Part shown: positions 1-64,000 of the stretch, one piece after another
Layout of the letters: each line of letters opens with the position of its first letter
Numbering within the stretch: the stretch's first letter is position 1
The notes under the pieces: model-generated
Databases searched by the model: none
Seen by the model: the letters and a program-made list of their open reading frames with translations, nothing else
What the model was told of the DNA's origin: nothing
From: an uncultured Candidatus Actinomarina sp.
Lineage (GTDB): Bacteria; Actinomycetota; Acidimicrobiia; Actinomarinales; Actinomarinaceae
Assembly: GCA_902626065.1 (NCBI GenBank)
Contig: CACODT010000002.1
Span: 1-64,000 of the forward strand
Direction: 5' to 3'
Length of the DNA stretch: 64,000 nt
Made by a program: the position numbers and the translations under genes

Positions 1-784
1 TATTGATGTAATCGGTTAAATACTCTTGTTCACTTGAATCTAATTCACCTGCTGTTCTGTAGTGATTGTATGCACCACCGTAATAACGCACAAGTGCATC
101 AACTAAATATTCTTCCCCTCCAAAAAAGTCTCGTGCATCTTGTCGGTACAAAGTTGTTGAATTTTTTGGACAGTTCCTAGTTGAATATGTAAATGCATGA
201 AGTGATTCATGAAGTAAAACATCATAGGAAACTGCAGCTGAAAAAGCTCTATCCGATATCCAAATAGAAAGTGTCCATTCTGCATTTTTGGTTCCATCTG
301 AGCTTGTTCCGCTTGGATCCCATACTCCATAAGGACACCTCCCAACAAGTGAAGCCCCATATTGATGACAACCATTAATAACACTTATGTTATTTGTTTC
401 GATTATTTGTAACAGTAATGGAGGTAATTGTTTGACTAGTTCATCCAAAGTAGTTTGATTTGTGCCTTCGAATCCTGCGTATTCTGCAAATGGACCTGTG
501 TAAACCGTTGTGGTTGTAGTTGAAGTCGTAGTTGTTGAAGTTGTAGATGTTGTGGTTGAAGTGGTTGTTGTTGAAGGTGGAACAGTTGTTGTTGAAGGTG
601 GAACAGTGGTTGTAGTTGAAGATGTAGTAGTTGTTGGCTCAAGAGTTGTTGTAGTAGTATCGATGACTTGAATTTCGTCTTCTTGTTCAAGTACAATTGT
701 CTCTTCTTCTTGATTAAAGTTTATTACAACTAAAGAGACAATTAATAACAGGAGAATAAATGAATTTATATATCTGTTGTTCAT
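1..784 (-). CDS. Partial secreted zinc-metallopeptidase-like protein (runs off the left edge); N-terminal hydrophobic segment, Thr/Ser-rich linker, HESLH motif
   Basis: Own reverse-strand reading: MNNRYINSFILLLLIVSLVVINFNQ...TTTTTLEPTTTT...VINGCHQYGASLVGRCPYGVWDPSG...EWTLSIWISDRAFSAAVSYDVLLHESLHAFTYSTRNC...FFGGEEYLVDALVRYYGGAYNHY, open to position 1. ATG at 782-784 overlaps the upstream gene's TGA. Paralogous to 14155..14946. Confidence 0.85.
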   Translation of the reverse strand, partial: MNNRYINSFILLLLIVSLVVINFNQEEETIVLEQEDEIQVIDTTTTTLEPTTTTSSTTTTVPPSTTTVPPSTTTTSTTTSTTSTTTTSTTTTTVYTGPFAEYAGFEGTNQTTLDELVKQLPPLLLQIIETNNISVINGCHQYGASLVGRCPYGVWDPSGTSSDGTKNAEWTLSIWISDRAFSAAVSYDVLLHESLHAFTYSTRNCPKNSTTLYRQDARDFFGGEEYLVDALVRYYGGAYNHYRTAGELDSSEQEYLTDYIN

Positions 785-2226
785 CTTCTAGCCTTTACTT
801 TTATAAATAAACCTACAATCAAAATTGTTAAAATGTATCCAATTAGGCCAATAGCAAAGGTTAAAGAAAAGGAACCCATACTTAATAAATCTTGTTGCAT
901 GTTGGCAAATTCACTATCTGGAGGAACAATAAGAATTCTTATAAACAACCACAAACCCAATATAAAACTTAAAAGTGGAAAGATTTTAAAAACACCTTGA
1001 GAGTCGGAAAGAGATTCGAATAACTCATTTCCACCGCCCGGCAGTGACTTAAACAAAACTCCCTCTAAACACATCAAGTAGCTAAGGGCTGCTGCTGCCG
1101 TCAATACCGTTGAGTCTCTAATAAGAGGTATAGATGTTAAATAGAAGAAACCAAACCCTGCAAGACTCAAAGCAATTGTTGAGTAAAATTTTGGTGATAG
1201 TTTTGCTATATTCCTTCTTCCAGTGATGTACGCAGATGCAAAAAATCCAAATATAAATCCAATTGGCATTTCAAAATAAATGAAAGCAAGAGTAGAAATC
1301 CCAGCAAAAAATATTGCTTGTGGGGCCCATTTAATTCTTACTTTCTGCTTAAAAACTTTACTTTCAATAAATCCCTCTGTCCCCTCGTAAAATAAAGTGA
1401 CTGCAATTAATCCAACGAGTGCAGCCACAAATATTGCTAGATTTTCAAGATCTAAAGATAGATCTGCCCCTTCCTCAACAAAGCCTATTAAAAATGCAGT
1501 TGAAAAGAGGACAAAAAGAACTTTTACTAAAGTAATAAGCTTCTTTGAGCCACGAATGTTTCTATCTTTGGCAAACCATCGAATGTTATTCGTTGAAATA
1601 ATTTTGTTAAACCATTCTTGCAAGAGCAGTACGACATAAAATAAAAAGATTATTCCTGTTGAAACAATTACAGCGATACTGTTTTTTTCTTGATCTGTTA
1701 AATCTACATCCTCAAATAAAGGAATAGATGTAATCAATTCATTTGTTATTTCAATATTCAGAAAATCAGTCTCCTCGATGACGGGTGGTGGAAGAGTTGT
1801 TGTAGTTGTAGACGTGGTGGTAGTAGTTGAAGTTGTTGTCGGTGGTGGGATTATTTTTAATAATTTTTGATTTATGTATTCCATCTCAACTATTTTTTTA
1901 CATTGATCTGCAGGACAGTCAGGTCCCGAAACATCTTCGAATTCGGTAACAAAAACCCGTACTGTGACTCTTACATAATCTGGATAGCAACACAGTTCAA
2001 GTTCCCCGTCTGGACTTTCTAGTTGAATTGTTTCAATATTATTGTCGTGTGAAATTTGGAGGACAATGTCATCATATTCCTCGAAATTTATAGACCATTC
2101 AACTAATATTTTTTCATTTTCTAATCGTTTTATATCAAGCTTTATATTTTCGGTATCTAAAGTTGGAGTAAAAAATGAACCATTGAAAAAGAGGAGGAAT
2201 AATAAAAATATTAGACTTTTTTTCAT
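781..2226 (-). CDS. Secreted/membrane protein with signal peptide, Thr-rich linker and multiple C-terminal TM helices
   Basis: 481-aa ORF; N-terminal MKKSLIFLLFLLFFNGSFF signal-like segment, TTTSTTTTTSTTTTTLPPP linker, several hydrophobic helices. Confidence 0.8.
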   Translation of the reverse strand: MKKSLIFLLFLLFFNGSFFTPTLDTENIKLDIKRLENEKILVEWSINFEEYDDIVLQISHDNNIETIQLESPDGELELCCYPDYVRVTVRVFVTEFEDVSGPDCPADQCKKIVEMEYINQKLLKIIPPPTTTSTTTTTSTTTTTLPPPVIEETDFLNIEITNELITSIPLFEDVDLTDQEKNSIAVIVSTGIIFLFYVVLLLQEWFNKIISTNNIRWFAKDRNIRGSKKLITLVKVLFVLFSTAFLIGFVEEGADLSLDLENLAIFVAALVGLIAVTLFYEGTEGFIESKVFKQKVRIKWAPQAIFFAGISTLAFIYFEMPIGFIFGFFASAYITGRRNIAKLSPKFYSTIALSLAGFGFFYLTSIPLIRDSTVLTAAAALSYLMCLEGVLFKSLPGGGNELFESLSDSQGVFKIFPLLSFILGLWLFIRILIVPPDSEFANMQQDLLSMGSFSLTFAIGLIGYILTILIVGLFIKVKARR

Positions 2227-2229
2227 TGA

Positions 2230-2859
2230 CTACTTTTGGATTTTAGTTGCCTTTTCAAAAATTTCATTTACATTTTCTACATACCATTCATCTGTATATT
2301 TAGACCAGACGGGATAGCTTGGGTCATAACGTAGCCATAGAAATGTACATCCATTGAATAATTGAAAAATATCATCAGCAAGACCATCAGCAGAATCAGC
2401 ATCATAATTTTTGCAGAGAGATTTGAGAACATCATAGGGTTCGCGCTGTATCCATTTACCCGATGATTGAATATCTCTAACTTCAAACCAAGCAAATCTA
2501 ATTGCATTACCAAGTTCAACAACTTTATTTGCGATTGTATCCAAAAACATGGTTATTGCAGCACCAGGCTCTGGGGAGGTTTCTAAAAATGCATTCAACT
2601 CATCAGCAACATCTTTAAATCCTAATTGAAATAGTGATCCATAAACATCTAATTTATTCTCAGGAAAATGATTGTAAGCAGTTGCTACAGACACTCCAGC
2701 ATGCTTTGCAATTTGTGAGACAGTGACTTTTTCATGAGAAACGAGAGGATTATTAAATAGCTCGACTGCACTGTTTATAAGCTTTTTATGCGCCTCATCA
2801 TATGTTTTTTGTGCACGTAATGATCTTCCATCTTGTTTTTTTAATGGTTCAATGCTCAT
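2230..2859 (-). CDS. TetR/AcrR-family transcriptional regulator
   Basis: HTH region VTVSQIAKHAGVSVATAYNHFPENKLDVYGSLF typical of TetR; directly abuts the stop of the giant surface protein gene. Confidence 0.85.
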   Translation of the reverse strand: MSIEPLKKQDGRSLRAQKTYDEAHKKLINSAVELFNNPLVSHEKVTVSQIAKHAGVSVATAYNHFPENKLDVYGSLFQLGFKDVADELNAFLETSPEPGAAITMFLDTIANKVVELGNAIRFAWFEVRDIQSSGKWIQREPYDVLKSLCKNYDADSADGLADDIFQLFNGCTFLWLRYDPSYPVWSKYTDEWYVENVNEIFEKATKIQK

Positions 2860-3280
2860 TTAATTACCACTTTCTATCCTAGTAAGAATCCCTGAAACAA
2901 CGAGTCTTTGCCTAGCAGAGTACCTAGGGTGACAAGTTGTTAATGTCAGCCTGTCATCACCTCGATTAAAAAGAACATAATCTCCTGTGTCAGCATCAAC
3001 CACTTCTATATCATCCACAATGTAATGGAATTTATTTGACCCATATGTTAGATAAATCTCATCTCCAATTTCTACCAAATCTAATCTACTGAAAGGGGCA
3101 CCATATGTTGTCCTGTGGCCTGCAATTCCAACATTTCCACCTGAACCCGGTAATTTTGTCCCAAGATAGTGTCCAGGACCAAATTGCAAATTAAGTTCAT
3201 CAGTACCTGAAACAACATATTGATTTACATTTATATCTGGAATTTCAAGAAGACCGAATATTTCAGGTTGAAATTCTTCA
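2860..3280 (-). other. Sortase domain (class E-like) at the C-terminus of the giant protein
   Basis: His in GHRTTYG (codon 3115..3117), Cys in TLTTCHPRYS (codon 2932..2934), Arg in ARQRLVV. Confidence 0.88.
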
Positions 3281-6200
3281 ATCTTTGCACTCTGGTCAAT
3301 GACGGTAAAATCTTGTAAAGTTTCAAAAACAGGAATGTCACTTTGGAATAAGCGAAGAGGATTTGAAAAAATTGCAGGAGGATCTACGTCCTTTATTTCC
3401 TCACCTAGATAGATTTGTTCGAGATATGCTTGAGCATTGTCTTGTTGAACATTTGATAAAAACATTTGTTGTGTTGCATAAATACCAAAACCCATACCTG
3501 TAATTATCGATAAAACAGCAAATCCAAGAGCAGGTCGTTTGAATTTTTTTCTATCAAAAAATTTTCTCTTGATTTTTTTAGTGTCTTTTTTTGGAGAAAA
3601 TACCTTTTTCTCCGATATTTTTGCATCGAGCTCATTACCAGAATATATAATTTGAAAGTTATTTGAAATTAGACCCAAACGCTCTTCAAGAATTTCTTTT
3701 GTAAGTTCTGTATTTTCTTCCTTGCAAATAGATTTTATATTTTCAATTGCAACTAGAGTATATTGAAGCTCACTATCAAGTGCTTGTATCTCTGATTGAT
3801 AAGTTGTAAAACTCTTTGCATATGGAGCAAATTTATTTATATCAATACTAATTTCTACTTTTTCTTGTATTAGTTTCTCAATTTTTGTTTTTAATTTGAA
3901 GGCATGCTTATAAATATCTTCTAGCGAAATTTCACTTTCCATTAATTTTCTTTTTCGAGAAGATGTAAAAAGTATTACACCACCAACTAAAAATACTGAA
4001 CCACTTAAGACAATATAGTCTAAATTTATTCCTGTAGCTGCCAAGGCTATACTGTCCTCTCGATAGATGTAGGTAACGTTGTAACTACCATCAGTGAAAT
4101 ATATGTCATCATCATCATCCCACTCTAGAAAGTCATTTCCAGTTTCATCAGTAAGAGGTGCTTCACATATATCATCCTCTTCTAATATCATATCCTCACA
4201 AAAGTCATCCACTAATGGATCTGTTGGGTCAGGATCTGTTGGGTCAGGATCTGTTGGGTCAGGATCTGTTGGTTTTATACACTCAAGAAGTTCTTGTAAG
4301 CTTGTTGGATTACAAATCTCTTCTGGATCAGGATCAGGCAAAAGTATTTCTGGATCTATAGGAGGACCTGGAACTGTTGTTGTAGTTGTTGTTCCATCTG
4401 GCAATGTTGTAGTTGTTGTTCCATCTGGCAATGTTGTAGTTGTTGTAGGATCAGTTGTTGTAGTTGTCGGACAATCAACTACAAAGTCTGGACCCCAACC
4501 TTTCCAACCGCCTGAAAAAGAATTAGAAGTTGTAGAGGTTTTGTATCTCCATCTAACGTTTTGTCCGCTTGGAACATTAACAGATGCCATTTCTGAGCTA
4601 CCTGGTGCAACAGGTTGATTAGAAACGAGTGTCGACCAGCTTTCCCCTCCATCTAGAGAATACTCAGCTAAGAAATAAGCATTCGCATTTGATGAGTCTG
4701 AGTTAGCCATATGGAAGTGTGTAAGTTTTGCACCTCCGGAACATTCATTTCGAGTATTTGAAACCGAAGGGTTAATTGTTGGAGGTCCTGGCAGTGTTGT
4801 CGTAGTCGTTGGAGACGGATCATCAATACAATCTAAAACTTTCTTGGTACCACCTTTTGTTTTTCTACCACTTAGTTCATCTTTAATAATAAAACGAAGT
4901 TTATATGTAGATCCATTTGGGACAGATAAAAGTGTAGTTAAGTCTCGTGTTTCTCCAGCAGCAATACTAAAAGTTTGATCAACAACTTTGGCTTTGTTTA
5001 TTCTAATTCTCATCCTTAATGTTATGCCAACAGTTGATCTTGAGTTATCTACAATTAAACCAATTCTCGCAGTTCCATCATCATTACATTCCATGAAGTT
5101 TGCAATCCTAAAATCTAGAATAGGTTTCTCTTCTGTTGTAGTAGTAGTTTCCGGCAGTGTCGTGGTAGTTGTTGTAGTAGTAGTTGTAGTTGTAGTTGTA
5201 GTAGTGGTTGTAGTAGTGGTTGTAGTAGTTGTTGTCACAACACAGCTAGCCGTATATGAAAGAGTAGGATCTACGCCTGGGATATCTGTATCTTCAGTCA
5301 CCCAAGTACTACTGTCATGAGCGCCTCCAGATTTTCTTGAACTATATCTCCATTGAATACTTTCTCCATTAGCTAGTGCGGGAGCAGAATACGTCTCCGA
5401 TGAAGTAGCTGGTACCTCTTCATCATCTTTCAATTGTGTCCAGTTAGAGCCACCATCAGTTGAGTATTCCACCCTATAAAAGACTGAGACAGTCGAATCA
5501 GAACCGCTATTAAGAGTTATTGAAGGTGTTTGTGTCTGAGAATCAGAACATGATCCTAGTGATGTTGAAACACTAGCACACGATATCGTAAGCGCTGAAC
5601 CTATCGCTGTCCATGTTGACCCACCATCAGTTGAATACCTATGTTCACGTCCAGTACCATTTGCTATTGCAGTATTTACCGCAAATTCTTGTGTAGCGCC
5701 AGCATTAATTGACTTACCACTATCTTCACCGGTAACACTGCCTCCAAAATATGCCCAATCCCCAACATTTCCAGTCACCGCATTGGTTGCTCTTTTTTGT
5801 ACTAAAAATGTAATAGCGACGTTACTTCCGCTGTTGTCGACAGTAATTTTAATTTTACCCATTGTGCCACCCTGGCTTGTGCCGTTATTTTTACAACCAT
5901 TTGTTTCGTGAGAAACAGCCGGAGCAATAACGGGACAATCAATAGTTATTGTTGAAAGTGTTACCTCCGATTGGCTGAGTCCCTCTGATGCGTTAGCAAC
6001 AGAGTATTTTATGATTACCGAGGTATCATGACTTTGTGCTGGTACGGAAAGTGAGGAGGAGTCTGTCGCTCCAGCTCCAACGGTTGTAGCAGTTAAATCT
6101 GTAAAGTTTGATCCCCCGTCAGTTGAGTAGCTGACAGTGAATGTTCCAACAGCGGTTGAATTTGTATTTATAAGAGTTATTGGGATTGTTGCACTTCCAC

Positions 6201-9200
6201 TCGAACAACTTGCAGCAGTTGCTGTGGCAGTAGCATTAAGTATGGGGCAATCTATCTCAATACTGCTTAGGTTGGTTGTTGAAGCAGATGAAAAGTCGGT
6301 ACTTGATGAGGTCTGATAACGAATATAGACGGTAGTGTCGTTTGTAAATGATGAACCTGAGAGACTAACAGTAGAGGTTGAGTCTGCTCCAACTAAAACA
6401 TGAGATCCTCCGATACCGTCTGTCCAGGTTGAGTTATCTGTAGAGTATTGAACTTTAAAATAATTACCAGAACCCTGTCCAGTATTGTCAAGGAGTACGT
6501 TTATAGGTGCTCCCCCTCCTGAACATGTTCCATGCGATGCAGAAATTGCTGGTGTTGTACAACTGACTGTGGCACTATTTAAACTAGCACCAGTGACATA
6601 ATCTCCTGAGAATGATCCAGAAACCGTAGAGGTTTTATATCTCCACTGAATTGCAGTACCGTTATTGACAGTTTGTGTCACTGTATCTGATCCACCAACA
6701 GTAACCGATTTACTTGCTTCTTTTTCAACCCAGTTTGATCCACCGTCTATTGAGTACTCAATTAGGAAATACGCAGTAGCTTGTGATGAACCACTGTTTG
6801 AGATAGCTAATGTTGATGTCTTTGAAGCTCCACTACAACTAGCCGATAAAGTCTGTGAAGCAGAAGTTGTAATATTACATGACACATCTGAACTTGCACT
6901 TCCAGTAGCAGTTGGAGTTCCTGTAAACGTTGCACTTGTTGTCGATTCTTCATATCTCCACGTGATGTTTGAGCCAACCGGTACGCTATGCGTCAATGTT
7001 TCTGTGCTGTCAACACCAACAGACTGATTAGCTTCCTTCACTTGCCAGGCACCGCTATCAATCTTGTACTCAACTTTTACATACGCTGTTGTTGTTGCAG
7101 AGGCTGAGTTTGTAATTGCAAAACTTGATGTTGCACTACCACTGGAACACGTTCCAAGTGAAGCTGAAACACTTACATCAACAGTTGGACAATCAACGGT
7201 AAAATCTGGACCCCAGGTTGAGTAACCACCTGAAAAAGAATTAGAAGTTGTAGAGGTTTTGTATCTCCATCTAACATTTTGACCATGTGGGACATTTACA
7301 GATGCAGATTCTGAGCTATTTTGTGCAACAGCTTGATTTTCAACGAGTGTTGACCAGTTTTCCCCACCATCTAGGGAGTACTCAACAAAGAAATAAGCAG
7401 TCGCATTTGCTGAATCTGAGTTAGCCATATGGAAGTGTGTAAGTTTTGCACCTCCAGAACAGGCATTTCGTGTATTTGAAACAGAAGTATCAATTATTGG
7501 ACAATCTACAGTTGCACTATTCATATCACTACTTGTGACATAACTTCCTGAGAATGATCCTGAAGTTGTAGAAGACTTATATCTCCATTGAATAGCTGCA
7601 TCGTGAGATACGGATTGTGTCAGTGTTTCAGATCCATTTTTTGCAACGGATTGGTTTGCTGCTTTCTCTGTCCATGTTGATCCACCATCAACGGAGTATT
7701 CAACTAGGAAGTATGCCGTTGTGTTAGCAGAGTTGGAGTTTGATAAAGTTAATGTTGAAGTTGCTGCACCAGCTGAACAAGTACCTAATGCCTGTGATGC
7801 GCTCACATCTATTACTGGACAATCAACAGTACCACTTGCAACAGTTGTGGGTGTTAATCCTGTAAAACTAGCTGATGTATCTGAAGATGTAACTCTCCAA
7901 GTTATTGCAGAACCATGAGATACATTTTCTGAAAATAAGGAAGCCGTTCCATTTAATATAGTGGCGTTTGCATTCTCTACTGTATAAGTTGAACCACCAT
8001 CCGTTGAGTATTCTACTTTTACGTAAGCAGTTGAACCTGACGTATTCGAAACTGTAAGTGTTGATGTTGCAGTTCCAGAACTAGAACAACTACCCAAAGA
8101 TTGAGAACTTGAAACTGTTACGGGTTGAGGACAATCAACAGTTGCACTTTCAGATATTGTTGTAGGAGTCAATCCTGTAAAGTCACCACTCGTATCTGAA
8201 GAAGTAAATCTCCATGTTATCGCGCTTCCATCCGAAACAGATTGATTAAATAAAGAACCCGTCCCGTTTGTTATAGTCGCATTATTATCTGCAGGTGACC
8301 AAGTTGACCCACCATCAAGAGAGTATTCTACTTTTACATAAGCAGTTGAACCTGATGTATTCGTAATTGAAAGTGTAGAAGTTTGGGCGCCACCAGAACA
8401 AGTGCCTAGAGATTGTGATCCAGAAACAGCTACATCTGTAGGACAATCAACAGTTGCACTATTCATATCACTACTTGTGACATAACTTCCTGAGAATGAT
8501 CCTGACGCTGTAGAAGACTTATATCTCCATTGAATTGCCGTACCATTTGAAACAGATTGTGTCAGTGTTTCAGATGCGTTTTTTGCAACGGACTGGTTTG
8601 CTGCTTTCTCTGTCCAGTTAGATCCACCATCAACGGAGTATTCAACTAAGAAGTACGCTGTTGTGTTGGCGGAGTTAGAGTTTGATAATGTAAGGGTAGA
8701 TATTTGTGCACCACCGGAACAAGTACCATCCAAAGCCTGAGATGCAGATGGGTCAATATATAAACAATCTACAGTTGAACTAGCTACTTCCGTACCCGAT
8801 CCGGAGAACGAGTTGCTAGTTGAAGAAGTTAAATAAATCCATGTAATTACGGATCCATGTGGAACACTTTGAGTAAGCGTAGTAGATGAATCTACTCCTA
8901 CTGATTGATTCGTTACAACATCATTCCAGTTTCCACTATCGATTTTGTAACGAACATAAAAGTATGCTGTTGTGTTCGCTGAGGCAGAGTTTGATAAAGT
9001 TAATGTTGAAGTTGCTGACCCACTTGCACAACTTCCAAGTGATTGAGAAACAGAAGGATCAATATAAGGGCAATCAACAGTTGCACTATTCATATCACTA
9101 GCTGTCACATAACTTAGTCCCGTCCAGTTCCCTGACGCGTTAGAGCTTTTGTATCTCCATTGGATAGCCGAGCCATCAGGAACGCTCACTGTCAAAGAGG

Positions 9201-11463
9201 TATTTGTTTGATTATTGGTAATTGTTAAATTGTCTGCTTCCTGTGCGTCGGTGTGAACATCCCAAGTAGACCCACCATCGGTTGAGTACTCTACAGTTAC
9301 ATATGCTGTTGATCCAGAAGTATTTTGAAGAGAAAGTGTAGATGTAGCAGAACCAGCAGAGCAACTACCAAGTGATTGTGAATCTGTTAGAGCTACTGCG
9401 GTAACACAGTCTACCGTTAATGCCGTACCATCTGGAGAGGTATAGCTTCCAGAAGTTGGATCTGATGATGCATCAGCTCGAGCTCGCCAAGATACCTGAT
9501 ACCCATGTGGTTGGGCGGTTAATGAACGTTCAATCGATTCACCTTGAGCTAATTCATACCCAATTAAATTGTCAGTCCAATCAGATATATCAGTACCATC
9601 AACAGTGAGTTTGTATTGTAAATCGACAAAAATTGAACCGTTAGCAGTGTTATTGATTGTTGCTGAAGGAACAGCTGAACCAGCTGAGCATGAACCCATA
9701 GCATCTGTAATTGTAAATGTTTCCGTTGGGCAGTTAACTGTGGAGCTATTTAAATCAGAATCACTGGTGCCATCCACATAAGAGATGCCAGTCCAGTCAC
9801 CTTCTGTATCTGTACTTTTATATCTCCACTTAATTGAAGAACCATGGGAAACCGAAACTGACGATAATTGACCAGGGAATGCCCCAGATGTAATTACCAG
9901 ATCGTTACTCGTATTAGCTTGAGCTTGTGGATGAACACTCCAAGTAGACCCACCATCGGTTGAGTACTCCACTGTTACATAGGCAGTTGTTCCCGAAGTA
10001 TTCTGAAATCTAAAAGCTGAGGATGCAGAGCCACCCGAGCAACTACCAAGTGTTTGTGAGGCAGTAATAGCTACAGCCTCTGGATCACTGGTATCACAAG
10101 AAGAAGCATCAATCGTTATTGTAGAAAGAGATGTCGTTCCAGAAAGTGGTTCCCTTAAGTCATTAGTTGTATTTTCTGCATACCAACTTATCACAACTTG
10201 AGCATTGTCAGCCTGAGCAGGTACAGTCAGAGCCCCATTGCTCGATGCCGAGACAGAGGTTCCTGATGTTAAAGATTGTGAGCTTCCACCATTAACTGTG
10301 TAAGTAACAACAAAGTTTGCTGCAACATTAGAGCTTGAATTATTTAATACAACATCTATTTGACGATCAGAACCATCGCAACTCCCTTGTGTAGGCGTAG
10401 GAATAGTTGGGGCAAATGTGACATCCGGATCTCCAGCGTGACATGCAGCACCATCATTATTTGAAGTACTTGCACCGTTGTTGGACGTATCTGTAATTGA
10501 GTATCCAGAACCACTCACATTAATTTTGTAAATGTTTCCTGAGCTGTTATTTAATGCATAAATGTTATCTCCACCAAAACCATAAATTGCACCAAAGTCA
10601 GATCGGTCACCACTTGGTATTGAAATGCTATAAGATTGTGTCTCTATCTCAATAGATTCGCTACTGCTTCCTTGGTTTGAAATTGAGTATGAAGAAACAT
10701 AGATTCTCTGGTTTCCTCCATCAATTCCTATGAAGCTTGGTTTTAGACCGTTGAACATTGTTGGAAAGCTTGAGTTATCTCTAATCCATGTAAAGTCTTT
10801 AGCTTTTGATCTTTTTATACTTCCACCACCGGTATTTGTGTCGCCCAAAGTAAAATTGGCATCTCTTACAACAGTTGTATCATTACTAAAACGCATGAAA
10901 GCCCCTGCGGAAGAAAAGTGACCCTTTGCAGATATTGCATACTCGTAACCATTATCAACAAAAAAGGTTGCAGCGTTGAGATCTGTACCAACTGTTCTGT
11001 CATCACCAGCTGGCAATGAAACTTGAGTGGGACTACCTGTTGGGTTGACTAGATATACACGGCTATCTGGGTTTCCACTACTCGAAGTCTTCCTCTGCAC
11101 ATAAAGATTGCCCTCAAGATCCATAAATGTTGCATTGATTTCACCACTACCATTGAAACCGCTACCACTAAATGTTGTTTGACTTAGCGATGCACCATTA
11201 GAGAAGTTATACCTATGAACAATGAGGTCACCGCCGCTATACTCTGTTTGAAACGCTATTGGTCTACCATTTGAATCAAGACAATCCCATGATGCTGCTA
11301 ATGCAGGTTCAGGATCAACTGTCTCAATGGTCACATATGTAAGAGAGACAATCATTAAAAATGACATAACTAAATTAAAAGTTTTCCTATTAAAGACGAA
11401 CGAAAACAGCTTTTTAAACAAAAGCACAACAAAGTTGAAGGCGTTTAATATTTTTATATTCAC
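2860..11463 (-). CDS. Giant repetitive surface protein with internal LAATG sorting signal and C-terminal class E-like sortase domain
   Basis: 2867-aa continuous ORF. N-terminal hydrophobic signal region; about 18 repeats of the type SQSLGSCSGGSATSTLxLxNTSGSTAYVxVEYSxDGGSTW...WRYKSS...ATVDCP; poly-Thr linkers; LAATG + TM + RKRK; coiled region; second TM; sortase motifs GIAGHRTTYGAPF, TLTTCHPRYSARQRLVV. Confidence 0.9.
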   Translation of the reverse strand: MNIKILNAFNFVVLLFKKLFSFVFNRKTFNLVMSFLMIVSLTYVTIETVDPEPALAASWDCLDSNGRPIAFQTEYSGGDLIVHRYNFSNGASLSQTTFSGSGFNGSGEINATFMDLEGNLYVQRKTSSSGNPDSRVYLVNPTGSPTQVSLPAGDDRTVGTDLNAATFFVDNGYEYAISAKGHFSSAGAFMRFSNDTTVVRDANFTLGDTNTGGGSIKRSKAKDFTWIRDNSSFPTMFNGLKPSFIGIDGGNQRIYVSSYSISNQGSSSESIEIETQSYSISIPSGDRSDFGAIYGFGGDNIYALNNSSGNIYKINVSGSGYSITDTSNNGASTSNNDGAACHAGDPDVTFAPTIPTPTQGSCDGSDRQIDVVLNNSSSNVAANFVVTYTVNGGSSQSLTSGTSVSASSNGALTVPAQADNAQVVISWYAENTTNDLREPLSGTTSLSTITIDASSCDTSDPEAVAITASQTLGSCSGGSASSAFRFQNTSGTTAYVTVEYSTDGGSTWSVHPQAQANTSNDLVITSGAFPGQLSSVSVSHGSSIKWRYKSTDTEGDWTGISYVDGTSDSDLNSSTVNCPTETFTITDAMGSCSAGSAVPSATINNTANGSIFVDLQYKLTVDGTDISDWTDNLIGYELAQGESIERSLTAQPHGYQVSWRARADASSDPTSGSYTSPDGTALTVDCVTAVALTDSQSLGSCSAGSATSTLSLQNTSGSTAYVTVEYSTDGGSTWDVHTDAQEADNLTITNNQTNTSLTVSVPDGSAIQWRYKSSNASGNWTGLSYVTASDMNSATVDCPYIDPSVSQSLGSCASGSATSTLTLSNSASANTTAYFYVRYKIDSGNWNDVVTNQSVGVDSSTTLTQSVPHGSVITWIYLTSSTSNSFSGSGTEVASSTVDCLYIDPSASQALDGTCSGGAQISTLTLSNSNSANTTAYFLVEYSVDGGSNWTEKAANQSVAKNASETLTQSVSNGTAIQWRYKSSTASGSFSGSYVTSSDMNSATVDCPTDVAVSGSQSLGTCSGGAQTSTLSITNTSGSTAYVKVEYSLDGGSTWSPADNNATITNGTGSLFNQSVSDGSAITWRFTSSDTSGDFTGLTPTTISESATVDCPQPVTVSSSQSLGSCSSSGTATSTLTVSNTSGSTAYVKVEYSTDGGSTYTVENANATILNGTASLFSENVSHGSAITWRVTSSDTSASFTGLTPTTVASGTVDCPVIDVSASQALGTCSAGAATSTLTLSNSNSANTTAYFLVEYSVDGGSTWTEKAANQSVAKNGSETLTQSVSHDAAIQWRYKSSTTSGSFSGSYVTSSDMNSATVDCPIIDTSVSNTRNACSGGAKLTHFHMANSDSANATAYFFVEYSLDGGENWSTLVENQAVAQNSSESASVNVPHGQNVRWRYKTSTTSNSFSGGYSTWGPDFTVDCPTVDVSVSASLGTCSSGSATSSFAITNSASATTTAYVKVEYKIDSGAWQVKEANQSVGVDSTETLTHSVPVGSNITWRYEESTTSATFTGTPTATGSASSDVSCNITTSASQTLSASCSGASKTSTLAISNSGSSQATAYFLIEYSIDGGSNWVEKEASKSVTVGGSDTVTQTVNNGTAIQWRYKTSTVSGSFSGDYVTGASLNSATVSCTTPAISASHGTCSGGGAPINVLLDNTGQGSGNYFKVQYSTDNSTWTDGIGGSHVLVGADSTSTVSLSGSSFTNDTTVYIRYQTSSSTDFSSASTTNLSSIEIDCPILNATATATAASCSSGSATIPITLINTNSTAVGTFTVSYSTDGGSNFTDLTATTVGAGATDSSSLSVPAQSHDTSVIIKYSVANASEGLSQSEVTLSTITIDCPVIAPAVSHETNGCKNNGTSQGGTMGKIKITVDNSGSNVAITFLVQKRATNAVTGNVGDWAYFGGSVTGEDSGKSINAGATQEFAVNTAIANGTGREHRYSTDGGSTWTAIGSALTISCASVSTSLGSCSDSQTQTPSITLNSGSDSTVSVFYRVEYSTDGGSNWTQLKDDEEVPATSSETYSAPALANGESIQWRYSSRKSGGAHDSSTWVTEDTDIPGVDPTLSYTASCVVTTTTTTTTTTTTTTTTTTTTTTTTTTLPETTTTTEEKPILDFRIANFMECNDDGTARIGLIVDNSRSTVGITLRMRIRINKAKVVDQTFSIAAGETRDLTTLLSVPNGSTYKLRFIIKDELSGRKTKGGTKKVLDCIDDPSPTTTTTLPGPPTINPSVSNTRNECSGGAKLTHFHMANSDSSNANAYFLAEYSLDGGESWSTLVSNQPVAPGSSEMASVNVPSGQNVRWRYKTSTTSNSFSGGWKGWGPDFVVDCPTTTTTDPTTTTTLPDGTTTTTLPDGTTTTTTVPGPPIDPEILLPDPDPEEICNPTSLQELLECIKPTDPDPTDPDPTDPDPTDPLVDDFCEDMILEEDDICEAPLTDETGNDFLEWDDDDDIYFTDGSYNVTYIYREDSIALAATGINLDYIVLSGSVFLVGGVILFTSSRKRKLMESEISLEDIYKHAFKLKTKIEKLIQEKVEISIDINKFAPYAKSFTTYQSEIQALDSELQYTLVAIENIKSICKEENTELTKEILEERLGLISNNFQIIYSGNELDAKISEKKVFSPKKDTKKIKRKFFDRKKFKRPALGFAVLSIITGMGFGIYATQQMFLSNVQQDNAQAYLEQIYLGEEIKDVDPPAIFSNPLRLFQSDIPVFETLQDFTVIDQSAKIEEFQPEIFGLLEIPDINVNQYVVSGTDELNLQFGPGHYLGTKLPGSGGNVGIAGHRTTYGAPFSRLDLVEIGDEIYLTYGSNKFHYIVDDIEVVDADTGDYVLFNRGDDRLTLTTCHPRYSARQRLVVSGILTRIESGN
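3930..4044 (-). other. Cell-wall sorting signal-like segment: LAATG - hydrophobic helix - RKRK
   Basis: LAATGINLDYIVLSGSVFLVGGVILFTSSRKRK; LAATG encoded by 4030..4044 (residues 2474-2478). Confidence 0.8.
4215..4275 (-). repeat. 15-bp tandem repeat encoding (PTDPD)n
   Basis: aggatctgttgggtc repeated about 4 times; protein KPTDPDPTDPDPTDPDPTDP. Confidence 0.9.
4490..10410 (-). repeat. Array of about 18 degenerate ~85-110 aa repeats, each bracketed by two Cys
   Basis: Recurring GSC/GTC ... VDCP units in the translation; some pairs are highly similar at DNA level. Confidence 0.9.
5143..5235 (-). repeat. Poly-threonine codon tract (about 30 Thr)
   Basis: Low-complexity gttgtagtagtagttgtagt...; translation VVTTTT...TTLPETTTTTEE. 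Confidence 0.95.
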
Positions 11464-11521
11464 ATTTTTCTACAACAGGCTTAATTTTACATTAGAAAAG
11501 TTTCTAATCAAACAAATTTTT

Positions 11522-12850
11522 TTAGGAAAACCTTGCTTTTATTGATTCAATAATTAGATCTTTTTGAGGCACTAAAGTCTCAAAATCCTCATCCTGATCA
11601 ATCTCAGAAACGGGAAAATCTTCAATAAGTGGAGATATCACGTTGCTGAATTTCTGAGGTGATGCAGTAGCTACAGCGACCGTTGGAACACTTGAATTTA
11701 TATCTATAGCCATTCTTAAAGAGGTGACGGTATGGGGATCAAAAACAATACTAAAAAGATCATTGAATGTTTTTATTTCCTCTTTTATCTTTTCATCATC
11801 AAAGGTCTGTGAGCTAAATATATGTCGTAATTTTTCTCTGCTACCTTCACTCAACGTTCCTTTTTTATTTTCACTCAGATCTTGATAGAAAGAAGATGCA
11901 TCTGATTCAAAGTCATATATTAATCTCTCTAAACTGGATGGGATCTGAATATCCATACTCGGAGCAACACTGGGTTTTGTTGTTTGTGGTTCTAGGATTC
12001 CGGAATCAATAAAACGCTTCAAGACATCATTAACATTTGTTGTACACATGATCTGATTTATTTTCAGTCCATGTGATCTCCCAAACCATGCTGAGTAAGC
12101 ATTACCAAAATTTCCAGACGGTATTGCAACATTGATCGGTGAAGTAAATTGTTTGGTCAACCAAACATAATAAGAGACCTGTCCCATAACTCGAAGCCAA
12201 TTGATTGAGTTCAAAGAGATAATTCTTCTCTCAAATGGATTGTTAGATAATATCTCTTTTGCAATTCTCTGACAGTCATCATATGACCCTTCAACCGCAA
12301 TATTGAAAACATTATCTTTGATGACACTTGTCATTTGTTTTCTTTGATAATCACTAATTTTGTTTTCTGGATGAAGAACAACAATATCAATATTGTCTGA
12401 ATCTTTCACAGCCTGGATGGCAGCACTACCAGTATCACCACTGGTTGCTACAAGAACAAGCCCTCTCTCTCCTAATTCACTTAGTCTTTTATCAGCAATT
12501 GCTCCTAAAGGTTGTAGAGCATAATCTTTAAAAGATTTTGTAGGTCCATGAAAAAGCTCCATGACGACAGTTGTATCGTTTAAATCTTTTAGTACTGGTT
12601 CTGGAGAGTTCTTAAATCCAGAATATAGTGATAAGTTATCAACATATTTAGCTGAGTTTTTATCTAGTGCAATAAAGATTGTTTTTACAAAATCCTCATA
12701 ACTTAAGTCCTCCTCAGTTAAATGATTGAGGTTATCAATTGTTAATGAATCAGGTAAATAAAGGCCTTTATCAGGTGCTAAACCTGAGAGAATGACATCT
12801 TCAAAAGAGAGTTTCTCTTTATGTCCCCTGGTTGATTGATACTGTACCAC
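11522..12850 (-). CDS. thrC: Threonine synthase
   Basis: STRGHKEKLSFEDVILSGLAPDKGLYLPD; PLP motif HGPTKSFKDYALQPLG; VATSGDTGSAA. Confidence 0.93.
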   Translation of the reverse strand: MVQYQSTRGHKEKLSFEDVILSGLAPDKGLYLPDSLTIDNLNHLTEEDLSYEDFVKTIFIALDKNSAKYVDNLSLYSGFKNSPEPVLKDLNDTTVVMELFHGPTKSFKDYALQPLGAIADKRLSELGERGLVLVATSGDTGSAAIQAVKDSDNIDIVVLHPENKISDYQRKQMTSVIKDNVFNIAVEGSYDDCQRIAKEILSNNPFERRIISLNSINWLRVMGQVSYYVWLTKQFTSPINVAIPSGNFGNAYSAWFGRSHGLKINQIMCTTNVNDVLKRFIDSGILEPQTTKPSVAPSMDIQIPSSLERLIYDFESDASSFYQDLSENKKGTLSEGSREKLRHIFSSQTFDDEKIKEEIKTFNDLFSIVFDPHTVTSLRMAIDINSSVPTVAVATASPQKFSNVISPLIEDFPVSEIDQDEDFETLVPQKDLIIESIKARFS

Positions 12851-14107
12851 TTAGACGTAGACGCGAAGTGTTGAGGTCACTGTAGTGACGGAATCTAATG
12901 CTGATATTTGATCAATAGAATTCTTAATGTCTTTCTCTGGTGCCTCATGGGTAACTAGAACAAGTTCTGCCTTATCTCCCCTGCCTTCTTGGATAACACT
13001 CTCAATACTCACATTATTTTCACCAAAAGTTCCAGAGATTTTTGCTAATACACCTGGTTCATCATTGACGGATAACCTTATAAACATACTGGATTCAACG
13101 TCCTCAAAGCTTTTCATTTCACCTTCAAATTCTCTTAGTGGATACCAGTTTGTTTGTTCTGAACTTAATTGATGACAAGCACTCAGCACATCACCAATAA
13201 TTGCGCTGGCAGTTGGTTCAGAACCAGCACCTGGTCCCGAAAATACAAGTTGATTGATATTATCTCCTTCAACAACGACCGCATTTAATGCTCCTCTTAT
13301 TGCAGCGAGGGGATGTTTATTGTTAATTAATACAGGGTGAACTCTTGCGTTAAAACCATTTTTGTTATCAATCTGTGCAACTAACTTAATTGTTTTTCCA
13401 AGCCTCGCTGCCCATTCAAAATCTTCTTTAGTAATTCCAGAAATTCCATCAGTAAATAGTTCGTCTGAACTTGGTGATACTCCAAAACAAAGAAGAGACA
13501 AAATTACTGCTTTGTATTTTGCATCTATTCCTTCAACATCATTTGTTGGATCAGGTTCTGCATAACCAAGTTCTTGTGCTGTTGATAATGCCTCTTCATA
13601 GGAACTTCCCTCTTCCATTGAAGTAAGCATATAGTTGCTTGTTCCGTTTATGATTCCAAGTACTTTAGTCAACTCTTCGCCTCTGAGACTTTCTATGAGT
13701 GGTTTGAGTACTGGAATTCCAGCGGCAACTGCTGCTTCAAAATAGAGGCATGCATTATTATCCTTTGCAGTTTGAATTAAATCACATCCAGCATCTGCAA
13801 TAATATCTTTATTTGCAGTGATAACAGCTTTTCCTTTTTTTAGTAATGCATCAATATATTCTTTTCCAGGATCTATTCCTCCCAGAACTTCAATGACTAA
13901 ATCAATCGAATCATCATTTAAAATTTCATCAAAATTATCGGTTAATAAATCTTTTGAAAAATCTCGAGCCTTCTTCGTATCTCGTACCAAAATTTTTTTA
14001 ACATTTAATCCAACTATCCCTTTATCTAGATCTATAAGACGTGCGACAACAGCTGAACCAATATTGCCAGCACCTAATACCGCTACATTAAACGTATTAT
14101 TTTCCAT
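12851..14107 (-). CDS. hom: Homoserine dehydrogenase
   Basis: N-terminal VAVLGAGNIGSAVVARL, VIEVLGG, ITANKD, GIINGTSNYML, C-terminal ACT-like region; adjacent to thrC. Confidence 0.95.
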   Translation of the reverse strand: MENNTFNVAVLGAGNIGSAVVARLIDLDKGIVGLNVKKILVRDTKKARDFSKDLLTDNFDEILNDDSIDLVIEVLGGIDPGKEYIDALLKKGKAVITANKDIIADAGCDLIQTAKDNNACLYFEAAVAAGIPVLKPLIESLRGEELTKVLGIINGTSNYMLTSMEEGSSYEEALSTAQELGYAEPDPTNDVEGIDAKYKAVILSLLCFGVSPSSDELFTDGISGITKEDFEWAARLGKTIKLVAQIDNKNGFNARVHPVLINNKHPLAAIRGALNAVVVEGDNINQLVFSGPGAGSEPTASAIIGDVLSACHQLSSEQTNWYPLREFEGEMKSFEDVESSMFIRLSVNDEPGVLAKISGTFGENNVSIESVIQEGRGDKAELVLVTHEAPEKDIKNSIDQISALDSVTTVTSTLRVYV

Positions 14108-14154
14108 AACTAGTAAGGATAAATGTTATTCCGTTTGAAACAACATATAATTTC

Positions 14155-14946
14155 TCAAGTATTTTTCTCTAAATTATAAAGATCACAATAAGCAATCATC
14201 TCACCGACCCATCTTCGATAATCTATCGCTAAAACCTCAAGATCTATGTAATTGGTCCATTTTCCGCCAAAATAATACACAAAGATATCAGCTAAATTTT
14301 CTTCACCGCCAAATTTTCTATGAGCTAAATTTCTGTAAGATTCTCCACCTGGTTCTTTACAGGTTCTTAATCTTAAATATGAGTAGGCATGTGCAGCCTC
14401 GTGAAGGAGTATGTCATTTAGTTGTCCGGATTGTAGCCCTCTGTCTGAAATCCATATAGAAAGAGACCAATCATTTCCATAATTACCATCTTCGTCATAA
14501 CCAAGTGGATCAAATACACCATAAACACATCTCTTAAATAAAACTTTGCCATAAGGGTGACAACCATTTACGACTAATATTTCTTCTTTTAAGATTGTTC
14601 TGAAAGGATCAGGTAATTCATTTATAGCTAATCGAATTTCTAGGTTCTGAATGGAATCACCTTCATATCCAGGAAGTCGTTCTATGAAATCTCCATATCC
14701 TTCATTCGAACTTGGTATATCTTCTCTTTCCGACGGATGGTCCATGGATATAAAAATTTTTTTTGGAATGGTAGTTGTGGTGGTTGTAGTAATCGTTGTT
14801 GACGGAGAAGTTGTGGTCGTGAAATTAGTTGTAGAAGAAGAAGTACTTGAAATTGTGGTTTCAATTATTATCTCCTCTACAGAATTATCTGTATCAACTG
14901 AACATGCAGTAAATAAAAGTATGTAGATTAAGGATTTTTTTATCAT
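14155..14946 (-). CDS. Lipoprotein-like zinc-metallopeptidase-like protein with Thr-rich linker (HEAAH)
   Basis: MIKKSLIYILLFTACS lipobox-like start; TTTTTTTIPKK linker; LSIWISDRGLQSGQLNDILLHEAAHAYSY...RTC...FGGEENLADIFVYYFGGKW. Confidence 0.8.
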   Translation of the reverse strand: MIKKSLIYILLFTACSVDTDNSVEEIIIETTISSTSSSTTNFTTTTSPSTTITTTTTTTIPKKIFISMDHPSEREDIPSSNEGYGDFIERLPGYEGDSIQNLEIRLAINELPDPFRTILKEEILVVNGCHPYGKVLFKRCVYGVFDPLGYDEDGNYGNDWSLSIWISDRGLQSGQLNDILLHEAAHAYSYLRLRTCKEPGGESYRNLAHRKFGGEENLADIFVYYFGGKWTNYIDLEVLAIDYRRWVGEMIAYCDLYNLEKNT

Positions 14947-14967
14947 TTTGAATTAATAGACAATTTT

Positions 14968-17523
14968 TTACTCATCCTCATCAGCACGACCGTCATTATT
15001 GTTATCTGTGCTGGAGTTGGGATCTAGTGGTAATGCGTCATCGACATCAAGCACCCCATCATTATCATCATCAGTGTCAGTCAAATTATCAGTACCATCA
15101 CCATCTGAGTCCATGGCTGTTAATTTCCACCTTCTATGTTGCTCGTCTTCAAACATAACAATTCCAGTATCAGGAGCTACCCAAAAAATTAATTTACCAT
15201 GATCAAATCTAGCCATTTCTATATTTCCGTTAAAAAAATGCGATTTTGAATGAGATGTGATTATTTTATACGCGTCAAATGTTCCATAGGGAGTTACAAC
15301 AAGTTCTTTGTCTACAACATTGGTGAAATTCCAATTTGTTTTATCGACAGCTCCTGAAAAAATATCTTCACGTCGAGACGTACAATCGGTTTCGATATAG
15401 TCACCAATTTTCATATATTTATTTATTTGAAGACAAGGTGTTGGATAATTAATGTGATTTCCCTGTGTATTAGTCGCAAATTCATAAATAGGCATTGCTC
15501 TTTTTAAGTACAGATTTCCCTGATTAAAATAAAATTGATATCCTACTCTTGCGTTGTATCCAGTTTTTTCTTCCCATGCGAAAGGATTGACATAAATGAT
15601 GTCACAGTTTTGAACACTACACCAAGTTAATGTGCTGTATGTAGTTGAATTTTCAGTTTCATTATCAGCTACTGTGGAATACATAGTTAACGAGTCAGGT
15701 GTCGTCAACCCTGGCAAGTTTTCGGTATAACTATACGAAGCACTGGCCCCATTAAATTGAGGAAGAAGTGACATGGTACTTACATAATCCGATCCAACAG
15801 TCACTCCATAGTTTGTATTAGGAATTATTCTTTCATAATAAATTAAGTTTTCTTGTAAAAATCTTGAAGAATCAGCCTGACTTGTTCCAGCAGGTATTGT
15901 GCCCCAGGTTCCATCAATCCACTTATCAAGATCGGTAGCACTTGGATCAAATAAACCCTGAGCTTCTCTTGCATCTCTTTCTGCTTGTGTTGGACATAAT
16001 TTATCTGGGTTTGAATAAAGAAAACAAGAGGTACCATTATAAGACAGCACAGTTCCAATATTGTTTACTGAGTCATAATAACCATAGTTATATGTACCTG
16101 CTTCAAATGTTGCAGCTTCTGATGATTGATTGACTGCATGATTTAATCCAAGTGAATGTCCTAATTCATGACCAAAAGCACTAAAAGATCGTATGACACC
16201 TGTTGATGTCATATGATTTTTAGCATAAGGTATTCCATTAATTATCCCCAAATATGCCGATGAAGATTGACCCCAGGTCTGAATTAAATGAGGTACTTGG
16301 ATCCCATTTCTAACTCTATCTTTGTTAATTTGTTCATTTCCAACGAAAATATTTATTGCATCCTCGGTATCTGAAGTTAAGTAGCCACTCTCTGTAGAGG
16401 TTAAGCTTGTCCACTCCAATGGAGGCAAGAGATTTATTCTCAAATCAACATCACTAATTGAAAATCTTCGATTTTGCCATAATTCAGTCTCATCTCTTGT
16501 TGCATCAAGAAGTGTTGGTGTTCTTATTCCACAAATAGGTGAACCATTTTCAAGAATAAGATTTACACAATTAGGCAGGGTTACATCGTCGTACCAAGAA
16601 CGGATATTTATAGTTGTATATTCAGTGACGTCGTTAATGCTTACGTTCAAAGATTTTGAAGTTGAACCTACACTATCAGAAACGTCAACTGTAGCTGTGT
16701 AACTTGTTTTTTGTTCATAATCAGCATTTGAATTTAGGGTAATTACGCCGCTTCCATTAATACTCATTAAATGTGCATCGGTACCAGAGAGAGTATAAGT
16801 CAACCCCCCTGTGCCAGTAGCATTTACAGTAACAATAGATTTTTGATTTTCATCTATAGAAATAGTTGAATTTAAATTTAATATAACGAGACTTGTTGAT
16901 ACACCCTGTGAGCTTGATGATGTAGGATTTGGGTCAGTATGGTATGTATAACCTGAAGCTATCGCATCGCTTTCATTTTTACAAGACATAACAGTATTGC
17001 CATCTCCAGATAATGTATAGAGCGTATATGGTTCAAATGTTTCATCATTACAAACTGGTGGTGAAATAGTAGTTGTTGTAACAGGGGTAGGTTCACTAGA
17101 AACTTCAATCATTTCATTCATAAAAAAAGTACATTCTTTGTATGCAAGATATCCTGAACAATCAATCATCTCAGCTTCTACAGTTTTTGTACAGCTGTTA
17201 AAAGAAGTCATGGCTTTGTGTGTGGATGGACCAATTATTCCATCGACCCTTATTCCAACATATCTCTGAAAATTTTTGATTGATAGCTTAAGACTTATTG
17301 TCATGTATGGTTTCATTTTTCCGCTTAGAAAACCTTCTTTATCGAGAAAATCATTTAAATTAGCAATTTCAAGAAAATCTGTATTGTTGTAATTGTTAGG
17401 TACACAGTTTTGAACATTGTCATTAGAAAATCGTTCGCTTGCTACAACTGAAAAAGAAAATGTAAGTGTTAGTAAAAAAATAGAAATAACAAAGATAAAT
17501 AAAAAATATTTTCTCCAACCCAT
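14968..17523 (-). CDS. Secreted multidomain metzincin-like protein: PG-binding-like domain, cadherin-like domain, HExxHxxGxxH, C-terminal Asp-rich Ca-binding repeats
   Basis: FQRYVGIRVDGIIGPSTHKAM; LTYTLSGTDAHLMSINGSGVITLNSNADYEQKTSYTATVDVSD; GHELGHSLGLNHAVN; DSDGDGTDNLTDTDDDNDGVLDVDDALPLDP. Confidence 0.85.
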   Translation of the reverse strand: MGWRKYFLFIFVISIFLLTLTFSFSVVASERFSNDNVQNCVPNNYNNTDFLEIANLNDFLDKEGFLSGKMKPYMTISLKLSIKNFQRYVGIRVDGIIGPSTHKAMTSFNSCTKTVEAEMIDCSGYLAYKECTFFMNEMIEVSSEPTPVTTTTISPPVCNDETFEPYTLYTLSGDGNTVMSCKNESDAIASGYTYHTDPNPTSSSSQGVSTSLVILNLNSTISIDENQKSIVTVNATGTGGLTYTLSGTDAHLMSINGSGVITLNSNADYEQKTSYTATVDVSDSVGSTSKSLNVSINDVTEYTTINIRSWYDDVTLPNCVNLILENGSPICGIRTPTLLDATRDETELWQNRRFSISDVDLRINLLPPLEWTSLTSTESGYLTSDTEDAINIFVGNEQINKDRVRNGIQVPHLIQTWGQSSSAYLGIINGIPYAKNHMTSTGVIRSFSAFGHELGHSLGLNHAVNQSSEAATFEAGTYNYGYYDSVNNIGTVLSYNGTSCFLYSNPDKLCPTQAERDAREAQGLFDPSATDLDKWIDGTWGTIPAGTSQADSSRFLQENLIYYERIIPNTNYGVTVGSDYVSTMSLLPQFNGASASYSYTENLPGLTTPDSLTMYSTVADNETENSTTYSTLTWCSVQNCDIIYVNPFAWEEKTGYNARVGYQFYFNQGNLYLKRAMPIYEFATNTQGNHINYPTPCLQINKYMKIGDYIETDCTSRREDIFSGAVDKTNWNFTNVVDKELVVTPYGTFDAYKIITSHSKSHFFNGNIEMARFDHGKLIFWVAPDTGIVMFEDEQHRRWKLTAMDSDGDGTDNLTDTDDDNDGVLDVDDALPLDPNSSTDNNNDGRADEDE

Positions 17524-17565
17524 AGATGGAAATTTTAAGTTAGAAGATGTTCTAATTCAAATAAT

Positions 17566-18012
17566 TTATGTTAGTTTTTGTTTAACGATTTTACTAACAA
17601 CCGAACCATCTATGCCATCACCTTTTGCCATAACCGCACCAATTACTCTACCCATTTGTGTAATATCTACATCATCTAATTCAGTCAGGACATCATCAAC
17701 AATTTTTTCAACATCTTCTTCGCTAAGTTGCTCAGGTAGATATGTACTTAGGAAATCTATTTCAAATTGAATTTTGTTCGCCATTTCGATTCCTTTGTCC
17801 CCAAGTGATTGATACTCCTCGACAGCTTTTGCCATTTTCTTTACATATGATGAAATGACACCAAGAACAAGTTCATCATTAACCTCTTCACCTTTTTCAG
17901 ATTTCTTTTTTGCTATCTCAGTTTGAATTTGTCTGATCGCATCAAGTTTTGGTTTATCTTTTGCCTTCATTGCCTCTTTCAAAGCTACACTTAAGTCATC
18001 CGCTAAAGCCAT
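17566..18012 (-). CDS. GatB/YqeY-domain protein
   Basis: 148 aa; LKEAMKAKDKPKLDAIRQIQTEIAKKKSEKG... MGRVIGAVMAKGDGIDGSVVSKIVKQKL. Confidence 0.9.
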   Translation of the reverse strand: MALADDLSVALKEAMKAKDKPKLDAIRQIQTEIAKKKSEKGEEVNDELVLGVISSYVKKMAKAVEEYQSLGDKGIEMANKIQFEIDFLSTYLPEQLSEEDVEKIVDDVLTELDDVDITQMGRVIGAVMAKGDGIDGSVVSKIVKQKLT

Positions 18013-18031
18013 AATCTCTCTTTCTATCTAC

Positions 18032-18670
18032 CTAAAGTTTATCACCAATATCTGTGACAACACCATATACATTCATATTTAAAATATTCATAATCTCATT
18101 CCTCTCATTCACAGTCCAAACAACACATCTGTCTTTTGGTAATTCAAAATTTCTTGAATAAAATATTTCTTTTTTAACCATAAACATTAACTTTGCATCT
18201 AAATTTGATATTGCTTTACTTTCAAAAAGCTGATTTTCCTTATCAATTAGAATGCCGTATCGTGATTGAAAGTTCTTTCTATTGTTTAATATTGTCTCCC
18301 AGTTGAAGGATGAAATGATGTCCGAAGGATTAGCTAATTCAATAATTTTTTTTACTAAAATCTTGCTGAGGTCTTTTTGTTCAGTATTTACTTTTAATTC
18401 AAAATTAACATCTCCATTTATATTTTCTCTTTTAGCTAAATGAATTTGAGAAATATCGTAATCTAGATACTTTGTGATTTCTGAAAGAGACAATTCTTCA
18501 ATTTTTTTTTTGTTTATGGTTGAATCATGGAATAAAATTAACTCTTCATCATTTGTAATTCTTACATCTGTTTCGACAAAATCGCATATTTCAAGGGCTT
18601 TATTTAAACTTTTAAATGTATTTTCGTTATAAATATTAGGGAGTCCTCTATGGCCAAAAATTTTTTTCAA
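18032..18670 (-). CDS. Glycerophosphodiester phosphodiesterase family protein
   Basis: FGHRGLPNIYNENTFKSLNKALE..DFVETDVRITNDEELILFHD. Confidence 0.88.
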   Translation of the reverse strand: MKKIFGHRGLPNIYNENTFKSLNKALEICDFVETDVRITNDEELILFHDSTINKKKIEELSLSEITKYLDYDISQIHLAKRENINGDVNFELKVNTEQKDLSKILVKKIIELANPSDIISSFNWETILNNRKNFQSRYGILIDKENQLFESKAISNLDAKLMFMVKKEIFYSRNFELPKDRCVVWTVNERNEIMNILNMNVYGVVTDIGDKL

Positions 18671-18746
18671 ATTACTTCCTTATGTTTCCAATTTTAGTAC
18701 AATTAATCCACTAGATTGTGAAACTTTTCACAAAGTAAGGACGATT

Positions 18747-19031
18747 GTGCAAATTATAAATTTTGACTTAGAACAAGAACTCTGGATGCAGGAAGGATCA
18801 TGTGTCTATTCAGATACTGAGCTATTTTTTCCAGTAGGTTCTTCTATGAAAGCATTAAAACAAGCAGCTGAAGCAAAAGCAATATGTAATGAATGTGATG
18901 TTAAGCTTGATTGCTTGGAGTATGCTATTCGCACAAATCAAGATTCTGGAGTTTGGGGTGGAACTACAGAAGATGAAAGAAAATCAATTAGAAGAGAGTA
19001 CAGAAAATCAGGTACTCTTGTTAACTTTTAA
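18747..19031 (+). CDS. WhiB-family Fe-S transcriptional regulator
   Basis: Four-Cys pattern C...CNEC...C, followed by GVWGGTTEDERKSIRR; GTG start. Confidence 0.93.
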   Translation: MQIINFDLEQELWMQEGSCVYSDTELFFPVGSSMKALKQAAEAKAICNECDVKLDCLEYAIRTNQDSGVWGGTTEDERKSIRREYRKSGTLVNF

Positions 19032-19252
19032 ACTAGGCCCGCTTCCCTTTTATCTGTTTCATCAACGAATTCAATGGAATGTATCTGCTGAGCGTTTATT
19101 CCAATCTCACCATCTTCATCTTTAATCCAATACATTCCTCCACTTTGAATTAACTCTTCAATCTCTTTTGTGAATTTTTTCTTATCATCAACTTCTGTTT
19201 GAAATTCTTTCATCGAACCAAGAAGTGAGATTTTTACTTTTTGTTTTGCCAC
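19028..19252 (-). CDS. DUF3107-family small protein
   Basis: 74 aa, KVKISLLGSMKEFQTEVD...INAQQIHSIEF; typical actinobacterial family. Confidence 0.75.
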   Translation of the reverse strand: MAKQKVKISLLGSMKEFQTEVDDKKKFTKEIEELIQSGGMYWIKDEDGEIGINAQQIHSIEFVDETDKREAGLV

Positions 19253-19261
19253 ATTATCTCC

Positions 19262-20239
19262 TTATAAAACGTTTTCACCCATGAAAATTGCAGAGACAGA
19301 ATCATCCGCAAAAATAGATGTTAGTGCAGTTGCAATAATAGATGAAACGGAAAGGGTTTTTACATTTCCAATCTTATCAATATTTCCATTTTGAAGAAGT
19401 GTATCAGTCACTACGATTTCTTCAATTGGTGTATCTTTTAATTTATCGACACTTGATTCTGAAAATATTCCGTGTGTTGCAGCAACACTGACTGATTTAG
19501 CACCTCTTTCAATCAACGCTCTTGAGGCAGCTGCAATCGTACCACCTGTATCTATGATGTCATCAAATAAAATTGCATGTCTATTCTCAACTTCTCCTAT
19601 AACTGTGAATGCTTTTACCTCATTATGAAGTTTTGGATCTCTTTTTTTATGAACAAATCCAACATAAGCCTCCATATTTTTTGCAAATGTTGTCGCTCTT
19701 CTAACTCCACCAGCATCCGGTGAAATAATTGTGATAGGTTCATCATATTTTTCTTTAAAATAATTTACAAACAAAGGCATAGCAGTAAGGTGATCGAATG
19801 GTTTATCAGTAAAGCCTTGGATTTGTTGAGTGTGTAAATCTATCGAAACAATTCGATCTGCACCTGCTGAAATGAAAAGATCAGCAATCATTCGAGCTGA
19901 AATCGGTTCCCTAGGAAGAGCTTTTTTATCTTGACGTGAATAAGGATAAAAGGGTAAAACCGCCGTAATTCTTTTAGCTGAAGCTCTCTTTAAAGTATCT
20001 ACCAAAAGTAATTGTTCCATGATTGTGAAGTTAACATCACCAGAATGACTCTGCATTACAAAGCAGTCTGCTCCTCGGACACTGTCTTGTACCCTTATAT
20101 ATATCTCTCCGTTTGCAAATTGAGTCTTTTCTACTTCAGATAAGTCTGTACCCAGCTCGAGAGCAACTTTACCTGCTAGTTCTTGATTTGAAGAACCCGA
20201 AAACAAAAGCATTTTCTTTTTTCCAACTTGCTCAATCAT
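19262..20239 (-). CDS. prs: Ribose-phosphate pyrophosphokinase
   Basis: FANGEIYIRVQDSVRGADCFVMQS; PYSRQDKK; VSIDLHTQQIQGF; ILFDDIIDTGGTI. Confidence 0.96.
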   Translation of the reverse strand: MIEQVGKKKMLLFSGSSNQELAGKVALELGTDLSEVEKTQFANGEIYIRVQDSVRGADCFVMQSHSGDVNFTIMEQLLLVDTLKRASAKRITAVLPFYPYSRQDKKALPREPISARMIADLFISAGADRIVSIDLHTQQIQGFTDKPFDHLTAMPLFVNYFKEKYDEPITIISPDAGGVRRATTFAKNMEAYVGFVHKKRDPKLHNEVKAFTVIGEVENRHAILFDDIIDTGGTIAAASRALIERGAKSVSVAATHGIFSESSVDKLKDTPIEEIVVTDTLLQNGNIDKIGNVKTLSVSSIIATALTSIFADDSVSAIFMGENVL

Positions 20240-21609
20240 TTCTTTTCCTTTTTGTTTTTTCTGTCCATGTACCCTTCAATATTTTTTTGATCATTTCTCT
20301 CAATACCTAGTGCTCCTGGGGGTACATCTTTTGTTATTACTGATCCTGCTCCAACCATTGCTCCTTCACCTATAGTCACTGGAGCTACAAGCATTGTATC
20401 TGAACCTACAAATGCATTTTTCTTTATCTCAGTTTTATGTTTTTCTTTTCCATCGTAATTTACTGTAATCGCCCCTGCTGAGAAATTAACATCTTCTTCT
20501 AATTCTGCATCACCAACATAAGCTAGATGGGGAACTTTACTACCTTTTCCAATTTTTGAATTTTTGGTTTCTGCAAATGCTCCCACTTTTACATTTTCAT
20601 CTAAGTTAGAACCTTTTCTTAAATGAGCATAAGGCCCAATCATTCCATTACTTTTTATCACGGCTTCATCAATAACTGAAAACTGTATAACTGAGCCCTC
20701 ACCTATTTTTGAATCATTAATTATGGAATTAGGTCCAATCACACAGTCTTTATCAATAATTGTTTTTCCAGTTAGATGACAATTTGCAAGAATTTTTGCA
20801 CCGGCTTCGATGTGAACTGATTTATCTATATACGTTGAGCTTGGATCCTGAAAATAAACTCCATTTTCCATATGAGATTCAATTAATTGTTTACGAAGAG
20901 TGTTCTCAACATCATTAAGCTGACTCATTGAATTTACGCCTTGTATTGAATCTTCATTTACTTGTACTATAACCCTTCCGAGTTTGTTTTGAAAAGCTAT
21001 ATTTATTAAATCTGTTAGATAAAATTCTTTTTGAATATTTGTAGTTTCTAAGCTTCCAATATTCTTTTCCAAGAATGTTTTTTCTATACAATATATTCCG
21101 GAATTAATTTCATTAATTTGTTTCTCACTTTCACTTGCATCAGTTTCCTCGACTATTTTTTCAAACTCATCGTTATTTTTTACGATTCTTCCGTATCCAT
21201 ATGGGTTGTCAACAAAAGCAGTGATTATTCCAATTGCAGCTTTTTCTTGAACTACATCATCTATTAATTTCTGTAAATCTTCTTTTTTAATTAGTGGTAC
21301 ATCTCCGGGAATTACAACAAGATATTCATTTTCATCATTTTTGTATTCACTGCTTTCAAGCAAAATAGATATTGCATGGCCAGTGCCTAATTGCTCTTCT
21401 TGTAATATAGGAATGAAAGACTCAAATAAATTGACTGTTACCGTTTTATACTGATGGCCAACAACTACATATTTATTTTTTAAGTCACTAATCGCTTCTT
21501 GAGCATAATTAATCATGGGGCTTCCAAGTACATTGTGAAGGACTTTTGGAAGTGGAGACTTCATTCTAGTCCCTTGACCTGCTGCTAAGATTACACCTGA
21601 AATATTCAT
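20236..21609 (-). CDS. glmU: Bifunctional N-acetylglucosamine-1-phosphate uridyltransferase / glucosamine-1-phosphate acetyltransferase
   Basis: ILAAGQGTRMKSPLPKVLH; left-handed beta-helix hexapeptides; KKNAFVGSDTMLVAPVTIGEGAMVGAGSVITKDVPPGALG. Confidence 0.96.
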   Translation of the reverse strand: MNISGVILAAGQGTRMKSPLPKVLHNVLGSPMINYAQEAISDLKNKYVVVGHQYKTVTVNLFESFIPILQEEQLGTGHAISILLESSEYKNDENEYLVVIPGDVPLIKKEDLQKLIDDVVQEKAAIGIITAFVDNPYGYGRIVKNNDEFEKIVEETDASESEKQINEINSGIYCIEKTFLEKNIGSLETTNIQKEFYLTDLINIAFQNKLGRVIVQVNEDSIQGVNSMSQLNDVENTLRKQLIESHMENGVYFQDPSSTYIDKSVHIEAGAKILANCHLTGKTIIDKDCVIGPNSIINDSKIGEGSVIQFSVIDEAVIKSNGMIGPYAHLRKGSNLDENVKVGAFAETKNSKIGKGSKVPHLAYVGDAELEEDVNFSAGAITVNYDGKEKHKTEIKKNAFVGSDTMLVAPVTIGEGAMVGAGSVITKDVPPGALGIERNDQKNIEGYMDRKNKKEKK

Positions 21610-21617
21610 TTATTTTT

Positions 21618-21692
21618 TGGCTGGGGGAGAAGGACTCGAACCCTCAACGTTGGGACCAAAACCCAATGTGTTGCCAATTACACCATCCCCCA
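21618..21692 (-). tRNA. tRNA-Gln (anticodon TTG), CCA encoded
   Basis: Reverse complement TGGGGGATGGTGTAATTGGCAACACATTGGGTTTTGGTCCCAACGTTGAGGGTTCGAGTCCTTCTCCCCCAGCCA; acceptor TGGGGGA/TCCCCCA, anticodon stem TTGGG/CCCAA. Confidence 0.95.
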
Positions 21693-21709
21693 TAGTTTGT
21701 AAGTTAATT

Positions 21710-22534
21710 CTAATCTGAAATTGTTTCCAAACTAAAATCTAATTTTTTTACTAGTTTTACAAGTCTAAATTCGTTCTTATCTATTAGGTCGATTTTTTTA
21801 ACAAGATCTTTCTTAACCCCTAAACAAAATAAAGCGCTTCCGCTTCCAGACATAAAGAACATGTCTTGGGTAACTGATTCTAAATATTCTTTTTTTCTAA
21901 TCAGCTTTGGTTGAATCAATGATGAAGCTTTCCAAAAATCATTAAATATTTTTATATCTTTAAAGTTATAAACTGATCTCTCTACCTCTTCTAAATTATC
22001 AAATTCAGCAAATGATTCCTGAGTTGAAACAACTTCATTCGGTACTGCAAGAATCATATCCAATTCATAATCAATAGATTCAGGGTTAACTTTGTCACCA
22101 ATACCAGTGACTATTGATGGCCGACCATTGACAAAAAATGGAACGTCACTTCCTACTTTTAAAGCAACATCTCTAAATGTAGGTATTGAGATGTTATATT
22201 TTTTTGACAAAATAGATATTATTGCACCGGCATTTGAACTTCCACCACCCAACCCAGCTTCAGTAGGAATGTTTTTTTGAACATTAATTTCAAATTTTTG
22301 TGGAAAATTATTAAATTTCCTCAATAAATCTAACGAATGTGTAATTGTATTGTTTGTACCTATGCTTTCATCATCAAATTTGATAATGTCATGTTCACCA
22401 TCAATTTCATTAATCTCAACAAGATCGTATAAGTCAATTGGAATAATCAATGATTCAATCTTATGTAATCCACCATCGATTTCATTTAAAATTTTAAGAT
22501 TTAAATTTATTTTTGCGTAAGATTTTATTTTCAT
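21710..22534 (-). CDS. ispE: 4-diphosphocytidyl-2-C-methyl-D-erythritol kinase
   Basis: SYAKINLNLKIL; IPTEAGLGGGSSNAGAI; FMSGSGSALFCLG. Confidence 0.93.
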   Translation of the reverse strand: MKIKSYAKINLNLKILNEIDGGLHKIESLIIPIDLYDLVEINEIDGEHDIIKFDDESIGTNNTITHSLDLLRKFNNFPQKFEINVQKNIPTEAGLGGGSSNAGAIISILSKKYNISIPTFRDVALKVGSDVPFFVNGRPSIVTGIGDKVNPESIDYELDMILAVPNEVVSTQESFAEFDNLEEVERSVYNFKDIKIFNDFWKASSLIQPKLIRKKEYLESVTQDMFFMSGSGSALFCLGVKKDLVKKIDLIDKNEFRLVKLVKKLDFSLETISD

Positions 22535-23322
22535 GTGATACTTTCAGCTATAGATAAATAATCATTAGGGGTGAGTTCTTGTGGTCTAGAGTTAAGGTCA
22601 AGCAGTAATTTCTCAGCTTTTTCTTCATCGATAAAATCTCTTAATGCTGTTTTTATTTTTTTTCTTTTCTGTTGAAAAGCAATCTTTGAAATTTCAAAAG
22701 CTTTAAATCTGATCTCCTCATCAACCAAAGTTTCTCTTTGGATTGTTAATACAGTTGATAAGATTTTTGGTTTTGGCTCAAAACAATTATTACTTACATT
22801 GAATTGTAATTTTGAATCAGTAAACAGTGAAAAAAGTACAGAGATAGAACCGTAATTTTTAGTATTTGGTTTAGCTACGATCCGTTCAGCAACTTCATCT
22901 TGTAGCATGATTACATATCTATGAATTTGAGGAACTTCTGTTATCAATTTAATTAATAGACGAGTTCCAATATTGTAAGGAAGATTGCCCACCATAATCC
23001 ACCATGGGCCAGTTAATTGACTGTAGTCAAAACTCATTGCATCTTCATTAATTATCTCTATGTTTGGTACATCTCCAAAACGTTCTCTAAGAAGATGTGT
23101 TAATTGTTTATCAACCTCCACAGCTTTTATTCTGTAATTATCTTTTAAGAGTTCATTGGTTAACGATCCAGTACCAGGTCCTATTTCTATAATTGGGTCA
23201 GCTAATTGTCCCTGAACAAGTTTTGTAATTTTTCTGGATATGTTTGTGTCAATCAAAAAATTTTGACCTAAAGTCTTTCTAGGTTTCATATTTAATTTAT
23301 TAATCCAAAAGATTTCGCTCAA
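22531..23322 (-). CDS. rsmA: 16S rRNA (adenine1518-N6/adenine1519-N6) dimethyltransferase
   Basis: PRKTLGQNFLIDTNISRKI; IIEIGPGTGSLTNELL; MVGNLPYNIGTRLL. Confidence 0.95.
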   Translation of the reverse strand: MSEIFWINKLNMKPRKTLGQNFLIDTNISRKITKLVQGQLADPIIEIGPGTGSLTNELLKDNYRIKAVEVDKQLTHLLRERFGDVPNIEIINEDAMSFDYSQLTGPWWIMVGNLPYNIGTRLLIKLITEVPQIHRYVIMLQDEVAERIVAKPNTKNYGSISVLFSLFTDSKLQFNVSNNCFEPKPKILSTVLTIQRETLVDEEIRFKAFEISKIAFQQKRKKIKTALRDFIDEEKAEKLLLDLNSRPQELTPNDYLSIAESIT

Positions 23323-23324
23323 AA

Positions 23325-24092
23325 TTACCTCTTTATTAAATTTCTTGAATTTTTAATTGTAATTTCAGATAATTCTTTTTCATTTATATTTAAAAGTTTC
23401 GATATTTTTTGTGCAGTATGTTCTATATAATTTGGTCTATTGTCTTTACCTTTTAAAGGAGACGGAGTTAAGTAAGGAGTGTCAGTTTCTAAAAGTAATC
23501 TATTAAGTGGTATTTCTTTTACAGATAGTTGTAAATCTTTTGCAGTCTCATATGTAACGATTCCAGAGATTGAAAAATATACTCCGAGATCAATAAATTT
23601 TTTTGTCCACTTCCTTCCTCCAGTCCATGAATGAAGTATCACTGGAGATGTATTATTAAATTCAACTAACATCTCATAAGTTTCCTGAAAGCTGTCACGA
23701 CAATGAACAATGATTGGTTTATTTAACTTTTTTGAAAACTCTAGATGAAATAAAAAGTTTTCACACTGTTGTTCGTGAGATGACAAATTTCTGTAAAAGT
23801 CGAGGCCTGTCTCTCCAATTAGATCTGCTTGATGAAAAAGTTCTATTAGAGATTCTTTTTCATTCTCTATCTTTTTGGCATCATGGGGATGTAGGCCTGC
23901 AGACCAGTAAGTTTCTATATTTATCTTTGAACTTAAATTATGAGCTCTGACTGACGATGAATAATCTACTCCGGGAATGATCAAAAACTCTATATTTTCA
24001 AAATCATTACCACTTAATTCTTCTTCTATTAATTGCAAGTGACAATGGGTATCAACCCATTTGATTTTGCCAAAAGATTCAGATTTATTCAC
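23325..24092 (-). CDS. tatD: TatD-family metal-dependent hydrolase
   Basis: WVDTHCHLQL; IGETGLDFYRN; PIIVHCRDSF; LLETDTPYLTP. Confidence 0.93.
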   Translation of the reverse strand: MNKSESFGKIKWVDTHCHLQLIEEELSGNDFENIEFLIIPGVDYSSSVRAHNLSSKINIETYWSAGLHPHDAKKIENEKESLIELFHQADLIGETGLDFYRNLSSHEQQCENFLFHLEFSKKLNKPIIVHCRDSFQETYEMLVEFNNTSPVILHSWTGGRKWTKKFIDLGVYFSISGIVTYETAKDLQLSVKEIPLNRLLLETDTPYLTPSPLKGKDNRPNYIEHTAQKISKLLNINEKELSEITIKNSRNLIKR

Positions 24093-24119
24093 TACTATAA
24101 GAATAGGAGTATTAAAAAT

Positions 24120-24359
24120 ATGGTCAAAGGCAATAAGTCCAAGATAGATAATTTAGGAAGAGTCGTAATACCGAAATCAATACGTAAAGCTCTAAATATT
24201 GATCATAACGATGAAATATCATTGTATGTGGAGAATCAAACATTGATTATCTCGAAAAATAATAGTAGTTGCAATATATGTAGCGAAGAAAAAGTAGAAG
24301 TGCAGATAAAAGATAAATTCCTATGTAAGAACTGTGTTCAGGCAATCAAAGATTTTTAA
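24120..24359 (+). CDS. AbrB/SpoVT-domain small DNA-binding protein with C-terminal Cys knuckle
   Basis: NLGRVVIPKSIRKALNIDHNDEISLYVENQTLIISK then CNIC...CKNC. ATG at 24120 is a more plausible start than the ORF-track 24033. Confidence 0.85.
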   Translation: MVKGNKSKIDNLGRVVIPKSIRKALNIDHNDEISLYVENQTLIISKNNSSCNICSEEKVEVQIKDKFLCKNCVQAIKDF

Positions 24360-25161
24360 TAGAGTCGTATATCTTATTTACTTTTTCATTATTTAATGAA
24401 GAAATAATTTTTGCAATTTCTCTCTTAGGAACTTCATACATAATTAACTTTTTTGCAAGTTCTTCAATATTTATATCGATTGCACTTTTATTTTTTGTTT
24501 TATCAATTACAAGTGTGATCTCTCCTCTATATTCTTCAGTAGGAATATCATTTAATAATTCTTGCGCATTCCCTCTGTAAATTGATTCAAATTTTTTTGT
24601 AAGTTCACGACATACGACAACTTGATTTTCTAAATTATTTTTAACAAAATCTTCTAAATCTTTCTTTAATCTCTTTGGAGAAGTAAAACATACCAAAGGA
24701 TGAGCTAATTCTGAAATAGTTTTATAAAAGTAAGATCTCTCTCTTCCTGCTTTAGGGATAAAACCAAAAAAGGTAAATTTATCAATATCAAAACCTGACA
24801 AAGTTATTGCAACTAAAACACTTGATGGACCCGGTATAGATACAATCTGAATTTTTTCTTTTATTAATTCTTTAATTAGCATATTTCCCGGATCAGAAAT
24901 AAGAGGTGTTCCGGCGTCTGAGATCATTGCAATCGACTTATCTTTATTCAATAAATTTAAAATCTCAGATATTTTTTCTTTTTCATTTCCTTTAAAATAT
25001 GAATGAACCTCTTTTTTTAAATTTAAGTGAGATAATAATTTTTTAGCTACACGTGTATCCTCTGCATATACAATATCTACTTCAGATAAAGTATTTTCTA
25101 ATCTTTCAGAAATATCTTTTAAATTTCCAATAGGTGTTGGGCAAATATAAAAATTACCCAT
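24346..25161 (-). CDS. rsmI: 16S rRNA (cytidine1402-2'-O)-methyltransferase
   Basis: FYICPTPIGNLKDISERLENTLSEVDIVYAEDTRVAKKLLSHL; MISDAGTPLISDPG. Confidence 0.94.
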   Translation of the reverse strand: MGNFYICPTPIGNLKDISERLENTLSEVDIVYAEDTRVAKKLLSHLNLKKEVHSYFKGNEKEKISEILNLLNKDKSIAMISDAGTPLISDPGNMLIKELIKEKIQIVSIPGPSSVLVAITLSGFDIDKFTFFGFIPKAGRERSYFYKTISELAHPLVCFTSPKRLKKDLEDFVKNNLENQVVVCRELTKKFESIYRGNAQELLNDIPTEEYRGEITLVIDKTKNKSAIDINIEELAKKLIMYEVPKREIAKIISSLNNEKVNKIYDSIKNL

Positions 25162-26559
25162 TTAAAAATTTGTATTGCATTGATCTGATGAACAAATGTT
25201 CAGAAAGTCAAAAATGAAGTCGAAATCATTCGAGAGTGCCATTCTTAAATAGATTCCATCATTATGAATCCATAAATTGGTGTCTCCTTGGTATAAAACT
25301 CCATCCCAAGTTTGAGTATCATTTGAAAATTTTGTAAATCTTGATTGAAAATTAGCCCAATTCATAAATGCTTCTGCGATTTCATTTAGCTCTTGTCTAT
25401 TATCTCCTTCTATTTTTACAGTCATGAACAAATCATTATCATCATTAACATAATCTACCCAAGAACCTCCACCCAGTCCAATAGCCGCATTTACAGCGTC
25501 AACTTGTCCAATTTTTGTTTGTAATAAGTAGACAATATCCAATGAGTCCAGCTGGCCTTCTTCGAGAAAATTATATTCAACAAGATCAAGCTTTTCGATC
25601 TCTACATCAATATATGGTTCCTCAGAAAAATACTTTTCAGGAGAATAAATCTGTTCTGCAGTTGGTAACTTATATAAAGCTTCATTGAGTGCTTCCATTC
25701 TTCCATTGCTGTGAATTTCTTTTCCCAAGCGACCACCAAAATCGTAATAAAGATCAAATGGAATATAAAAATATTCCGGTAACGAAACTGAGCATCTAAA
25801 ATTTGGACGCTCTGAAGATAATCTATCTCTATCATATGGATCCAAATTAGATACCCAATAAGCCTGTACTAAATCAGCTTGAGCCTCCATAATTGATCGT
25901 CTACCTGGGTAGTTCATAAAATCGTCATTTTCTTTCATAGTGCTGTACCAATCTGATAAATCGAAAATTTGACCTTGAAGTGAATGTACTAATTCATGAA
26001 CAATTACAGATTGTTCCCAGAAATTTAATTTAGTTTGGTTACGCTTGATAGGTACACGTAATATCTGATCTAATAAATTGTAAGAACCTGCTGAAGCACA
26101 CCTTTGAAATTCTACAATAAGATCTTTCATCTTTTCGGGTGATGCCTCAGTTAATCCCCACATATTTTCAGATAAAACCGCTCTTTCCCATTCACCGTCT
26201 TCATAATCTTTATCAAAATCATCTAAATAAGATGCGGCGCTGTAGTCCCTATAGCCCTCAAGGGTATAAAAATTAAATTTTGGATAATCTACAAACTCTA
26301 ATCCTGTCCTTTTCTCAACAAAAGTAATCAATTCATCAAATTGATCAATCATTTCAGGACTTGCCATGAGTAATTCAATACCAAATTCATCAACTACTAG
26401 ATCTTCGTCATCTTTTACCGTTGAAGTGGTTGTAGTCGATTCAGTAGTAGATGTTGTCGAAGAGGATGTGGTGTCAATTGCTTGTAATTGAGGTTCTGAT
26501 TCTGACGTGCAGCAAGCTATTAAAAAAATTATTAATAAATAATTTATGTATTTTGTCAT
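25162..26559 (-). CDS. Lipoprotein-like zinc-metallopeptidase-like protein with Thr-rich linker (HELVH)
   Basis: MTKYINYLLIIFLIACCTSE lipobox-like start; TTSSSTTSTTESTTTTSTV; SVIVHELVHSLQGQIFDL; downstream RRSIMEAQADLVQAYWV. Confidence 0.78.
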   Translation of the reverse strand: MTKYINYLLIIFLIACCTSESEPQLQAIDTTSSSTTSTTESTTTTSTVKDDEDLVVDEFGIELLMASPEMIDQFDELITFVEKRTGLEFVDYPKFNFYTLEGYRDYSAASYLDDFDKDYEDGEWERAVLSENMWGLTEASPEKMKDLIVEFQRCASAGSYNLLDQILRVPIKRNQTKLNFWEQSVIVHELVHSLQGQIFDLSDWYSTMKENDDFMNYPGRRSIMEAQADLVQAYWVSNLDPYDRDRLSSERPNFRCSVSLPEYFYIPFDLYYDFGGRLGKEIHSNGRMEALNEALYKLPTAEQIYSPEKYFSEEPYIDVEIEKLDLVEYNFLEEGQLDSLDIVYLLQTKIGQVDAVNAAIGLGGGSWVDYVNDDNDLFMTVKIEGDNRQELNEIAEAFMNWANFQSRFTKFSNDTQTWDGVLYQGDTNLWIHNDGIYLRMALSNDFDFIFDFLNICSSDQCNTNF

Positions 26560-26612
26560 AGGACTTAAGAATAATTGTAATCTTAATTATTGAGATACAA
26601 ATAGGAGGTTTC

Positions 26613-27020
26613 ATGATAAAAGAATTTAGAAATTTTATCAATCGAGGTAATGTAGTAGAACTTGGAGTTGCATTTGTAATGGGTGCTTCTTTCAAGTCTT
26701 TAGTAGATGTATTTACAAAAAGATTAATTGAGCCGTTGATTGGATTAATAATCAATTTACCTAACTTGGATAATCTTGGACTGTTTGGTGATGTGGATCC
26801 AAACTCAGGACTTCAGTCTGGGAGTTTTGGTGCATTCTTGGGTGAGGTAATTAACTATCTAATTATCGCTTTTGTAATGTTTTTAGTTATCAAGGCATAC
26901 AATCATTTTGAGGATATGGTTGATGATGAAGAAAACGAAGAAGTTATCGCGACTGATTCAAAAGAAGTAACTCTATTAAAAGAAATAAGAGATGGAATAA
27001 ATAACTTACAAACAAAGTAA
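26613..27020 (+). CDS. mscL: Large-conductance mechanosensitive channel
   Basis: EFRNFINRGNVVELGVAFVMGASFKSLVDVFTKRLIEPLIGLI; RBS aggagg upstream. Confidence 0.93.
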   Translation: MIKEFRNFINRGNVVELGVAFVMGASFKSLVDVFTKRLIEPLIGLIINLPNLDNLGLFGDVDPNSGLQSGSFGAFLGEVINYLIIAFVMFLVIKAYNHFEDMVDDEENEEVIATDSKEVTLLKEIRDGINNLQTK

Positions 27021-27031
27021 AGTAGCAACCT

Positions 27032-28795
27032 ATGAAACAAAATAACTTGAGAGACCTTTATAGGTATGCTCAACAAAATGAGACAAAAATTAAAAGGGGA
27101 ATTCTTTATTCGATATTAAATAAACTATTTGATCTTGCACCTCCGGTATTAATTGGCGTCGCAATCGATATAGTTGTTGAGGGATCTGATTCTTTTATAG
27201 GATCATTTGGGTTTGAGGATAGAAGGCAACAGTTGATCATCTTGGCATTTATAACTTTTGTAATATGGGGGCTAGAGTCAACTTTTGATTATGTAGCTGC
27301 AGTAACTTGGAGAAACATTGCACAGGACTTACAACATTCTTTAAGAACAGAAACTTTTGACAAAACATTAGATTTAGATCTTTCATTTTTTGAAAATAAA
27401 TCATCCGGTAGATTAATGGCAATTTTAAATGATGACGTTAACCAGATGGAGCAATTTTTGAATGAGGCAGCAAATCGTTTAATACAAACTGCAACAACTG
27501 TAATTGTTATAGGTGGGACATTCATTTACATCTCACCGCTTGTCGCAGTTTTTGCATTTATTCCAATCCCAGTAATCATATTTGGTTCATACAGATTTAC
27601 TCAACGAATTGGGGAGAGATACACAAAAATAAGGGATAACGTTGAGTCACTTAATGCCCACCTTTCTAATTCAATAACGGGGATTCTTACTGTGAAGAGT
27701 TTTAATAGAGAACAAAAAGAATATAAAAGAATTGAGGTCTCCTCTCAAGATGTAAAAACAGCAAATTACGATGCAATCAAATTATCTGCAGCATTCATCC
27801 CTATAATTCGAATAGCAATATTGTTCGGGTTTACTGCAACATTACTTATCGGTGGATTTCTTGCACTCGATGGACAAATCAAAGTTGCGATGTACTCTGT
27901 TATGTTATTTATTACCCAAAGACTTCTATGGCCATTAACAGAACTTGGAATGATTTTCGATGTATACCAAAAAGCAATGGCCTCTTTCAGAAGAATTATT
28001 AATTTAAAAGAAACCAAACCTCTCATAAATGACGGAGATATACAACTAGAGGAGCTTCAAGACAGTATCAAGTTTCAAAATCTTAATTTTGAGTATGTAT
28101 CAGATTTTCCTGTTCTAAAAAATTTAAATATAGAAATTATTAAGGGTAAAACAACAGCAATTGTTGGAAGCACAGGATCAGGAAAATCCACTTTAATCAA
28201 ATTGATCTTAAGATTTTACGAAAAGACATCCGGAAAATTATTATTTGATGAAAAGGAAATTGAAACATTATCGATTGATAGCGTTAGAAACAAGATTGGT
28301 TTAGTAAGCCAGGATGTATTTTTATTTGAAGGTAGTGTTTTTGAAAATATTGCATATGGGAATGTAGATGCTCCAGAAGATGAGGTTTGGGAAGCAGCAC
28401 GTTTATCTGAATCTGATAAATTTATAAATGAACTTCCAAATCAAGAAAATACAATTGTAGGAGAAAGAGGACAAAAACTATCAGGTGGTCAAAGGCAAAG
28501 AATCTCTATTGCAAGAGCCATATTAAAAAATCCAGAAATATTAATTCTTGATGAAGCAACATCAGCAGTAGATAATGAAACAGAAGCAGCAATACAACAA
28601 TCCCTTGAAACACTTAAGGTAGGTAGGACAGTCATTGCTATAGCCCATAGACTTTCAACAATCAGAAATGCTGATTTAATTTATGTGTTGGAATCTGGCG
28701 AAATTGTTGAACAAGGAACTCATGATGAATTATTAGAAAACAATGGTGTCTATGCAAAGCTGTGGGATGTTCAAACTGGGAGAATTAAGAAATAA
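27032..28795 (+). CDS. ABC transporter, fused permease and ATPase (exporter type)
   Basis: TM domain plus Walker A GSTGSGKSTLI, signature LSGGQRQRISIARAIL, Walker B ILILDEATSAVD. Confidence 0.95.
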   Translation: MKQNNLRDLYRYAQQNETKIKRGILYSILNKLFDLAPPVLIGVAIDIVVEGSDSFIGSFGFEDRRQQLIILAFITFVIWGLESTFDYVAAVTWRNIAQDLQHSLRTETFDKTLDLDLSFFENKSSGRLMAILNDDVNQMEQFLNEAANRLIQTATTVIVIGGTFIYISPLVAVFAFIPIPVIIFGSYRFTQRIGERYTKIRDNVESLNAHLSNSITGILTVKSFNREQKEYKRIEVSSQDVKTANYDAIKLSAAFIPIIRIAILFGFTATLLIGGFLALDGQIKVAMYSVMLFITQRLLWPLTELGMIFDVYQKAMASFRRIINLKETKPLINDGDIQLEELQDSIKFQNLNFEYVSDFPVLKNLNIEIIKGKTTAIVGSTGSGKSTLIKLILRFYEKTSGKLLFDEKEIETLSIDSVRNKIGLVSQDVFLFEGSVFENIAYGNVDAPEDEVWEAARLSESDKFINELPNQENTIVGERGQKLSGGQRQRISIARAILKNPEILILDEATSAVDNETEAAIQQSLETLKVGRTVIAIAHRLSTIRNADLIYVLESGEIVEQGTHDELLENNGVYAKLWDVQTGRIKK

Positions 28796-28796
28796 T

Positions 28797-29984
28797 TTAA
28801 TCTAATATTTTTGAAGCAATTGATTCACCAATTGCTAGTGAAGCTGTTGCGGCCGGACTTGGTGAATTCAAAACATGAAGAGAACTATCTCCTTCTTCAA
28901 ATAAAAAATCATCTACTAAATTACCGGCTTTATCGACTGCCTGAGCTCTAACACCAGATGGAATCTGCTGTATATCTCTAGGATCAACTCCTTTTATTAA
29001 TTTTTGAATCTCTTTTACAAATACATTCTTATTTAGTGATCTATACATTTCAGAAATTCCAGTCTTAAAATATTTTTTTCCTAACTTTATCATTCCTGGA
29101 AAAGTCAATACTTTTGTTAAATCAACAAAATTTATATCAGTCCACTTATAACCTTCCTTTGAAAAAGCTAATACTGCATTTGGTCCAGCTTCAATGTCTC
29201 CATTTGCTGTTTTGGTTAAATGAATTCCAAGAAAAGGAAGGTCAGGATCAGCTAGTGGATAAATCATATTATTAAGAATTTCTTTTTTTGAATCACGTAT
29301 CTTATAATATTCTCCTCTGAAAGGAATTATTTTCACATCAGGTGACATTCCATCTAGTTTTGCAATTTCATCTGAAAATAAGCCCGCACAATTAATCAAA
29401 AATTCACATTTGTATGAAGAATGCACACCTTTTACATTCTTTAAACCATTTATATTTTCAATTTCTTTTATTTCTTCAATAAGTTTTATTTCACCACCAT
29501 TTTCTTGAAAGTCATGTGCATAGGCTTGTACAACTTCCTTGTAATCAACCACTCCTGCTTGAGGAACAAAAACACCATTTAATATGACAGAGTTTGGCTC
29601 TATATTAAGAAGTTTTTCATTTTGAACCAGTTTTACACCCTCCATTTCCAATTCTTTACTTCTCTCCAATAAATTTGTAAGCTTATCTAAGTCATTATCT
29701 ACAACTATCTTTCCTTCTTGTCGGTACCTTATTTTTTTAAGTGCTAAATATTCAACTAATAAATTTCTACCTCTAATCGAAAGCTCAGATTTATATGTAT
29801 TTGGTTTGTAATAAATTCCTGAGTGTATAACGCCTGAGTTACGCCCAGATTGATGAAGGCCTGGTTCTTTCTCCTTTTCCAGAACAACTACGCTTTTATT
29901 TTGTTTTTGTATATGTAACGCTGTTGATAAACCAACAATTCCCCCTCCAATAATCGCAAAATCATATGTTTTATTGTTACTCAT
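28797..29984 (-). CDS. lhgO: L-2-hydroxyglutarate oxidase-like FAD-dependent oxidoreductase
   Basis: DFAIIGGGIVGLSTALHI; HQSGRNSGVIHSGIYYKPNTYKS. Confidence 0.88.
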   Translation of the reverse strand: MSNNKTYDFAIIGGGIVGLSTALHIQKQNKSVVVLEKEKEPGLHQSGRNSGVIHSGIYYKPNTYKSELSIRGRNLLVEYLALKKIRYRQEGKIVVDNDLDKLTNLLERSKELEMEGVKLVQNEKLLNIEPNSVILNGVFVPQAGVVDYKEVVQAYAHDFQENGGEIKLIEEIKEIENINGLKNVKGVHSSYKCEFLINCAGLFSDEIAKLDGMSPDVKIIPFRGEYYKIRDSKKEILNNMIYPLADPDLPFLGIHLTKTANGDIEAGPNAVLAFSKEGYKWTDINFVDLTKVLTFPGMIKLGKKYFKTGISEMYRSLNKNVFVKEIQKLIKGVDPRDIQQIPSGVRAQAVDKAGNLVDDFLFEEGDSSLHVLNSPSPAATASLAIGESIASKILD

Positions 29985-29989
29985 ATCAG

Positions 29990-30327
29990 TGGAGGTGCGG
30001 GGAGTCGAACCCCGGTCCTTTTAAGCTACCCAACAGCTTCTCCGAGCGCATCTGGTGAAATACTATTGAGAGAGTCACCAGAAACAAATTCTCAATAGTT
30101 TTTACCTTAAATCTTAAAAGTTAGCCGGTAATCTAACTTTGCATCCCACATTTCGACGCCGATACTATCCGAGGTGGGAGCCCCGAAAGTCGACGAGCAA
30201 CAATTAAGCTGCTACGGCCAATTTAGGTTTGGCAGTTATCTTTTTTTTCCTACGTTTTTAATGAGGCCCTAGGACCCTCAGCTCGCTACTGAGAGGCTCG
30301 CTTCAAAGTCGAAGCCAGTTCACCCCC
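29990..30327 (-). ncRNA. ssrA: tmRNA (ssrA), single-piece
   Basis: Reverse complement begins GGGGGTGAACTGGCTTCGAC and ends CGGGGTTCGACTCCCCGCACCTCCA; acceptor GGGGGTG/CACCTCC with G3-U70 wobble; internal tag ORF GCC AAA CCT AAA TTG GCC GTA GCA GCT TAA (30204..30233). Confidence 0.95.
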
Positions 30328-30378
30328 ATATCACTATTATGGCTTTACAATAGTTATTAGCAAATACATATTTATAAT

Positions 30379-31026
30379 ATGAAAATTGATAAACAAACTT
30401 TTGGTATAAATGAGGAATTATCTGTCTCAATAGGTTTTGAGGACAATGATGGATTGATATTCATACCAAAAAATATAAAAGTTGAAGTTAAAATTGTTAA
30501 TTATTTTGGGAAAATTGTAATAAATAATTTAAAAATTGATCATATTGTGGACGAATTGTCCTTATCGAAAGTTGGTCTTGAACAAAACTTAAGCAATCTT
30601 GATCTTAAGCTTCTTGATAGATTTCTTTTTAAACAATTAAGTGATAAAGCAACATTTAATTACTCCCCTTTTGATTCATTCTTAGAATATGATTTTGCGG
30701 TGTATGAAAAATCAAGAAGACCCAGTGATCTTGATTGGTCTATGTTTGGCTCCCTTTACATTTTTGCCTGTAATGTCATACCTGAATCAATAAAAGTTGA
30801 GTTAACTCTTGCAAAACAACTTAGAGTCTCTGAAGAAGTTTTTAAAAAGCTATTAAAAAAAATTCCAGATAAAATATTTCGAAAAACAGGTCATTTGGAA
30901 TCTAGAGGTGGAAATTTGACATTTGATGCGGAAGAATTAATCAAAAACAATCTTACAGCTGAACAACAAAAATTATTTGAAGAAAGCCCTTTTTTGAAAT
31001 TTCATTCAGGTTCTGACTTGGCCTGA
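30379..31026 (+). CDS. Hypothetical protein (215 aa, no recognised family)
   Basis: Continuous ORF MKIDKQTFGINEELSVSIGFEDN...; codon usage resembles neighbours. Confidence 0.7.
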   Translation: MKIDKQTFGINEELSVSIGFEDNDGLIFIPKNIKVEVKIVNYFGKIVINNLKIDHIVDELSLSKVGLEQNLSNLDLKLLDRFLFKQLSDKATFNYSPFDSFLEYDFAVYEKSRRPSDLDWSMFGSLYIFACNVIPESIKVELTLAKQLRVSEEVFKKLLKKIPDKIFRKTGHLESRGGNLTFDAEELIKNNLTAEQQKLFEESPFLKFHSGSDLA

Positions 31027-31442
31027 GGCCTCACCATAGAAATTATTTTCTTAACATTGACCTCCCAAATCTCTCTGGATTTTATATTTGCCTCTTCCCA
31101 GCTCACACCTTGTGTTCTGAGATATGGTTTGCTCATATAACGATTTGAGAGGTAATCAATATGATTATTCGCACTATCGTCATCAATTATATTTTCGACA
31201 ATACCCCTAACTTCCCAACTTGAATACATCTCTGATGGATGAAAAATCACTATAGAAAGATTTTTATGTATGCGAATATTTTCAGTTTTCTTTCGACCTT
31301 GTTCGGTATTAATTAGTATGTGATTATCTTTATAGTCAACCCACATTAAATGATTTTGAATCTCTTCATCATTAACTTTCGTTGCAATTGCACAAAAAGC
31401 ATTATTATCAATAGCTAACTTTAATTCATTAGGTAATTGCAT
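31002..31442 (-). CDS. Pyridoxamine 5'-phosphate oxidase-like (PPOX) family protein
   Basis: AFCAIATKVNDEEIQNHLMWVDYKDNHILINTEQGRKKTENIRIHKNLSIVIF. Confidence 0.82.
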   Translation of the reverse strand: MQLPNELKLAIDNNAFCAIATKVNDEEIQNHLMWVDYKDNHILINTEQGRKKTENIRIHKNLSIVIFHPSEMYSSWEVRGIVENIIDDDSANNHIDYLSNRYMSKPYLRTQGVSWEEANIKSREIWEVNVKKIISMVRPQAKSEPE

Positions 31443-31472
31443 TATTTCTAACTTTAGGTAAGACTTTTAATT

Positions 31473-32036
31473 ATGGCATTTATAAAGTTATTTAATTTTG
31501 AAGAATCATCTGGCTTATTGAGAAAAGAATATGAAAAAGGCTTAAGAAGAGCTGGAAGAATTTGGAAAGTATTGACAATCCAGTCACAAACCCCAGAAAT
31601 ACTCAAAGACTCTATGAATCTATATAGTTCAACTATGTTTGGAAACTCAAATATTTCAAGATTTGATAGTGAACTACTTGCAGTAGTTACATCGATATCA
31701 AACGAATGTGAATATTGAATAAGGGCACATTTATATGATCTCCGGTCGGAGACTGATAATCAAAAGTTAGTAGATGAGATAGCAAAAGATTGGACAACAA
31801 GTTCTTTGTCAAAAAAACAAATGGCAATATGTAATTTTGCTAAAAAATTAACAGAAACCCCAAATCAAGTGGATAAACAAGATATTGAATTATTAAAGAG
31901 TTACGATTTCTCAGATAAAGATATTTCTCAGATCGTCCAAATCATTGCATATTTTAATTATATAAATAGAGTTGCCGATGGTCTTGGCCTTGAACCAGAA
32001 GATTTTATTGATGAAAAGGGTTATAAAAACAAATAA
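31473..32036 (+). CDS. AhpD-like/carboxymuconolactone-decarboxylase-like protein with in-frame TGA; candidate selenoprotein (CxxU)
   Basis: ORFs 31473..31718 and 31806..32036 are in the same frame, joined through TGA at 31716..31718: FDSELLAVVTSISNECEY[U]IRAHLYDLRSETDN...; E-x11-C-x2-[TGA]-x3-H fits the AhpD motif. Confidence 0.82.
31731..31759 (+). promoter_or_regulatory. Putative bacterial SECIS hairpin downstream of TGA
   Basis: TCTCC-GGTC-GGAGA perfect stem with GGUC loop, loop starts 25 nt after the TGA; possible outer pairing TTAT/ATAA. Confidence 0.7.
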
Positions 32037-32074
32037 ACATTGTTACATTATTTTTCAAGATATAACATTAAATT

Positions 32075-32998
32075 ATGACAACTAACTCAAGATTAACTTT
32101 ATTGTTTATTCTTTTAATAGCTATATCAGGCCTTTCGTATTTTATTTTTTTTGGAGGGAACGAATCAATTGAAACAAGTCTAGAAGACCAAGATGAAAAA
32201 GAACCCTCAACAACATTATTAACAACAACTACCTCAACATCAACAACTGTACCAAGTACAACTACAACTGTAACTAGTACTACTAGTACAACATCTAGTA
32301 CAACTTCAACAACTATTCCTCCTAATCAAACTGCCATATATGCGACACAAGAAGAAATAAACAAAAGTAAAAAGATATCCTATGATTTTTTAGAAAGTGG
32401 TTGTAAAAAAGATTTTGAAAATAATACCGATACAGAGTGGATGATTCCAGTTGAAGTGTTTCCATTTGATGAAGATAAAATAAATTTTAGTTTAAAAATT
32501 GATTCCACGCTTGGTTTAGATGTAGATTGTATAGGAAAATTAATTCCATCAATACTAAATGATTCTCGTGGCTGGATAAAAGTTACAGAGAAAGATTTTC
32601 AAATTGTGAATGAAGTCGAGGGAGAGTTTGAATTCACATTTGCATCACCTGAAAAAACTGATGAATTATGTTACCCCCTCGAAACAAATGGGATCTACTC
32701 CTGTAGAAATGAGGATCAAATTGTCATAAATTTCTTTAGGTGGGTAAACGGGGCAATAGATTTTGGAGCAGATTTAGAAACTTATAGATTGTATCTGATT
32801 AATCATGAAGTTGGACACATCTTAGGCTGGGGTCACGTTGGTTGTCCAAAAGAAGGTGCTTTGGCTCCAGTAATGATGCAGCAAAGTAAATCGACAATGG
32901 GTTGCGAGCCTTATGGATGGCCCATCTACGAAATTATCGAAAAAGAATTTGGAATAAATACATTCTCATACTTACCAGATGAAAACATAGATAATTAA
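32075..32998 (+). CDS. Secreted metzincin-like metallopeptidase with Thr-rich linker
   Basis: N-terminal TM/signal; TTLLTTTTSTSTTVPSTTTTVTSTTSTTSSTTSTT; NHEVGHILGWGHVGC (HExxHxxGxxH). Confidence 0.83.
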   Translation: MTTNSRLTLLFILLIAISGLSYFIFFGGNESIETSLEDQDEKEPSTTLLTTTTSTSTTVPSTTTTVTSTTSTTSSTTSTTIPPNQTAIYATQEEINKSKKISYDFLESGCKKDFENNTDTEWMIPVEVFPFDEDKINFSLKIDSTLGLDVDCIGKLIPSILNDSRGWIKVTEKDFQIVNEVEGEFEFTFASPEKTDELCYPLETNGIYSCRNEDQIVINFFRWVNGAIDFGADLETYRLYLINHEVGHILGWGHVGCPKEGALAPVMMQQSKSTMGCEPYGWPIYEIIEKEFGINTFSYLPDENIDN

Positions 32999-33076
32999 TT
33001 GGTGCCAGTCACAACTAATTGGTATTTTAATTATCACTAAAACTACTAGTTATAACAAATACTTTTTTCTATTTTT

Positions 33077-34003
33077 TTAAATATTTATAACGCTTGAAAG
33101 ATCGCCATTTAAAATATCTTTTACATTCTGAACTGTCTCAAAACCAGCTCTTAGCTGTGCTTCTTTAGTTGACGCACCAAGATGGGGAGTAGTAACTATA
33201 TTTGAATTTGAAAATTTATCATCTATATTTGGAGGTTCTTCATTGTATACATCTAAGCCAGCAAATAAAATATCTTCTTTTGATAGTTGAAAAAGTGTTT
33301 CTTCATCAACTATCCCACCCCTTGATGTATTTACGACAATACCACCTGATTTTATCAAATTGAGCTTTTCATTATTTAAAAGATTTAAAGTTTCGCCAGT
33401 TTTAACAACATGAATTGATATAACATCTGATGTCATCAAGAGTTCATCTAGATCAACCTTTTTTTCTTGAACGTCAGATTCCACTACATACGGGTCAAAA
33501 AATACTACATTCATCCCAAAAGCCAACATTCTTTTTGAAACTTCCCTGGCTGCTTTACCAAAACCAATGAGTCCAAGTTGCTTGCCGTAAAGTTCGGTAC
33601 CTAGAAAACTACTTCGATCCCAATTTTTTGCTTTTAATGAATTATTTGATGTATGAATTTTTCTAGCTGCAGAAATAATCAAACCAATTGTTAATTCAGC
33701 TACAGAAATAATATTTGCATTTGGTGAATTTGTAATATAAATATTATTTTCTGAAGCTTCTTCAATATCTATGTTGTCGATGCCTACCCCGCATCTTGCA
33801 ATAATTTTAAGATTGCTTGCCTTTTGTAAAATTTCTTTGTTTAATTTTGTTCCACTTCTTATTACAGCTATTTCAGAATCTACTATGTTGCTTAAAAGAT
33901 CTTTATTCTTTTCTTTAGAAATTGATATATCAGCAATTTCACCAATCTCACTAAATTTATCAACGACTTCTTCTTCGAGTTTGTCACAAATTAATATTTT
34001 CAT
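33077..34003 (-). CDS. serA: D-isomer-specific 2-hydroxyacid dehydrogenase, likely D-3-phosphoglycerate dehydrogenase (short form)
   Basis: ARCGVGIDNIDIEEASENNIYITNSPNANIISVAELTIGLI; VNTSRGGIVDE; TPHLGASTKEAQ. Confidence 0.85.
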   Translation of the reverse strand: MKILICDKLEEEVVDKFSEIGEIADISISKEKNKDLLSNIVDSEIAVIRSGTKLNKEILQKASNLKIIARCGVGIDNIDIEEASENNIYITNSPNANIISVAELTIGLIISAARKIHTSNNSLKAKNWDRSSFLGTELYGKQLGLIGFGKAAREVSKRMLAFGMNVVFFDPYVVESDVQEKKVDLDELLMTSDVISIHVVKTGETLNLLNNEKLNLIKSGGIVVNTSRGGIVDEETLFQLSKEDILFAGLDVYNEEPPNIDDKFSNSNIVTTPHLGASTKEAQLRAGFETVQNVKDILNGDLSSVINI

Positions 34004-34257
34004 AATTTTAAAGAACTGATCTTATTAATAAGCTCAATATCAGATGGCTCAACTAAAAAACTTCCATCTTCAAAAACTATGGTTGGAATTCTAGGATTTT
34101 GATTTTGTAATTTTTTTGCAATTTCAAAACCATCTTTGTCAAAATCTATATCAATCTCTGTAAAATCAACATTTAGTTTTTCAAATACTTTTTTTGATCT
34201 TACGCAATCACCACACCACTGTGTACTGTACATGGTAATTTTTGATTTTTTATCCAT
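34000..34257 (-). CDS. Glutaredoxin-like/mycoredoxin-type protein
   Basis: ITMYSTQWCGDCVRSKKVFEKLNVDFTEIDID; RIPTIVF. Confidence 0.87.
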   Translation of the reverse strand: MDKKSKITMYSTQWCGDCVRSKKVFEKLNVDFTEIDIDFDKDGFEIAKKLQNQNPRIPTIVFEDGSFLVEPSDIELINKISSLKL

Positions 34258-34510
34258 TTGAACTAAATGGGTCAGTAAGGATTGCTAGTAAATCACTTAA
34301 ATTTGCAAGATTTTCAAAAAGTGGCTCTAATTGATTAAAGTTATCAACAGCTTGTTCAATTTCTGGTAATACATTCTTCATATCTTCTATTACCAGAAGA
34401 GCGCTATCCAACTGAATCGACAATTCATTCACTGTTGTTTGAATATTTAAGATAAAGAAGCCAAACAAAGAAAGTATTAGTAACTGTAAAACTAATACAA
34501 CTTTTAACAC
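34250..34510 (-). CDS. Small membrane-anchored hypothetical protein
   Basis: N-terminal hydrophobic helix then helical region; overlaps neighbours in an apparent operon. Confidence 0.65.
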   Translation of the reverse strand: MLKVVLVLQLLILSLFGFFILNIQTTVNELSIQLDSALLVIEDMKNVLPEIEQAVDNFNQLEPLFENLANLSDLLAILTDPFSSNG

Positions 34511-34821
34511 TATTTACCTATTGAGGTAATTTTTTCTTTTATGACTTCTTTTGGCTGTACTCCAACAAATCTATCTTTTACTTCTCCATCTTTGAGAATA
34601 ACAACTGTTGGAACTCCCATTACTTGATTTTGTCCTGCAATTTGAGGGTGTTGATCAACATCTAATTTAACAAATTCAACATCTTCGATCTCTTCATTTA
34701 ATTCTTCTAAGATCGGACTCAATACTTTGCATGGCCCACACCATGTAGCATGAAAGTCTATTACCACAGGATTTGAAGATTTTACAATTTCTGCATATTC
34801 TTCAGCATTTATTTCTTTCAC
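34510..34821 (-). CDS. trxA: Thioredoxin
   Basis: VVIDFHATWCGPCKVLSPILEEL; MGVPTVVILKDGE. Confidence 0.95.
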   Translation of the reverse strand: MKEINAEEYAEIVKSSNPVVIDFHATWCGPCKVLSPILEELNEEIEDVEFVKLDVDQHPQIAGQNQVMGVPTVVILKDGEVKDRFVGVQPKEVIKEKITSIGK

Positions 34822-34888
34822 TATTTATTCCTTTTATTATTGGTTAAGTTTATAAATTAAAAATTTATAAAAGTAATTTAAATCAAAA

Positions 34889-35323
34889 TTATTTAAAGTC
34901 TTTAATTTCTTTTTTAAGCCTTTTTTCAGTAATTTTTTTTCTTTTATCTATATTTTTCTTACCTTTTGCAAGTGCTAACTCGATTTTGATAAATCCATTT
35001 TGTTCAAATACTTTAGTTGCAATTAACGTCAAACCTTTTGTTGATATCAATCCAATAAGTCTCTTTATTTCTTTTTTATGAAGTAATAGTTTTCTTGGGG
35101 TTTTTGGATCATAATCAATGAGTTCTGCGTATTTGTAAGGTTCAATATTCATTTCTCTTATAAAAGCCTGTTCGTCTTCAACCGAACCAAAAGCGTCAAT
35201 TATAGAGACTCCCCCATTCCTAATACTTTTAGTCTCTGGACCTGTAAGAACAATACCTGCTTCAAAAAATTCTAAAAATTCATATGAATTTCTTGCTTTA
35301 CGATTTTCGGCAAAAACTTTCAT
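34889..35323 (-). CDS. smpB: SsrA-binding protein
   Basis: ENRKARNSYEFLEFFEAGIVLTGPETKSIRNGGVSIIDAF; LALAKGKKNIDKRKKI. Confidence 0.96.
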   Translation of the reverse strand: MKVFAENRKARNSYEFLEFFEAGIVLTGPETKSIRNGGVSIIDAFGSVEDEQAFIREMNIEPYKYAELIDYDPKTPRKLLLHKKEIKRLIGLISTKGLTLIATKVFEQNGFIKIELALAKGKKNIDKRKKITEKRLKKEIKDFK

Positions 35324-36696
35324 CTATCCAAGAAGCAATATGGATTCATCCTACCTCTAGATGTAGGATCTAAATATGGCAAACTACAACTTACGGAGTT
35401 TGGGTTTTTTAACCTGACTTCAAAATGTAAATGTGGGCCTGTCGATCTGCCTGTTGTCCCAACAGTTCCAATTACGTCCCCTGTGACAACAGTCTGTCCA
35501 ACAGATGTTTTTATTTGATTCATATGAAAATACAATGTTGTCATTCCGCCGCCATGATCGATAAAAACAGTCCTCCCAGCTAATCCATAATATCTAGCGA
35601 GAATAACAACTCCTCCTGCAGCAGCTTTAATCGGAGTTCCCGTTCTTCCAGGTATATCGATAGCTCCATGAAAACTTGTTACGCCTCTAAATCTTCTCCA
35701 CTTGTAACCACTTGAAACATAACTTCCAGTTACTGGCCATGTAAGTTTATCCGGAGCGACTCCTCCAAGAGTACTTAATCTTTCAATATCTGCTTGAATA
35801 GCATCTTCAAGTTTTTCAAGATTTGCATGTTCAGCGTCTAATTTAGCAAGCTGATTATTAGCCTCCGTTAAAAGGTTCTGAGCTTTTCTTCTTTCAGCTA
35901 AAACGGCTGCTTTTTTATTTTCAACTCTGCGTTTTTCTATTTCAACTTGATTCTTACTCTCTTCTACCTCTTCCGCATATTCTTCAGCTTCAATTGAGAT
36001 TTGATTCTTTTTTTCCTCTTCAACTTGAAGAGAAGCTATTATCTCTTCTCTTGCGTCTTCACGTTCTGATAAAAACTCAGTTTGTGTTTCAGATAAACTT
36101 TCAAATGAATTTAAAGACTCTATAATTTCATATGCAGTATTTACAATTGCCGAAGCATATCCAAGGGCTGCAAGAAAATCTGATAAGTCATTCAAACTAA
36201 TAAATAAAGCAGTTGCAGGACTCATTACCCCATTGATGTACATATCTACAGCTTTATCTTGTAGTTCATCTTTTGCGGAATTTAAATTTTTTTGTGTTTC
36301 AAATAATTCATCTTTAACTTTTGCAATTTCATTCTTTGTAGCGCCAAGGGTAACTTGCTCTTGTACAATATTTTGTTGAACAGCTGCAAGATTATTTAAT
36401 GATTCGTCATAACCTTCTAATGCTTTTTCTAAGGCAAGTTCAGCAACAGCCAATCTTTTTTGTACTTCAGCAAGCTCATCATTAACTTTTTTCAATGATG
36501 AATCATTCGCCAAAATTGCTTTTTCTAAGTCAGTCTTATCTCCTTCATACTGTTTTATTTGGTTTGCAATTGCAATTAATTGTTTTTCTACTTCTTCAAG
36601 CCTTTCTTCAGCTGTAATTGCAAAAGAATGGTCTATTAATACAGTTTGTAAAAACAACAAAAATAATATTGAAATTGATACAAACTTCTTAATCAT
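35320..36696 (-). CDS. Coiled-coil M23-family peptidase (EnvC/PcsB-like)
   Basis: Signal peptide, long coiled coils, FHGAIDIPGRTGTPIKAAAGG...GPHLHFEVRL; next to ftsX/ftsE. Confidence 0.92.
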   Translation of the reverse strand: MIKKFVSISILFLLFLQTVLIDHSFAITAEERLEEVEKQLIAIANQIKQYEGDKTDLEKAILANDSSLKKVNDELAEVQKRLAVAELALEKALEGYDESLNNLAAVQQNIVQEQVTLGATKNEIAKVKDELFETQKNLNSAKDELQDKAVDMYINGVMSPATALFISLNDLSDFLAALGYASAIVNTAYEIIESLNSFESLSETQTEFLSEREDAREEIIASLQVEEEKKNQISIEAEEYAEEVEESKNQVEIEKRRVENKKAAVLAERRKAQNLLTEANNQLAKLDAEHANLEKLEDAIQADIERLSTLGGVAPDKLTWPVTGSYVSSGYKWRRFRGVTSFHGAIDIPGRTGTPIKAAAGGVVILARYYGLAGRTVFIDHGGGMTTLYFHMNQIKTSVGQTVVTGDVIGTVGTTGRSTGPHLHFEVRLKNPNSVSCSLPYLDPTSRGRMNPYCFLDR

Positions 36697-37564
36697 TAAG
36701 TACTTTCCTAATTCCTACAAAGCTAGCAAAAAATCCAAAAACAACAGTCGATAATAATAAAATCAAAGTGAGATTTATCAAGTAAGAGTCTGAGATAGCT
36801 ATATCAAATATACTTTCAGCTATATATGATGTTTTTGAATATTGAATGAATCCCCAGCCTAAACCTACAGCTATGCTCGTCCCAATTAAAGACTCGAAAA
36901 CCGCTTCAAAAATAAAAGGAAGCCTTATGTAGGTTGCTGATGCCCCAATTGTTCTCATTATCTTTATTTCTTTCTTCTTTGCATAGGCTGTAAGTCTTAA
37001 TGTGTTAATGATTAATATAAAAGCTGCAAAACCAATTAAGGTTGCAAAAATAGTTGCAGACAAAACTAAAGTATTTGTCAAACTAAGAAGCCTTTCAATT
37101 GCTTCACCAGATGCCCTTATTTCTTTGACAGCAGGGTTTCCCTCCATCCTCTCAATAATCAATTTATAATCTGCAGGATCGTTTAAGTTAACTCTTAAAG
37201 AGGTAGGTAATATATCAAAATCTACTTCTTGGAGTAATTCTGGCTGATCTTTAAACAGTAATTTAAATTCGTCAGATGCTTCAGATTTTGTAAAATAATC
37301 AACCATCCTTACTTCTGGATAACTTTCTAGAGTTTCCTGCAATTGTTTATGAGCAGTCGAAGTAACTCTATCATCTAAAAAAATTACAACATGAACACCA
37401 TTCTGCCATCTTGAGGTATTGTTTTCTACTATTGCTCTTGCTGAAAGTGTTGTGAATACAAGGAAAGAAGATACTAGTACTGCAAGCATTGTCGCAACAA
37501 CTAATAATGGATTTCTTCTCATATTTATAAATGTATTTTTTAAGACGTAATTTAGCTTTTTCAT
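36689..37564 (-). CDS. ftsX: Cell division protein FtsX
   Basis: N-terminal TM, extracellular domain, three C-terminal TMs with KKKEIKIMRTIGASATYIRLPFIFEA. Confidence 0.93.
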   Translation of the reverse strand: MKKLNYVLKNTFINMRRNPLLVVATMLAVLVSSFLVFTTLSARAIVENNTSRWQNGVHVVIFLDDRVTSTAHKQLQETLESYPEVRMVDYFTKSEASDEFKLLFKDQPELLQEVDFDILPTSLRVNLNDPADYKLIIERMEGNPAVKEIRASGEAIERLLSLTNTLVLSATIFATLIGFAAFILIINTLRLTAYAKKKEIKIMRTIGASATYIRLPFIFEAVFESLIGTSIAVGLGWGFIQYSKTSYIAESIFDIAISDSYLINLTLILLLSTVVFGFFASFVGIRKVLND

Positions 37565-37570
37565 GAAAAT

Positions 37571-38248
37571 TTAAACATACCTTCCTTGATCAACATCACT
37601 AATTAATTTTCCGTCTTTTAATTGGATTACTCTTTTCTTTCTTCTATTAACTATTGAGGAATCATGAGTTGCCATAAGTACTGTTGTACCAGCCCTATTT
37701 ATTTTTTCTAATAATGCAACAATTTGAATACTCAAATCAGGGTCTAAATTTCCTGTAGGTTCATCACATAAGAGAACCAGAGGATTTGAAGCTAATGCTC
37801 TAGCTATACATGCTCTGGTTTGCTCTCCACCTGACAGTTGATTTGGAAATTTGTACATACTTTCATTTAGATCTACTAGATCGATTAAAGTATTTGTTTT
37901 TTCTTCAATTTCTTTTTCTTCAAATCCCAAAACTTCTAACGCAAAAGTTATGTTTTCATAAGTAGTTCTATCTTCTAATAATTGTGGTTCTTGAGTGACA
38001 ATTCCTAACTTTCTTCTAAGCAAAGGTATTTTCCAAATTGGTAAAGAAGTTACATCCATCTCAACAACTTCAATCTCTCCTTTTGTTGGAGAATATTCTT
38101 TATATAAAAGCTTTAACAATGAAGACTTACCACTTCCAGAGTGACCTATTAGGTATACGAATTCTCCTTCTGATATTTTGGTTGAAACATTAGAAAGGGC
38201 TACACTTCCACCTTGAAAAACTAACGAAACATTGTCTAATTTAATCAT
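37571..38248 (-). CDS. ftsE: Cell division ATP-binding protein FtsE
   Basis: VYLIGHSGSGKSSLLKLLY; LSGGEQTRACIARALASNPLVLLCDEPTGNLDP. Confidence 0.95.
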   Translation of the reverse strand: MIKLDNVSLVFQGGSVALSNVSTKISEGEFVYLIGHSGSGKSSLLKLLYKEYSPTKGEIEVVEMDVTSLPIWKIPLLRRKLGIVTQEPQLLEDRTTYENITFALEVLGFEEKEIEEKTNTLIDLVDLNESMYKFPNQLSGGEQTRACIARALASNPLVLLCDEPTGNLDPDLSIQIVALLEKINRAGTTVLMATHDSSIVNRRKKRVIQLKDGKLISDVDQGRYV

Positions 38249-39345
38249 TTAATCCCTGTCTACGCCATTTTAGATACTCATTAATAAATATGTTAATATC
38301 TCCATCTAAAACTGACTGAATATTTCCAACTTCAATATTTGTTCTTGAGTCTTTTACTTGTTGATAAGGTTGCATAACATATGACCTAATCTGTCTACCC
38401 CAGCCAGCTTCAACTTGTTCCCCTCTTATAGAATCAAGTTTTTTTAGTTTCTCTTCTTTTTCTAGGATTATTAGTTTTGATTTTAGAAGGGCAATAGCAC
38501 GTATTTTATTTTGTAGCTGTGACCTTTCAGCCTGGCAAGCAACCACAATCCCTGTTGGGATATGAGTAACTCTTACGGCCGAGTCAGTCGTATTTACATG
38601 TTGGCCTCCAGCTCCAGAGGACCTATATACATCTATACGGATATCCTCATCATTCAAATCAAACTCATCCGAATCTTCAATCAATGGGATAACATCAACT
38701 CCTGCAAAACTCGTATGTCTTCTTTTATTACTGTCAAATGGGCTTATTCTGACCAATCTGTGAACTCCCCTTTCGCTTTCTAGATTGGCATATGCTCGAT
38801 AATTATCAATTCTTATTGATCCTGATTTAATACCTGCTTCCTCTCCGGAAGAAATTTCTTCAATTTCGTATTTCATACTGTTGTTATCTAAGAATCTTGT
38901 ATACATTCTTAATAACATTTCTGCCCAATCATGGGCATCAACACCTCCCGCCCCAGCATTAACTGTAAGAACGGCTGAATGATTATCAAACTCTTCTGAA
39001 TATAAAGATTCTTCTTCTAAATCAATAATTTTTTGTTCTGTGCCAGTAAGCTGATTCTTAATTTCATCTAATTCAGATGGGTTATCTCTACCCAATTCAA
39101 TAAATTCTTGGAGATCTTTAATTTCAACCTCGATCACTTCCAACAAATTTACTATTTTTTCAATATTTGAAGCATCCTTGACAATACTCTGAGCATTAGG
39201 GTTTGTAGTCCAAAAATTTTCTTCAGAAATTACTTTATTTATTTTTGAAAGTTGTTCTTTTTTATTTTCAAAGTCAAAGATACTCCTTGGCCGAAGTCAA
39301 TCTTTCTTTAAAATTTGATATCTTATTTATGAGCTCTTTATACAT
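38241..39345 (-). CDS. prfB: Peptide chain release factor 2, with programmed +1 frameshift
   Basis: Main frame has GGQHVNTTDSAVRVTHIPTG. Upstream zero-frame ORF MYKELINKISNFKERLTSAKEYL-TGA ends in AAGGAG TAT CTT TGA C; shifting +1 gives ...YLDFENKKEQLSKINKVISEENFWTTNPNAQSIVKD..., in frame with the main ORF. Confidence 0.96.
39273..39279 (-). promoter_or_regulatory. prfB programmed +1 frameshift site CTTTGAC with internal Shine-Dalgarno AAGGAG
   Basis: Reverse complement ...GCCAAGGAGTATCTTTGACTTTGAA...; TGA at 39274..39276. Confidence 0.95.
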
Positions 39346-41951
39346 TTATCTAGCATTCCACACTTTTTATATTTTAAACCTGATCCACAATAGCAAGGGT
39401 CATTTCTGCCGATCTTATCTTTATTGTTTTGGTTTACTTCTTTTGTCTCTTCTTTCCTTAGATTATTATTTTCTACCGAAACTTTTTCAAAGTTTAATAA
39501 AAGTCTAACAACAGATAACTTTACATTGTGAATTAAGTCTTCAAATAAATCGTATCCTTCCTTTTGGTATTCAACTAATGGATCTCTTTGACCCATTGCT
39601 CTTAATCCAATACCTGATCTGAGATAATCCATTTCTGAAAGATGATTTTTCCAAGATTGATCTATAAAAGATAGTGAGCCCATTCTTGCTAAATTCATGA
39701 AATTATTCTTATCTGATTCGAAATTTTTATTGTAGAGGGATTCCAGACTTGATGTAATTTCTAAATTGTCATTAACTTCTATGGATTGCAATATCTGTTT
39801 TTTTACGTTTTCAGATAAAATTAAACTTAACTCATCTTCAACAAAATTTCTATAATCTTGGACTGTTTCATATTGTGTTTTATAGTTATCAACATTATTT
39901 TGTAATTCTTCAAATATGTCATCTCGCCAATCTGTGATTAGATTTTCTATATTGTCAGATATGAGAAGTTCACGTCTCCATTTATAAATTACATCTCTTT
40001 GTTGATTAAGGACCTGATCAAACTTAAGAACATTTTTTCTTATTTCAAAGTTTAATGATTCGACTTGTGCTTGAGCTCTTTCAATACTCTTAGTAACCAT
40101 ACTCTGCTCAATCTTTTCATCATCAGGCAAGTTGAGCTTATCCATAATTGATTGAATTCTTTCACCTTGGAATCTTCTCATTAATTCGTCTTCAAGACTT
40201 ATATAAAATCTTGATTCACCTGGATCACCTTGTCTTCCTGACCTTCCTCTTAATTGGTTATCGATTCTACGAGATTCATGTCTTTCTGTCCCAATCACAT
40301 AAAGACCTCCTAGTTCAATTACTTTTTCTTTTTCGTCATTGATTAAAGAATCAAATTTTGAAATTAACGCCTCCATATGTTCTTCATCATCTACTTTGCC
40401 ATCTTTTTCTGCTTCATTTTTAGCCATAAATTCACTATTGCCACCTAATTTGATATCTACGCCTCTCCCTGCCATATTCGTTGCAACGGTTACAGATTTT
40501 AAACGCCCGGCTTGAGCAATTATTAAAGCTTCTTCCAAGTGATTTTTTGCATTTAAAACAGAATGCTTAATGCTATTTTTGGTTAATTCTTTTGAAATTT
40601 CCTCTGATGAATCAACAGAGACTGTACCTAGTAAAACTGGTTGTCCAATTTCATGTCTTACTTTTATATCTTCTACAACTGCATTTAATTTGGCTTCCTT
40701 TGTTTTATAAACTGTGTCCTGATTGTCGTTTCTTGCTACAGGCAGATTCGTTGGTATCTCCACCACCTCAAGATTATAAATTTGAATTAACTCCTCTTCT
40801 TCAGTTTTTGCCGTACCTGTCATGCCAGATAGATGTTCATACATCCTAAAATAATTTTGATATGTGATTGATGCTAAAGTTTGGTTTTCATCCTGAATAT
40901 TTACATTTTCTTTGGCCTCAATTGCTTGATGAAGTCCGTCAGAATAACGTCTTCCTTCTAGAACACGTCCTGTAAATTCATCTACAATTTTTACCTGCCC
41001 ATCAGATTTTATATAATCAATATCTTTTTTATAAATTTCTTTTGCTCGTAAAGAAGCTGTTAAATAATGAATAAAATTCGTTGATGTATTTTCATAAAGA
41101 TTATCAATCCCTAATTTACTCTCAATAAATTCGATACCCTCCTCGGTAGGATGAATTTGTTTTTTTGATTCATCTACCTCATAATGAATGTCTTTTTTCA
41201 TTTGTTTAACTAATTTTGAAAATTGTAGATACCATTTTGTTGATTCCTCAACCCTTCCTGAAATAATTAAAGGAGTCCTTGCCTCATCAACTAAGATCGA
41301 GTCAACTTCGTCAATAACTGCGTAAAATAGATTACCTTGAGTTAATTGATCTGAAGATTGTGCCATGTTGTCTCTTAAATAATCAAAACCAAATTCATTA
41401 TTAGTCCCATAAACAATATCTTTTTTATATTCAGTAACTTTTTCTTGGTAATCTTGATTCGAATAAATAAGGCCAACTTCAAGTCCTAAAAAATTGTAGA
41501 TTGGACTCATCCATTCAGCGTCTCTTCTAGACAGATAATCATTTACTGTCACAACATGAACACTTTGATCAAAAAGTGACATAAATGATATTGGGAGAGT
41601 TGAAACAAGTGTTTTACCTTCCCCTGTTTTCATCTCAGCTATTTTATTTCTTAATAGAACCATTCCGCCAAAAAGTTGTACGTCATAATGGCGTTGTCCA
41701 ATTGTTCTTTTTGATGCTTCCCTTACTAATGAAAATGCATCAACCTCAAAATCAAATTTGTTCTCTGAAGTTATCTCTGTTTTTAAATTTTGAAATTTAT
41801 TTTTTATTTCATCGTCAGAAAATTTCTCAATTTCAGATTCCTTAGAATTAATTAACTCAACTTTTTTATCAAGCTCTTGAGCAAGTTTTCCACTTCCAAC
41901 AGATAAGACTTTTTTAAAAATACTCAAATTTAGCTTGTGCCATGCTCCCAA
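39327..41951 (-). CDS. secA: Preprotein translocase subunit SecA
   Basis: MKTGEGKTLVSTLP, VIDEVDSILVDEARTPLIISG, NQLRGRSGRQGDPG, C-terminal Zn motif CYCGSGLKYKKC. Confidence 0.97.
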   Translation of the reverse strand: MGAWHKLNLSIFKKVLSVGSGKLAQELDKKVELINSKESEIEKFSDDEIKNKFQNLKTEITSENKFDFEVDAFSLVREASKRTIGQRHYDVQLFGGMVLLRNKIAEMKTGEGKTLVSTLPISFMSLFDQSVHVVTVNDYLSRRDAEWMSPIYNFLGLEVGLIYSNQDYQEKVTEYKKDIVYGTNNEFGFDYLRDNMAQSSDQLTQGNLFYAVIDEVDSILVDEARTPLIISGRVEESTKWYLQFSKLVKQMKKDIHYEVDESKKQIHPTEEGIEFIESKLGIDNLYENTSTNFIHYLTASLRAKEIYKKDIDYIKSDGQVKIVDEFTGRVLEGRRYSDGLHQAIEAKENVNIQDENQTLASITYQNYFRMYEHLSGMTGTAKTEEEELIQIYNLEVVEIPTNLPVARNDNQDTVYKTKEAKLNAVVEDIKVRHEIGQPVLLGTVSVDSSEEISKELTKNSIKHSVLNAKNHLEEALIIAQAGRLKSVTVATNMAGRGVDIKLGGNSEFMAKNEAEKDGKVDDEEHMEALISKFDSLINDEKEKVIELGGLYVIGTERHESRRIDNQLRGRSGRQGDPGESRFYISLEDELMRRFQGERIQSIMDKLNLPDDEKIEQSMVTKSIERAQAQVESLNFEIRKNVLKFDQVLNQQRDVIYKWRRELLISDNIENLITDWRDDIFEELQNNVDNYKTQYETVQDYRNFVEDELSLILSENVKKQILQSIEVNDNLEITSSLESLYNKNFESDKNNFMNLARMGSLSFIDQSWKNHLSEMDYLRSGIGLRAMGQRDPLVEYQKEGYDLFEDLIHNVKLSVVRLLLNFEKVSVENNNLRKEETKEVNQNNKDKIGRNDPCYCGSGLKYKKCGMLDKCIKSS

Positions 41952-43174
41952 GAGTCGAGATAATCAATTTGCTCTTGTGTAAGGATTTCTAATTCTCCAC
42001 CCATGAGTCCTAGTTTTGTACCAGCAATCTTTAAATCAACTTCTTTTGGAAGAGTATATACTTTTGGCTCAAGCTCTTCATGTTTATCTTTAATCCATTC
42101 TGCAGCCAAGGCCTGATTAGCAAACGACATATCCATCACTGAAGCAGGATGACCAGTAGCAGCAGCTAAATTAACAAGTCTTCCCTCAGCTAGAACTAAG
42201 ATTTCTTTACCATCATATAAATAGCTTTCTACATGATCTCTGACTCTATGTACCTCTGCACTATCTTGTTTTAACGCCTCTAAATTTATTTCTACATCAA
42301 AATGTCCCGCATTAGCTAAAACTACTCCATCTTTCATTACATCAAAATGTTGTTTATCTAATGCATGCATGTTTCCTGTGACAGAAACAATAACATCCGC
42401 AATCTTTGCTGCATTAACACTACTTTTTACTTCGTAACCATGCATAAGAGCTTCTAAAGCACGCACCGAGTTAGGCTCAACGACTGTAACTTTAGCACCC
42501 ATTCCATATGCTCTTTCTGCTACTCCTTTTCCACAATCACCAAAACCGATCACAACTACATCTAAACCAGCGATCAAGAGATCTGTTGCTCTTACAACAC
42601 CATCCATTGCACTTTGACCTGTTCCGAATCGATTATCAAATAAATGCTTCGTGTCAGAGTCATTGACAGCAACTACAGGAAAGCGAAGTTTATTATTTTT
42701 TTCCATTGACTTCAGTCTTATTACCCCAGTAGTTGTTTCTTCCATTGAGCCCATAACTGGTATATCTGATCTATCAGTTAAAAGTAATGTAACTAAATCA
42801 GCTCCATCATCCATCGTTATATCAGGTTTTGTATCTAAAACTGAATTAAGATGCTTAAAGAATTCTTCATTTGAAACTCCATGTACTGCATGTACTTCAA
42901 CATCATTCTCAGCAAGATAGGCAGCGACTGAATCTTTGGTTGATAGTGGGTTCGATGCACACAATGCAACGTTTGCCCCAGCAGCTTTTAAAGTAAGCAT
43001 TAAATTAGCTGTTTCTTTTGTTACGTGCATGCATGCACCTATATTCAAACCATTTAATGGCTTATTACTTAAGAACTCTGTTTTAATTTCTTCAAGAACT
43101 TTCATTTGTCTAGCAGCCCAATCAACTTCCTGCTGACCTACTGCTGATAGATTTTTGTCCTTTATAGTAGACAT
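41930..43174 (-). CDS. ahcY: Adenosylhomocysteinase
   Basis: NIGACMHVTKETANLMLTLKAAGA; VVIGFGDCGKGVAERAYGMGAKVTVVEPNSVRALEA; GHPASVMDMSFANQ. Confidence 0.95.
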   Translation of the reverse strand: MSTIKDKNLSAVGQQEVDWAARQMKVLEEIKTEFLSNKPLNGLNIGACMHVTKETANLMLTLKAAGANVALCASNPLSTKDSVAAYLAENDVEVHAVHGVSNEEFFKHLNSVLDTKPDITMDDGADLVTLLLTDRSDIPVMGSMEETTTGVIRLKSMEKNNKLRFPVVAVNDSDTKHLFDNRFGTGQSAMDGVVRATDLLIAGLDVVVIGFGDCGKGVAERAYGMGAKVTVVEPNSVRALEALMHGYEVKSSVNAAKIADVIVSVTGNMHALDKQHFDVMKDGVVLANAGHFDVEINLEALKQDSAEVHRVRDHVESYLYDGKEILVLAEGRLVNLAAATGHPASVMDMSFANQALAAEWIKDKHEELEPKVYTLPKEVDLKIAGTKLGLMGGELEILTQEQIDYLDSWEHGTS

Positions 43175-44169
43175 TATCCTCCTAGTAATTTTTTTAAACT
43201 TTCAATTGTATCAATATCTTCTGGATCAATAGTTAGTTTGTTTGCTAAGTTTAAACTAACTAAATCACCTAGTAATACTAACTCCAATAGGGTTTTTAGC
43301 GTACTTTCCTGATTGTTTAAATTAACTTCAACAATATTTACCTTCTCTCCAATCAATTCTTTGGTAAATTCAAATCTTTTACTAATTTGTACGTGTTCAT
43401 TTTTATCCCGAATCAAAATAACAATATAATTTTTTTTACTTCCATCTATGTCTGCATCCCATGAGAGAATTTCATTGTGATGTACCTCTGGTAGATAACC
43501 AACAAAAGCTTTAGATTTTGAGTTCTCATTAATCTGAGTTTTCCAACGTGACGATACAACCTTTGACATATTGGTTCCTGAATATAAAATTACAGTTTTT
43601 TTGTTGATACTTTCACATATATTTAAAGAAAATTTGTTGATATCAGACTCTTCAGCATTTTCAGATAGTTTATCCAAATATGAACTTGCTTCATTCAATT
43701 GAGATACATAATCTGAACCTTCAACAATATCTAAAATTCTTGAAATAGCTAAAGTAAGATATCCAAATGCCGCCCTTGGTTGTAGTCCACTTGGTATCTT
43801 AATATACTCCTTACCTTCTTCTTGAGCGATATCTATTAACTTGCCGCCGCTTGAAATAACTATCCAATCTAAATTATTTTTTTTAGCATCAGATATACCT
43901 GATAATGTTTCTTCTGTGTTGCCAGAATATGAAATAAATAAACATAAAGGTTTAAATTTTAAAATCTGTTTTGGGATTGAATAATCTTTGTGAACAATTA
44001 TATTTTTGTCAGATATTTCATTAGAAAGTACTTTCATCACATCTCCTGCAACACCTGAACCACCCATTCCCATAATTAATAAATTCTCATATGTAATTTT
44101 TTCAAGATTACTAGAAGACTCAAGATCAGATATTATTTGATTTTTTAGGTCGAATGCGATATTTAACAT
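43174..44169 (-). CDS. Bifunctional phosphoglucose/phosphomannose isomerase-like SIS protein
   Basis: LLIMGMGGSGVAGDVMKVL; LFISYSGNTEETLSGI; YLPEVHHNEILSW. Confidence 0.88.
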   Translation of the reverse strand: MLNIAFDLKNQIISDLESSSNLEKITYENLLIMGMGGSGVAGDVMKVLSNEISDKNIIVHKDYSIPKQILKFKPLCLFISYSGNTEETLSGISDAKKNNLDWIVISSGGKLIDIAQEEGKEYIKIPSGLQPRAAFGYLTLAISRILDIVEGSDYVSQLNEASSYLDKLSENAEESDINKFSLNICESINKKTVILYSGTNMSKVVSSRWKTQINENSKSKAFVGYLPEVHHNEILSWDADIDGSKKNYIVILIRDKNEHVQISKRFEFTKELIGEKVNIVEVNLNNQESTLKTLLELVLLGDLVSLNLANKLTIDPEDIDTIESLKKLLGG

Positions 44170-44172
44170 CTA

Positions 44173-45510
44173 TTAATCTATTATATTTGAAATTTTTTCA
44201 ATGATGCTGTCTAAAGTTTTTTGATTGATTGCTTCCGCATTCAATCTAAGCATGGGCTCAGTATTCGATCCCCTCACATTAAACCAAAAGTCATCAGAAA
44301 AATATGATATTCCATCTAATTTATCAAATTCACCCTCAAAAGAATTTTCAATTTTTTTTAAACTTGTCTCTACATCTTCGACAATGTAATTTATTTCACC
44401 AGATGACGGCTTAAAGTTGTAATTTTGTACAAGTTCTGAACTTTTAATATTTTTCTCAGATAAAATTTTTAAAAATATTAATAATGTCAATATTCCAGAA
44501 TCAGCATAAAAATTTTCTCTCAAATAAAAATGAGCGCTATGTTCTCCACCAAAATCTGCGTCATTATCTCTCATAATTTTTTTTATGTATGAATGACCGA
44601 CTTTAGATCTTATTGTCTTTATTCCTTTATTTTTTAAATATTCAATAACAGATGGTTGAACATTTACATTATGAACTATCTTAATTTCAGATTTCTTTTC
44701 AAATAACCAATCAGAGATTAAACAAGTCATCATACTTCCACTAATTACATTTCCTTTATCATCGACAAATACAGACCTGTCAGCATCTCCATCGAAAGCA
44801 ACTCCAAAATCAAAATTTTGCGACAACACTTTGTTCTTTAGATCCAAGAGATTGTCTTGGTTGGAAGGATCTGCTGGATGATTTGGGAAGCTGCCATCTA
44901 CTTCCATATAAATGCCTTCAAAATTTAAACTAAAGGATTCGGATAGATCTTCAATAATTGCACCAAGGACACCATTTCCACCATCAATAGCAAATTTCAC
45001 TTTATTACTTATTTCAGATGGATCAACTATATTTTTAAAATGTTCTAGATAAAGTTGATTCAAAGTTTGTATTTCAGGCAATTCTGACATATTTAAATCA
45101 TCATTAAATTTTTCTGCTAAATTCTTGATTTCTTTTAATCCTGTTTCTTGACCGATCGCCACTGCTCCACTATTGCAAAACTTAAAACCTGTGTACTCTT
45201 TTGGATTGTGAGATGCTGTAATAATCAAACCAGGTAAATTCTTAATACCAGAAAGCGTATAAACAACATCTGTTGGAACCATACCAACATACAATACTTT
45301 TTTATTTACTGATTGTATTCCAGAACTTATAGCTGCGAACATTTCATTATTTGAAATACGACCGTCATGCCCGACAATAATTTCATTTGAATCTACATAA
45401 GAAGCAAAAGCTGCGCCTATTTTAAAACCAACTTTTGGTGTAATTGTTTCATTAAAAACACCTCTTACATCGTAAGCTTTAAAAATTAAATCTAGTTTAT
45501 TTTCATCCAC
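44173..45510 (-). CDS. Phosphomannomutase/phosphoglucomutase
   Basis: KAYDVRGVFNETITP; LIITASHNPKEYTGFKFC; FGVAFDGDADRSVFVDD; RGSNTEPMLRLNAEA. Confidence 0.94.
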   Translation of the reverse strand: MDENKLDLIFKAYDVRGVFNETITPKVGFKIGAAFASYVDSNEIIVGHDGRISNNEMFAAISSGIQSVNKKVLYVGMVPTDVVYTLSGIKNLPGLIITASHNPKEYTGFKFCNSGAVAIGQETGLKEIKNLAEKFNDDLNMSELPEIQTLNQLYLEHFKNIVDPSEISNKVKFAIDGGNGVLGAIIEDLSESFSLNFEGIYMEVDGSFPNHPADPSNQDNLLDLKNKVLSQNFDFGVAFDGDADRSVFVDDKGNVISGSMMTCLISDWLFEKKSEIKIVHNVNVQPSVIEYLKNKGIKTIRSKVGHSYIKKIMRDNDADFGGEHSAHFYLRENFYADSGILTLLIFLKILSEKNIKSSELVQNYNFKPSSGEINYIVEDVETSLKKIENSFEGEFDKLDGISYFSDDFWFNVRGSNTEPMLRLNAEAINQKTLDSIIEKISNIID

Positions 45511-45525
45511 TCCATATGTATTGTA

Positions 45526-46266
45526 ATGTTTATGAAAATGAACAGCGTGATTAAAAATTTTTCAGTTGTAGTACCAGTATTTAATGAAGAAGAAATCTTT
45601 TTAGAATCTGCTAATAAAATCTTAAATATTTGCCAAGAGATGAATATGCCGTTTGAAATTATTTTTTCCGAAAACGGCTCTATAGACAACACAAAAAATC
45701 TCATTCATGCCTTTATAGAAGATAAAGATAATTGTTTTACGATAAATAGTAACTATGCGAACTATGGTCTTGCGTTAAAAAATGGATTTGAAATTGCAAA
45801 AAATGATATTGTAATATCGTTTGATATTGATTATTTTTCAAAAAAATTTCTTAAGCAATCATTGGAACTGAATGAGGATTTCGTAGCACTAGTTGCATCG
45901 AAAAGATTAAATGAATCTGAAGATGAAAGAACATTTATCAGAAAAATGGCAACATCAATATTTGTATTAATTTTAAAACTCTTATTTCAAACCTCACTTA
46001 GTGATACTCATGGAATGAAAGCTATAAGAAGATATAATATTCAAAAAGAAATCAATAATGTGATATCAACACAAGATATTTTTGATACTGAACTTTTAAT
46101 TAGAATAGAGAAATCAGGATACAAAATTCTTGAAGTACCCGCAAAAGTAAATGAGATAAGACCTAGTGTGTCTGTTATTTTTACAAGAATTCCTAGAACA
46201 TTAAAAAGTTTATTTTTATTACGGCTTCAATTATTTAAAGAGTCTTTAAATACAAACAATTTATAA
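45526..46266 (+). CDS. Family 2 glycosyltransferase
   Basis: SVVVPVFNEEEIFLESANKIL...IIFSENGSIDNTKNLI...NDIVISFDIDYFS. Confidence 0.88.
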   Translation: MFMKMNSVIKNFSVVVPVFNEEEIFLESANKILNICQEMNMPFEIIFSENGSIDNTKNLIHAFIEDKDNCFTINSNYANYGLALKNGFEIAKNDIVISFDIDYFSKKFLKQSLELNEDFVALVASKRLNESEDERTFIRKMATSIFVLILKLLFQTSLSDTHGMKAIRRYNIQKEINNVISTQDIFDTELLIRIEKSGYKILEVPAKVNEIRPSVSVIFTRIPRTLKSLFLLRLQLFKESLNTNNL

Positions 46267-46697
46267 ATTAAATATTTTATGGGAAGAATAAAACCATGTA
46301 TCAAAATAGTCGCTATTAAAAATTGTATTTCGTTATCTTGAATTGATGGTCTGATCAAGTCAATTAAAAACCAAACAAACAATGGGACAACTAAGTTGAT
46401 TAAATTAGTAACCAAAAATTTTACAAATTCTTTAAATCCCCCCTCGTATATAGATAATTTGAAAATAATTCTTCTAGATAAAAAATATGAAACTATAACT
46501 CCAATTGCAAATCCAAAAATATTTGTTAAGTAGGTTCTTAAAGGAATCTCAATTGAATAAAAAACAAAAAATTGAAATAAATAACTTATTCCAAGACCAA
46601 ATACTAAATTGAATCCACCAACAATATACGTTCTTAATAGCTGTGCATAAGTGGAATCACCTGTTAACAATTTAGAATTTTTAAGTTTTTTTAACAT
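46227..46697 (-). CDS. GtrA-family membrane protein
   Basis: LLRTYIVGGFNLVFGLGISYLFQFFV...FGFAIGVIVSYFLSRRIIF, four TM helices. Confidence 0.85.
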   Translation of the reverse strand: MLKKLKNSKLLTGDSTYAQLLRTYIVGGFNLVFGLGISYLFQFFVFYSIEIPLRTYLTNIFGFAIGVIVSYFLSRRIIFKLSIYEGGFKEFVKFLVTNLINLVVPLFVWFLIDLIRPSIQDNEIQFLIATILIHGFILPIKYLIYKLFVFKDSLNN

Positions 46698-48879
46698 TTT
46701 TTATAGATCTAATAAAAATAATCAATGATAAGAGTAATGAAAATATTGAAAAATAGAAGCTGTTTTTTTCTAGTGTGGTTTTTTCAAAGTTAATCTCTAC
46801 ATATTCTTGATTAGGTATGACTGACATGAATGAGGGAGAGGTTCTAAATGGCCCTAACCCATTTGAAATAGACCAATTTGGAAAGTAAGAAACTTTGATT
46901 AAATGTAACTCACCAGGATTGTTTGTAAAAAATGAAATTTTCTTATTTGTAATTTTTATGTCTGTAACTTCTAAATCATTCTTATTCGATGGCTGTATCA
47001 ATTTTTTATTACTTACTTCAATAACTCTCATTTCATCAAGTTCATCAAAATTTTCATATGCTTTTTGAAAAAAATTAGTTATATTAGTTTCTCTAAAAAC
47101 TGAACTTAGAATGCCTTCTTGTTTGTTTACTTTTGAAAACACTTCAATATCTTGATAAATTAGTTCTACTTTTGAGGAATTGACTTCAAATACTGAAAAC
47201 GGCTCTGATGAAAAAAGAAGTGTCAGTCTATCAGAATTCATTGCTTTATTCTCAATTTCTTCTGTATATGTAATGAAATAATCTACACCTAGGTCATAAA
47301 GATAATCAACACCTTTATCAAATTGGTTATTTATATATGACAGTCCACCTACTGGATTTGATGGTCTTTTTGCCAAACCAGATACAGATATAAAATGAAA
47401 TGGGGTTGTAATACTTGAATCAAAATATAAACCTTCCATACTTGTATGTTTTGTAAAATAAGGAATTGTCATTAGTGTCATCGGGGTTCCATATTTATTC
47501 ATATCTGAGTTTGGTTCCCACATAATCCTTCCAGGTTTCAAATTGTCTAATTGAGTGTATAAGCTTTGAATTTGATTCCAGTCGTTCTTTCCTTCGTAGC
47601 CTGTAAAATTCCAATTAAGCCAATGTGGCAAGAAAGATATAGTTGAAAAAATAATAGATACAATCAACAAATTTAGTTGTACAAAAACATTTTTTAAATT
47701 TAGAATTGCAAAAATCATTATCAGAAAAATGATTGGTATGTAAAGATTTAAATATGATTGGTTAGTTGACCATTTCTCATAAAATATATACAAACAATAG
47801 ATTGTTCCACCTAAAAATAGACCCGTAAGTACATTGACTCCCTGTTGATAAAGGTTTATATCATCAATAAAAATTTCTACTGCTTTGAAAAATAAAAAAA
47901 TAATTCCAAGATTGAAAAATGGTACCAATCTACCATTCCAAAGAGCGCCTTCTGGGACGTAAAAATAAAGGAGAATAGATGAGGAGATAATATAAAGATC
48001 GAATAAGCTTATTGTATCGTTTTTAATCAAATTTTTATGCTTTGCTATCAATAAACCAATCAAGATAAAGATGATGGGTAAAATATCTTTCTTGATCAAA
48101 TCATCTAATCTAGAAAATGGAGTGTAACTCATATTTGTTGTATATTCTAAATTCATCAACAATGAGACAGACCATCTTGATGCAAGTGCTAAAAAAATAA
48201 AGATTGAGAGTATTCTTTGATTTAGATTTTGTTTTTTTGATAACCAGTAAAATGCATAAATTGGAGAATAGATAATAAAAGGAATTACATGAGACAACAA
48301 ACAGAAAGCAAGAAAGATTGAACTTATTGTAAATCTAAAATTATTTTCAGATTTTATTAAATAAAAAATTGATAGATTTGCAAATGCTAAAGAATACGCA
48401 AAAGAAAACTGCCCTGCCAATGTTGATGCTAGATTGCCACCATAAATAGTAAAAGACTCAGTAAAAACGTAAAACAATCCAGCCGTAGCACCATATATAG
48501 AGATTTGATTCGATGCTTTTCTCATTAGTTTTTCTATAGAGTAAACAACAAAAATGGTGGACATTACAACCATAATTTTGAAAGCGACTCCAAAAGGAAA
48601 TACTAGATTAAATATAAATGTGATTATTGCTGGAAGAGGGAAATAAAAATAGTAAAGAGGATATCCACCAAACCAATCATTTGACCATCCATTTATTTGA
48701 AGATTTGGCATAAAGTCTTTTATAAAAGTATCTATCGCAACAATATGAGCTCCCATATCTCCACCGGTAGGTGTATTGTTTTGAAAAACTAAATCAATTC
48801 TTAGAAATAAAAGTAAAACCAGTAAATAAAATAATTGTTGCGAAATATTTGAATTTAAATTTTTACTAACTGATTTCAT
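46681..48879 (-). CDS. Large polytopic membrane protein, GT-C-glycosyltransferase-like
   Basis: TGGDMGAHIVAIDTFIKD...WSNDWFGGYPLYYFYFPLPAIITF; many TMs and a C-terminal soluble domain. Confidence 0.72.
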   Translation of the reverse strand: MKSVSKNLNSNISQQLFYLLVLLLFLRIDLVFQNNTPTGGDMGAHIVAIDTFIKDFMPNLQINGWSNDWFGGYPLYYFYFPLPAIITFIFNLVFPFGVAFKIMVVMSTIFVVYSIEKLMRKASNQISIYGATAGLFYVFTESFTIYGGNLASTLAGQFSFAYSLAFANLSIFYLIKSENNFRFTISSIFLAFCLLSHVIPFIIYSPIYAFYWLSKKQNLNQRILSIFIFLALASRWSVSLLMNLEYTTNMSYTPFSRLDDLIKKDILPIIFILIGLLIAKHKNLIKNDTISLFDLYIISSSILLYFYVPEGALWNGRLVPFFNLGIIFLFFKAVEIFIDDINLYQQGVNVLTGLFLGGTIYCLYIFYEKWSTNQSYLNLYIPIIFLIMIFAILNLKNVFVQLNLLIVSIIFSTISFLPHWLNWNFTGYEGKNDWNQIQSLYTQLDNLKPGRIMWEPNSDMNKYGTPMTLMTIPYFTKHTSMEGLYFDSSITTPFHFISVSGLAKRPSNPVGGLSYINNQFDKGVDYLYDLGVDYFITYTEEIENKAMNSDRLTLLFSSEPFSVFEVNSSKVELIYQDIEVFSKVNKQEGILSSVFRETNITNFFQKAYENFDELDEMRVIEVSNKKLIQPSNKNDLEVTDIKITNKKISFFTNNPGELHLIKVSYFPNWSISNGLGPFRTSPSFMSVIPNQEYVEINFEKTTLEKNSFYFSIFSLLLSLIIFIRSIKNVKKT

Positions 48880-49120
48880 CTAAAATCTTTCCAAGATATT
48901 TAGTATTTCTTTTACCATTTTCTGACCACTCAGCATACCAGTACGGTCCATGGGGGCAACTATTACATGATTCTCTTCCACATTTTATTGATTTTTGCCT
49001 ATAGGATATTTTTTGTTCACTACTTGTTGGTCCAAGTTTATTATCAATTAAAATACGTAATCTTTTTAAATCTGATTCACTTAATTCGGATATTGCTTCT
49101 AGAATTTCTCTATCTACCAT
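48866..49120 (-). CDS. Small Cys-containing protein (DUF6788-like)
   Basis: YRQKSIKCGRESCNSCPHGPYWYAEWSENGKRNTKYLGK. Confidence 0.65.
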   Translation of the reverse strand: MVDREILEAISELSESDLKRLRILIDNKLGPTSSEQKISYRQKSIKCGRESCNSCPHGPYWYAEWSENGKRNTKYLGKILDEIS

Positions 49121-49160
49121 TATTAAAATGTTAATGGAATATTTATAAGAGTAATAACGT

Positions 49161-50057
49161 ATGAAAAAAATTGTTTATTTATCAGGTGGAATTGGTGGAG
49201 CTAAACTTGCTAAAGGTTTTTATAAGCTAAACAATATTGACCTTACAATTATTGTCAATACAGGAGATGATGAAACGATACAAGGAGTACGGTTATCTCC
49301 AGACATTGATTCTGTAATTTATGCGCTTGCCGAAATTGAGGGTGAGTTTGGATGGGGTCAAGTAAATGATAGTTTTGTTGTAAGTGAAGAATTTAAAAAA
49401 TACTTACCTCAAGAATTCAGAATTGGGGATAAAGATCTTGCTTTAAACCTATTTAGAAATCAATTATTTTCGGAAGGAAAATCACTTACTCAGATAACAG
49501 AAATAATTTCTGATAAATTTGATTTAAATTGCAAAATATATCCAATGACAGATAATATCGTAAGCACAAAATTGAAAACAACTGAAAATAAACTATTGGA
49601 CTTTCAAGAATATTTTGTCGAATTAAAATCGGAACCTATTTTAAGTGATGTTATTTATTTGAATTCTAAGGATGCAGATATAACTAGTGAAGTTTCTGAA
49701 GCAATTGAAGAAGCTGATAAAATAGTTATTGGACCTTCAAATCCAATACTATCTATTGGACCAATTCTCTCAATAAAAAATTTGAAGGAAAAATTAATTA
49801 ACAATGATACAACATATATTATCTCACCATTCATACAAAATAAAGCAATAAAGGGCCCTTCCAAAAAAAATTTTGAAAACCTTGGTTATAAAAGTGACAT
49901 AAGTGGAATAAAAAAGTTTTATGACAATGTTGGAAATTTCTATATAGTGCATGAAGGTGATTCCGATAAAGCTGTAAATACAATTGAAAAAAATATATTA
50001 TTTGAATCTATAGAAGACTCGACCAACCTAGCTAGATACATTATTGATCATGAATAA
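49161..50057 (+). CDS. cofD: 2-phospho-L-lactate transferase-like (F420 biosynthesis)
   Basis: VYLSGGIGGAKLAKGFYKL...IIVNTGDDETIQGVRLSPDIDSVIYALA; followed by cofE. Confidence 0.92.
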   Translation: MKKIVYLSGGIGGAKLAKGFYKLNNIDLTIIVNTGDDETIQGVRLSPDIDSVIYALAEIEGEFGWGQVNDSFVVSEEFKKYLPQEFRIGDKDLALNLFRNQLFSEGKSLTQITEIISDKFDLNCKIYPMTDNIVSTKLKTTENKLLDFQEYFVELKSEPILSDVIYLNSKDADITSEVSEAIEEADKIVIGPSNPILSIGPILSIKNLKEKLINNDTTYIISPFIQNKAIKGPSKKNFENLGYKSDISGIKKFYDNVGNFYIVHEGDSDKAVNTIEKNILFESIEDSTNLARYIIDHE

Positions 50058-50748
50058 TATATCTATCATTCCTGTTAAAAATCTGCCTGAATTTTCACCT
50101 AAACATGATTTAGCTATTGAATTAATAAAAGGATTTGAAAACAACAATATTCTTATTGAAAACAAAGATGTAATAGTTGTAACGCAAAAAATTGTATCAA
50201 AAGTTGAGAATAGATTGATAGATAACAATTCAGAAAATATTGAAGAATTAATTCAAAAAGAATCTTTAGAAATTTTAAGAAAAAGAGGTGATACAGTAAT
50301 TGCAAGAACAAAGCATGGTTTTATTTGTGCAAATGCAGGCATTGATAAATCAAATATCAAAAAAGGTTCCGTTTTGCTATTGCCTGAAGATCCAGATAAG
50401 ACATCTAGAGATATAAAAAAGAAAATCGAACACAAAATAAATAAAAAAGTCAGCGTAATCATATCTGATACTTTTGGAAGAGCATGGAGAAAGGGTCAAA
50501 CTAATATTGCAATAGGTTCATCTGGAATTGAACCTTTGGAAAGCTATATCGGTGAAAAAGATGCTTTTGATAATGAACTTTTTGCCACTGAAATTGCAAT
50601 TATTGATGAACTAGCTGGTGCTGCTGAATTAGTTATGAAAAAAAGTGACAATATTCCTGTAGCAATTATTAAAGGTGTTAATTATAAATCTTCTGATTTA
50701 GGAGTTAGAGAATTAATTAGAAAAGAAGACGAAGATTACTTTCTTTAA
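50044..50748 (+). CDS. cofE: Coenzyme F420:gamma-glutamyl ligase
   Basis: DVIVVTQKIVSKVE; GFICANAGIDKSN; ISDTFGRAWRKGQTNIAIGSSGI. Confidence 0.94.
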   Translation: MIMNNISIIPVKNLPEFSPKHDLAIELIKGFENNNILIENKDVIVVTQKIVSKVENRLIDNNSENIEELIQKESLEILRKRGDTVIARTKHGFICANAGIDKSNIKKGSVLLLPEDPDKTSRDIKKKIEHKINKKVSVIISDTFGRAWRKGQTNIAIGSSGIEPLESYIGEKDAFDNELFATEIAIIDELAGAAELVMKKSDNIPVAIIKGVNYKSSDLGVRELIRKEDEDYFL

Positions 50749-50753
50749 AAATT

Positions 50754-51692
50754 TTATGAATTTCTAAACCAATCTACTAATTTTTCAATACCTTCATTTA
50801 AATTATATACTGGTTCCCAATCCAAACTTTTCTTTGCTTTCTCGTTATTTAAAACACTTCTCAGCAATTCTCCATCTCTCTGAGGTTTGTAATCAGGTTG
50901 TCCTTCCCATGAAGTTGTTACTGAGATTAGTGACACCAACTCATTAACAGATGTTTCAATGCCAGTTCCTATATTTAAAAATAAATCATTATCATTTTCA
51001 GATGATTTAATTAATGCACTCACAACATCCGTAACAAATACATAATCTCTTGTTTGGTTTCCATCACCATATATTATTGGTTTTTCATTATTTAGCATTT
51101 TTCCAGTAAATATTGACATTACTCCTGCTTCTCCATGAGGATCTTGACGTGGACCATAAACATTAGATAAATTCAAAATTGAATATGACATTTTCTCATT
51201 TTCTAACATCAATTTTATAAAATCATTAAGATTTTTTTTTGCTATACCATAAGGAGAAACTGGCTCGCCTGCAAAGTCTTCTTCAGAAGTTGGAATTACA
51301 TTAGGTTCACCAAATATAGTTCCTCCAGAAGAGCTAAAAACAAACTTCTTACAATCTGTACTTATTAACGTTTGTATTAACTTAATAGGCTGTAAGAGAT
51401 TATGTTCAAAATCTAATAATGGATCTTCTACAGAAATAACAACAGAAGATTGTGCTGCTAAATGAAAACAAATTTCAGGATTAAATTTTTCAACTTCTTT
51501 TAATGATTCATTAGAACCAAGGTCATCATAAATTACGTCAATGTTTTCCAACCTATCTAAATTTGTTTTCTTTCCAGTCAATAGATTATCAATTACTAAA
51601 ACTCTTACATTGTTTTTCAGTAATTCCTCAACTAAATGTGAACCAATAAATCCAGCTCCACCTGTTACTAGTGCTTTTTTATATTTCATCAT
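50754..51692 (-). CDS. NAD-dependent epimerase/dehydratase (UDP-glucose 4-epimerase-like)
   Basis: ALVTGGAGFIGSHLVEELL; HLAAQSSVVISV; SPYGIAKKNLNDF. Confidence 0.92.
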   Translation of the reverse strand: MMKYKKALVTGGAGFIGSHLVEELLKNNVRVLVIDNLLTGKKTNLDRLENIDVIYDDLGSNESLKEVEKFNPEICFHLAAQSSVVISVEDPLLDFEHNLLQPIKLIQTLISTDCKKFVFSSSGGTIFGEPNVIPTSEEDFAGEPVSPYGIAKKNLNDFIKLMLENEKMSYSILNLSNVYGPRQDPHGEAGVMSIFTGKMLNNEKPIIYGDGNQTRDYVFVTDVVSALIKSSENDNDLFLNIGTGIETSVNELVSLISVTTSWEGQPDYKPQRDGELLRSVLNNEKAKKSLDWEPVYNLNEGIEKLVDWFRNS

Positions 51693-52549
51693 TTAAAAAT
51701 TTCATCATTTATGATTTCCTCATCTTCAATTATTGCTTCACTGCAAATTATTGAATTATTAATTTGTACTCCATTTCCAATGAAACTTGATCCTAATATA
51801 ACACTATTTTCTATCACTGTGTCTTTTCCTATGGTTGCTGATTCAGAAATCCAATTAGTTTGATTTTCTGTGTGAGCATAGATATACGACTCTCTTGTTC
51901 CTACATCTAATATATTTCCATCTACGCTAAAAAAATCCAATGAATTGTTCTTCGCTAATTCAGGAAATACATTTTTCTCAAAAGAACATGGTATTTCTAA
52001 ATTTTTTTTGATTTCTCTAATATCCTTTTTGTGAAAACAATAGACACCTAGGCTTATATTGTTTCCATATTTTATATCTTTTGGCTTCTCAATAAAGTTT
52101 ATTATTTTTGTACCTTCCAACTCAAGTACGCCATATCTTGATGGATCTTTAACCGGTATTGAACAAATGGTTGAATTTTTTGAATTATTTGCAACTTCCA
52201 AAAACGATTCAAAATTCATATCAATCAGTAAATCCCCGTTCATACACAAAAATTTCTCATCGAAATTTTCTATATTCTGAACTACATATCCACCAGTATC
52301 TAATTTTTCATGCTCAAAAAATAAGTTCACGTTATGTATCGAATTTTTTTTGTAATCTACCCAGTAGCTTTCATGCTTTATTGAACAGATTAAATTAATA
52401 TTGTCTAAATTTGATTCTTCCAAATTCTCAAGAATTAAATCAATTAGTAGTCTTCCTTTTATCGTCAATAGGGCTTTAGGAATGCCATCTGATAGAGGCT
52501 TAAGTCTAGTAGCTTCTCCTCCAACTAAGAGATATATGTCTTTAATCAT
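51689..52549 (-). CDS. Sugar-phosphate nucleotidyltransferase
   Basis: YLLVGGEATRLKPLSDGIPKALLTIKGRLLID; CMNGDLLIDMNFESFL; C-terminal hexapeptide-like repeats. Confidence 0.9.
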   Translation of the reverse strand: MIKDIYLLVGGEATRLKPLSDGIPKALLTIKGRLLIDLILENLEESNLDNINLICSIKHESYWVDYKKNSIHNVNLFFEHEKLDTGGYVVQNIENFDEKFLCMNGDLLIDMNFESFLEVANNSKNSTICSIPVKDPSRYGVLELEGTKIINFIEKPKDIKYGNNISLGVYCFHKKDIREIKKNLEIPCSFEKNVFPELAKNNSLDFFSVDGNILDVGTRESYIYAHTENQTNWISESATIGKDTVIENSVILGSSFIGNGVQINNSIICSEAIIEDEEIINDEIFK

Positions 52550-53921
52550 TGTCCAAAAAATTTAAAAGTTCTTTAAAGCCAGATTCTATATCGATTTGTA
52601 ATATGTTTTCCCATAAATTTTCGGCTTTTTCATCTGAAATGTAATTTTTAACATTATTAACAAATTTATCTTTAAGTAAGGGTATAGCCTCATCTCTCCT
52701 ATCTGGATGCCCTATAGGAGTTTCTACTTTTACTTTATCGGAAAATGAGCCATCCTTATATTTAAAGTGAATCTCATTTGAAATATGTCGTTTAGAAATA
52801 TCATAATAATTTTTTGTAAAGTCTTTATTTTCATAAACTTTTATCTTTTTTCTTAAAGAATTTACTTTGTTTAACCCATGAAAATTATCACTATAAGTTT
52901 CAGAGCTTAAATCTTTAAAAATTAGTGCAGCAGATACCATATATTCAAGAGAGTGATCTCTATCTGAGGAATTTTTAAGTTCCTTTTTATTACTAATGAT
53001 TCTCAATGCTGGCTCATGTGTTTCAATAATTATTTCTTTTATATCTTTTTCTTTTTCATGAAATAAATCCGATAATTTAAAAGAAGCCTCAACAGCAGAT
53101 TGTCCATGAAACTCTGCTGGAAACAAAACTTTGTATAAAATGTTTTGAATCACCCAATCACCAAGTTCTTTACCGAAAGATAAAATATCATCCCCTAAAA
53201 AAACTTTGTTGAACCCCCAAATCTGATCATCTTGTATATTTTCATAAATATTATCGGGAAACTCACTTATTTCAGCAATCTCAATACCTCTTGATGTAGC
53301 ATCTCCCGCAGCCCAGCTTTTTCTTTTACCAACGTTTGGTGCCTGTCTATAGGATCTTAAATTGAGACCATCTTGTAAAATATTATTTACTGTTCTAGTT
53401 ACTGATTCTTCATTTTGATTTGATAACAGGGATGAAAATACTACACCAGATGCTAGCTTGACATAAAACACATGATCATAACCTTTTTTGTTTAAGGAAG
53501 TACCTAATGCTAGACACCCTTGTATTTCATACATTTGGATTATCGATTGAAAAAATTGTGATAGATTTTTCTCTTTGTGGTTAAAAAAGAAAGCAAATGC
53601 TGTTCCAATATTATCAGATGGATGTGCCCACTCTTTTGCCAAAAAGGTATCGTTATAGTCAAACCACCTGGTCAATATTGATAAATACCTTGCAATTTCT
53701 TTTGAAGATTGCATATCATTTATGACCAAAAAAGGATTTGTATTAGAACCATACTTACCTCTTGTTGCAAATCTCATTGGATTTTCATAAGTTGAAGCAT
53801 TATAAATACAACCCAGAGTATCTAAAAGCGACAATTTTGTGGCAAGTAAATTTTCCTCAGAAAATTCAATACTCTTTGAAAGATAATTCGAGATTATTTT
53901 ATCAATATTTTGTTGAACCAA
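52542..53921 (-). CDS. MmgE/PrpD-family protein (2-methylcitrate dehydratase-like)
   Basis: LSLLDTLGCIYNAS; WFDYNDTFLAKEWAHPSDNIGTAFAFFF; LFPAEFHGQSAVEASFKL. Confidence 0.88.
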   Translation of the reverse strand: MVQQNIDKIISNYLSKSIEFSEENLLATKLSLLDTLGCIYNASTYENPMRFATRGKYGSNTNPFLVINDMQSSKEIARYLSILTRWFDYNDTFLAKEWAHPSDNIGTAFAFFFNHKEKNLSQFFQSIIQMYEIQGCLALGTSLNKKGYDHVFYVKLASGVVFSSLLSNQNEESVTRTVNNILQDGLNLRSYRQAPNVGKRKSWAAGDATSRGIEIAEISEFPDNIYENIQDDQIWGFNKVFLGDDILSFGKELGDWVIQNILYKVLFPAEFHGQSAVEASFKLSDLFHEKEKDIKEIIIETHEPALRIISNKKELKNSSDRDHSLEYMVSAALIFKDLSSETYSDNFHGLNKVNSLRKKIKVYENKDFTKNYYDISKRHISNEIHFKYKDGSFSDKVKVETPIGHPDRRDEAIPLLKDKFVNNVKNYISDEKAENLWENILQIDIESGFKELLNFLDND

Positions 53922-53924
53922 AAA

Positions 53925-54974
53925 TTAGTCTCTTTCTTCAACTCCGATATATTTCGCAGCGGGTCTAATTAAAGTGTCATCATCTCTTTGTTCAAAATAA
54001 TGAGCTGCCCAACCAACTGATCTACCTGCTACAAAAATAGGAGTGAATAAATTTACATCGAAATTTAACTCTGAGAGCAATAGGCCACCATAAAAATCAA
54101 CATTTGGAAATAATTTTTTTTCTTTATCCATGATTTCATCAATTTTCTTTGCAATTTCAAATCTCAATTTTGCATTATCATCAAAAATAAGTTTTTCAAC
54201 CCAACTTTTTACAACTGGACTTCTAGGGTCTTGAATTTTATAAACACCATGACCAAATCCCATAATTTTTTTCTTTTCTTCAAGCATTTTCATAACACCT
54301 GTTGTTGCATCATTTACGTCTTCAAATGAATTTATTAATTCAACTGCTCGTTCATTTGCTCCCCCATGCAATTCACCTTTTAATGTTCCTATTCCAGAGA
54401 CAATTGAACTAGTTAAATCAGACCTTGTAGAACCTGTAACTCTTGTTGCGAAAGTTGACGCATTAAATCCATGCTCAGCATAAAGAATCAAAATATCATC
54501 AAGTGCTTGTAATTGATCTTTGGATGAATTATTACTTAACATTGAGCTAGCGACTGTGTACACATCATCTAATTCACTCGTATCAGTTTCATTATAACTT
54601 GCTATAACATAGGCTACAGCAGCAGAAATTTGAGTAGTAGACTCTAAATCCGATTTATTATCTGGCTCTCCGATGTAAGATACAATTGTTCTTATTACAT
54701 CCATTGGGTGTAGCCTTAATTTAATTTGTTCAAAAAGATTGTTAATATCTCTATCACTGTTTAATTCTTCATAATATTTACGAAAAAAGGTCGTAAAATC
54801 AGAACCATCAAGATCATCACTAATAATTAGCGAGGCAACATCTTCATAACTATGAGTTTCAGTAAGTTTAATTGCATCATACCCTCTGTACCTTAAAGAG
54901 GTTCCTTCCATCCCAACAGTTGAGATCTTAGTTTCTCCAGCAATTACTCCTCTTAAGCCAGGTGAATATTCCAT
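53925..54974 (-). CDS. Citrate synthase/2-methylcitrate synthase family protein
   Basis: YSPGLRGVIAGETKISTVGMEGTSLRYRGYDAIKL; LYAEHGFNASTFATRVTGSTRSDLTSSIVSGIGTLKGELHGGANE; GFGHGVYKIQDPR. Confidence 0.93.
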   Translation of the reverse strand: MEYSPGLRGVIAGETKISTVGMEGTSLRYRGYDAIKLTETHSYEDVASLIISDDLDGSDFTTFFRKYYEELNSDRDINNLFEQIKLRLHPMDVIRTIVSYIGEPDNKSDLESTTQISAAVAYVIASYNETDTSELDDVYTVASSMLSNNSSKDQLQALDDILILYAEHGFNASTFATRVTGSTRSDLTSSIVSGIGTLKGELHGGANERAVELINSFEDVNDATTGVMKMLEEKKKIMGFGHGVYKIQDPRSPVVKSWVEKLIFDDNAKLRFEIAKKIDEIMDKEKKLFPNVDFYGGLLLSELNFDVNLFTPIFVAGRSVGWAAHYFEQRDDDTLIRPAAKYIGVEERD

Positions 54975-55050
54975 AGTTAACTAATTCTACATCTAAATTA
55001 ATAAATTCGACTAGTGCAAAGTTGAATTTTATGAATACTAAAATCTTTTC

Positions 55051-58017
55051 ATGGCACAAATTCATGAACTTGAAACGAAATCACGATTTGGTACAAGATA
55101 TATAGTTGGAATTATTTTAACAATTTCAACTCTTCTAGTTGCGGGATGGATAGGTTTTTTTGTTTTCTTACCTATCAAATCTGCGATGAGTACCGTTTAT
55201 GAATTAGAAGAAAGATTTTTACCAAGAGCAGAAGGAATGGTTTTAGATTTTGTATCACTTTCGGAACCATCAATAATTATTACAAGTGACAATATAATTT
55301 TAGACGAATTACATGATGGTTTGAATCGTGACCCTATAAAATTAACAGATGTTCCCCCTTTTGTAATTAATACTCTATTAGCTGCAGAAGACAGTAATTA
55401 TTATCAACATGAAGGTGTAGACTTTATAGCAATTTTGAGTGCAGTGTTAGACAATCTGAGAGGAGTGACTAGGGGTGGTTCAACCATTACATCACAGGTT
55501 GCAAAACAATCATTCGTTGGTGATGAGATTTCTATAAGAAGAAAAGTTGCTGAAGCTGTAGTCGCAGCAGAATTAGAAAGAAGATACACTAAAGATCAGA
55601 TTTTAGAATATTACATAAATTCTATTTATTGGGGCTCAGGAGCTTACGGATTACAATCAGCAGCACTTGAATACTTTAATAAAGAAGTATCAGAACTTAC
55701 ACTAGATCAAGCTGCAACTCTCGTTGTAATAATTCGAAGTCCTGCTTATTACAATCCAAGGAAATATCCCGAGAGAGTTCTAGATAGAAGAAATAATGTC
55801 TTAGATATCATGTTAAAAGAGGGCTTCATTGTTGATATTCAACATAGATCAGCAAAACTTGCATCACTTGTAATTGCTGAGCCAAATATTATTGAAAACA
55901 ACGCAGAACATGTATCTGCAGAAGTTAAAAGACAATTACTTAATGATCCACAGTTCGCTTTTTTAGGAAATAACAAGGAGGATAGGAAGAAAAAACTTTT
56001 TGGCTGCCCATCAGATGATACAACCTGTACAGGAGGTGGTGGATTAAAAATTTTCATAACTGTTAATCTTGAATTACAAGAACACGCAAACTCAATTCTT
56101 AATAAATGGGTACCCTCTTCTGCTGATGAAGATAGCGAGATTGAAGATGAGCCGAAACCAACAGGTGTAATCACCTTATTAAACAATTACACGGGTGCAA
56201 TAGAAGTGATGGCTTCCGGAATACCTTTTGATGAAGAGCAATATAATCTAGCAACACAGGGTAAAAGAAATCCTGGATCTGCTTTTAAACCAATCACTTT
56301 ACTAGCAGCATTGGAAACAGGATCTCAATTATATAGTTATAGGGATTCAAGATCTCCAACAGAAATTGATTGTGGATACCCGTGCGCACCTGATGGTATT
56401 GGAACTAATTGGGTTGTAAGAAATTATGGAACATCAATAAAAGCTGATAGATACATTAATAATATTGCAGCACAAGATCGTGCTATTGAGCTTGAGTGTG
56501 TTGGATATCATATTGAGGAAATTAAAAACAAAGACTTTATAGAACAATTTCCTTTGGCAGAAGGTCTTGATGATATTGAAGAAGAGATTGATAAATTATT
56601 AGAAATTGGTAAAGCATTAAATCAATTTGATGAAGAAGGTGTTCCGATTATCTATAGTGACAACGAAAATATAGAAAAAGAAGAAAACCAAACTGTTATT
56701 TCAGATGAATTATTAATTGACGAGCAAAACAATTTAATACAGATAGACCTTGAAAATGAAAAACAATATATTTATAAACCTTGTCAAGATAAATCTGAAT
56801 ACAACAGATCTATAAAATTACTAGATACCTCTGGAATGGTATCTCTTGAAGAAGCAACAAGAAGATCTATAAATACGGTTTTTGCTCAATTGGCATCCGA
56901 AATTGGTGGAGAAAAATTAGCAAGCACCGCGAAGAGAATTGGTATTGATTCAGAATTAGAACCTGTCATTTCACTTACCCTTGGTGCTGGTGCAGTAACA
57001 CCTGTTGAATTAGCTTCTGCTTATTCTTCATTTGCGACAAATGGTAAATTGGCCCCACCATACTTAATAGAGAGAATTGAAGATTCAAACGGTCAATTAC
57101 TTTACAAACACATCATATCTACAAGGACTAGCATTCCAGATCCAGCTGCTGCCGCAGCAGTTCGAAAAACCTTAGAAGTTGCAGCTCAATTTGGTACTGG
57201 AACTAGAGCTGTATTAAATGATAGACCAATAGCTGGTAAAACAGGTACACATCAAGGATTTAGAGAAGCATGGTTTATAGGCTTTATTCCACAGTACACA
57301 TCGTCAGTATGGATTGGTTTTGCCGAGGAACAGTTGCCATTAACTGATGTTGAAATAAATGGAGAGTTACTAAAAAATGTATCAGGAGGAAGAGTACCTG
57401 CTCCTATTTGGAAAGAATTTATGGAAGAGGTTGTTAAAAATTTACCAATTGAAAATTGGCCTGAAGATCCAATCGATATTGATAGATATTACGAGATTCC
57501 AAAAATTGAAATTCCTGAATTAGTAGGCCTAAATGTTCTTGATGCTGAGGAAATTGCTTTTTCAGGATATATCTTACCTACAATTAATCTAATTGATTCT
57601 GAAGAAGCTCCAGGATTAGTTCTAAAACAAAATGTTAAAAACTGTAATCGAGATGGTGATTCGGATGAATCAGAGGAAGATGATGACTCCGAAAATAATA
57701 GTAATGAAGAAGAAGATGATTGTATTGGTGTTGAAATGCCAGAGGGTACAGAAGTAATTCTTGAAGTATCGGGAAAAAAATTTACTGCTGACTTACCAAA
57801 TATTCCCCCTTGTGAATATACAATAAATGAGGCTGAAAGTTTGGTCAAAGAATTTATGAGAGAAACTAATGTAATTTTGTTCCTTAAAAATACATTCGAA
57901 TTAACTGATTTAATCAACTGTGAAGGAAAAGTTATAGGGACAAATGTCGAACAGGGTGGAAGTGTTTCTACAGGAGATACTCTAAATTTTATTATTGGAA
58001 GTAGAAGCGAAGATTAA
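55051..58017 (+). CDS. Class A penicillin-binding protein (PBP1A-like) with C-terminal PASTA-like domains
   Basis: LLAAEDSNYYQHEGVDFIAILSAVLDNLRG..GGSTITSQVAKQ; transpeptidase NPGSAFKPITLL, RRSINTVFAQLA, AGKTGTHQGFREAWFIGF. Confidence 0.95.
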   Translation: MAQIHELETKSRFGTRYIVGIILTISTLLVAGWIGFFVFLPIKSAMSTVYELEERFLPRAEGMVLDFVSLSEPSIIITSDNIILDELHDGLNRDPIKLTDVPPFVINTLLAAEDSNYYQHEGVDFIAILSAVLDNLRGVTRGGSTITSQVAKQSFVGDEISIRRKVAEAVVAAELERRYTKDQILEYYINSIYWGSGAYGLQSAALEYFNKEVSELTLDQAATLVVIIRSPAYYNPRKYPERVLDRRNNVLDIMLKEGFIVDIQHRSAKLASLVIAEPNIIENNAEHVSAEVKRQLLNDPQFAFLGNNKEDRKKKLFGCPSDDTTCTGGGGLKIFITVNLELQEHANSILNKWVPSSADEDSEIEDEPKPTGVITLLNNYTGAIEVMASGIPFDEEQYNLATQGKRNPGSAFKPITLLAALETGSQLYSYRDSRSPTEIDCGYPCAPDGIGTNWVVRNYGTSIKADRYINNIAAQDRAIELECVGYHIEEIKNKDFIEQFPLAEGLDDIEEEIDKLLEIGKALNQFDEEGVPIIYSDNENIEKEENQTVISDELLIDEQNNLIQIDLENEKQYIYKPCQDKSEYNRSIKLLDTSGMVSLEEATRRSINTVFAQLASEIGGEKLASTAKRIGIDSELEPVISLTLGAGAVTPVELASAYSSFATNGKLAPPYLIERIEDSNGQLLYKHIISTRTSIPDPAAAAAVRKTLEVAAQFGTGTRAVLNDRPIAGKTGTHQGFREAWFIGFIPQYTSSVWIGFAEEQLPLTDVEINGELLKNVSGGRVPAPIWKEFMEEVVKNLPIENWPEDPIDIDRYYEIPKIEIPELVGLNVLDAEEIAFSGYILPTINLIDSEEAPGLVLKQNVKNCNRDGDSDESEEDDDSENNSNEEEDDCIGVEMPEGTEVILEVSGKKFTADLPNIPPCEYTINEAESLVKEFMRETNVILFLKNTFELTDLINCEGKVIGTNVEQGGSVSTGDTLNFIIGSRSED

Positions 58018-59369
58018 TTTAATTTTTTAAAAAATTCATAGAGAGATAATACTCCAAATCCAGTAGCACCTTTTCTGTTATCAGATCTTGCAGGACCAGC
58101 TATATCAAGATGTACCCAATCATTATCGCCAATAAATTCTTTAAGAAGTAGTGCAGCGGTAATTGCACCACCAAATCTTCCACCAGTATTTTTCATGTCC
58201 GCAAGGTCAGAATCTATTAGTTTTCTGTACCCGTCGAATAATGGTAGTGAATGAAAGATTTCATGTATCTCTTTTGATGATTCGATAAATTTTGTTTCTA
58301 AATCAGCATTATTTGATAATGTTGCTCCAATATCTAAACCTAAGGCGACATATGAAGCTCCAGTTAAAGTTGCAATATCACAAATTAGATCTGGATTTTT
58401 CTCCGATGCAAATGCTAGAGCATCAGCCATAATTAGTCTTCCTTCTGCATCAGTATTCATAACTTCAATAGTTTTGCCATTTCTTGTTACCAATACATCT
58501 CCAGGTCTTATTGCAGATCCACTAATCATGTTCTCAACAATTGGTGTATAAACTGTGAGTCCAATATCAACATTCGATCTAGCTACTAAGTTAATAACTC
58601 CCCAAGCACTTGCTGCACCTGTCATATCAGTCTTCATTGTTTCCATACCTGAAGGACTTTTAAGTGAGTACCCCCCTGTATCAAAAAGAACACCTTTGCC
58701 AATTAAAGCCACCTGATATTTGGCTTTTGAATTATATTTACCTACTAAAAAGTACGGAGGCCTATCAGATCCTTTTCCAACTCCTAAAACTCCACCAAAA
58801 TTGTTTTCCTCAAGCCATTCTTTGTCGTGTACCTCTACTTCTATTCCAGAGGAATCAACTAATTCTTTTACTTTATCAATAAATACTTCCGGTGATTTAT
58901 CTAATGCAGGTGTATTTATCAAATCTCTTACCCAAAAAATTGAACTCTGTTTTATATCATTTTCAAAAGTATCTTCATCCTTAAATGAAATAGAATTTAT
59001 GGTAGAATTTTCTTCAGATTTATAAGCATTAAACTTATATTGTGAATATAAAATTCCATCAATTACTAATGATTTATCTTTATCTAAATTAAGAAAATTA
59101 ATAACTGAATCCGATTCAATTTTTGATCCAATCGAAATACCAATATCATAGAAATTAACAATTGCATCGTCATCACCTAAACCAACTAAGAATGTTTTAT
59201 TTTCATTTTTAGAATATGAAGGAGGAACTAAAAGTATTTGGTTTAATTTACCTTTGAAAGAGTGAGTATCACAATATTCTTTAAATTGATTTTCATCAAA
59301 AAATTTTTCAAAATTATTTAATTCATTATTTGTAAAAAGAACATCAATATTCATTTGCTTGGAGTCCAT
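58014..59369 (-). CDS. pepA: Leucyl aminopeptidase (M17)
   Basis: VALIGKGVLFDTGGYSLK; KTDMTGAASAWGV; MNTDAEGRLIMADALAFA. Confidence 0.94.
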   Translation of the reverse strand: MDSKQMNIDVLFTNNELNNFEKFFDENQFKEYCDTHSFKGKLNQILLVPPSYSKNENKTFLVGLGDDDAIVNFYDIGISIGSKIESDSVINFLNLDKDKSLVIDGILYSQYKFNAYKSEENSTINSISFKDEDTFENDIKQSSIFWVRDLINTPALDKSPEVFIDKVKELVDSSGIEVEVHDKEWLEENNFGGVLGVGKGSDRPPYFLVGKYNSKAKYQVALIGKGVLFDTGGYSLKSPSGMETMKTDMTGAASAWGVINLVARSNVDIGLTVYTPIVENMISGSAIRPGDVLVTRNGKTIEVMNTDAEGRLIMADALAFASEKNPDLICDIATLTGASYVALGLDIGATLSNNADLETKFIESSKEIHEIFHSLPLFDGYRKLIDSDLADMKNTGGRFGGAITAALLLKEFIGDNDWVHLDIAGPARSDNRKGATGFGVLSLYEFFKKLN

Positions 59370-59902
59370 TCATTTTCAAACTCTCTTGCTAACATCCATA
59401 ACAAATCTGATAGTCTATTTAAATATACAACCACTTGAGAGTCGTCTATTTCAAGATGTCTTTGCCATTTTACGCATTTTCTCTCAGCTCTTCTTGACAC
59501 CACACGGGCCCAATCAAATTTTGAGGAAATCTCATTTTCTCCAGGTACAACAAAATATTGAGGTATTCCATTTTTATCTTCTAGATAATCAATCTCTTCT
59601 TCAAGTTTTAGAATCATTTTTTTTTCAACTAACGTTTTATCTGGTTCTAACTTTTTCCTATTTTGTTTCGTTGTTGCCAACTCTGCACCAACAATAAACA
59701 GTTCTCTCTGGATTCTGAGAACTGATTCTTTAATTTCAATTGGAAGTTGTTTGTCTGCTCTGATTAAACCAATTGCCGCAACAAGTTCATCTACAGATCC
59801 ATAAGCATCTGGAGCTAAATCATCTTTTGAAACCGAATCCCCGAATAGTAATCGAGTTTTTCCTTTGTCACCTTTTTTTGTATATATTCTCATTACTATC
59901 AA
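59351..59902 (-). CDS. ATP:cob(I)alamin adenosyltransferase (PduO type)
   Basis: IYTKKGDKGKTRLLFGDSVSKDDLAPDAYGSVDELVAAIGLIRA; SRRAERKCVKWQ; YLNRLSDLLWMLAR. Confidence 0.93.
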   Translation of the reverse strand: MIVMRIYTKKGDKGKTRLLFGDSVSKDDLAPDAYGSVDELVAAIGLIRADKQLPIEIKESVLRIQRELFIVGAELATTKQNRKKLEPDKTLVEKKMILKLEEEIDYLEDKNGIPQYFVVPGENEISSKFDWARVVSRRAERKCVKWQRHLEIDDSQVVVYLNRLSDLLWMLAREFENEWTPSK

Positions 59903-59909
59903 TATAGTC

Positions 59910-60563
59910 CTAGGACAAAAGTAATAGACCTCCAGATCCTCCTAGTGAGACTATCAATGATAAATAACTTAAGCCTGTTGAGGCCATAACTCCAGTATAA
60001 GATTTTTCTCCTAATGATTTAAATGATGCGAACGATAAAACAGATGTTGATATGAATAAAATTAAAATTACATTTTTAAATATTGTATCAATGTCTTGTC
60101 CTATAAATTCTAAATAAATAAGAGGAACAATAATAAGAGATTGGACTGTTCCTGTAAGGGCTATTTTTTTCATTCCCTCTTTAGATATTGTTGGGTCTAC
60201 TAAGAACCAGTGACCTATCATCATAGATGATAGAACACAGCTAACTAGTGATATTGGAAGCAAATAATTTATAGTTAAATCAATTATCCTTAAATCTAAA
60301 ATATCAAAGATTTCATAGTTTAAGGTTATAAAACTCGCCGAGAAGATATAAGGATGATAGTTTTTTTCTTTAATCAATAAAGTGCTTCCTAATAACAATA
60401 TCCCAATAACAGTAAATACCGTAAAATTTAATAAAATTACGAGTGAGATGATTGATATAAATAAAATGCTAAACCCTTTTCTTGGCTTGATTCGTAAATT
60501 TGAATAAAGAAGATAAGGTATGCAAAATACAAGTAAGACGTAAACAAATATGTTCAATTCCAT
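59910..60563 (-). CDS. Polytopic membrane protein of unknown function
   Basis: ORF with many TM helices; start MELNIFVYVLLVFC at 60563 preferred over 60695, which would overlap the divergent gene. Confidence 0.7.
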   Translation of the reverse strand: MELNIFVYVLLVFCIPYLLYSNLRIKPRKGFSILFISIISLVILLNFTVFTVIGILLLGSTLLIKEKNYHPYIFSASFITLNYEIFDILDLRIIDLTINYLLPISLVSCVLSSMMIGHWFLVDPTISKEGMKKIALTGTVQSLIIVPLIYLEFIGQDIDTIFKNVILILFISTSVLSFASFKSLGEKSYTGVMASTGLSYLSLIVSLGGSGGLLLLS

Positions 60564-60585
60564 ATATCTTTTACAATAACAATAT

Positions 60586-60930
60586 ATGCTCAAGAATATA
60601 AATCTTCTTAAGGTTTTAAAAGCTCTAGTAATATCTTTAATTTTTATTAATGGAGTAAATATCTTATTTGATGGAGGTGATATTACTCTAAACACAAATT
60701 TTTTTATCTCACTTCTTATTTATTCAACACTAAGTTATATCGCTCTTTATGGATATGAATTAAATAAATTAGTTGGATTAATTTTATTTTTATCTATTAC
60801 ATTTCTTTCACCAAATATCTACCCAGACTTTGAAGGTGAACTTTTTCCGGTTACTTATGTTATTTTTGCTTTATTTTTAACCTATTTTTTAGGAATCAGA
60901 TTGTATAAAAAGTGGAAAACAAGTCTCTAA
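60586..60930 (+). CDS. Small membrane protein of unknown function
   Basis: 114 aa, about three hydrophobic segments. Confidence 0.65.
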   Translation: MLKNINLLKVLKALVISLIFINGVNILFDGGDITLNTNFFISLLIYSTLSYIALYGYELNKLVGLILFLSITFLSPNIYPDFEGELFPVTYVIFALFLTYFLGIRLYKKWKTSL

Positions 60931-60967
60931 ATTAAATAAATGATGAAGGGTGAGTTAGAATAAGATA

Positions 60968-63925
60968 ATGTTACGGGGCATCTTTAAGAGATTTCTTTTT
61001 ATTTTTATATTTTCTTTATTGTTTCCGCTCATGACTCAGACAAAATCTTACTCTTTTCCTGTCGTAAAGCATAATACAATTGTAAGCTGTGCAGATAATG
61101 CTGTAGCTCCTCTCACAACAATCACAGATATTCAAACTTATCTTAAATGTAATGGATTTAGTCCAGGTCCTATTGATGGTGTTTCAGGGGGACGTACAAC
61201 TGCTGCAATTAAAACATTTCAAGCATCTGTTGGATTGACAGCAGATGGTGTTGTTGGACCTGCAACTAAACAAGCTATGAGAAGTTACAGTGCTGTTACA
61301 TTCACATTTACCGGCAGTGGTTGGGGTCATGGAGTGGGTCTTAGTCAATATGGAACTAAAGGCCTCACCGAACTTGGAGCAAGTTTCTGCAGTAACACTA
61401 GTTCATGTAATTCTGATGAGGTAGTTAAGTATTATTTTCAAGGTACAAACGTAAAGAATTTAAGTGATATTTCATTGTCATCACCAGATATTGCGTCCAA
61501 CAATAATGCTTTGTGGGTTGGCCTAGCAAGAAATGCAAAAAATATATCACTTACTACATTGCCTTCATCAAGTCCTCCAAGCCTTCAGATCTGCCAGGAT
61601 GGTTTATCAAACACAGCAGGCGTTCAGTTATTTCTTACATCTAGGGGTTTTGAACCAGGTCCAATCGATGGTGCTTATGGAGATAAGACCGCTGATGCTA
61701 TTCGAAGTTATCAAGCTTCAGTTGGTCTTGGTCAAACAGGATCAATCAATGATGAGCTGATGAGCAAGATTAAGTCTGATGCATCAAGTGATGGTCCCTG
61801 CGAATCAATTTGGGGTCCATTAAAAATTGGTGGTGGAGCAACAGTAAACATCATAAACAGTGGTAATGAATGTTATATGACAGGACACCCATTGGTACCA
61901 AAAATAAGGGCAGGTTGCAACATTGGTGTGAAATGGAGTGATGGAGGAAGAATTAGAGTTGGACCAAGAGAGCATAAACATGGAATTTTAAAATTGAGAA
62001 ATAAAAATGTTTCTTCAGGTTTTCACGTTTCATTAGCAGTAAATCTAGAAAAATATCTATATGGATTAGCAGAAATGCCTTCAAATTGGAATGTAAAAGC
62101 TCTCGAAGCTCAAGCATTAGTAGGAAGAAGCTACGCAGTCTTTCATTATCTTGATGAAAATATTCCATCAGCATCTACAAATCTTGATGCTGGCTTAAGT
62201 GAAAAACAAAAAGCATATTGCTGGTGTCATATTGGATCTACAGCTTCAAGCCAATATTATTACGGCTACTTAAAAGAGATATCGGGTCCCAATTGGGTAC
62301 AAGCTGTTAATAATACCTCTGGAAAAGTGATTACTTATGATGGTTCGTATACAAGAAGTAGCGTTATTCAGGCATTTTATTCATCATCTACTGGTGGAAA
62401 AACAAATACAAATGTTGTTGGATTTGGCTCAGCTACTCCATGGCCATATCTTCAAACCGTAGATGATCCGTGGTCAATAGATAATAGAGTTGGTAACGCA
62501 AAAGCAGCTTGGTCATTCGATTTTAATACCTATCAACTTTCAAAAAATATTCTATGTGGAGATACTCCTTGTTTTGATGCTTTAACAGATATTTACGTAT
62601 CTTCAGCTGCTGAGTCAGGAGCAGCTTTAGAAGTAACAATGAAAGGTTTTAAGAATGGTTCACCTAAATCTGTTACGAAGTCTGGGAGAAATATCAAATC
62701 TCAACTAGGATTCAGATCTCATTATTTTAAAACATCTAGTACTTCAGATATTTCTAGTTTAAAAGTGGGACCAGTCCAAGCAAATTCTTCGTCAAGTAAT
62801 AATGGCTCGGAAAATCTCTCATCTGGTGAAACAGCACAGTATGCAACTTCATTTGCAGGATTTAACTATATGGCTAAAGGAGGATTAATTAATGAATGTG
62901 ATGGAAATTCATCGGGTTGCCAAGCCAAATCTTTAACTCGAGAAGAAGCAGCAGCAATAGTAACGGTGGTAGGTGGGGTGTCCCAAGACTCTCCAAATGC
63001 TTATAGTGATGATGATCAAAGCATTTATCAGTCTGCAATAAATGGACTGCCATATTATGGAATGCAGGTTTGTTTTGGAAGTCCATTTGAAATTCTTCCT
63101 AAAGAAACTGTGGCTAGAGATGAGTTTGCATGTTTATTGGTTAAATCAATAAGGGCCGGAACAACAACAAATCTTTCTGGTTCTATTGACAAATACTCGG
63201 ATGAAGGTGCAAGTAAATGGACAAATGAAATAAACACTTTAGCGGCAAACAATGTAATACCTCCATGTAGTTCATTAAGTGATAAATTTTGTCCAAGTAG
63301 AAAAATTTCAATTGGAGAAGTATCTTATATAATAGACAAGCTTGTTGGCAAATCTCTTGTATCAAGCGATTTGTTTAATTCTTCTCCATTTAATAACTCA
63401 TGGGAGCCTTCTGGTGGTGAAGTTGAAAATGTGGCTGAAACTGCTGTTTCAAATCCAAATGCAGGAAATGATGCTTGTGTTCCCAAAGACAACACAGCAA
63501 TCATTATCAATTCAGTACTAGACGTCCAACAATTTCTTGTAAATAATGGATTTAATCCGGGACCTGTAGATGGACAATCTGGTCCAAAAACAAAAGCCGC
63601 AATAAAAGAGTTCCAACAAAAAAATGGTTTATTTGCTGATGGAATTGTCGGTAACAAAACAAAAGCTGCAATGAAAACTTACACAGGTTGCGAATCAGGA
63701 AATGTTTGTAAAGCAAGGGACAATACTGGTGCGAAACTAGATAGCGTTGCAGGAGTTCAAACATTTTTAGCAAACAACGGATTTAATCCTGGAATCATTG
63801 ATGGAGAAATGGGTTCCTATACGAGAGAAGCAATTAAAGCATTCCAAAGAAAAGTTGATTTAATTCCTGATGGAGTTGCAGGCACAAGAACCAAAAATGC
63901 AATGAAAGCTTATACTGGTTGTTAA
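60968..63925 (+). CDS. SpoIID/LytB-domain secreted protein with four PG_binding_1-like domains and SLH-like region
   Basis: Signal peptide; FTGSGWGHGVGLSQYGTKGL; LYGLAEMPSNWNVKALEAQALVGRSYAVFHY; four copies of NGFxPGxIDGxxGxxTxxAIKxFQ...DGVxGxxTKxAM; SLH-like FxDEGASKWTNEINTLAANNVIPP. Confidence 0.93.
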   Translation: MLRGIFKRFLFIFIFSLLFPLMTQTKSYSFPVVKHNTIVSCADNAVAPLTTITDIQTYLKCNGFSPGPIDGVSGGRTTAAIKTFQASVGLTADGVVGPATKQAMRSYSAVTFTFTGSGWGHGVGLSQYGTKGLTELGASFCSNTSSCNSDEVVKYYFQGTNVKNLSDISLSSPDIASNNNALWVGLARNAKNISLTTLPSSSPPSLQICQDGLSNTAGVQLFLTSRGFEPGPIDGAYGDKTADAIRSYQASVGLGQTGSINDELMSKIKSDASSDGPCESIWGPLKIGGGATVNIINSGNECYMTGHPLVPKIRAGCNIGVKWSDGGRIRVGPREHKHGILKLRNKNVSSGFHVSLAVNLEKYLYGLAEMPSNWNVKALEAQALVGRSYAVFHYLDENIPSASTNLDAGLSEKQKAYCWCHIGSTASSQYYYGYLKEISGPNWVQAVNNTSGKVITYDGSYTRSSVIQAFYSSSTGGKTNTNVVGFGSATPWPYLQTVDDPWSIDNRVGNAKAAWSFDFNTYQLSKNILCGDTPCFDALTDIYVSSAAESGAALEVTMKGFKNGSPKSVTKSGRNIKSQLGFRSHYFKTSSTSDISSLKVGPVQANSSSSNNGSENLSSGETAQYATSFAGFNYMAKGGLINECDGNSSGCQAKSLTREEAAAIVTVVGGVSQDSPNAYSDDDQSIYQSAINGLPYYGMQVCFGSPFEILPKETVARDEFACLLVKSIRAGTTTNLSGSIDKYSDEGASKWTNEINTLAANNVIPPCSSLSDKFCPSRKISIGEVSYIIDKLVGKSLVSSDLFNSSPFNNSWEPSGGEVENVAETAVSNPNAGNDACVPKDNTAIIINSVLDVQQFLVNNGFNPGPVDGQSGPKTKAAIKEFQQKNGLFADGIVGNKTKAAMKTYTGCESGNVCKARDNTGAKLDSVAGVQTFLANNGFNPGIIDGEMGSYTREAIKAFQRKVDLIPDGVAGTRTKNAMKAYTGC

Positions 63926-64000
63926 TTCAACAAACTTCTTATATCATCACTAATTTTTTTGGCACTAAAGTTAAATCTTTCAGTTAGCTCTTCAATTGGA
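63922..64000 (-). CDS. C-terminal fragment of a CDS running off the right edge, product unknown
   Basis: Reverse strand ...PIEELTERFNFSAKKISDDIRSLLN*; stop overlaps the convergent stop of 60968..63925. Confidence 0.5.
   Translation of the reverse strand, partial: PIEELTERFNFSAKKISDDIRSLLN

Follow-up and report, generated by a model that had tools for sequence, protein, structure and literature searches.

A predicted AhpD-like CxxU selenoprotein in the streamlined marine actinobacterium Candidatus Actinomarina

Introduction

AhpD-like selenoproteins with a CxxU motif were described in 2005 from 27 Sargasso Sea sequences (PMC1088965), were listed for GOS in 2008 as "AhpD-like 1" (COG2128) with 299 sequences (PMC2398784), and appear as TIGR01926 in a review of 2026 (PMC13188914). 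Members of the AhpD family can be weak peroxidases, as is the case for PA0269 (PMC3141380), and a small apical loop carrying a G is a described feature of bacterial SECIS elements (PMC1088965).

Here we analyzed a window of 64,000 nucleotides (positions 1 to 64,000 of contig CACODT010000002.1, GC content 33%) from an uncultured Candidatus Actinomarina sp., whose assembly comprises 1.02 Mb in 20 contigs and is 89% complete. A first-pass annotation, made from the sequence alone, had proposed a candidate AhpD-like selenoprotein in this window. The novelty implied by that proposal was too high, since AhpD-like CxxU proteins form an already published family (PMC1088965, PMC2398784, PMC13188914). 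In contrast, the assignment of the family to Actinomarina, and an orthologous group with Sec in every sequence checked, appear unreported in the open-licence papers searched. No open-licence paper containing both "Actinomarina" and "selenocysteine" was found, which is weak evidence as most subscription journals lay outside the search, and no word beginning with "selen" occurs in the genome paper for the order (PMC7771536).

Results

Two ORFs on the forward strand (31473..31718 and 31806..32036) share a common frame and are separated by the TGA at 31716..31718 plus 29 sense codons, in agreement with the first-pass annotation in both coordinates and sequence. Read through this TGA, the gene (31473..32036, +) consists of 187 codons followed by a TAA stop, and the 187 aa product includes ...SELLAVVTSISNECEYUIRAHLYDLR... 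with the motif E67-x11-C79-x-Y81-U82-x3-H86. The codons for Glu67 (31671..31673), Cys79 (31707..31709) and His86 (31728..31730) all lie on the forward strand, and the TGA, at the position of U82, takes the place of the second Cys in E-x11-C-x2-C-x3-H, with the spacing that had been proposed. Close relatives of the gene in named genomes belong to Candidatus Actinomarina (OCS155). The two-ORF geometry is by itself not rare, as 13 TGAs in the window are flanked on either side by 50 or more open codons; judged by eye, the peptides of the 12 other TGA-split ORF pairs look antisense or out-of-frame. The AhpD-like TGA stands out from chance by the homology of both flanks, its presence in every Actinomarina copy and the nucleotide-level constraint downstream.

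The read-through protein matches TIGR01926 (NCBIfam, peroxidase-related enzyme) over residues 21-177 with 131.6 bits against a cut-off of 81.8, consistent with a CMD/AhpD fold. The Pfam CMD match (30.9 bits, cut-off 23) crosses the TGA, and this cut-off is passed by neither half of the gene on its own. Cys is found at the TGA position in the solved TIGR01926 relatives (three alignments printed). Among the fetched loci of the class, eight homologues without TGA at the Sec position carry TGC or TGT there and one carries TTA (Leu), so that the Cys anticipated at this position is present both in eight class members and in the PDB relatives. The TTA-containing relative reads NECHYLLTHH; its TTA is one base from TGA and may reflect loss, an inactive copy or a mistake in the assembly. 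Classical AhpD (TIGR00777) scored 14.5 bits against a cut-off of 191.95, and the protein falls outside that family. The same applies to NF041238 (AhpD-related (seleno)protein CFYUT), where 51 bits is far under the cut-off of 175; weak matches to Pfam CPSase_L_D3, ATG14 and others were under their cut-offs and were discarded.

Across the wider class, an in-frame TGA was present in 132 and absent in 18 of the 150 matches listed, the position of the TGA being checked for the fetched loci only. The TGA-containing forms of the class make up two or more distinct subgroups, and in some genomes two paralogues with a TGA occur together. In the tree, the Actinomarina gene lies inside a group of 18 sequences (support 99/98), all of them with Sec, and a second Sec-containing group and the Cys forms stand apart from it.

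Within the genus, the gene was found in 33 of 42 genomes searched, and all 33 copies carry exactly one in-frame TGA and none a Cys codon. Direct inspection of the 27 copies of the first search placed the TGA between ...CEY and (I/V)(R/T)(A/S)H in every case, and those relatives with 44-51% identity that were checked keep it too. The downstream frame ends 105-109 codons past the TGA in every copy examined and shows many synonymous changes; judged from these sequences, it is under purifying selection. The proposal that both sides of the TGA are intact and coding is therefore borne out by TIGR01926 homology that spans the TGA and by a downstream frame kept in all copies examined, and relatives retain the TGA without the downstream decay that would have spoken against it. 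No copy was found in the remaining nine genus genomes, all of which are incomplete, so that either assembly gaps or gene loss may account for this. Four of these nine were searched for SelD and all four keep selD with its TGA, and the SelW-like TGA gene described below is present in seven.

A predicted SECIS stem-loop is located at 31737..31753 (+), GA(UCUCC)GGUC(GGAGA)C, in which the apical loop GGUC (31744-31747) lies 25 nt past the UGA on a UCUCC/GGAGA stem. All 33 Actinomarina copies read CGG TCG GAG at codons +9 to +11 counted from the TGA, while in the genome CGG makes up 1.2% of Arg, TCG 6% of Ser and GAG 23.5% of Glu codons. The codons of other fully conserved residues show two to six synonyms among the same 33 copies. 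The codon preceding CGG TCG GAG is CTC or CTT and completes the stem, the CTT variant retaining the pair as U-G. When the peptide was re-encoded with the codon usage of the genome, equal hairpin stability was reached in 0.02% of 20,000 trials. In relatives, both bases of the outermost pair differ, C-G replacing U-A, and the stem lengthens to GACCUC/GAGGUC. This covariation signal is small, comprising one doubly changed pair with the same level reached in 4 of 500 shuffles, and the frozen rare codons are therefore the main evidence for the hairpin. Unconstrained folding of the 60 nt downstream gave inconsistent longer structures; as conservation is limited to the short apical hairpin, the prediction does not extend to a long SECIS stem. 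An Rfam search around the TGA at a permissive E-value returned no relevant family. The GGUC-loop hairpin following the UGA82 codon is a predicted bacterial SECIS-like element, having the small G-containing apical loop described for such elements.

The genome also encodes the machinery for Sec incorporation, and the selA, selB, selC and selD genes on which the proposal depended were all found, selB under its family cut-off. The tRNA-Sec scored 71 bits in Rfam (cut-off 47) and was called tRNA-SeC with anticodon TCA by ARAGORN, and SelA scored 378.8 bits. SelB is encoded next to selA, directly behind it and in the same orientation, in an open frame of about 561 codons. It is full length, reached 212 bits over model positions 2-572 of TIGR00475 (cut-off 242) and carries the SelB-specific winged-helix domain PF09107. 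SelD (contig C7, 41081-42001; 371 bits) has its own in-frame TGA in SHGAG-U-ACKLSP, the usual Sec/Cys position of SelD, and an in-frame TGA inside SelD is listed for 23/23 Actinomarina genomes searched; one folding of the region after this UGA gave no obvious GG loop. Furthermore, a SelW-like CxxU gene (contig C7, 11922-12137; MEIKLEFCITUNYTPRA), whose closing stop codon is also TGA, has the in-frame TGA in all 37 genus copies found. The genome thus has at least three predicted selenoproteins, namely the AhpD-like protein, SelD and the SelW-like protein. Sec forms were also sought among AhpC/TSA (four matches) and thioredoxin (one match), and these contained no internal stop.

The gene order around the selenoprotein gene is kept in eight Actinomarina genomes, and the conserved neighbors point to no substrate. 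A thioredoxin gene with a CGPC motif (34510..34821) and a small glutaredoxin-like CxxC gene (34000..34257) lie 2-2.5 kb downstream; their link to the selenoprotein is only suggestive. On the opposite strand, the divergent gene at 31002..31442 (-) encodes a PNPOx-like protein just under the Pfam cut-off and shares the upstream region of the selenoprotein gene, an arrangement conserved in eight Actinomarina genomes. Just downstream, the product of 32075..32998 (+) is a DUF3152 protein, secreted or lipoprotein-like, in which a Thr/Ser-rich linker occurs together with the zinc-protease-like stretch HEVGHILGWGH, and a similar Thr-rich protein with HELVHSLQGQ is encoded at 25162..26559 (-).

An AlphaFold2 model built from 30 homologues is all-helical with a pLDDT of 94.5, and its best PDB matches are 2prr, 6k40, 2pfx, 2oyo and 3c1l, with TM values of about 0.87-0.89; the debrominase Bmp8 is also a structural relative (TM 0.8). 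Five proton-relay residues, E67, C79, Y81, U82 (Cys/Sec) and H86, are invariant in the 30 sequences. PA0269, a weak H2O2 reductase, has the same five active-site residues, including the Tyr, and by motif Glu67 is the equivalent of Glu36 of PA0269 and of Glu118 of M. tuberculosis AhpD, while His86 corresponds to His55 of PA0269 (PMC3141380).

Discussion

The Cys homologues, the sel genes, the conserved TGA and the SECIS-like hairpin all favor the selenoprotein reading of the first-pass annotation, and the gene almost certainly encodes a Sec-containing AhpD-like oxidoreductase (CxxU) with UGA82 at the second, catalytic Cys position. Following established Sec biology, the C-terminal winged-helix domain of SelB would bind the hairpin and deliver Sec-tRNA(Sec) to the UGA, and Sec insertion would yield the full 187-residue chain, whereas without selenium translation would stop after 81 residues. 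By analogy with AhpD biochemistry, the U82 selenolate would be activated by E67, Y81, H86 and a bound water, and could then reduce H2O2, an organic hydroperoxide or a partner disulfide. The resulting selenenic acid at U82 would be resolved by C79, the presumed resolving thiol of the CxxU pair, to a selenylsulfide; this may be re-reduced by a thiol reductant, for example the product of the thioredoxin gene 2.5 kb downstream. We infer a putative oxidoreductase that uses Sec to act on hydroperoxides or disulfides, with C79 supplying the resolving thiol and a reductant of the thioredoxin type.

As TGA is one base from TGC/TGT and homologues have Cys at this position, a nonsense mutation or a misread Cys codon in one assembly could in principle produce the same picture, leaving a pseudogene or a sequencing error. 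Such an origin is extremely improbable, as all 33 Actinomarina copies of the gene and relatives at 44-51% identity carry the TGA, the two halves of the gene evolve as protein with the downstream end kept, and the fixation of CGG TCG GAG is beyond what sequencing error can produce. Read-level error, which had been named beforehand as an outcome that would overturn the proposal, is excluded because dozens of genomes, each assembled separately, show the same TGA. If UGA had been reassigned to an amino acid throughout the genome, as it has in Mycoplasma or Gracilibacteria, the TGA would be an ordinary sense codon, which would fit with several genes of this genome reading UGA in frame. However, TGA is the stop of 11 of the 41 long ORFs in the window and of the SelW-like gene, the in-frame TGAs of SelD, the SelW-like and the AhpD-like genes sit at redox Cys positions, and selA, selB and selC are present, so that the chance of reassignment is vanishingly small. 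The UGA could also be decoded to some or a large extent as Cys or a different residue, either near-cognate or as Cys entering by the Sec route at low selenium, so that a selenoprotein would be made only under sufficient selenium. This deserves slightly more weight, since selenium is scarce in surface seawater and Sec-to-Cys misincorporation is known in other systems. Nevertheless, the sequences show no sign of it, and the SECIS-like constraint together with a complete Sec machinery implies selection for Sec decoding, making this explanation very unlikely.

The remaining alternative accepts a true selenoprotein and competes only with the last step of the proposed mechanism: the protein may not be chiefly a peroxidase, and may instead act as a thiol-disulfide adaptor or in other chemistry such as the reductive dehalogenation of Bmp8. 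AhpD of M. tuberculosis is an adaptor of AhpC (PMC3141380), Bmp8 is a debrominase of the same fold, and the conserved neighbors name no substrate. On the other hand, none of the five residues that form the proton relay in the peroxidase-related AhpD group varies, Tyr81 being shared with PA0269, and we consider a mainly non-peroxidase role possible but on the unlikely side.

The Sec-containing AhpD-like protein places a marine selenoprotein family defined from metagenomes in a concrete, highly streamlined genus of ocean actinobacteria, in which a genome of about 1 Mb retains the complete set of Sec genes to serve perhaps only a handful of small redox proteins. No Cys form was seen among members of the orthologous group of Actinomarina and its sister lineages, and we tentatively suggest, with somewhat less than even confidence, that the group is Sec-fixed and that selenium itself may be needed for its chemistry. 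If true, an ocean actinobacterium that ranks among the smallest and most streamlined would be selenium-dependent by way of very few selenoproteins (SelD, the SelW-like and AhpD-like proteins and perhaps a few others), which would tie an abundant group of the surface ocean to the supply of trace selenium. Standard annotation halves or omits such genes, and the selenium dependence of the group has therefore probably been overlooked, as also supported by the main genome paper on the order, which makes no mention of selenium (PMC7771536). In addition, the GGUC hairpin with its invariant rare codons is an unusually clear natural SECIS-like signal and offers a test case for selenoprotein finders.

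Compared with known systems, the Actinomarina protein shares with the published AhpD-like selenoproteins a TIGR01926 score over the cut-off, the CxxU motif, a downstream SECIS-like element and an ocean habitat. In contrast, those proteins, to which it is likened by description, come mainly from metagenome reads, whereas here the gene is assigned to a named lineage whose genome carries sel genes of its own. The structures 2prr, 6k40, 2pfx, 2oyo and 3c1l have the same whole-chain fold and, in the alignments printed, the same C-x-Y-C active-site stretch, but they carry Cys where the Actinomarina protein has Sec and are 23-30% identical to it. M. tuberculosis AhpD follows the same proton-relay logic, Glu-Cys-x-[His/Tyr]-Cys-His (PMC3141380), yet it is only a weak fold match, and the Actinomarina gene has no adjoining ahpC. 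Finally, NF041238 is likewise a CxxU selenoprotein model of the same superfamily but is much longer (357 positions).
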